Assembly (NCBI GenBank): GCA_030024065.1 | Contig: JASEIE010000057.1 | Location: forward strand, 1 to 13,984 | DNA length: 13,984 nt | Reading direction: 5' to 3' | DNA from: Thermodesulfobacteriota bacterium | Lineage (GTDB): Bacteria; Desulfobacterota; BSN033; UBA1163 | In this document: piece by piece, positions 1-13,984 of the stretch | Layout of the letters: each line of letters starts with the position of its first letter | Numbering within the stretch: the first letter of the stretch is position 1 | The notes under the pieces: generated by a model | The model's input: the letters and a program-made list of their open reading frames with translations, nothing else | Databases searched by the model: none | What the model was told of the DNA's origin: nothing | Position numbers and translations under genes: made by a program

Positions 1-13
1 AGACATCTTCTGA

Positions 14-148
14 AAATCTCCCCTAACCCCTCTTTGCCCTCCGGGTCAGAGACCGCTCTGGGTCGGAGACCAAAGAGGGGAATTCCTCCCTTTTGTAAAT
101 GGTAGCACTATAAAATAGTGCTCCATAAAGGGAGGGAGGAGGGATTTG
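14..148. repeat. Palindromic intergenic repeat with two nested hairpins
   Basis: A chain of complementary arms fills this stretch. CCCCTCTTTG at 27-36 pairs perfectly with CAAAGAGGGG at 71-80. CCTCCCTTT at 85-93 pairs perfectly with AAAGGGAGG at 127-135. Inside the second pair, ATGG (99-102) pairs with CCAT (123-126), and AGCACTAT (104-111) pairs with ATAGTGCT (115-122) around an AAA loop. The second structure therefore has 21 base pairs with only small bulges. The outermost segments (14-36 and 127-148) are also roughly complementary. The loop of the first hairpin holds a near-exact 12-base direct repeat, 43-54 and 60-71, with one difference. This looks like a dispersed palindromic element (REP-like or MITE-like). 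It could also end transcription of an upstream gene. No copy number can be judged from one window. Confidence 0.6.
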
Positions 149-157
149 GTTTCCAGT

Positions 158-175
158 GTCCATACAATTATGGAC
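158..175. promoter_or_regulatory. Short perfect palindrome, possible operator
   Basis: GTCCATA (158-164) and TATGGAC (169-175) are perfect inverted 7-base arms separated by CAAT. The site lies about 135 bases upstream of the proposed promoter and about 190 bases upstream of the first gene. It has the form of a dimeric repressor site, but no regulator gene is visible and the distance from the promoter is large. It could equally be another part of the neighbouring repeat. Confidence 0.3.
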
Positions 176-310
176 TGATTAATAACAGGCATCACAACGA
201 GTATGACAGCATCACTATTGTGTCCCGCAGTCCCGCGTGCATGGGAATGGATGTAAGGGAGGAAGAAGTTTTTATGCCCGGAGAACCCTGGCTCGTCCGG
301 ATGGATTCAC

Positions 311-339
311 TTGCGTAATCCTTCCAATTTTATTAATAT
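311..339 (+). promoter_or_regulatory. Possible sigma70-type promoter for the TPR-RecQ-PglYZ-SNF2 block
   Basis: TTGCGT at 311-316 and TAATAT at 334-339 are separated by exactly 17 bases and each matches the consensus at four of six positions. Transcription would begin near 346, about 20 bases before the first start codon at 368. The AT-rich stretch around 327-342 stands out from the GC-richer surroundings. No comparable promoter was noticed in the short gaps of 6, 54 and 71 bases between the following genes, so this is the best candidate to drive all four. Confidence 0.4.
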
Positions 340-367
340 TTCTGCATCCTCCCATGGATGACTCCAG

Positions 368-1375
368 ATGGAAAAGGAAGAATTTTACCCAACCGTCACA
401 AATCGCATCCGGGCTCTCAAAGAGAGTAGAAACTATGAGAAAGCCGAGAAAGAGATCCGGCGGGAACTCGAAAAAAATCCCGATCACTCTCTCCTCAAAA
501 CCAGCCTCGCAGACCTCTATCTCCGCCAGGGCCGCCTGAGCGAAGGGAGGATTCTCGTTGAGGACGTTCTCGCCTCGGATCCCCAGCATCCTCAGGCGCT
601 CTCTGTCCTCGGCGATATCTTTCTCAGGCAGCGTTCTCCCCGGGAGGCATTGGAGTGCTACCGGCAGGCCTTCAATCGTGACCCAAGACCTTATCTAATC
701 CTCAAGGCTGCCCGGGCCCTCAAGGAGATGGGAAGTTTTGATGAGGCCCTTCAAGAGCTTGAAAAGGCTCTCGTGGTGAAGCCGGAGAGCCTTGCCTTCC
801 TGAAAGAAAAGGCCGTCATCCTTAACCGTATGAAGAGGTTCGATCAAGCCCTGGAGACCTTTGAAAGAATCATAAAGATTTCTCCTGATGACGCCTTTGT
901 CCAGAAGGAGATCCTCCGCCTTCGAAGCCGGAGCCGTCCTGAAGCCCAGGTCCTGAAGGAACTTCAGATCGTCATCGGCATGGACTCAAGAAAGGATGAT
1001 GCCCAGATGCACGGCCTTCTGGCGCAGAAGCTCAAAGGAGCCGGACAGATCCGGGAGGCTGCCGCAGAATACGGAAAGGCTTCAGGCCTGGAACCCCAGA
1101 ATCCCTACTTTCTGAAGCAGCAAGGATTCTGTTTTTATCGCTTGAAAAAATATGACGAGGCCATCCACTGCCTCAAGGAGGCCTGCCGGAAAGATCCTTC
1201 CGACTACTTTGTCTGGAGCACGCTGGAAAAAAGCTTTGCGGCTCAGGATAATTTGAAAGGGCTGCTTGATCTACTTGAAGAAACTCTTCGGCAATATCCC
1301 AGCCAGAGATCCCTGTTGGGAAAAATCAAGAAAGTCAAAAAGAAGTTGGACCTGAAATCTTCTGAAAGGCATTAA
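368..1375 (+). CDS. Tetratricopeptide-repeat protein
   Basis: A 335-residue soluble protein built almost wholly of helical TPR hairpins. Recognisable repeats lie at about residues 8-38, 42-72, 76-105, 110-138, 142-172, 212-242, 246-276 and 280-310. They show the usual spacing of small residues and a closing Pro (for example NPDH, DPQHP, KPES, SPDD, EPQN, DPSD). Residues 186-210 break the array, and the C-terminus (318-335) is a lysine-rich tail. There is no signal peptide or membrane segment, so a cytoplasmic scaffold role is likely. TPR proteins bind partner proteins and the partner cannot be read from sequence. It ends 6 bases before the RecQ-like gene and is probably co-transcribed with it. 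The ATG at 368 has only a weak ribosome site; the ATGs at 354 and 358 are in other frames. Linking it to the downstream putative defence genes is inference from position only. Confidence 0.85.
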   Translation: MEKEEFYPTVTNRIRALKESRNYEKAEKEIRRELEKNPDHSLLKTSLADLYLRQGRLSEGRILVEDVLASDPQHPQALSVLGDIFLRQRSPREALECYRQAFNRDPRPYLILKAARALKEMGSFDEALQELEKALVVKPESLAFLKEKAVILNRMKRFDQALETFERIIKISPDDAFVQKEILRLRSRSRPEAQVLKELQIVIGMDSRKDDAQMHGLLAQKLKGAGQIREAAAEYGKASGLEPQNPYFLKQQGFCFYRLKKYDEAIHCLKEACRKDPSDYFVWSTLEKSFAAQDNLKGLLDLLEETLRQYPSQRSLLGKIKKVKKKLDLKSSERH

Positions 1376-1381
1376 ACGGAA

Positions 1382-3754
1382 TTGTCACCCTCAGTGCAAA
1401 TGGATCAGCCCTCCCTCCAGGCGCGCCATCTCATGGAGCGGGTCTTCGGATTTCGGGATTTCCGTCCCGGCCAGGAAGGGATCCTCGAAGCCGTCTTCTC
1501 GGGTGAGGATGCGCTCGTGGTGATGCCCACTGGCGGAGGGAAGTCACTCTGCTATCAGCTTCCGGCCCTGGTTCTACCGGGTGCCTGCCTGGTCATCTCT
1601 CCCCTGATCGCCCTGATGAAGGATCAGGTTGATTCTCTCCGGGTGAGAGACATTCCCGTCACCTCTGTCCACAGCCTTATGGGGATGAGTGAGCAGGAAG
1701 AGGTCTTGAGAAAAATTGCAGAAGGATCCTATAAGCTCATCTACGTTTCGCCCGAGCGACTCAAGAATACCCTCTTCATAAGCGCTATCCGGAAATTACC
1801 GATCTCCCTGATCGCCGTGGATGAGGCCCACTGCATCTCCGAGTGGGGTCATGATTTCCGTCCCGATTATCTCCGAATCGGCCAGGCCCTTGACTGGCTG
1901 GGTCGGCCCCAGACCATCGCTCTCACGGCGACCGCAACGGAACGGGTGAGAGAAGACATTGTCTTACAGCTCAGGCTGCGAGCCCCCCGGCAGTTCATCA
2001 CAGGTTTCGATCGGAAGAACCTCTTCTTTGAGGTCTCCCCTGCAAGTAATGCAAAAGAGAAGCGATCCGTTCTTGAAAGCAGGCTGAAGAACACAAATGG
2101 GGCTGCCATCGTCTATGCCGGCACGCGAAAGAGTGTCGAATCGCTCGCTCGTCATTTCAACCGTCAGGGGATGGAGGCGGCTGCGTATCACGCTGGCCTG
2201 CAGGAAGAGGAGCGGAGCCAAACCCAGGAGGCTTTTCTCGAAGGGAGGACAAACATCATCATCGCCACCAATGCCTTTGGCATGGGCATTGACCGCTCTG
2301 ACATCCGGCTCGTCGTCCATCACCAATTCCCCGGAACGGTGGAGGCTTACTATCAGGAATGCGGTCGAGCCGGCCGGGACGGAAAGCCTTCGTCCTGTCT
2401 CCTTCTCTTTTCTATTGAAGATCGCAGGCTCCAGGAATTTTTTATTGAGATGAGTTATCCCGGCCGGGAGATCGTTGTTGCGGTTTATCAGACCCTTCTT
2501 CAAAGGCATGAAGACCCCATCTGGCTTACTTATAAGGAGATGGGACTTCTCTGCAATCCTCCGGTTGCGGAGCTGGCGGTCTCTTCCTCCCTCAAGGTCC
2601 TCGAGGAGGCGGGGCTGGTTCATCGCCTCAACCGTTACGAGAACCGGGCTGAACTCTATCTCAAGCTCCGGCCCAAAGAGATCCCCGGGGCGATGTCGAA
2701 AAGATCATCTGCAAAAACCTCTTTTCTCAACATCCTTTCCGAACACTACAGTGATGAAGAGCTTCTGGAGGGAATCCAGTTTCTCCCGGAAGAGATCATG
2801 GGGAAAGCCGGTTTGTCCAAAGAGGCCTTTCGGCGTATGATAACAGATCTGGAGGAACGAGGGGAAGGAGCCTACATCCCCCCATTTCGTGGAAGGGGGG
2901 TGCGTCTTCTGATCCGGATGCCCCTCTCTGAACTTCCCATTGACTTCGAAAAACTTCGTCTCCGAAAGGCAAACGAGCTTGAGAAACTGAACCAGATGAT
3001 GGCTTACGGAACATCGAGCCGGTGCCGGAGGACCTTCCTCCTGGAGTATTTTGGCGAATACCACTCCTTCGGTAACTGCGGTGGGTGCGATCTCTGTCGG
3101 GACCAAAAGAGGGAGTCAGTTGATAAAAAAGAACAGGACGATCCCCTTCTGGCCGTAAAGATTTTAAGCGGGGTGGCCCGGCTGAAGGGCCGTTTTGGTC
3201 TGGGTATGGCTGTGAAGATGCTGACCGGCTCCAGGGAGAAGGCGATTGCAAGATTCAGGCTGAATCAGCTCTCCACCTTTGGACTGCTCCATGACTTCGC
3301 TCAGGATCAGGTTGAGAAATGGATCCAGGAATTACTCTCCCGGGGTTTTCTGAAGCAGGAGTTGATGGTCATGGGTGAAAAGAATTACAAGATTCTTCTT
3401 CTCACTCCGAAGGGATGGGAAGTCATGAAAAACCAGGAAGAGATTCCTCTTTCCTCTCCCCTTTTAAAAAAGGAGACCGAAGAATGGAGAGAGGAGGAGG
3501 ATTACGAAAAAGGTCTCTTCGATGAACTAAGAAAGCTGAGATTGGATCTGGCCCGCGCTCAGGGCCTGCCCCCTTACTGTATCTTTCAGGACCGCACCCT
3601 GCGGGAGATGGCAAGCCGGCTTCCTGACACGCCTGAAAAGATGATGTCCATTGTCGGAGTGGGAGAGATCGCCTTTAAGAAGTACGGGTCTCTTTTTCTC
3701 AATCTGATTTCGGCCTCGACCCGCAAGGAAAGGGGAAACAGCATTGAAAAATGA
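1382..3754 (+). CDS. recQ: RecQ-family ATP-dependent DNA helicase with HRDC domain
   Basis: A 790-residue superfamily 2 helicase expected to unwind DNA 3' to 5' using ATP. Seen in order: the RecQ motif 0 region (FGFRDFRPGQ, 22-31), Walker A TGGGKS (50-55), DEAH (147-150), LTATA (181-185), the motif VI region QECGRAGRDG (325-334), a zinc site of four cysteines (C548, C566, C569, C572), and a C-terminal HRDC domain (about 711-779). Typical RecQ has roughly 60 residues between motif VI and the zinc cysteines, but here there are over 210. The extra part (about 365-540) contains winged-helix-like sequence. The start is uncertain: TTG at 1382 with AAGG about 14 bases upstream, or ATG at 1400 with no clear ribosome site. 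It may be a housekeeping-type repair helicase or a specialised paralogue. Its place in this gene block favours the latter. Confidence 0.92.
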   Translation: MSPSVQMDQPSLQARHLMERVFGFRDFRPGQEGILEAVFSGEDALVVMPTGGGKSLCYQLPALVLPGACLVISPLIALMKDQVDSLRVRDIPVTSVHSLMGMSEQEEVLRKIAEGSYKLIYVSPERLKNTLFISAIRKLPISLIAVDEAHCISEWGHDFRPDYLRIGQALDWLGRPQTIALTATATERVREDIVLQLRLRAPRQFITGFDRKNLFFEVSPASNAKEKRSVLESRLKNTNGAAIVYAGTRKSVESLARHFNRQGMEAAAYHAGLQEEERSQTQEAFLEGRTNIIIATNAFGMGIDRSDIRLVVHHQFPGTVEAYYQECGRAGRDGKPSSCLLLFSIEDRRLQEFFIEMSYPGREIVVAVYQTLLQRHEDPIWLTYKEMGLLCNPPVAELAVSSSLKVLEEAGLVHRLNRYENRAELYLKLRPKEIPGAMSKRSSAKTSFLNILSEHYSDEELLEGIQFLPEEIMGKAGLSKEAFRRMITDLEERGEGAYIPPFRGRGVRLLIRMPLSELPIDFEKLRLRKANELEKLNQMMAYGTSSRCRRTFLLEYFGEYHSFGNCGGCDLCRDQKRESVDKKEQDDPLLAVKILSGVARLKGRFGLGMAVKMLTGSREKAIARFRLNQLSTFGLLHDFAQDQVEKWIQELLSRGFLKQELMVMGEKNYKILLLTPKGWEVMKNQEEIPLSSPLLKKETEEWREEEDYEKGLFDELRKLRLDLARAQGLPPYCIFQDRTLREMASRLPDTPEKMMSIVGVGEIAFKKYGSLFLNLISASTRKERGNSIEK

Positions 3755-3776
3755 CTTTACGTATTTCAGCGTAAGG
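3755..3776 (+). other. Small hairpin between the RecQ-like and PglYZ genes
   Basis: CTTTACG (3755-3761) can pair with CGTAAGG (3770-3776) with one G-T pair around an 8-base loop, directly after the RecQ-like stop codon. No run of T follows, so this is not a convincing terminator. It might limit read-through or protect a transcript end, or be chance. Confidence 0.25.
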
Positions 3777-3794
3777 TTCATGATGAAAAAAAAT

Positions 3795-3800
3795 AAGGAG
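3795..3800 (+). promoter_or_regulatory. Ribosome binding site that supports the TTG start of the PglYZ gene
   Basis: AAGGAG lies 8 bases before TTG at 3809. The encoded N-terminus that follows (start of the conserved IGDLIEVPEVRTVIQL stretch) resembles the beginning of PglY/DUF6079-type proteins. The TTG is therefore preferred over any internal ATG. Confidence 0.7.
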
Positions 3801-3808
3801 AGAAAGCA

Positions 3809-6800
3809 TTGCTTAAAATTGGAGATCTCATCGAAGTCCCGGAAGTAAGAACCGTCATCCAATTGAAGGACCTTCAGGAGTCAGGTCTCCGGCGGATGAT
3901 CCTCGATTCCTTTGTGGTCACAGACGAGGTGATGAAAAGCCTGGAGATGATCCTGCCCTCTCTTTCCGGATCATCGGGCCGTGGGGGGTTTTTAAAAGGC
4001 CATTTCGGATCAGGAAAATCGCATTTCCTGAGCATCCTCAGCCTCCTTCTCCGTCATCCTGAGGCCCGGGAGGTGTTGATCGGTCAGGAATCCTCCCTTA
4101 AGGATTTTCTGAATCCTCTTGTGTCGCGGCGGTTCCTGGTCGTGGAGGTCTCCCTCATCCAGCACCGCGGGACCGAGTTTCTGGAGGACATCTTTTTGAA
4201 AGCAGTCTTTCGCGAGCTCTCCTTCCACCTGGGCCGGCCTTTTGAGGGAAAAGAGTCACGGCATGAAACATTCCAGGAAATTCGGAATGCTTTGATGAAG
4301 CTTGGCTTTTCAGGACTCGTTCTCCTCGTTGATGAGCTCTCCGAGTTTCTCCGTTCGAAGACCGATGCCCACGCCTATCAGGAAGACATCCGCTTTTTCC
4401 AGTATCTGGGCGAAGAGGCCCCCTCCTTCCCCCTCTGGATCATCGCTTCGCTTCAGGAGTGGATCGAAGAAACAGGAGAGATCAACCAGGACACCTTCAA
4501 TAAGATCAAAGACCGATATCCCATGCGCATCAGCCTTGGCCGCTCCCATATCGAGGAGATCGTTTCTCACCGCCTGATCCGTCATCGGGAAGGGGCTGAA
4601 GAGGAGATCCGGAAGGTCTTCCATCACCTCCGGCGCTATTTTCCCTCCTTTCCGGTCGAGGAATCGAGATTTTCAAGGCTCTATCCTGTTCATCCCGCAA
4701 CGATCACGCTCCTTGACCGGTTGAAGCCCCTTTTCTCCGAACATCGGGGGATCGTGGACTTCATTCACTACCGGCTCAAAGGCGATGCGGAGCGGGGGAT
4801 CCCTTCCTTCTTAAGCAGGCCGGCCCCTGAACTTCTCGGACCGGCGACCATCTTCGACCATTTCATCCACCGCATCCGGGAGATGGCCGAAACACAGCCT
4901 TTTGTTGAAAAAGGGTTCGATTACTATCGGGATGAAATACCTCAAATCTTCAAGGACCCGGACCAGCAGAGGGTAGCCCTTGAGGCGGTAAAGCTCCTCA
5001 TCCTCGTTGCCATCTCTCCGGTTAAAGTTAGGTACACGGCCCGACACATCGCGGAGATGATCCTTTTCCGGGTGACCGATCTAGAAGCCGATCTCAACTA
5101 CCAGTATTTCAGGGATATCCTGGAACGTCTGGCCAAAGAAAGCTCATACCTTACCGTCATCCCCGGAAAGGACCGCCTGGACGACCAGTTCTCCATCACC
5201 CTTCGGGCGGACATTTCTGGAATCCTTCGCCGGAAGATCAGGCAGGGGGTGACAGAAATCTATCCCGGCGACCGCCGCCTCTTTGACCGCCTCCTTCCTC
5301 TTGCCGACTCTCCGCATCTGCCCTTTTCGGGCTGGGCTGAACAGAGAGAGCAAAGGGTGTCCATCTCCTGGGAATATACCCGTCGGAACGGAATGGTCTT
5401 TCTCCGCCAGGTTGATGAGATTCCCCTAACGGAAGCCGAAAGGCTGGCCGGGGAATGGGAACGGATAGAAGAGGATTTTTTTCTCATCGTGGGTACAACC
5501 CACGGGGTCGAGCGACAGTACAAACACCTTCGCGATGTCCTGCAACCTGAGATCAGGGAGAAACACCCGGGAACCTTTCTCTTCTGGATCCCCGCAAGGA
5601 TCGAGGAGGAAGAGGAGGTGTGGATGAAGGAACTTCTTTCGGCCCTCCTGCTTCTTGATCGCTACCGGGAGGAACCCTCGGAGTCCAGGCAGGAGACCCA
5701 GGAGTTTCTAAAGAATCTTATTGACAACGGACGCAAAAGACTCGGAGAGATTCTGACGAAGGCCTACTTCCAGGGCCTTCTTCTCTGGGACGACCGCCAG
5801 GTGGAGCTCTCTGCGTATGGCTACCTCTCCCAGGAGAAGTTTCTTCAGGAGTTCATTCCGCCTCTCCTCTCGCGGAGGTTTCCAAGACACCACAGGGTCC
5901 ACCCTTACCTCGAGGCCCTGGCCCCAACCACGATTCCTAACCTCCTCAGGGATTTTTTTGCCACCGGGACACTCGAGGTCGATGATCGGTCAAAATTCGG
6001 TCTCCGCACGATCCTTGAAGGGCTCCTCAAACCCATGGGGTTGATCAAAAAGAAGGGAAACCAGTATCTCCTCCACGTTGATCCACGAACCAATGAGCTG
6101 GCCGGTCAATTCCTCTCCCTTCTTGAGAAAGGCCCCCTCCCCCCGGGAACCCTTTATGGAGCCTTTCGCAAAGGCGATTACGGTCTCCTGAAGAATCAAT
6201 TTGAGGTCCTCGCCTTCGCCCTCCTCTTCTCAGGAAACATCCTTGCCTATCAGGGGCAAAGAAGGAAAGGACTGGAGGATATCTCCCGAAACGGCCTCCA
6301 GGGGATAACCGTTCTCGGAAAGGGAGAGATCCTCGGTGAAGAGCTCCGGCAGATCATCCCCGTTCACCCGCTTATCCCGGAGAAATTCCGGAAGTCCACC
6401 TTTACCCTCCCCGCTCAGGAAGCCCTCTGGCATGAGGTTAAGGAACGAAAGGAAAACGAGGCAGAGGCATTGCGCAATCTCCTCCAGAGACTTAACTGGG
6501 TTTCCTCTTTTCAGGCCCTGAAAAACCTTCCGTGGGATGCCTTCCGCCGGGATGTGGCGGATGTCCTTGCCCAATGGGAGGAGGTGAAGGCGAGCTTCCC
6601 TCCGAGGGAGGGGCTGGAGAGGTTCTTATCCGCTTCTGCGAGGGAGCCCTTTCTCACTGAAAAGCTTCAACGTCTGGAGGAGCTGAGATCCTTCTTCGAT
6701 CATGCAGAACAGGTCCTCTTTGTCTACCAATATCTCAGCGATCCACGTCTCGTCATCCCGGAGCGCACGGCTCATCCACGCCTCAGGGATGAAAAGAGAG

Positions 6801-8935
6801 AACTCCTTCTTTTTTTTGAAGCTGGAAATGCCTCCATTGACCCTGCGGCGATTCAGGACCTCCTGCAACGCTTTCAGGATTTCAGGGAGAGATATATTCA
6901 GGCCTATGTTGAGGCTCACCGCCGCGCCTGCTCGGATGAACAGTTCGCCCCTTATGAAAAGGTGCGCCATTCACGCCGGTACCTGCTTCTCTCGAGGCTC
7001 AACCAGCTTGAGATCATCTCCGTCCAGCACAATCGCCATTCCGTGGATCGCGGCCTTTCTTCAGTGCTGATTCATCAATGCAACGCCCCTCTTCTCGATA
7101 CCCTTCAGAGAAATCCGGTCTGTTCCTGCGGTTTCCTTCTCGGGACGGAAACCACCTTCATGCCTGCCCGCGAGATCGAGGAGGCGATTGACCTCGGGAT
7201 CCTCGAAACCGTTGAAGCCCTGAACGCTCCCACCTATCAGGAAAAACTCATTCCCTATCTGAACGGCCTCGAAGAGGTCGGGGAGAAGGAGAAGGCCTCA
7301 GCCATCCGAAAGTTGCTCGCCCTTTCACCCGATAGGGGTGAGGACTTTATCTCAAGGCTTGATGAGGCATTAACCCCTCTGGCCATTGAGGGGATCAATG
7401 AGGCATTTCGAGGAAGGGTTGTGGTGGTGGGCCGGGATCTTGACCACCTCTACGGAGCCCTTATCCGACGCAAATATACCCTCTCCCAGGCCCGAAAGAT
7501 CTTCCGGGAGTGGCTCAGGGAAGAGGAAATTTCCGAAGGAACCTTTATCCAGTTCATCGGCAGGGGCGAACCCGGAGGTGAGTCTCCTGACCAGGAAGGC
7601 TTCATCTCATTTGCGGAGACCTGGTTTCCCCATCTCACTGCTCTGATCCAGGAGTCAGGACAGTCTCTTGTTAAAAAGGCCCTTCTTGTTTCCCTCTGGA
7701 TCGAAGGATACGAAATTCCTCCTCAGAAGATCTTTCCTCTTTTCTCTTTCCTTGAAAAAGGGAAGGAGGAGAGGGGAAAACTTCTGGTTCAGCAGCTTTC
7801 CGAGGCCGCAAAAGCCATGCGGCAGAGAGAGCCCGCCCTTTTTGAGAAGGCCGTTCAGGAGGTAGAAAGAGAGGAAGGACTCCTTTCCGGACTATGGAGA
7901 CTTCTTGAAGGAGAAAACACTCTCCATGTCTTTCGCAGGGAAGCGATCTTCCCTTCGATCCTTCGAAAGACCTTTGAGAAACTCCTGGCCTTGCCAGAGG
8001 AGGAGAAAGAAAGTGCGGAGTTGTCTCCTCTCGAAAATTCCCAGTCACCCCTGAGAATATCCGATTTCATCCTCAAACAGTCGGAGATGATCCATGCCTT
8101 AACCGACCACAAAGTCATCCGGCAAAAATTACAGACCCTTAAACGAAGAGAAACCCATCCTCCCCAGGACTCTCAGAAATGGGAATCCTTCTATATCCAG
8201 CATCTAAGTCCTCTCTCCTTCCTGATGACCACTTTTCTTGCCAGGGTTGAACGGATGGGTATTGACCCCCCTTCTCCTGTCAGGGAACGAATGGCTCAGG
8301 CTGACCATCTGTGCGGCCTGTTCTCCAGAGGCTTTTCCGAATTCTATGGGCAGGCCCTTCCTAAATGGGAAGCCGGGGAAGGGAAAAGGCCCACCATGGC
8401 GGAAGACCTCCCCTCTCCGAACTTCTGGAAGGGAATCCTTTCGGAAGGGGCCCAGAAGATACTTGTCCTTATGGATGGAATGCGGTGGGACCTGTGGGAG
8501 TTCCTGAAGGAAAAATTCTTCGGCCCGATGGGCAATCAACTGCGGATCGTCCATGAGGGCGCCCTCTGGGCCCATTCCCCGTCCTCTACGCCGGCACAGA
8601 TGGCGTTTCTGGAAAAAGGCATTGAAAAGACCGGCGCCGAGGGAAAGAGGATAAGAATCTTAAAGATCGGCGGGATTGATGAAAGGGTCCACACAGAGAA
8701 AGGGACGCTCGAACATCTTTTTCGAAACGTCCTTCAATTTCTGGAGCTCGATCTCGCGCCGCGGCTCAGGGAGCTTCCTCCCCAGACGTCGCTCCTTTTC
8801 TTCTCGGACCACGGCTTTATCGAAAATCCCCATTTTGAGAAATCGGACAAATACCGGACCTCTCGATACATGCATGGAGAGGATTCGCCATTTGAGGTGA
8901 TCGTCCCCTGGGCCTCGGTCATCAAGTATCAATAG
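3809..8935 (+). CDS. PglY/BrxC-like ATPase fused to a PglZ-type phosphatase domain
   Basis: A single 1708-residue reading frame. The N-terminus is a P-loop ATPase: Walker A GHFGSGKS (64-71), Walker B VLLVDE (171-176) and a sensor-like IIASLQ (211-216), with an N-terminal block typical of BREX PglY/BrxC or DUF6079 proteins. A small cysteine cluster (C1091, C1105, C1107) sits in the middle. The C-terminus (about 1540-1708) carries the PglZ-type alkaline-phosphatase-superfamily signature: LVLMDGMRWD with D1556 and D1561, SSTP (1592-1595), D1624, SDHG (D1667, H1668) and MHGEDSPFEVIVP with H1689. The expected metal ligands therefore all appear present. In known BREX systems PglY/BrxC and PglZ are separate proteins acting together against phage. 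The PglZ part here seems reduced to its catalytic core. No frameshift or stop is visible at the junction. The gene starts with TTG behind a good ribosome site. The enzymatic role is inferred from family. Confidence 0.85.
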   Translation: MLKIGDLIEVPEVRTVIQLKDLQESGLRRMILDSFVVTDEVMKSLEMILPSLSGSSGRGGFLKGHFGSGKSHFLSILSLLLRHPEAREVLIGQESSLKDFLNPLVSRRFLVVEVSLIQHRGTEFLEDIFLKAVFRELSFHLGRPFEGKESRHETFQEIRNALMKLGFSGLVLLVDELSEFLRSKTDAHAYQEDIRFFQYLGEEAPSFPLWIIASLQEWIEETGEINQDTFNKIKDRYPMRISLGRSHIEEIVSHRLIRHREGAEEEIRKVFHHLRRYFPSFPVEESRFSRLYPVHPATITLLDRLKPLFSEHRGIVDFIHYRLKGDAERGIPSFLSRPAPELLGPATIFDHFIHRIREMAETQPFVEKGFDYYRDEIPQIFKDPDQQRVALEAVKLLILVAISPVKVRYTARHIAEMILFRVTDLEADLNYQYFRDILERLAKESSYLTVIPGKDRLDDQFSITLRADISGILRRKIRQGVTEIYPGDRRLFDRLLPLADSPHLPFSGWAEQREQRVSISWEYTRRNGMVFLRQVDEIPLTEAERLAGEWERIEEDFFLIVGTTHGVERQYKHLRDVLQPEIREKHPGTFLFWIPARIEEEEEVWMKELLSALLLLDRYREEPSESRQETQEFLKNLIDNGRKRLGEILTKAYFQGLLLWDDRQVELSAYGYLSQEKFLQEFIPPLLSRRFPRHHRVHPYLEALAPTTIPNLLRDFFATGTLEVDDRSKFGLRTILEGLLKPMGLIKKKGNQYLLHVDPRTNELAGQFLSLLEKGPLPPGTLYGAFRKGDYGLLKNQFEVLAFALLFSGNILAYQGQRRKGLEDISRNGLQGITVLGKGEILGEELRQIIPVHPLIPEKFRKSTFTLPAQEALWHEVKERKENEAEALRNLLQRLNWVSSFQALKNLPWDAFRRDVADVLAQWEEVKASFPPREGLERFLSASAREPFLTEKLQRLEELRSFFDHAEQVLFVYQYLSDPRLVIPERTAHPRLRDEKRELLLFFEAGNASIDPAAIQDLLQRFQDFRERYIQAYVEAHRRACSDEQFAPYEKVRHSRRYLLLSRLNQLEIISVQHNRHSVDRGLSSVLIHQCNAPLLDTLQRNPVCSCGFLLGTETTFMPAREIEEAIDLGILETVEALNAPTYQEKLIPYLNGLEEVGEKEKASAIRKLLALSPDRGEDFISRLDEALTPLAIEGINEAFRGRVVVVGRDLDHLYGALIRRKYTLSQARKIFREWLREEEISEGTFIQFIGRGEPGGESPDQEGFISFAETWFPHLTALIQESGQSLVKKALLVSLWIEGYEIPPQKIFPLFSFLEKGKEERGKLLVQQLSEAAKAMRQREPALFEKAVQEVEREEGLLSGLWRLLEGENTLHVFRREAIFPSILRKTFEKLLALPEEEKESAELSPLENSQSPLRISDFILKQSEMIHALTDHKVIRQKLQTLKRRETHPPQDSQKWESFYIQHLSPLSFLMTTFLARVERMGIDPPSPVRERMAQADHLCGLFSRGFSEFYGQALPKWEAGEGKRPTMAEDLPSPNFWKGILSEGAQKILVLMDGMRWDLWEFLKEKFFGPMGNQLRIVHEGALWAHSPSSTPAQMAFLEKGIEKTGAEGKRIRILKIGGIDERVHTEKGTLEHLFRNVLQFLELDLAPRLRELPPQTSLLFFSDHGFIENPHFEKSDKYRTSRYMHGEDSPFEVIVPWASVIKYQ

Positions 8936-8996
8936 AAAACGATTCCAGCTCCCCCCTTGGCAGGGAAGACGAACCAGGAGTATGAGAAAATGAATC

Positions 8997-9001
8997 AGGA
9001 G
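8997..9001 (+). promoter_or_regulatory. Ribosome binding site of the SNF2 gene
   Basis: AGGAG lies 5 bases before the first of three consecutive ATG codons (9007, 9010, 9013). Spacing is acceptable for any of the three, so the true start is uncertain by up to two residues. Confidence 0.6.
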
Positions 9002-9006
9002 AAACC

Positions 9007-11670
9007 ATGATGATGACTCTAAAGGACAAACTTTCGTATCTTACCTATAAAGAAGCCTGCAAACTGCTCGGGCCTGAAGGGGAACGATTGATCCGTGCAG
9101 GGGGCAAATATGATGTCGAGATCGCCGAAAACCTGGTCTTGAGGGACGACCTTTTTCAACTCCATTTAGAAGATACCATCGTCACCATGACATTATCCTC
9201 TGAAGCTCCGAAGCGTCTGAAGTTCGGCTGCAATCGGTGTTCCGGGGTATGTGAGCACGTGGGAGCGGCCTTCTCCCTCATCCTTGAGGAGAAGTTGGCG
9301 CTGGGCCTTTCGGCGCCCCCTCCCGAAAGGGTCCCGGTTGAAAGCCTGAGTGATGAAGATCTCATTAAACAGGCCCTTGACGAAAGAGCCGAGCGGGCAA
9401 AGACCGAGAGAATGCAACTAAAGTCCATGGATAAAAACGAATTGTGGACGGATTATACGATTACCAATCTTGATTCAGGAAAAAGCTACCGTGTTGCATT
9501 GAGGGGTTGGGAAAGAGGGGATTCCTACTGCTCGTGCCCCGATTTCCGGAAAAACACCCTGGGCGCCTGCAAGCATATTCTCTACACGATTGAGGCGGTC
9601 AAGAAACGATTCAGTCCATCCGTGAGAAATGCTCCCTACAAGATCAAGGATATATCAGTCCATCTTCGATACGGCAAAGAAGCAGAATTACGGATTCTGG
9701 TTCCCGAAAATCTCGATCAGAAGGCCATGGCATTGATTCGTCCATTCATGAACAGGGCCATTGAAAATGTCGGGGATCTCTTGAAGCGCATCAGAGAGGC
9801 CGAGAATCTTGGGTCCGAGGTGACGATCTATCCCGATGCTGAAGAATATATGAACAAGGTTCTTTACCTTGAGCGGATCAAGCATAAGATAACGGAGATT
9901 CGTAGAGATCCGAAGAGCCATCCTCTTCGGAAAACGCTCTTAAAAACGGAATTGCTCCCTTACCAGCTTGACGGGATCGCATTCGCCGTCGGAACGGGAA
10001 GGTCGGTTCTTGCGGATGACATGGGACTGGGTAAAACGATCCAGGGGATAGGGGTTGCCGAAATGCTTTCACTCGAAGCAGGTATTTCGAAGGTGCTTGT
10101 TGTCTGCCCCGCGTCCCTTAAATCCCACTGGCGTCTGGAGATCCAGCGGTTCTCGGGCCGAAGTTGTCAGTTGGTTCTCGGAAGCGCCGCAGAAAGGGCG
10201 GCTCAATATGATCATCCCTCTTTTTTTACCATCTGTAACTATGAACAGGTCCTCCGGGATCTTCTTGCCATCGAAAGGGTGAAATGGGACCTCATCATCC
10301 TGGATGAGGGCCAGAGGATTAAAAACTGGGAGGCGAAAACAAGCCAGGTGATCAAGGCCCTGAAATCTCCGTTTGCCCTTGTTCTTTCTGGAACCCCTCT
10401 TGAGAACCGCCTCGATGAACTTTATTCGATCGTGGAGTTTATTGATGACCGGCGCCTTGGGCCCGCCTTTCGCTTCTATAATCGTTACAGGGTCGTTGAT
10501 GGAAAAGGCAAAGTGCTGGGATATAAAAACCTGGACGAACTCAGAGAAAGACTGAGACCTGTCCTTCTTCGACGGACAAGAAAAATGGTGATGACTGAAC
10601 TCCCTCCGAGAACAACCGAGATCAGGAGAATCCCTCCCACTTCGGAGCAGCTTGATATCCACGACGGTCAGATGAGGCTCATCCAGATCATCATTTCTAA
10701 AAAGTACATCTCCGAGATGGACCTTCTCCGTCTGCAGAAGGCCCTTCTGATCTGCCGGATGGCTGCAAACAGCACCTTTCTTGTCGATAAAGTCCCACCC
10801 GGTTATTCCAGTAAACTTGTCGAATTCGAGAATCTCATCGATCAGATGATTGAGGAGGAAGACCGAAAGATCGTTCTCTTTTCTGAATGGACAACCATGC
10901 TCAATCTGATCGAGCCCTTGCTTTCAAAACGTAAACTGAGCTACGTCCGTCTGGACGGCTCTATCCCCCAGCAAAAAAGACAAGGTTTAATCTCCCAGTT
11001 TCAAAAAGAGCGGGACTGCAAGCTCTTTATCACAACCAATGCCGGAGCCATGGGCCTTAATCTCCAGGCAGCCAATACCGTCATTAACGTAGACCTCCCA
11101 TGGAATCCTGCGATGCTGGAGCAAAGGATCTCCCGTGTTCATCGCATGGGGCAAAAAAAACCTGTCCAGGCCTTTCTCCTCGTCACGGAAGAGACGCTGG
11201 AGGAAAAATTGTTGGGGACCCTTTCGGCCAAACATGAACTGGCTTTGGCCGCGCTTGATCCCGAATCGCAGGTGAGGACCGTTGACCTCATTAGCGGCAT
11301 CGAGGAATTGAAGAGGCGGCTGGAGGTTCTTCTGGGGACCAGACCGGAGGCCGCCCTTGACGAGAGTCAAAAGGCAGAAGTGGAAAGAGAGGCAGAGAGG
11401 CTTGCCAGGAAGGAAAAAATCGCAGCCGCTGGCGGCCAGCTCCTGGGCGCGGCTTTTGCCTTCATCGGAGAGATGCTTCCTCAAAGAGAAGAGAAAGAGC
11501 AGACCCTTCAGCTGACTGAAACATTTAGGAAACGCCTTTCTGAGTGCCTCGATAAGGATGACGAGGGTCGTCTGAAAATGACCATTACCCTTCAGGATGA
11601 ATCCGTCCTGAACAATCTGGCGAAATCACTGGCTCAGATCCTCGGCTCTGGGTTTGCTGAACCACGCTAA
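9007..11670 (+). CDS. SNF2-family helicase with SWIM zinc finger
   Basis: An 887-residue superfamily 2 DNA translocase. The N-terminal third binds zinc. A classic SWIM motif is at C175-x-C177-x10-C188-x-H190, and a second shorter SWIM-like site at C75-x2-C78-x3-C82-x-H84. The SNF2 core follows: DDMGLGKT (337-344), DEGQ (433-436), LSGTPLENRLDEL (459-471), a second RecA-like lobe with FSEW (625-628), TNAGAMGLNLQAAN (677-690) and the arginine-finger motif QRISRVHRMGQ (706-716). Residues about 765-850 are charged and probably helical. Such enzymes translocate on double-stranded DNA and remodel bound proteins rather than separate strands. SNF2-type helicases occur in some BREX types (brxHII) and in DISARM (drmD). 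Lying 71 bases after the PglYZ gene, this one is a likely functional partner. A role in general transcription, as for RapA, is less likely given the SWIM domain and context. Confidence 0.9.
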   Translation: MMMTLKDKLSYLTYKEACKLLGPEGERLIRAGGKYDVEIAENLVLRDDLFQLHLEDTIVTMTLSSEAPKRLKFGCNRCSGVCEHVGAAFSLILEEKLALGLSAPPPERVPVESLSDEDLIKQALDERAERAKTERMQLKSMDKNELWTDYTITNLDSGKSYRVALRGWERGDSYCSCPDFRKNTLGACKHILYTIEAVKKRFSPSVRNAPYKIKDISVHLRYGKEAELRILVPENLDQKAMALIRPFMNRAIENVGDLLKRIREAENLGSEVTIYPDAEEYMNKVLYLERIKHKITEIRRDPKSHPLRKTLLKTELLPYQLDGIAFAVGTGRSVLADDMGLGKTIQGIGVAEMLSLEAGISKVLVVCPASLKSHWRLEIQRFSGRSCQLVLGSAAERAAQYDHPSFFTICNYEQVLRDLLAIERVKWDLIILDEGQRIKNWEAKTSQVIKALKSPFALVLSGTPLENRLDELYSIVEFIDDRRLGPAFRFYNRYRVVDGKGKVLGYKNLDELRERLRPVLLRRTRKMVMTELPPRTTEIRRIPPTSEQLDIHDGQMRLIQIIISKKYISEMDLLRLQKALLICRMAANSTFLVDKVPPGYSSKLVEFENLIDQMIEEEDRKIVLFSEWTTMLNLIEPLLSKRKLSYVRLDGSIPQQKRQGLISQFQKERDCKLFITTNAGAMGLNLQAANTVINVDLPWNPAMLEQRISRVHRMGQKKPVQAFLLVTEETLEEKLLGTLSAKHELALAALDPESQVRTVDLISGIEELKRRLEVLLGTRPEAALDESQKAEVEREAERLARKEKIAAAGGQLLGAAFAFIGEMLPQREEKEQTLQLTETFRKRLSECLDKDDEGRLKMTITLQDESVLNNLAKSLAQILGSGFAEPR

Positions 11671-11674
11671 GCTC

Positions 11675-11682
11675 AGGGGAGG
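11675..11682 (+). promoter_or_regulatory. Strong ribosome binding site of the SEC-C micro-gene
   Basis: AGGGGAGG lies 6 bases before ATG at 11689, close to ideal. This is the main reason, with the motif itself, for calling the 45-codon frame a real gene. Confidence 0.65.
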
Positions 11683-11688
11683 AATAAT

Positions 11689-11826
11689 ATGCTAAGTATC
11701 TCAAATATAGCTCTGAATGATCCATGTCCATGTGGCAGAGGGAAAAAATTCAAAAAATGCTGCGGAGAAGATAAAATCGCTCATAGAGGGGAATTACGGC
11801 CCAAAATGAGATCGATATTTAGGTAA
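11689..11826 (+). CDS. Small SEC-C zinc-motif protein
   Basis: A 45-residue frame containing [17 protein letters not shown] (residues 10-26), a near-consensus SEC-C motif: C13-x-C15-x8-C24-C25. This motif, first known from the SecA C-terminus, binds one zinc ion and mediates protein or ribosome contact. In SecA and many other proteins it is a terminal appendage; here almost nothing else is present apart from a short basic tail. A strong ribosome site 6 bases upstream and a gap of only 18 bases after the SNF2 stop argue for translation as part of the same transcript. It ends 5 bases before the next gene. It could be the remnant of a longer protein, but no frameshifted extension was noticed. 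Function unknown. Confidence 0.7.
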
Positions 11827-11831
11827 GGGCT

Positions 11832-12200
11832 ATGTCACAAATTAAAGAGGACAAACAGCGTGAAAAACGAATTGATATGGAGATCGTTGTTGATGCCTAC
11901 AATGAAGTGGAACGTGCAATGGGGTGGTATTATTACCTCCAGGATGGTTTGAAATTTCCCTTCAAAGCACGTTGCATTCAAAAAAGATCAACTTCACCTT
12001 TAAAGGTAGAAGACATCGTTGATGTGATCGAGATGGGTAAAGAAGATGATTGCATGCATGATATGTATGTAAACATTAAATGGAATAAGGATGTCTTGTC
12101 AGTCCCATTATCTCAGTTGGAAGGAATCAAACCGATTAAGAAGAACAAACAGATCATGGAGGATTGGCAATATTGGATTAAAAGAGGGTACCAATTCTGA
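11832..12200 (+). CDS. CcbP-type calcium-binding-family protein
   Basis: A 122-residue cytoplasmic protein recognised from its overall pattern as a member of the CcbP family (calcium-binding protein first described in the cyanobacterium Anabaena). Diagnostic stretches are RIDMEIVVDAYNEVERAMGW (13-32), YYLQDGLKFPF (34-44), VPLSQLEGI (91-99) and the C-terminal EDWQYWIKRGYQF (110-122). Acidic residues (D16, E17, D21, E25, E27, and the EDDC stretch 71-74) could bind calcium by analogy. The AMGWYYYLQD core is also what is seen in many uncharacterised relatives outside cyanobacteria, so calcium binding is not certain. It begins 5 bases after the SEC-C gene. The gene is visibly AT-richer than the helicase and PglYZ genes, suggesting a different origin. 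Confidence 0.75.
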   Translation: MSQIKEDKQREKRIDMEIVVDAYNEVERAMGWYYYLQDGLKFPFKARCIQKRSTSPLKVEDIVDVIEMGKEDDCMHDMYVNIKWNKDVLSVPLSQLEGIKPIKKNKQIMEDWQYWIKRGYQF

Positions 12201-12236
12201 TTCTGAAAACCGGTCAATATCATCCAATGGTGTAGG

Positions 12237-12267
12237 TTGACATTACAGGGCGGTTGGCGAGTATTAA
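12237..12267 (+). promoter_or_regulatory. Weak possible promoter for the 116-residue gene
   Basis: A perfect -35 box TTGACA at 12237-12242 is followed by TATTAA at 12262-12267, a 19-base spacer and a four-of-six -10 match. The long spacer makes this weak. The 96-base gap between 12200 and 12297 holds nothing else clear. Confidence 0.25.
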
Positions 12268-12296
12268 CCACTGAGTGAAGAAAGTCTGGAGGTTCC

Positions 12297-12647
12297 ATGT
12301 CCAAGAAAAAGGGGATACCAGAGAAGTATCAAATATGGATTGATGCTCGAAAAAGATACCGTCTCTCTGATGTTCATATCCAGATGGCAAGAGAACTGGG
12401 TATGAATCCTAAGAAGTTCGGGAAAATCGCAAATGAAAAACAAGAACCCTGGAAAGCACCGCTGCCTGCCTTCATTGAACATATTTATCTCAAACGTTTC
12501 GGCAAGGATAGACCAGCTGACGTGAAATCCATTGAGGAAGTCTTCAGAACAAAAGAGAAAAAGAAAGAAGAGCGACGGAAGGGAAAAGAACTGCAAAAGA
12601 GGCCGATTTGTCAGATCAAAAAAGGTCAGCAAAGGGGTCAGGCTTGA
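12297..12647 (+). CDS. Conserved basic protein of unknown function
   Basis: A 116-residue protein. I recognise its middle (ARELGMNPKKFGKIANEKQE, 31-50, followed by PWKAPLP and FIEHIYLKRFGK) as a widespread bacterial family without an assigned function. The N-terminal half could form a small helix-turn-helix-like bundle. The C-terminus (about 83-116) is very rich in lysine, arginine and glutamate. GGAGG at 12288-12292, 4 bases before the ATG, is a good ribosome site. The last four codons and the stop are formed by the left inverted repeat of the following transposase unit, so the natural C-terminus may have been replaced when that unit inserted. No function is proposed. Confidence 0.7.
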   Translation: MSKKKGIPEKYQIWIDARKRYRLSDVHIQMARELGMNPKKFGKIANEKQEPWKAPLPAFIEHIYLKRFGKDRPADVKSIEEVFRTKEKKKEERRKGKELQKRPICQIKKGQQRGQA

Positions 12648-12659
12648 CAAATTGATATT
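12634..12659 (+). repeat. Left terminal inverted repeat of the RAYT unit
   Basis: These 26 bases begin GGGGTCAGGCTTGAC and match the reverse complement of 13618-13643 at 24 of 26 positions; the two differences are adjacent (positions 16-17). The repeat contains the TGA stop of the upstream 116-residue gene (12645-12647) and the TTGACA -35 box of the transposase promoter. Confidence 0.85.
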
Positions 12660-12671
12660 TTGTGATATTAT
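12644..12671 (+). promoter_or_regulatory. Strong transposase promoter starting in the left inverted repeat
   Basis: TTGACA (12644-12649) is a perfect -35 box and TATTAT (12666-12671) matches the -10 box at five of six positions, with a 16-base spacer. Transcription would begin near 12678, only about 5 bases before the ATG at 12683. No Shine-Dalgarno sequence precedes that ATG. The message would therefore be leaderless or nearly so. Confidence 0.6.
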
Positions 12672-12682
12672 TCTATTTTGTT

Positions 12683-13618
12683 ATGGCACGTAAGCCGCGT
12701 ATTCATTATCCTGGTGCTGTCTATCATGTCATCGTTCGTGGAAATGCCGGACAGGATATCTTTTCAAGTGATCAAGATCGCTACCGGTTTTACCTCTTTC
12801 TTCAGGAGGGCCAAGAGAAATTTGCGCATCTCATCCATGCCTTCTGCCTGATGACAAACCATTTTCATCTCATCTTGCAGGTGCAAGAGATTTCGCTCTC
12901 TCGAATTCTTCAGAATCTCAGTCAGCGTTACACGATCTGGGTAAATTGGCGAGAAGGACGAAGGGGACATTTGTTTCAGGGCCGCTATAAAGCTGTTTTG
13001 ATTGATGCCGATACGTACCTTCTGGAACTGATTCGCTACATCCATCTGAATCCGGTTCGTGCCGGTATTGTGAAACGGGCTGAAGACTACCGATGGAGCA
13101 GCCACAGAGCCTACCTGGGAAAAGAAAATATCCCGTGGTTGAGCACAGACTGGATGTTGGCACAGTTTTCGAGCCGTCGGATTTCGGCGCAGCGAAGATA
13201 TCGAGAGTTCATTAACGAGGGGATGGAACAAAGCAGACGGGAAGAATTTTACGGAGGACCGAGAGACACCAGGATTTTGGGAGACGATAGGTTCGCAGAG
13301 GCGATTCTCAAGAACACGCAAGAGGGGAAAGAGCGGAAATTGACCCTCGACGAAGTTCTGGAGAAGGTTTGTAGTGCCTATGGAATCCCGGTAGAAGAAG
13401 TTGTTGCCGCTGGAAACGAACGGGGTCCATCTCAAGCGAGGGGTATGATCTGCTGGTTGGTACGAGAGGCAAGGCACCTTTCCTTAACGGAACTAAGCAG
13501 GCGACTGAACCGAGATCTGTCAACTTTGAGCGTTGCGGCAAAGCGTCTGGTGGAAAAATCGAAGAGTGACCCCGGTTTACGAAAAAGGATGACAAACCTG
13601 AAGTCAGATTTGCCCTGA
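12683..13618 (+). CDS. REP-associated tyrosine transposase (Y1/HUH, RAYT type)
   Basis: A 311-residue single-strand DNA transposase from ATG at 12683. A GTG seven codons upstream would add a hydrophobic oddity that overlaps the -10 box, so it is not preferred. The N-terminal Y1 domain shows the opening MARKPRIHYPGAVYHVIVRG (1-20), the metal-binding HUH pair in NHFHLIL (H60, H62), GRYKA (100-104) and the likely catalytic tyrosine Y119 in RYIHLNPVRAGI. The C-terminal region (about 220-300) resembles a DnaA-like helix-turn-helix DNA-binding domain (SLTELSRRLNRDLSTLSVAA), common in this group. The length exceeds the 130-170 residues of true IS200/IS605 TnpA, supporting the RAYT assignment. The gene seems intact and is flanked by the inverted repeats it may act on. 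Confidence 0.9.
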   Translation: MARKPRIHYPGAVYHVIVRGNAGQDIFSSDQDRYRFYLFLQEGQEKFAHLIHAFCLMTNHFHLILQVQEISLSRILQNLSQRYTIWVNWREGRRGHLFQGRYKAVLIDADTYLLELIRYIHLNPVRAGIVKRAEDYRWSSHRAYLGKENIPWLSTDWMLAQFSSRRISAQRRYREFINEGMEQSRREEFYGGPRDTRILGDDRFAEAILKNTQEGKERKLTLDEVLEKVCSAYGIPVEEVVAAGNERGPSQARGMICWLVREARHLSLTELSRRLNRDLSTLSVAAKRLVEKSKSDPGLRKRMTNLKSDLP

Positions 13619-13643
13619 ATATCAATAAGTCAAGCCTGACCCC
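13618..13643 (-). repeat. Right terminal inverted repeat of the RAYT unit
   Basis: The reverse complement reads GGGGTCAGGCTTGAC at its outer end and matches 12634-12659 at 24 of 26 positions. Its first base is the last base of the transposase stop codon. In this copy the -35-like box is TTGACT and no good -10 box follows it, so unlike the left end it should not be a promoter. Confidence 0.85.
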
Positions 13644-13656
13644 ATAATAATAATAA
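13644..13656 (+). repeat. Short ATA triplet run at the element junction
   Basis: About four ATA triplets follow the right inverted repeat directly, before the IS1182-like reading frame. The run contains the in-frame TAA (13654-13656) that limits that frame upstream. It may mark the junction between two mobile elements. Confidence 0.5.
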
Positions 13657-13692
13657 TTAGACCCCCGGCTCAGGCCGATTAACCGTGAGCAA

Positions 13693-13984
13693 ATGGTGTT
13701 GCGGCCGATGGATGTGGAGCGGTTGGTGCCGGAGGATCATGAGGTTCGGGCGATCTGGGAATTTGTGGGGCGACTTGATCTAAGCCCATACTATGAAGAG
13801 GTGGATGCGGTGGAAGGGGAGGCGGGTCGTTCGGCCTTTGATCCCCGGTTAATGATCAGCTTGTGGATTTATGCATATAGCAAAGGAGTTAGCTCAGGGC
13901 GGGAGATTTCTCGGTTATGTGAATATGATCCGGCCTATCAATGGTTAACGGGGTTGGAGCCGGTCAATTATCACACGTTATCGG
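13693..13984 (+). CDS. IS1182-family transposase, N-terminal part (runs off window)
   Basis: An open frame to the window edge encoding the start of an IS1182-type DDE transposase. Recognisable stretches are RPMDVERLVPEDHEVRAIWE, DPRLMISLWIYAYSKGVSSG, EISRLCEYDPAYQWLTG and NYHTLS. This is the N-terminal DUF772-like region; the catalytic DDE part lies beyond the window. The first ATG is at 13693. The same frame is open back to 13657, and the residues encoded there (PRLRPINREQ) look like genuine family sequence, but no ATG, GTG or TTG is available before TAA at 13654. The 5' end may therefore have been trimmed at the junction with the RAYT unit, or translation starts at 13693 or at an unusual codon. 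Confidence 0.8.
   Translation, partial: MVLRPMDVERLVPEDHEVRAIWEFVGRLDLSPYYEEVDAVEGEAGRSAFDPRLMISLWIYAYSKGVSSGREISRLCEYDPAYQWLTGLEPVNYHTLS

Follow-up and report, generated by a model that had tools for sequence, protein, structure and literature searches.

What could a locus do that carries the ATPase and PglZ hallmarks of BREX in a single protein, with no methyltransferase beside them? The window analysed here, the whole stretch of 13,984 nucleotides of contig JASEIE010000057.1 from a Thermodesulfobacteriota bacterium, raises this question through a four-gene run on the plus strand, called from open reading frames (ORFs), that encodes a TPR protein, a RecQ helicase, a 1,708-residue fusion and a SWIM-SNF2 protein (Table 1). 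The ORF coordinates bear out the original prediction of four same-strand genes with gaps of 6, 54 and 71 bases. To the right, where accessory genes and mobile DNA had been described, lie a CcbP-like gene, a small ORF, a REP-associated transposase between inverted repeats and an IS1182 fragment; to the left, the window holds only 367 bases before the TPR gene. No tRNA or Rfam feature was found in the window. A plausible promoter shared by all four genes had also been proposed, and this we reject: ahead of the TPR gene the promoter scan gave no plus-strand site that passed the threshold, and its total of 11 matches was close to the chance mean of 7.1 (sd 2.8). Our best reading of the cassette is as a new, modification-free relative of BREX.

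Table 1. Features of the cassette, in window coordinates
Feature	Position	Strand	Description
TPR protein	368..1375	+	335 aa; TPR repeats (Pfam); predicted adaptor or sensor
RecQ helicase	1382..3754	+	790 aa; DEAD, Helicase_C, Zn-binding, RQC, HRDC
BrxC-PglZ fusion	3809..8935	+	1708 aa
BrxC-type AAA+ ATPase and following region	3812..5200	+	fusion residues 2-464; Walker A G64-S71, Walker B D175-E176
Cys cluster, possible zinc site	7079..7129	+	C1091, C1105, C1107
PglZ part	7583..8932	+	residues 1259-1708; helical region then phosphatase/nuclease domain
PglZ-part residues in fusion			D1556, T1594, D1624, H1628, D1667, H1668, H1689
SWIM-type zinc finger and SNF2 ATPase	9007..11670	+	887 aa; occasional partner

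An ATPase and a nuclease in one chain

The fusion is identified by predicted structures and conserved active-site residues as a BrxC-type AAA+ ATPase joined to a putative PglZ-type metallonuclease, and the BREX hallmark pair first proposed for this protein is thereby supported on both counts. Pfam places DUF6079/BrxC at the N-terminus, DUF6079 being its sole match to the ATPase, and reported no PglZ in the window's own fusion protein. The PglZ part is supported by matches to PF08665 (PglZ) in 3 of the 120 listed homologues (P0030, P0034 and P0035), by the predicted structure and by the catalytic residues. The chain ends with the phosphatase domain, and no counterpart of residues 1-165 of BREX PglZ could be aligned in it. 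Three clustered cysteines (C1091, C1105 and C1107), which may form a zinc site, are invariant in all 34 aligned fusions. Fold searches, which list mainly the dominant domain of a protein, revealed no HerA, BrxA or BrxB fold. A broad profile search scored 7992 candidates, of which 593 proteins reached E 1e-30 or better; the 120 relatives listed from these have 1,550-1,754 residues, and the most distant of them share 30-31% identity with the window's fusion.

The best-matched solved relatives of the fusion are BREX proteins and PorX. One alternative is a signalling enzyme whose PglZ part, like PorX, breaks down oligonucleotide messengers, cyclic or linear, under the gating of the AAA+ and TPR parts. 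Such a role is improbable, as the ATPase in the fusion matches BrxC, for which DNA binding has been reported (PMC13326643), and as a dedicated DNA helicase has been built into one clade.

Partners of the fusion

The core of the cassette is the TPR gene and the fusion; membership of the four genes as a whole is not fixed. The TPR gene is the most constant partner: in 27 of 35 related loci it adjoins the fusion or is separated from it by one helicase gene, and in five of the seven remote ones it stands directly beside it. In 15 loci without RecQ the two reading frames overlap by 1-28 bases, a length that may be overstated because genes were called as longest ORFs without a coding-potential model. 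The TPR protein also co-diverges with the fusion (Mantel rho 0.86, p 0.001, 25 taxa). When ten loci without TPR were rechecked, along with L021, whose TPR gene had been recognised before, no missed TPR gene was found in the ten; TPR seems to be absent from L010, L024, L027 and L033, and is therefore not universal.

RecQ is confined to part of the family. Of the 35 related loci, 14 have it upstream of the fusion; RecQ diverges with the fusion (Mantel rho 0.96), and the cassette type of RecQ was seen in nine of 390 sampled genomes of the phylum, all nine of which carry the fusion or its remnant. The protein scores 644.6 bits against the TIGR01389 cut-off of 640.2, and its DEAD/Helicase_C core, Zn-binding, RQC and HRDC domains are all present, with a long stretch between the helicase core and the Zn-binding domain. 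The SNF2 protein carries at residues 175-190 a C-x-C-x(10)-C-x-H pattern, which we take to be a SWIM-type motif. Its gene is a looser associate, linked to the fusion at varying positions; its divergence does not track that of the fusion (Mantel rho 0.15, p 0.29, 6 taxa), and close orthologues stand apart from the cassette in genomes G303 (16 kb read) and G011 (9 kb read). SNF2 is therefore rejected as an obligate member, contrary to the four-gene module originally predicted.

This independence of SNF2 is what would be expected if the four genes were unrelated neighbours in one chance operon, an explanation to which we give virtually no credence. Adjacency of TPR and RecQ to the fusion recurs and is accompanied by co-divergence, which refutes a chance neighbourhood for these two genes, and even SNF2 is linked to the fusion in 5 of 35 related loci against 0.16 expected, though these loci include the relative pairs L026/L033 and L013/L016. 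Of the single module first envisaged, the TPR-RecQ-fusion order recurs, and the full four-gene order is found again in L016, whose fusion is 50% identical; its obligate character did not survive. The prediction was to be abandoned if the fusion never co-occurred with these helicases, and it was found with both RecQ and SNF2.

Methyltransferase and other defence components

As had been predicted, no methyltransferase, BrxL, BrxA or BrxB was recognised in the window, where eight proteins were compared with Pfam and NCBIfam and seven, all but the IS1182 fragment, with PADLOC (best 25 families listed for each of the two helicases). Pfam and NCBIfam gave no HerA/FtsK family among the same eight proteins, and neither DUF4007 nor PAPS reductase was found among the window proteins, the latter not being seen either among 30 chosen neighbours or among the 25 of 177 Pfam families listed for 145 flanking ORFs. 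No methyltransferase belongs to the cassette or recurs as its neighbour, and besides TPR and RecQ no third gene recurs widely beside the fusion in the 35 related loci.

Alternatively, the cassette could be part of an ordinary BREX that has its PglX methyltransferase gene at another place in the genome. A genome-wide search of 43 carriers with the type 1 BREX model, BREX_1_MTaseX, gave some match at E 1e-10 or better in 18, of which G703 and G695 exceeded the curated cut-off and G705 had a partial match (441 bits against a cut-off of 500). However, these matches lie on contigs other than that of the fusion (a distinction that for G703, G705 and G707 relies only on length or reading frame). The exception is G049, in which about 243 kb separate the nearer match from the fusion. 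Most of the weaker matches are probably other adenine methyltransferases. With two of 43 carriers over the cut-off and no type 1 match near any fusion, type 1 PglX acting in trans was rejected, and we regard an ordinary BREX as highly improbable. A standard PglX just outside the window, which would have told against the original prediction, was likewise not observed with the type 1 model.

Models from DISARM (DrmD, DrmA), Dpd, Zorya and BrxHI/HII matched the two helicases only, as helicases. In PADLOC, RecQ matched DpdF and others and SNF2 matched ZorD, DpdE, DrmD and others; these look like generic helicase matches because the NCBIfam versions fall far below their cut-offs (SNF2 at 141-166 bits against 610-950 for DrmD). 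DISARM consists of DrmA, DrmB and DrmC with a methyltransferase; the window has no DrmB, DrmC or methyltransferase gene, and the DrmA model matches SNF2 weakly.

Distribution, flanks and decay

The cassette is carried on the chromosomes of some uncultured environmental bacteria. Carriers of the fusion are very patchy, with 20 of 395 and 3 of 295 sampled genomes in two phyla (in these samples and in the 390 genomes surveyed for RecQ, the best two candidates per genome were scored; the 395 and the 390 were drawn from one phylum but are not identical samples). Within one order the module is frequent: six of eight genomes have it, one as a remnant, and three genomes share a single site, a pattern that looks vertical. 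Flanks change around the cassette and differ in most relatives compared; some copies are decaying in place with the upstream flank kept, and in G009 RecQ is intact while TPR and fusion decay. The related loci are all MAG records by their titles, and because contigs often end inside the cassette, an absence carries little weight and an apparent split may reflect misassembly. One locus with a broken reading frame, L021, was for that reason left out of the tree and the flank counts. L069 forms a long branch in the tree. The phylum labels of that tree were disregarded, as they derive from the titles given by submitters and show 'Deltaproteobacteria bacterium' as Myxococcota.

Enrichment of known defence genes among the neighbours, suggested as a check, did not appear: the nearest 145 of 232 flanking ORFs (150-750 aa) gave one clear defence pair, a Type II restriction enzyme and a Type II methyltransferase. 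Where genes around the cassette could be identified, in this set and among the 30 chosen neighbours, most serve metabolism or housekeeping. There was no relative among 130 candidate stretches of viral contigs, and plasmids gave N-terminal matches only (23-27% identity, seven records); carriage by plasmid or phage was rejected.

Several of these features would suit a genome-maintenance machine made of BREX parts, in which RecQ, the ORC/Cdc6-like ATPase and PglZ act on stalled forks or recombination intermediates of the cell itself, with the TPR protein recruiting repair proteins. In 11 of the 14 genomes with an operon RecQ no second RecQ was detected, which, with the survival of RecQ in G009, fits such a role, as do the housekeeping flanks and the frequency and shared site in one order. 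We nonetheless consider this less likely than defence, given the very patchy occurrence in the sampled phyla, the decay in place, the differing flanks, the many TPR-fusion pairs without RecQ, and best-matched solved relatives that are BREX proteins and PorX.

Proposed function

The reading we prefer, with a probability of roughly 0.55, is that the cassette is a compact, modification-free BREX derivative whose job is the restriction of foreign DNA, which makes defence its likely, though only candidate, role. One chain would combine a BrxC-type, ORC/Cdc6-like AAA+ ATPase, whose counterpart in BREX binds DNA and assembles with itself in an ATP-controlled manner, with a PglZ-type metal-dependent nuclease or phosphodiesterase, and may thus both bind and cleave DNA. 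Because the two are covalently joined, a BrxB bridge and the BrxB-binding N-terminal part of PglZ, neither of which was found, would not be needed. As an adaptor or sensor, the closely coupled TPR protein, the usual partner, would most likely load or release the fusion; the dedicated RecQ of the window's clade probably unwinds DNA held by the fusion, and SWIM-SNF2 may be an occasional helper. With no methyltransferase, target choice must rest on the state of the DNA or its replication or on a trigger sensed by TPR, candidate targets being aberrant forks, ends or unwound invading DNA. Against this reading stand the lack of a defence island and of viral-contig relatives, plasmid matches confined to the N-terminus, apparently vertical descent in one order, and the four loci seemingly without TPR. 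We suggest, tentatively, that this could be the first BREX-descended machine without any DNA-modification step, with a two-gene core of TPR and BrxC-PglZ and a dedicated RecQ in one clade, telling self from targets in the manner just described.

The cassette bears on two questions about BREX: what leads from methylation of the host to restriction, and by what means the core complex selects its targets. A natural one-chain ATPase-nuclease, beside which no BrxB gene or methyltransferase was recognised, sets the restriction half of BREX apart in a form that two or three proteins would suffice to study. If the modification-free BREX reading is true, restriction has been uncoupled from methylation in nature; if the cassette is a repair machine instead, it suggests that BREX parts had a cellular origin or were reused. 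Defence finders that require PglX would miss it.

Comparison with known systems

No description of the cassette was found in the literature. PorX has the fold and catalytic residues of the fusion's PglZ part in common with it, but is, by the titles of its structure entries, a PglZ-domain response regulator of type IX secretion. BREX-Related Capture resembles the cassette in combining a DUF6079 ATPase and PglZ outside classic BREX and in its sparse distribution; according to PMC12839542, however, it always has a HerA/FtsK translocase, with a STAND NTPase and DUF4007, none of which was found in the window, and its PglZ is a separate protein rather than fused. The BREX-related systems described in the same paper comprise a DUF499 ATPase, an N6-methyltransferase and a Swi2/Snf2 helicase, to which type 3 adds PglZ and iSTAND. 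They share with the cassette a BrxC-like ATPase and a helicase, and type 3 also the PglZ nuclease, whereas the cassette's ATPase is of the DUF6079 type, its PglZ is fused, and no methyltransferase or iSTAND gene was recognised. BREX type 4, like Ssp, is similar in lacking PglX and in its BrxC/SspC-like ATPase (PADLOC SspC models, best 49 bits), but its PAPS reductase for phosphorothioation, DUF4007 and BrxL (PMC12839542) are all missing from the window. Among the features that define BREX, the window holds the BrxC/PglY-family ATPase and PglZ, and no DNA-modification enzyme was found in it; BrxA- and BrxB-like components are said to be universal in BREX (PMC12839542), and degenerate homologues of them may lie within residues 465-1258 of the fusion. 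With BREX type 1 (BrxC, BrxB, PglZ, PglX, BrxA and BrxL) the cassette shares the BrxC-type ATPase and PglZ with their conserved Walker and metal-site residues. Unlike type 1, it has these two as one protein, and in place of PglX, BrxA, BrxB and BrxL genes, none of which was recognised beside the fusion, it has a TPR gene and often RecQ.

Gene organisation of the cassette

Four same-strand genes separated by 6, 54 and 71 bases, as set out in the original prediction, were confirmed by ORF coordinates; the shared promoter it proposed was not borne out, with no site above threshold 5' of the TPR gene in a promoter scan. Mobile DNA does lie to the right, as also predicted, in the form of a REP-associated tyrosine transposase unit and an IS1182 fragment. 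The former, together with its 26-base inverted repeats, is likely a self-contained mobile unit beside the cassette. A motif search found a SWIM-type motif in the window's SNF2 and in all five linked relatives, one of which (locus L019) gave no match to the Walker A pattern.

Features of the window
Feature	Position	Strand	Evidence or remark
TPR protein	368-1375	+	ORF; TPR confirmed by Pfam/NCBIfam
RecQ with RQC and HRDC	1382-3754	+	Pfam/NCBIfam, over curated RecQ cut-off
BrxC-PglZ fusion, 1,708 residues	3809-8935	+	DUF6079/BrxC N-terminus by Pfam/NCBIfam
SWIM-SNF2 ATPase	9007-11670	+	SNF2 by Pfam/NCBIfam; SWIM-type motif
CcbP-type calcium-binding protein gene	11832-12200		PF11535, E 6e-40; directly 3' of SNF2 gene
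Small ORF			Downstream of SNF2, with CcbP-like and transposase genes
REP-associated tyrosine transposase with DnaA C-terminal-like domain	12662-13618		75 bits, just below family cut-off of 80
Inverted repeats, 26-base, 92% complementary	12634-12659 and 13618-13643		Bound the REP-associated tyrosine transposase
IS1182-family transposase fragment	13693-13984		Interrupted by window end

Composition across related loci

A single scan of the genome collection yielded 35 related loci, whose titles include Thermodesulfobacteriota, 'Deltaproteobacteria' or 'Proteobacteria', Nitrospirota, Nitrospinota and one Planctomycetes MAG. In 27 of the 35 (25 via clustering and two, L005 and L021, via tblastn), TPR either adjoins the fusion or has just a helicase, with no more than one extra predicted ORF, lying between the two. 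The TPR and fusion reading frames share 1-28 bases in 15 of the loci that have no RecQ. Among the eight loci where TPR was not seen, L002 starts inside RecQ, L029 starts inside the fusion and L034 has fewer than 500 bases upstream; the genome of L001 carries TPR and RecQ on a separate contig (L099) that ends there, and TPR is seemingly absent from L010, L024, L027 and L033 after a search for missed TPR genes. TPR lies downstream of the fusion in L031. Remote loci from sampled genomes (roughly 29-37% identical across the aligned region) have TPR adjoining the fusion in five of seven, with none beside it in L065 and L066. Fourteen of the 35 loci carry RecQ upstream of the fusion, and TPR is visible on the other side of RecQ in 13 of these. 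The predicted four-gene synteny therefore stands in part: the complete set recurs in the same order in L016, but SNF2 is linked in only five loci and in varying positions, downstream (L013, L016), upstream (L019, L033) or between TPR and fusion (L026). This linkage is above chance (5/35 against 0.16 expected, related loci being counted separately).

Individual loci show further variation. Two tandem AAA_14/DUF4143 ATPases occupy the expected TPR place between SNF2 and fusion in L033 (3859-6401), and the C-terminal part of the L016 fusion has a changed version of the PglZ motif DGMRWD, other metal-site residues being kept. L001 (1540-4413) has a tyrosine integrase directly 5' of the fusion and, by motif scan, a methyltransferase-like ORF close by on the same contig; insertion into the cassette or an assembly break may explain its integrase and split cassette.

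Co-inheritance and distribution

Pairwise identities of TPR and of RecQ track those of the fusion (rho 0.86, 25 taxa, and rho 0.96, 12 taxa; both p 0.001, permutation test), values that shared ancestry alone can produce. SNF2 and fusion identities are uncorrelated by the same test (rho 0.15, 6 taxa, p 0.29). In the Planctomycetes MAG (G700; contig C125, L094; L021), SNF2 shares 61% identity with its window counterpart and the fusion only 30%, which indicates a separate history for SNF2.

The operon RecQ type occurs in 9 of 390 sampled genomes of the phylum (52-70% identical across 525 residues or more, one copy being shortened by a contig start); other full-length RecQ matches in these 390 genomes are 40-43% identical, and those covering only the helicase core or two-thirds of the protein 45-51%. 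All nine genomes fall among the 20 fusion carriers in 395 genomes of the phylum of G005, G009 among these having remnants only, and RecQ shares the fusion's contig in eight; in G303 it lies on a TPR-RecQ contig that ends there. The hypergeometric probability of this co-occurrence, 3e-13, overstates the association, since six of the nine genomes belong to one order and independent events are fewer than genomes.

The fusion is present in 3 of 295 genomes of the phylum of G003. No relatives were found in viral contigs, and plasmids showed similarity to the fusion N-terminus only. In a quick tree, one Nitrospirota and one Nitrospinota fusion were joined (L022 with L023) in a starred clade that also takes in three Desulfobacterales/Syntrophaceae loci, a cross-phylum grouping that may reflect misbinning.

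Possible roles: restriction of foreign DNA or genome maintenance

Most of the neighbours that could be identified have metabolic or housekeeping functions (glycyl-tRNA synthetase, EF-G, YidC/Jag, dihydroxy-acid dehydratase, acyl-CoA dehydrogenases, transporters), exceptions among 30 chosen neighbours including an integrase, a CHAT protein and two DUF4143 ATPases. PADLOC at E 1e-15, applied to the nearest 145 of 232 flanking ORFs, all within about 5 kb, gave among the 25 of 27 families listed one Type II methyltransferase, one Type II restriction enzyme, mad3 (three ORFs), mad2 (two), PDC-S01 (two) and HEAT-ARM_XIII (one); the two Type II genes are the only clear defence pair. A CHAT-domain protein lies 3.3 kb 3' of the fusion in L007 (12994-15327). 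Such housekeeping flanks are consistent with a role in genome maintenance, a strong rival that we judge less likely than restriction of foreign DNA. It is also favoured by the operon RecQ often being the sole RecQ, as detected in 11 of 14 genomes (E 1e-50; MAGs, which may be incomplete), G012, G693 and G011 having a second, and by the vertical pattern in one order, six of whose eight genomes carry the cassette, one as the G009 remnant.

Locus pairs share the fusion in 22 of 23 cases and a flanking gene in four (L018/L012, L018/L131, L004/L008, L004/L009), some contigs' flanks being short. In G009 (L131, 5757-9571), at the same site as in L012 and L018, TPR is truncated, the fusion survives only as fragments and RecQ is full length. 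The L002 fusion contains one stop, and those of L034 and L035 (1664-3318) are each split into two ORFs, L035 lacking large parts; decay or assembly error may account for these three. A short C-terminal PglZ fragment lies just 3' of the L004 fusion (15663-15806), and G007 has a second partial fusion alone on its contig (C142, L042). Patchy occurrence, gene order kept at changing sites, in-place decay and defence-type parts lead us to favour restriction of foreign DNA, with a probability of roughly 0.55.

By homology, DNA binding and ATP-controlled assembly are expected of the ATPase half, and cleavage of DNA or oligonucleotides of the PglZ half, covalent joining presumably making their coupling permanent. 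TPR is a likely sensor or loader, and RecQ could provide single-stranded DNA or remodel forks. Because the cassette has no modification gene, self-protection would have to rest on activity control or choice of DNA structure.

Relation to BREX

No description of the TPR/RecQ/BrxC-PglZ fusion arrangement was found in a literature search limited to open-licence PMC papers. A map of BREX, BR and BRC systems (PMC12839542) notes co-occurrence of BrxC and PglZ outside known BREX; in the main text 'RecQ', 'TPR' and 'SWIM' are all absent, and no BrxC-PglZ fusion is mentioned in the passages covered (12 of the 19 places with 'fused' and 12 of the 15 with 'fusion'). At E 1e-10, the type 1 BREX PglX model had matches in 18 of the 43 carriers (two over the cut-off, with a partial match in G705 close to it), none close to the fusion, as the predicted lack of a nearby PglX implied. 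The original reading as a BREX-like module without methyltransferase thus holds for its BREX-type parts and a locus without modification enzyme, but the four genes are not a fixed set. Compared feature by feature, the cassette would work as one part of BREX does. BREX as usually defined has a modification enzyme in the locus, whereas the cassette has none and so is not BREX by that definition. Unlike BREX, in which the ATPase and PglZ are coupled via BrxB, the cassette would achieve this coupling by fusion into one protein.
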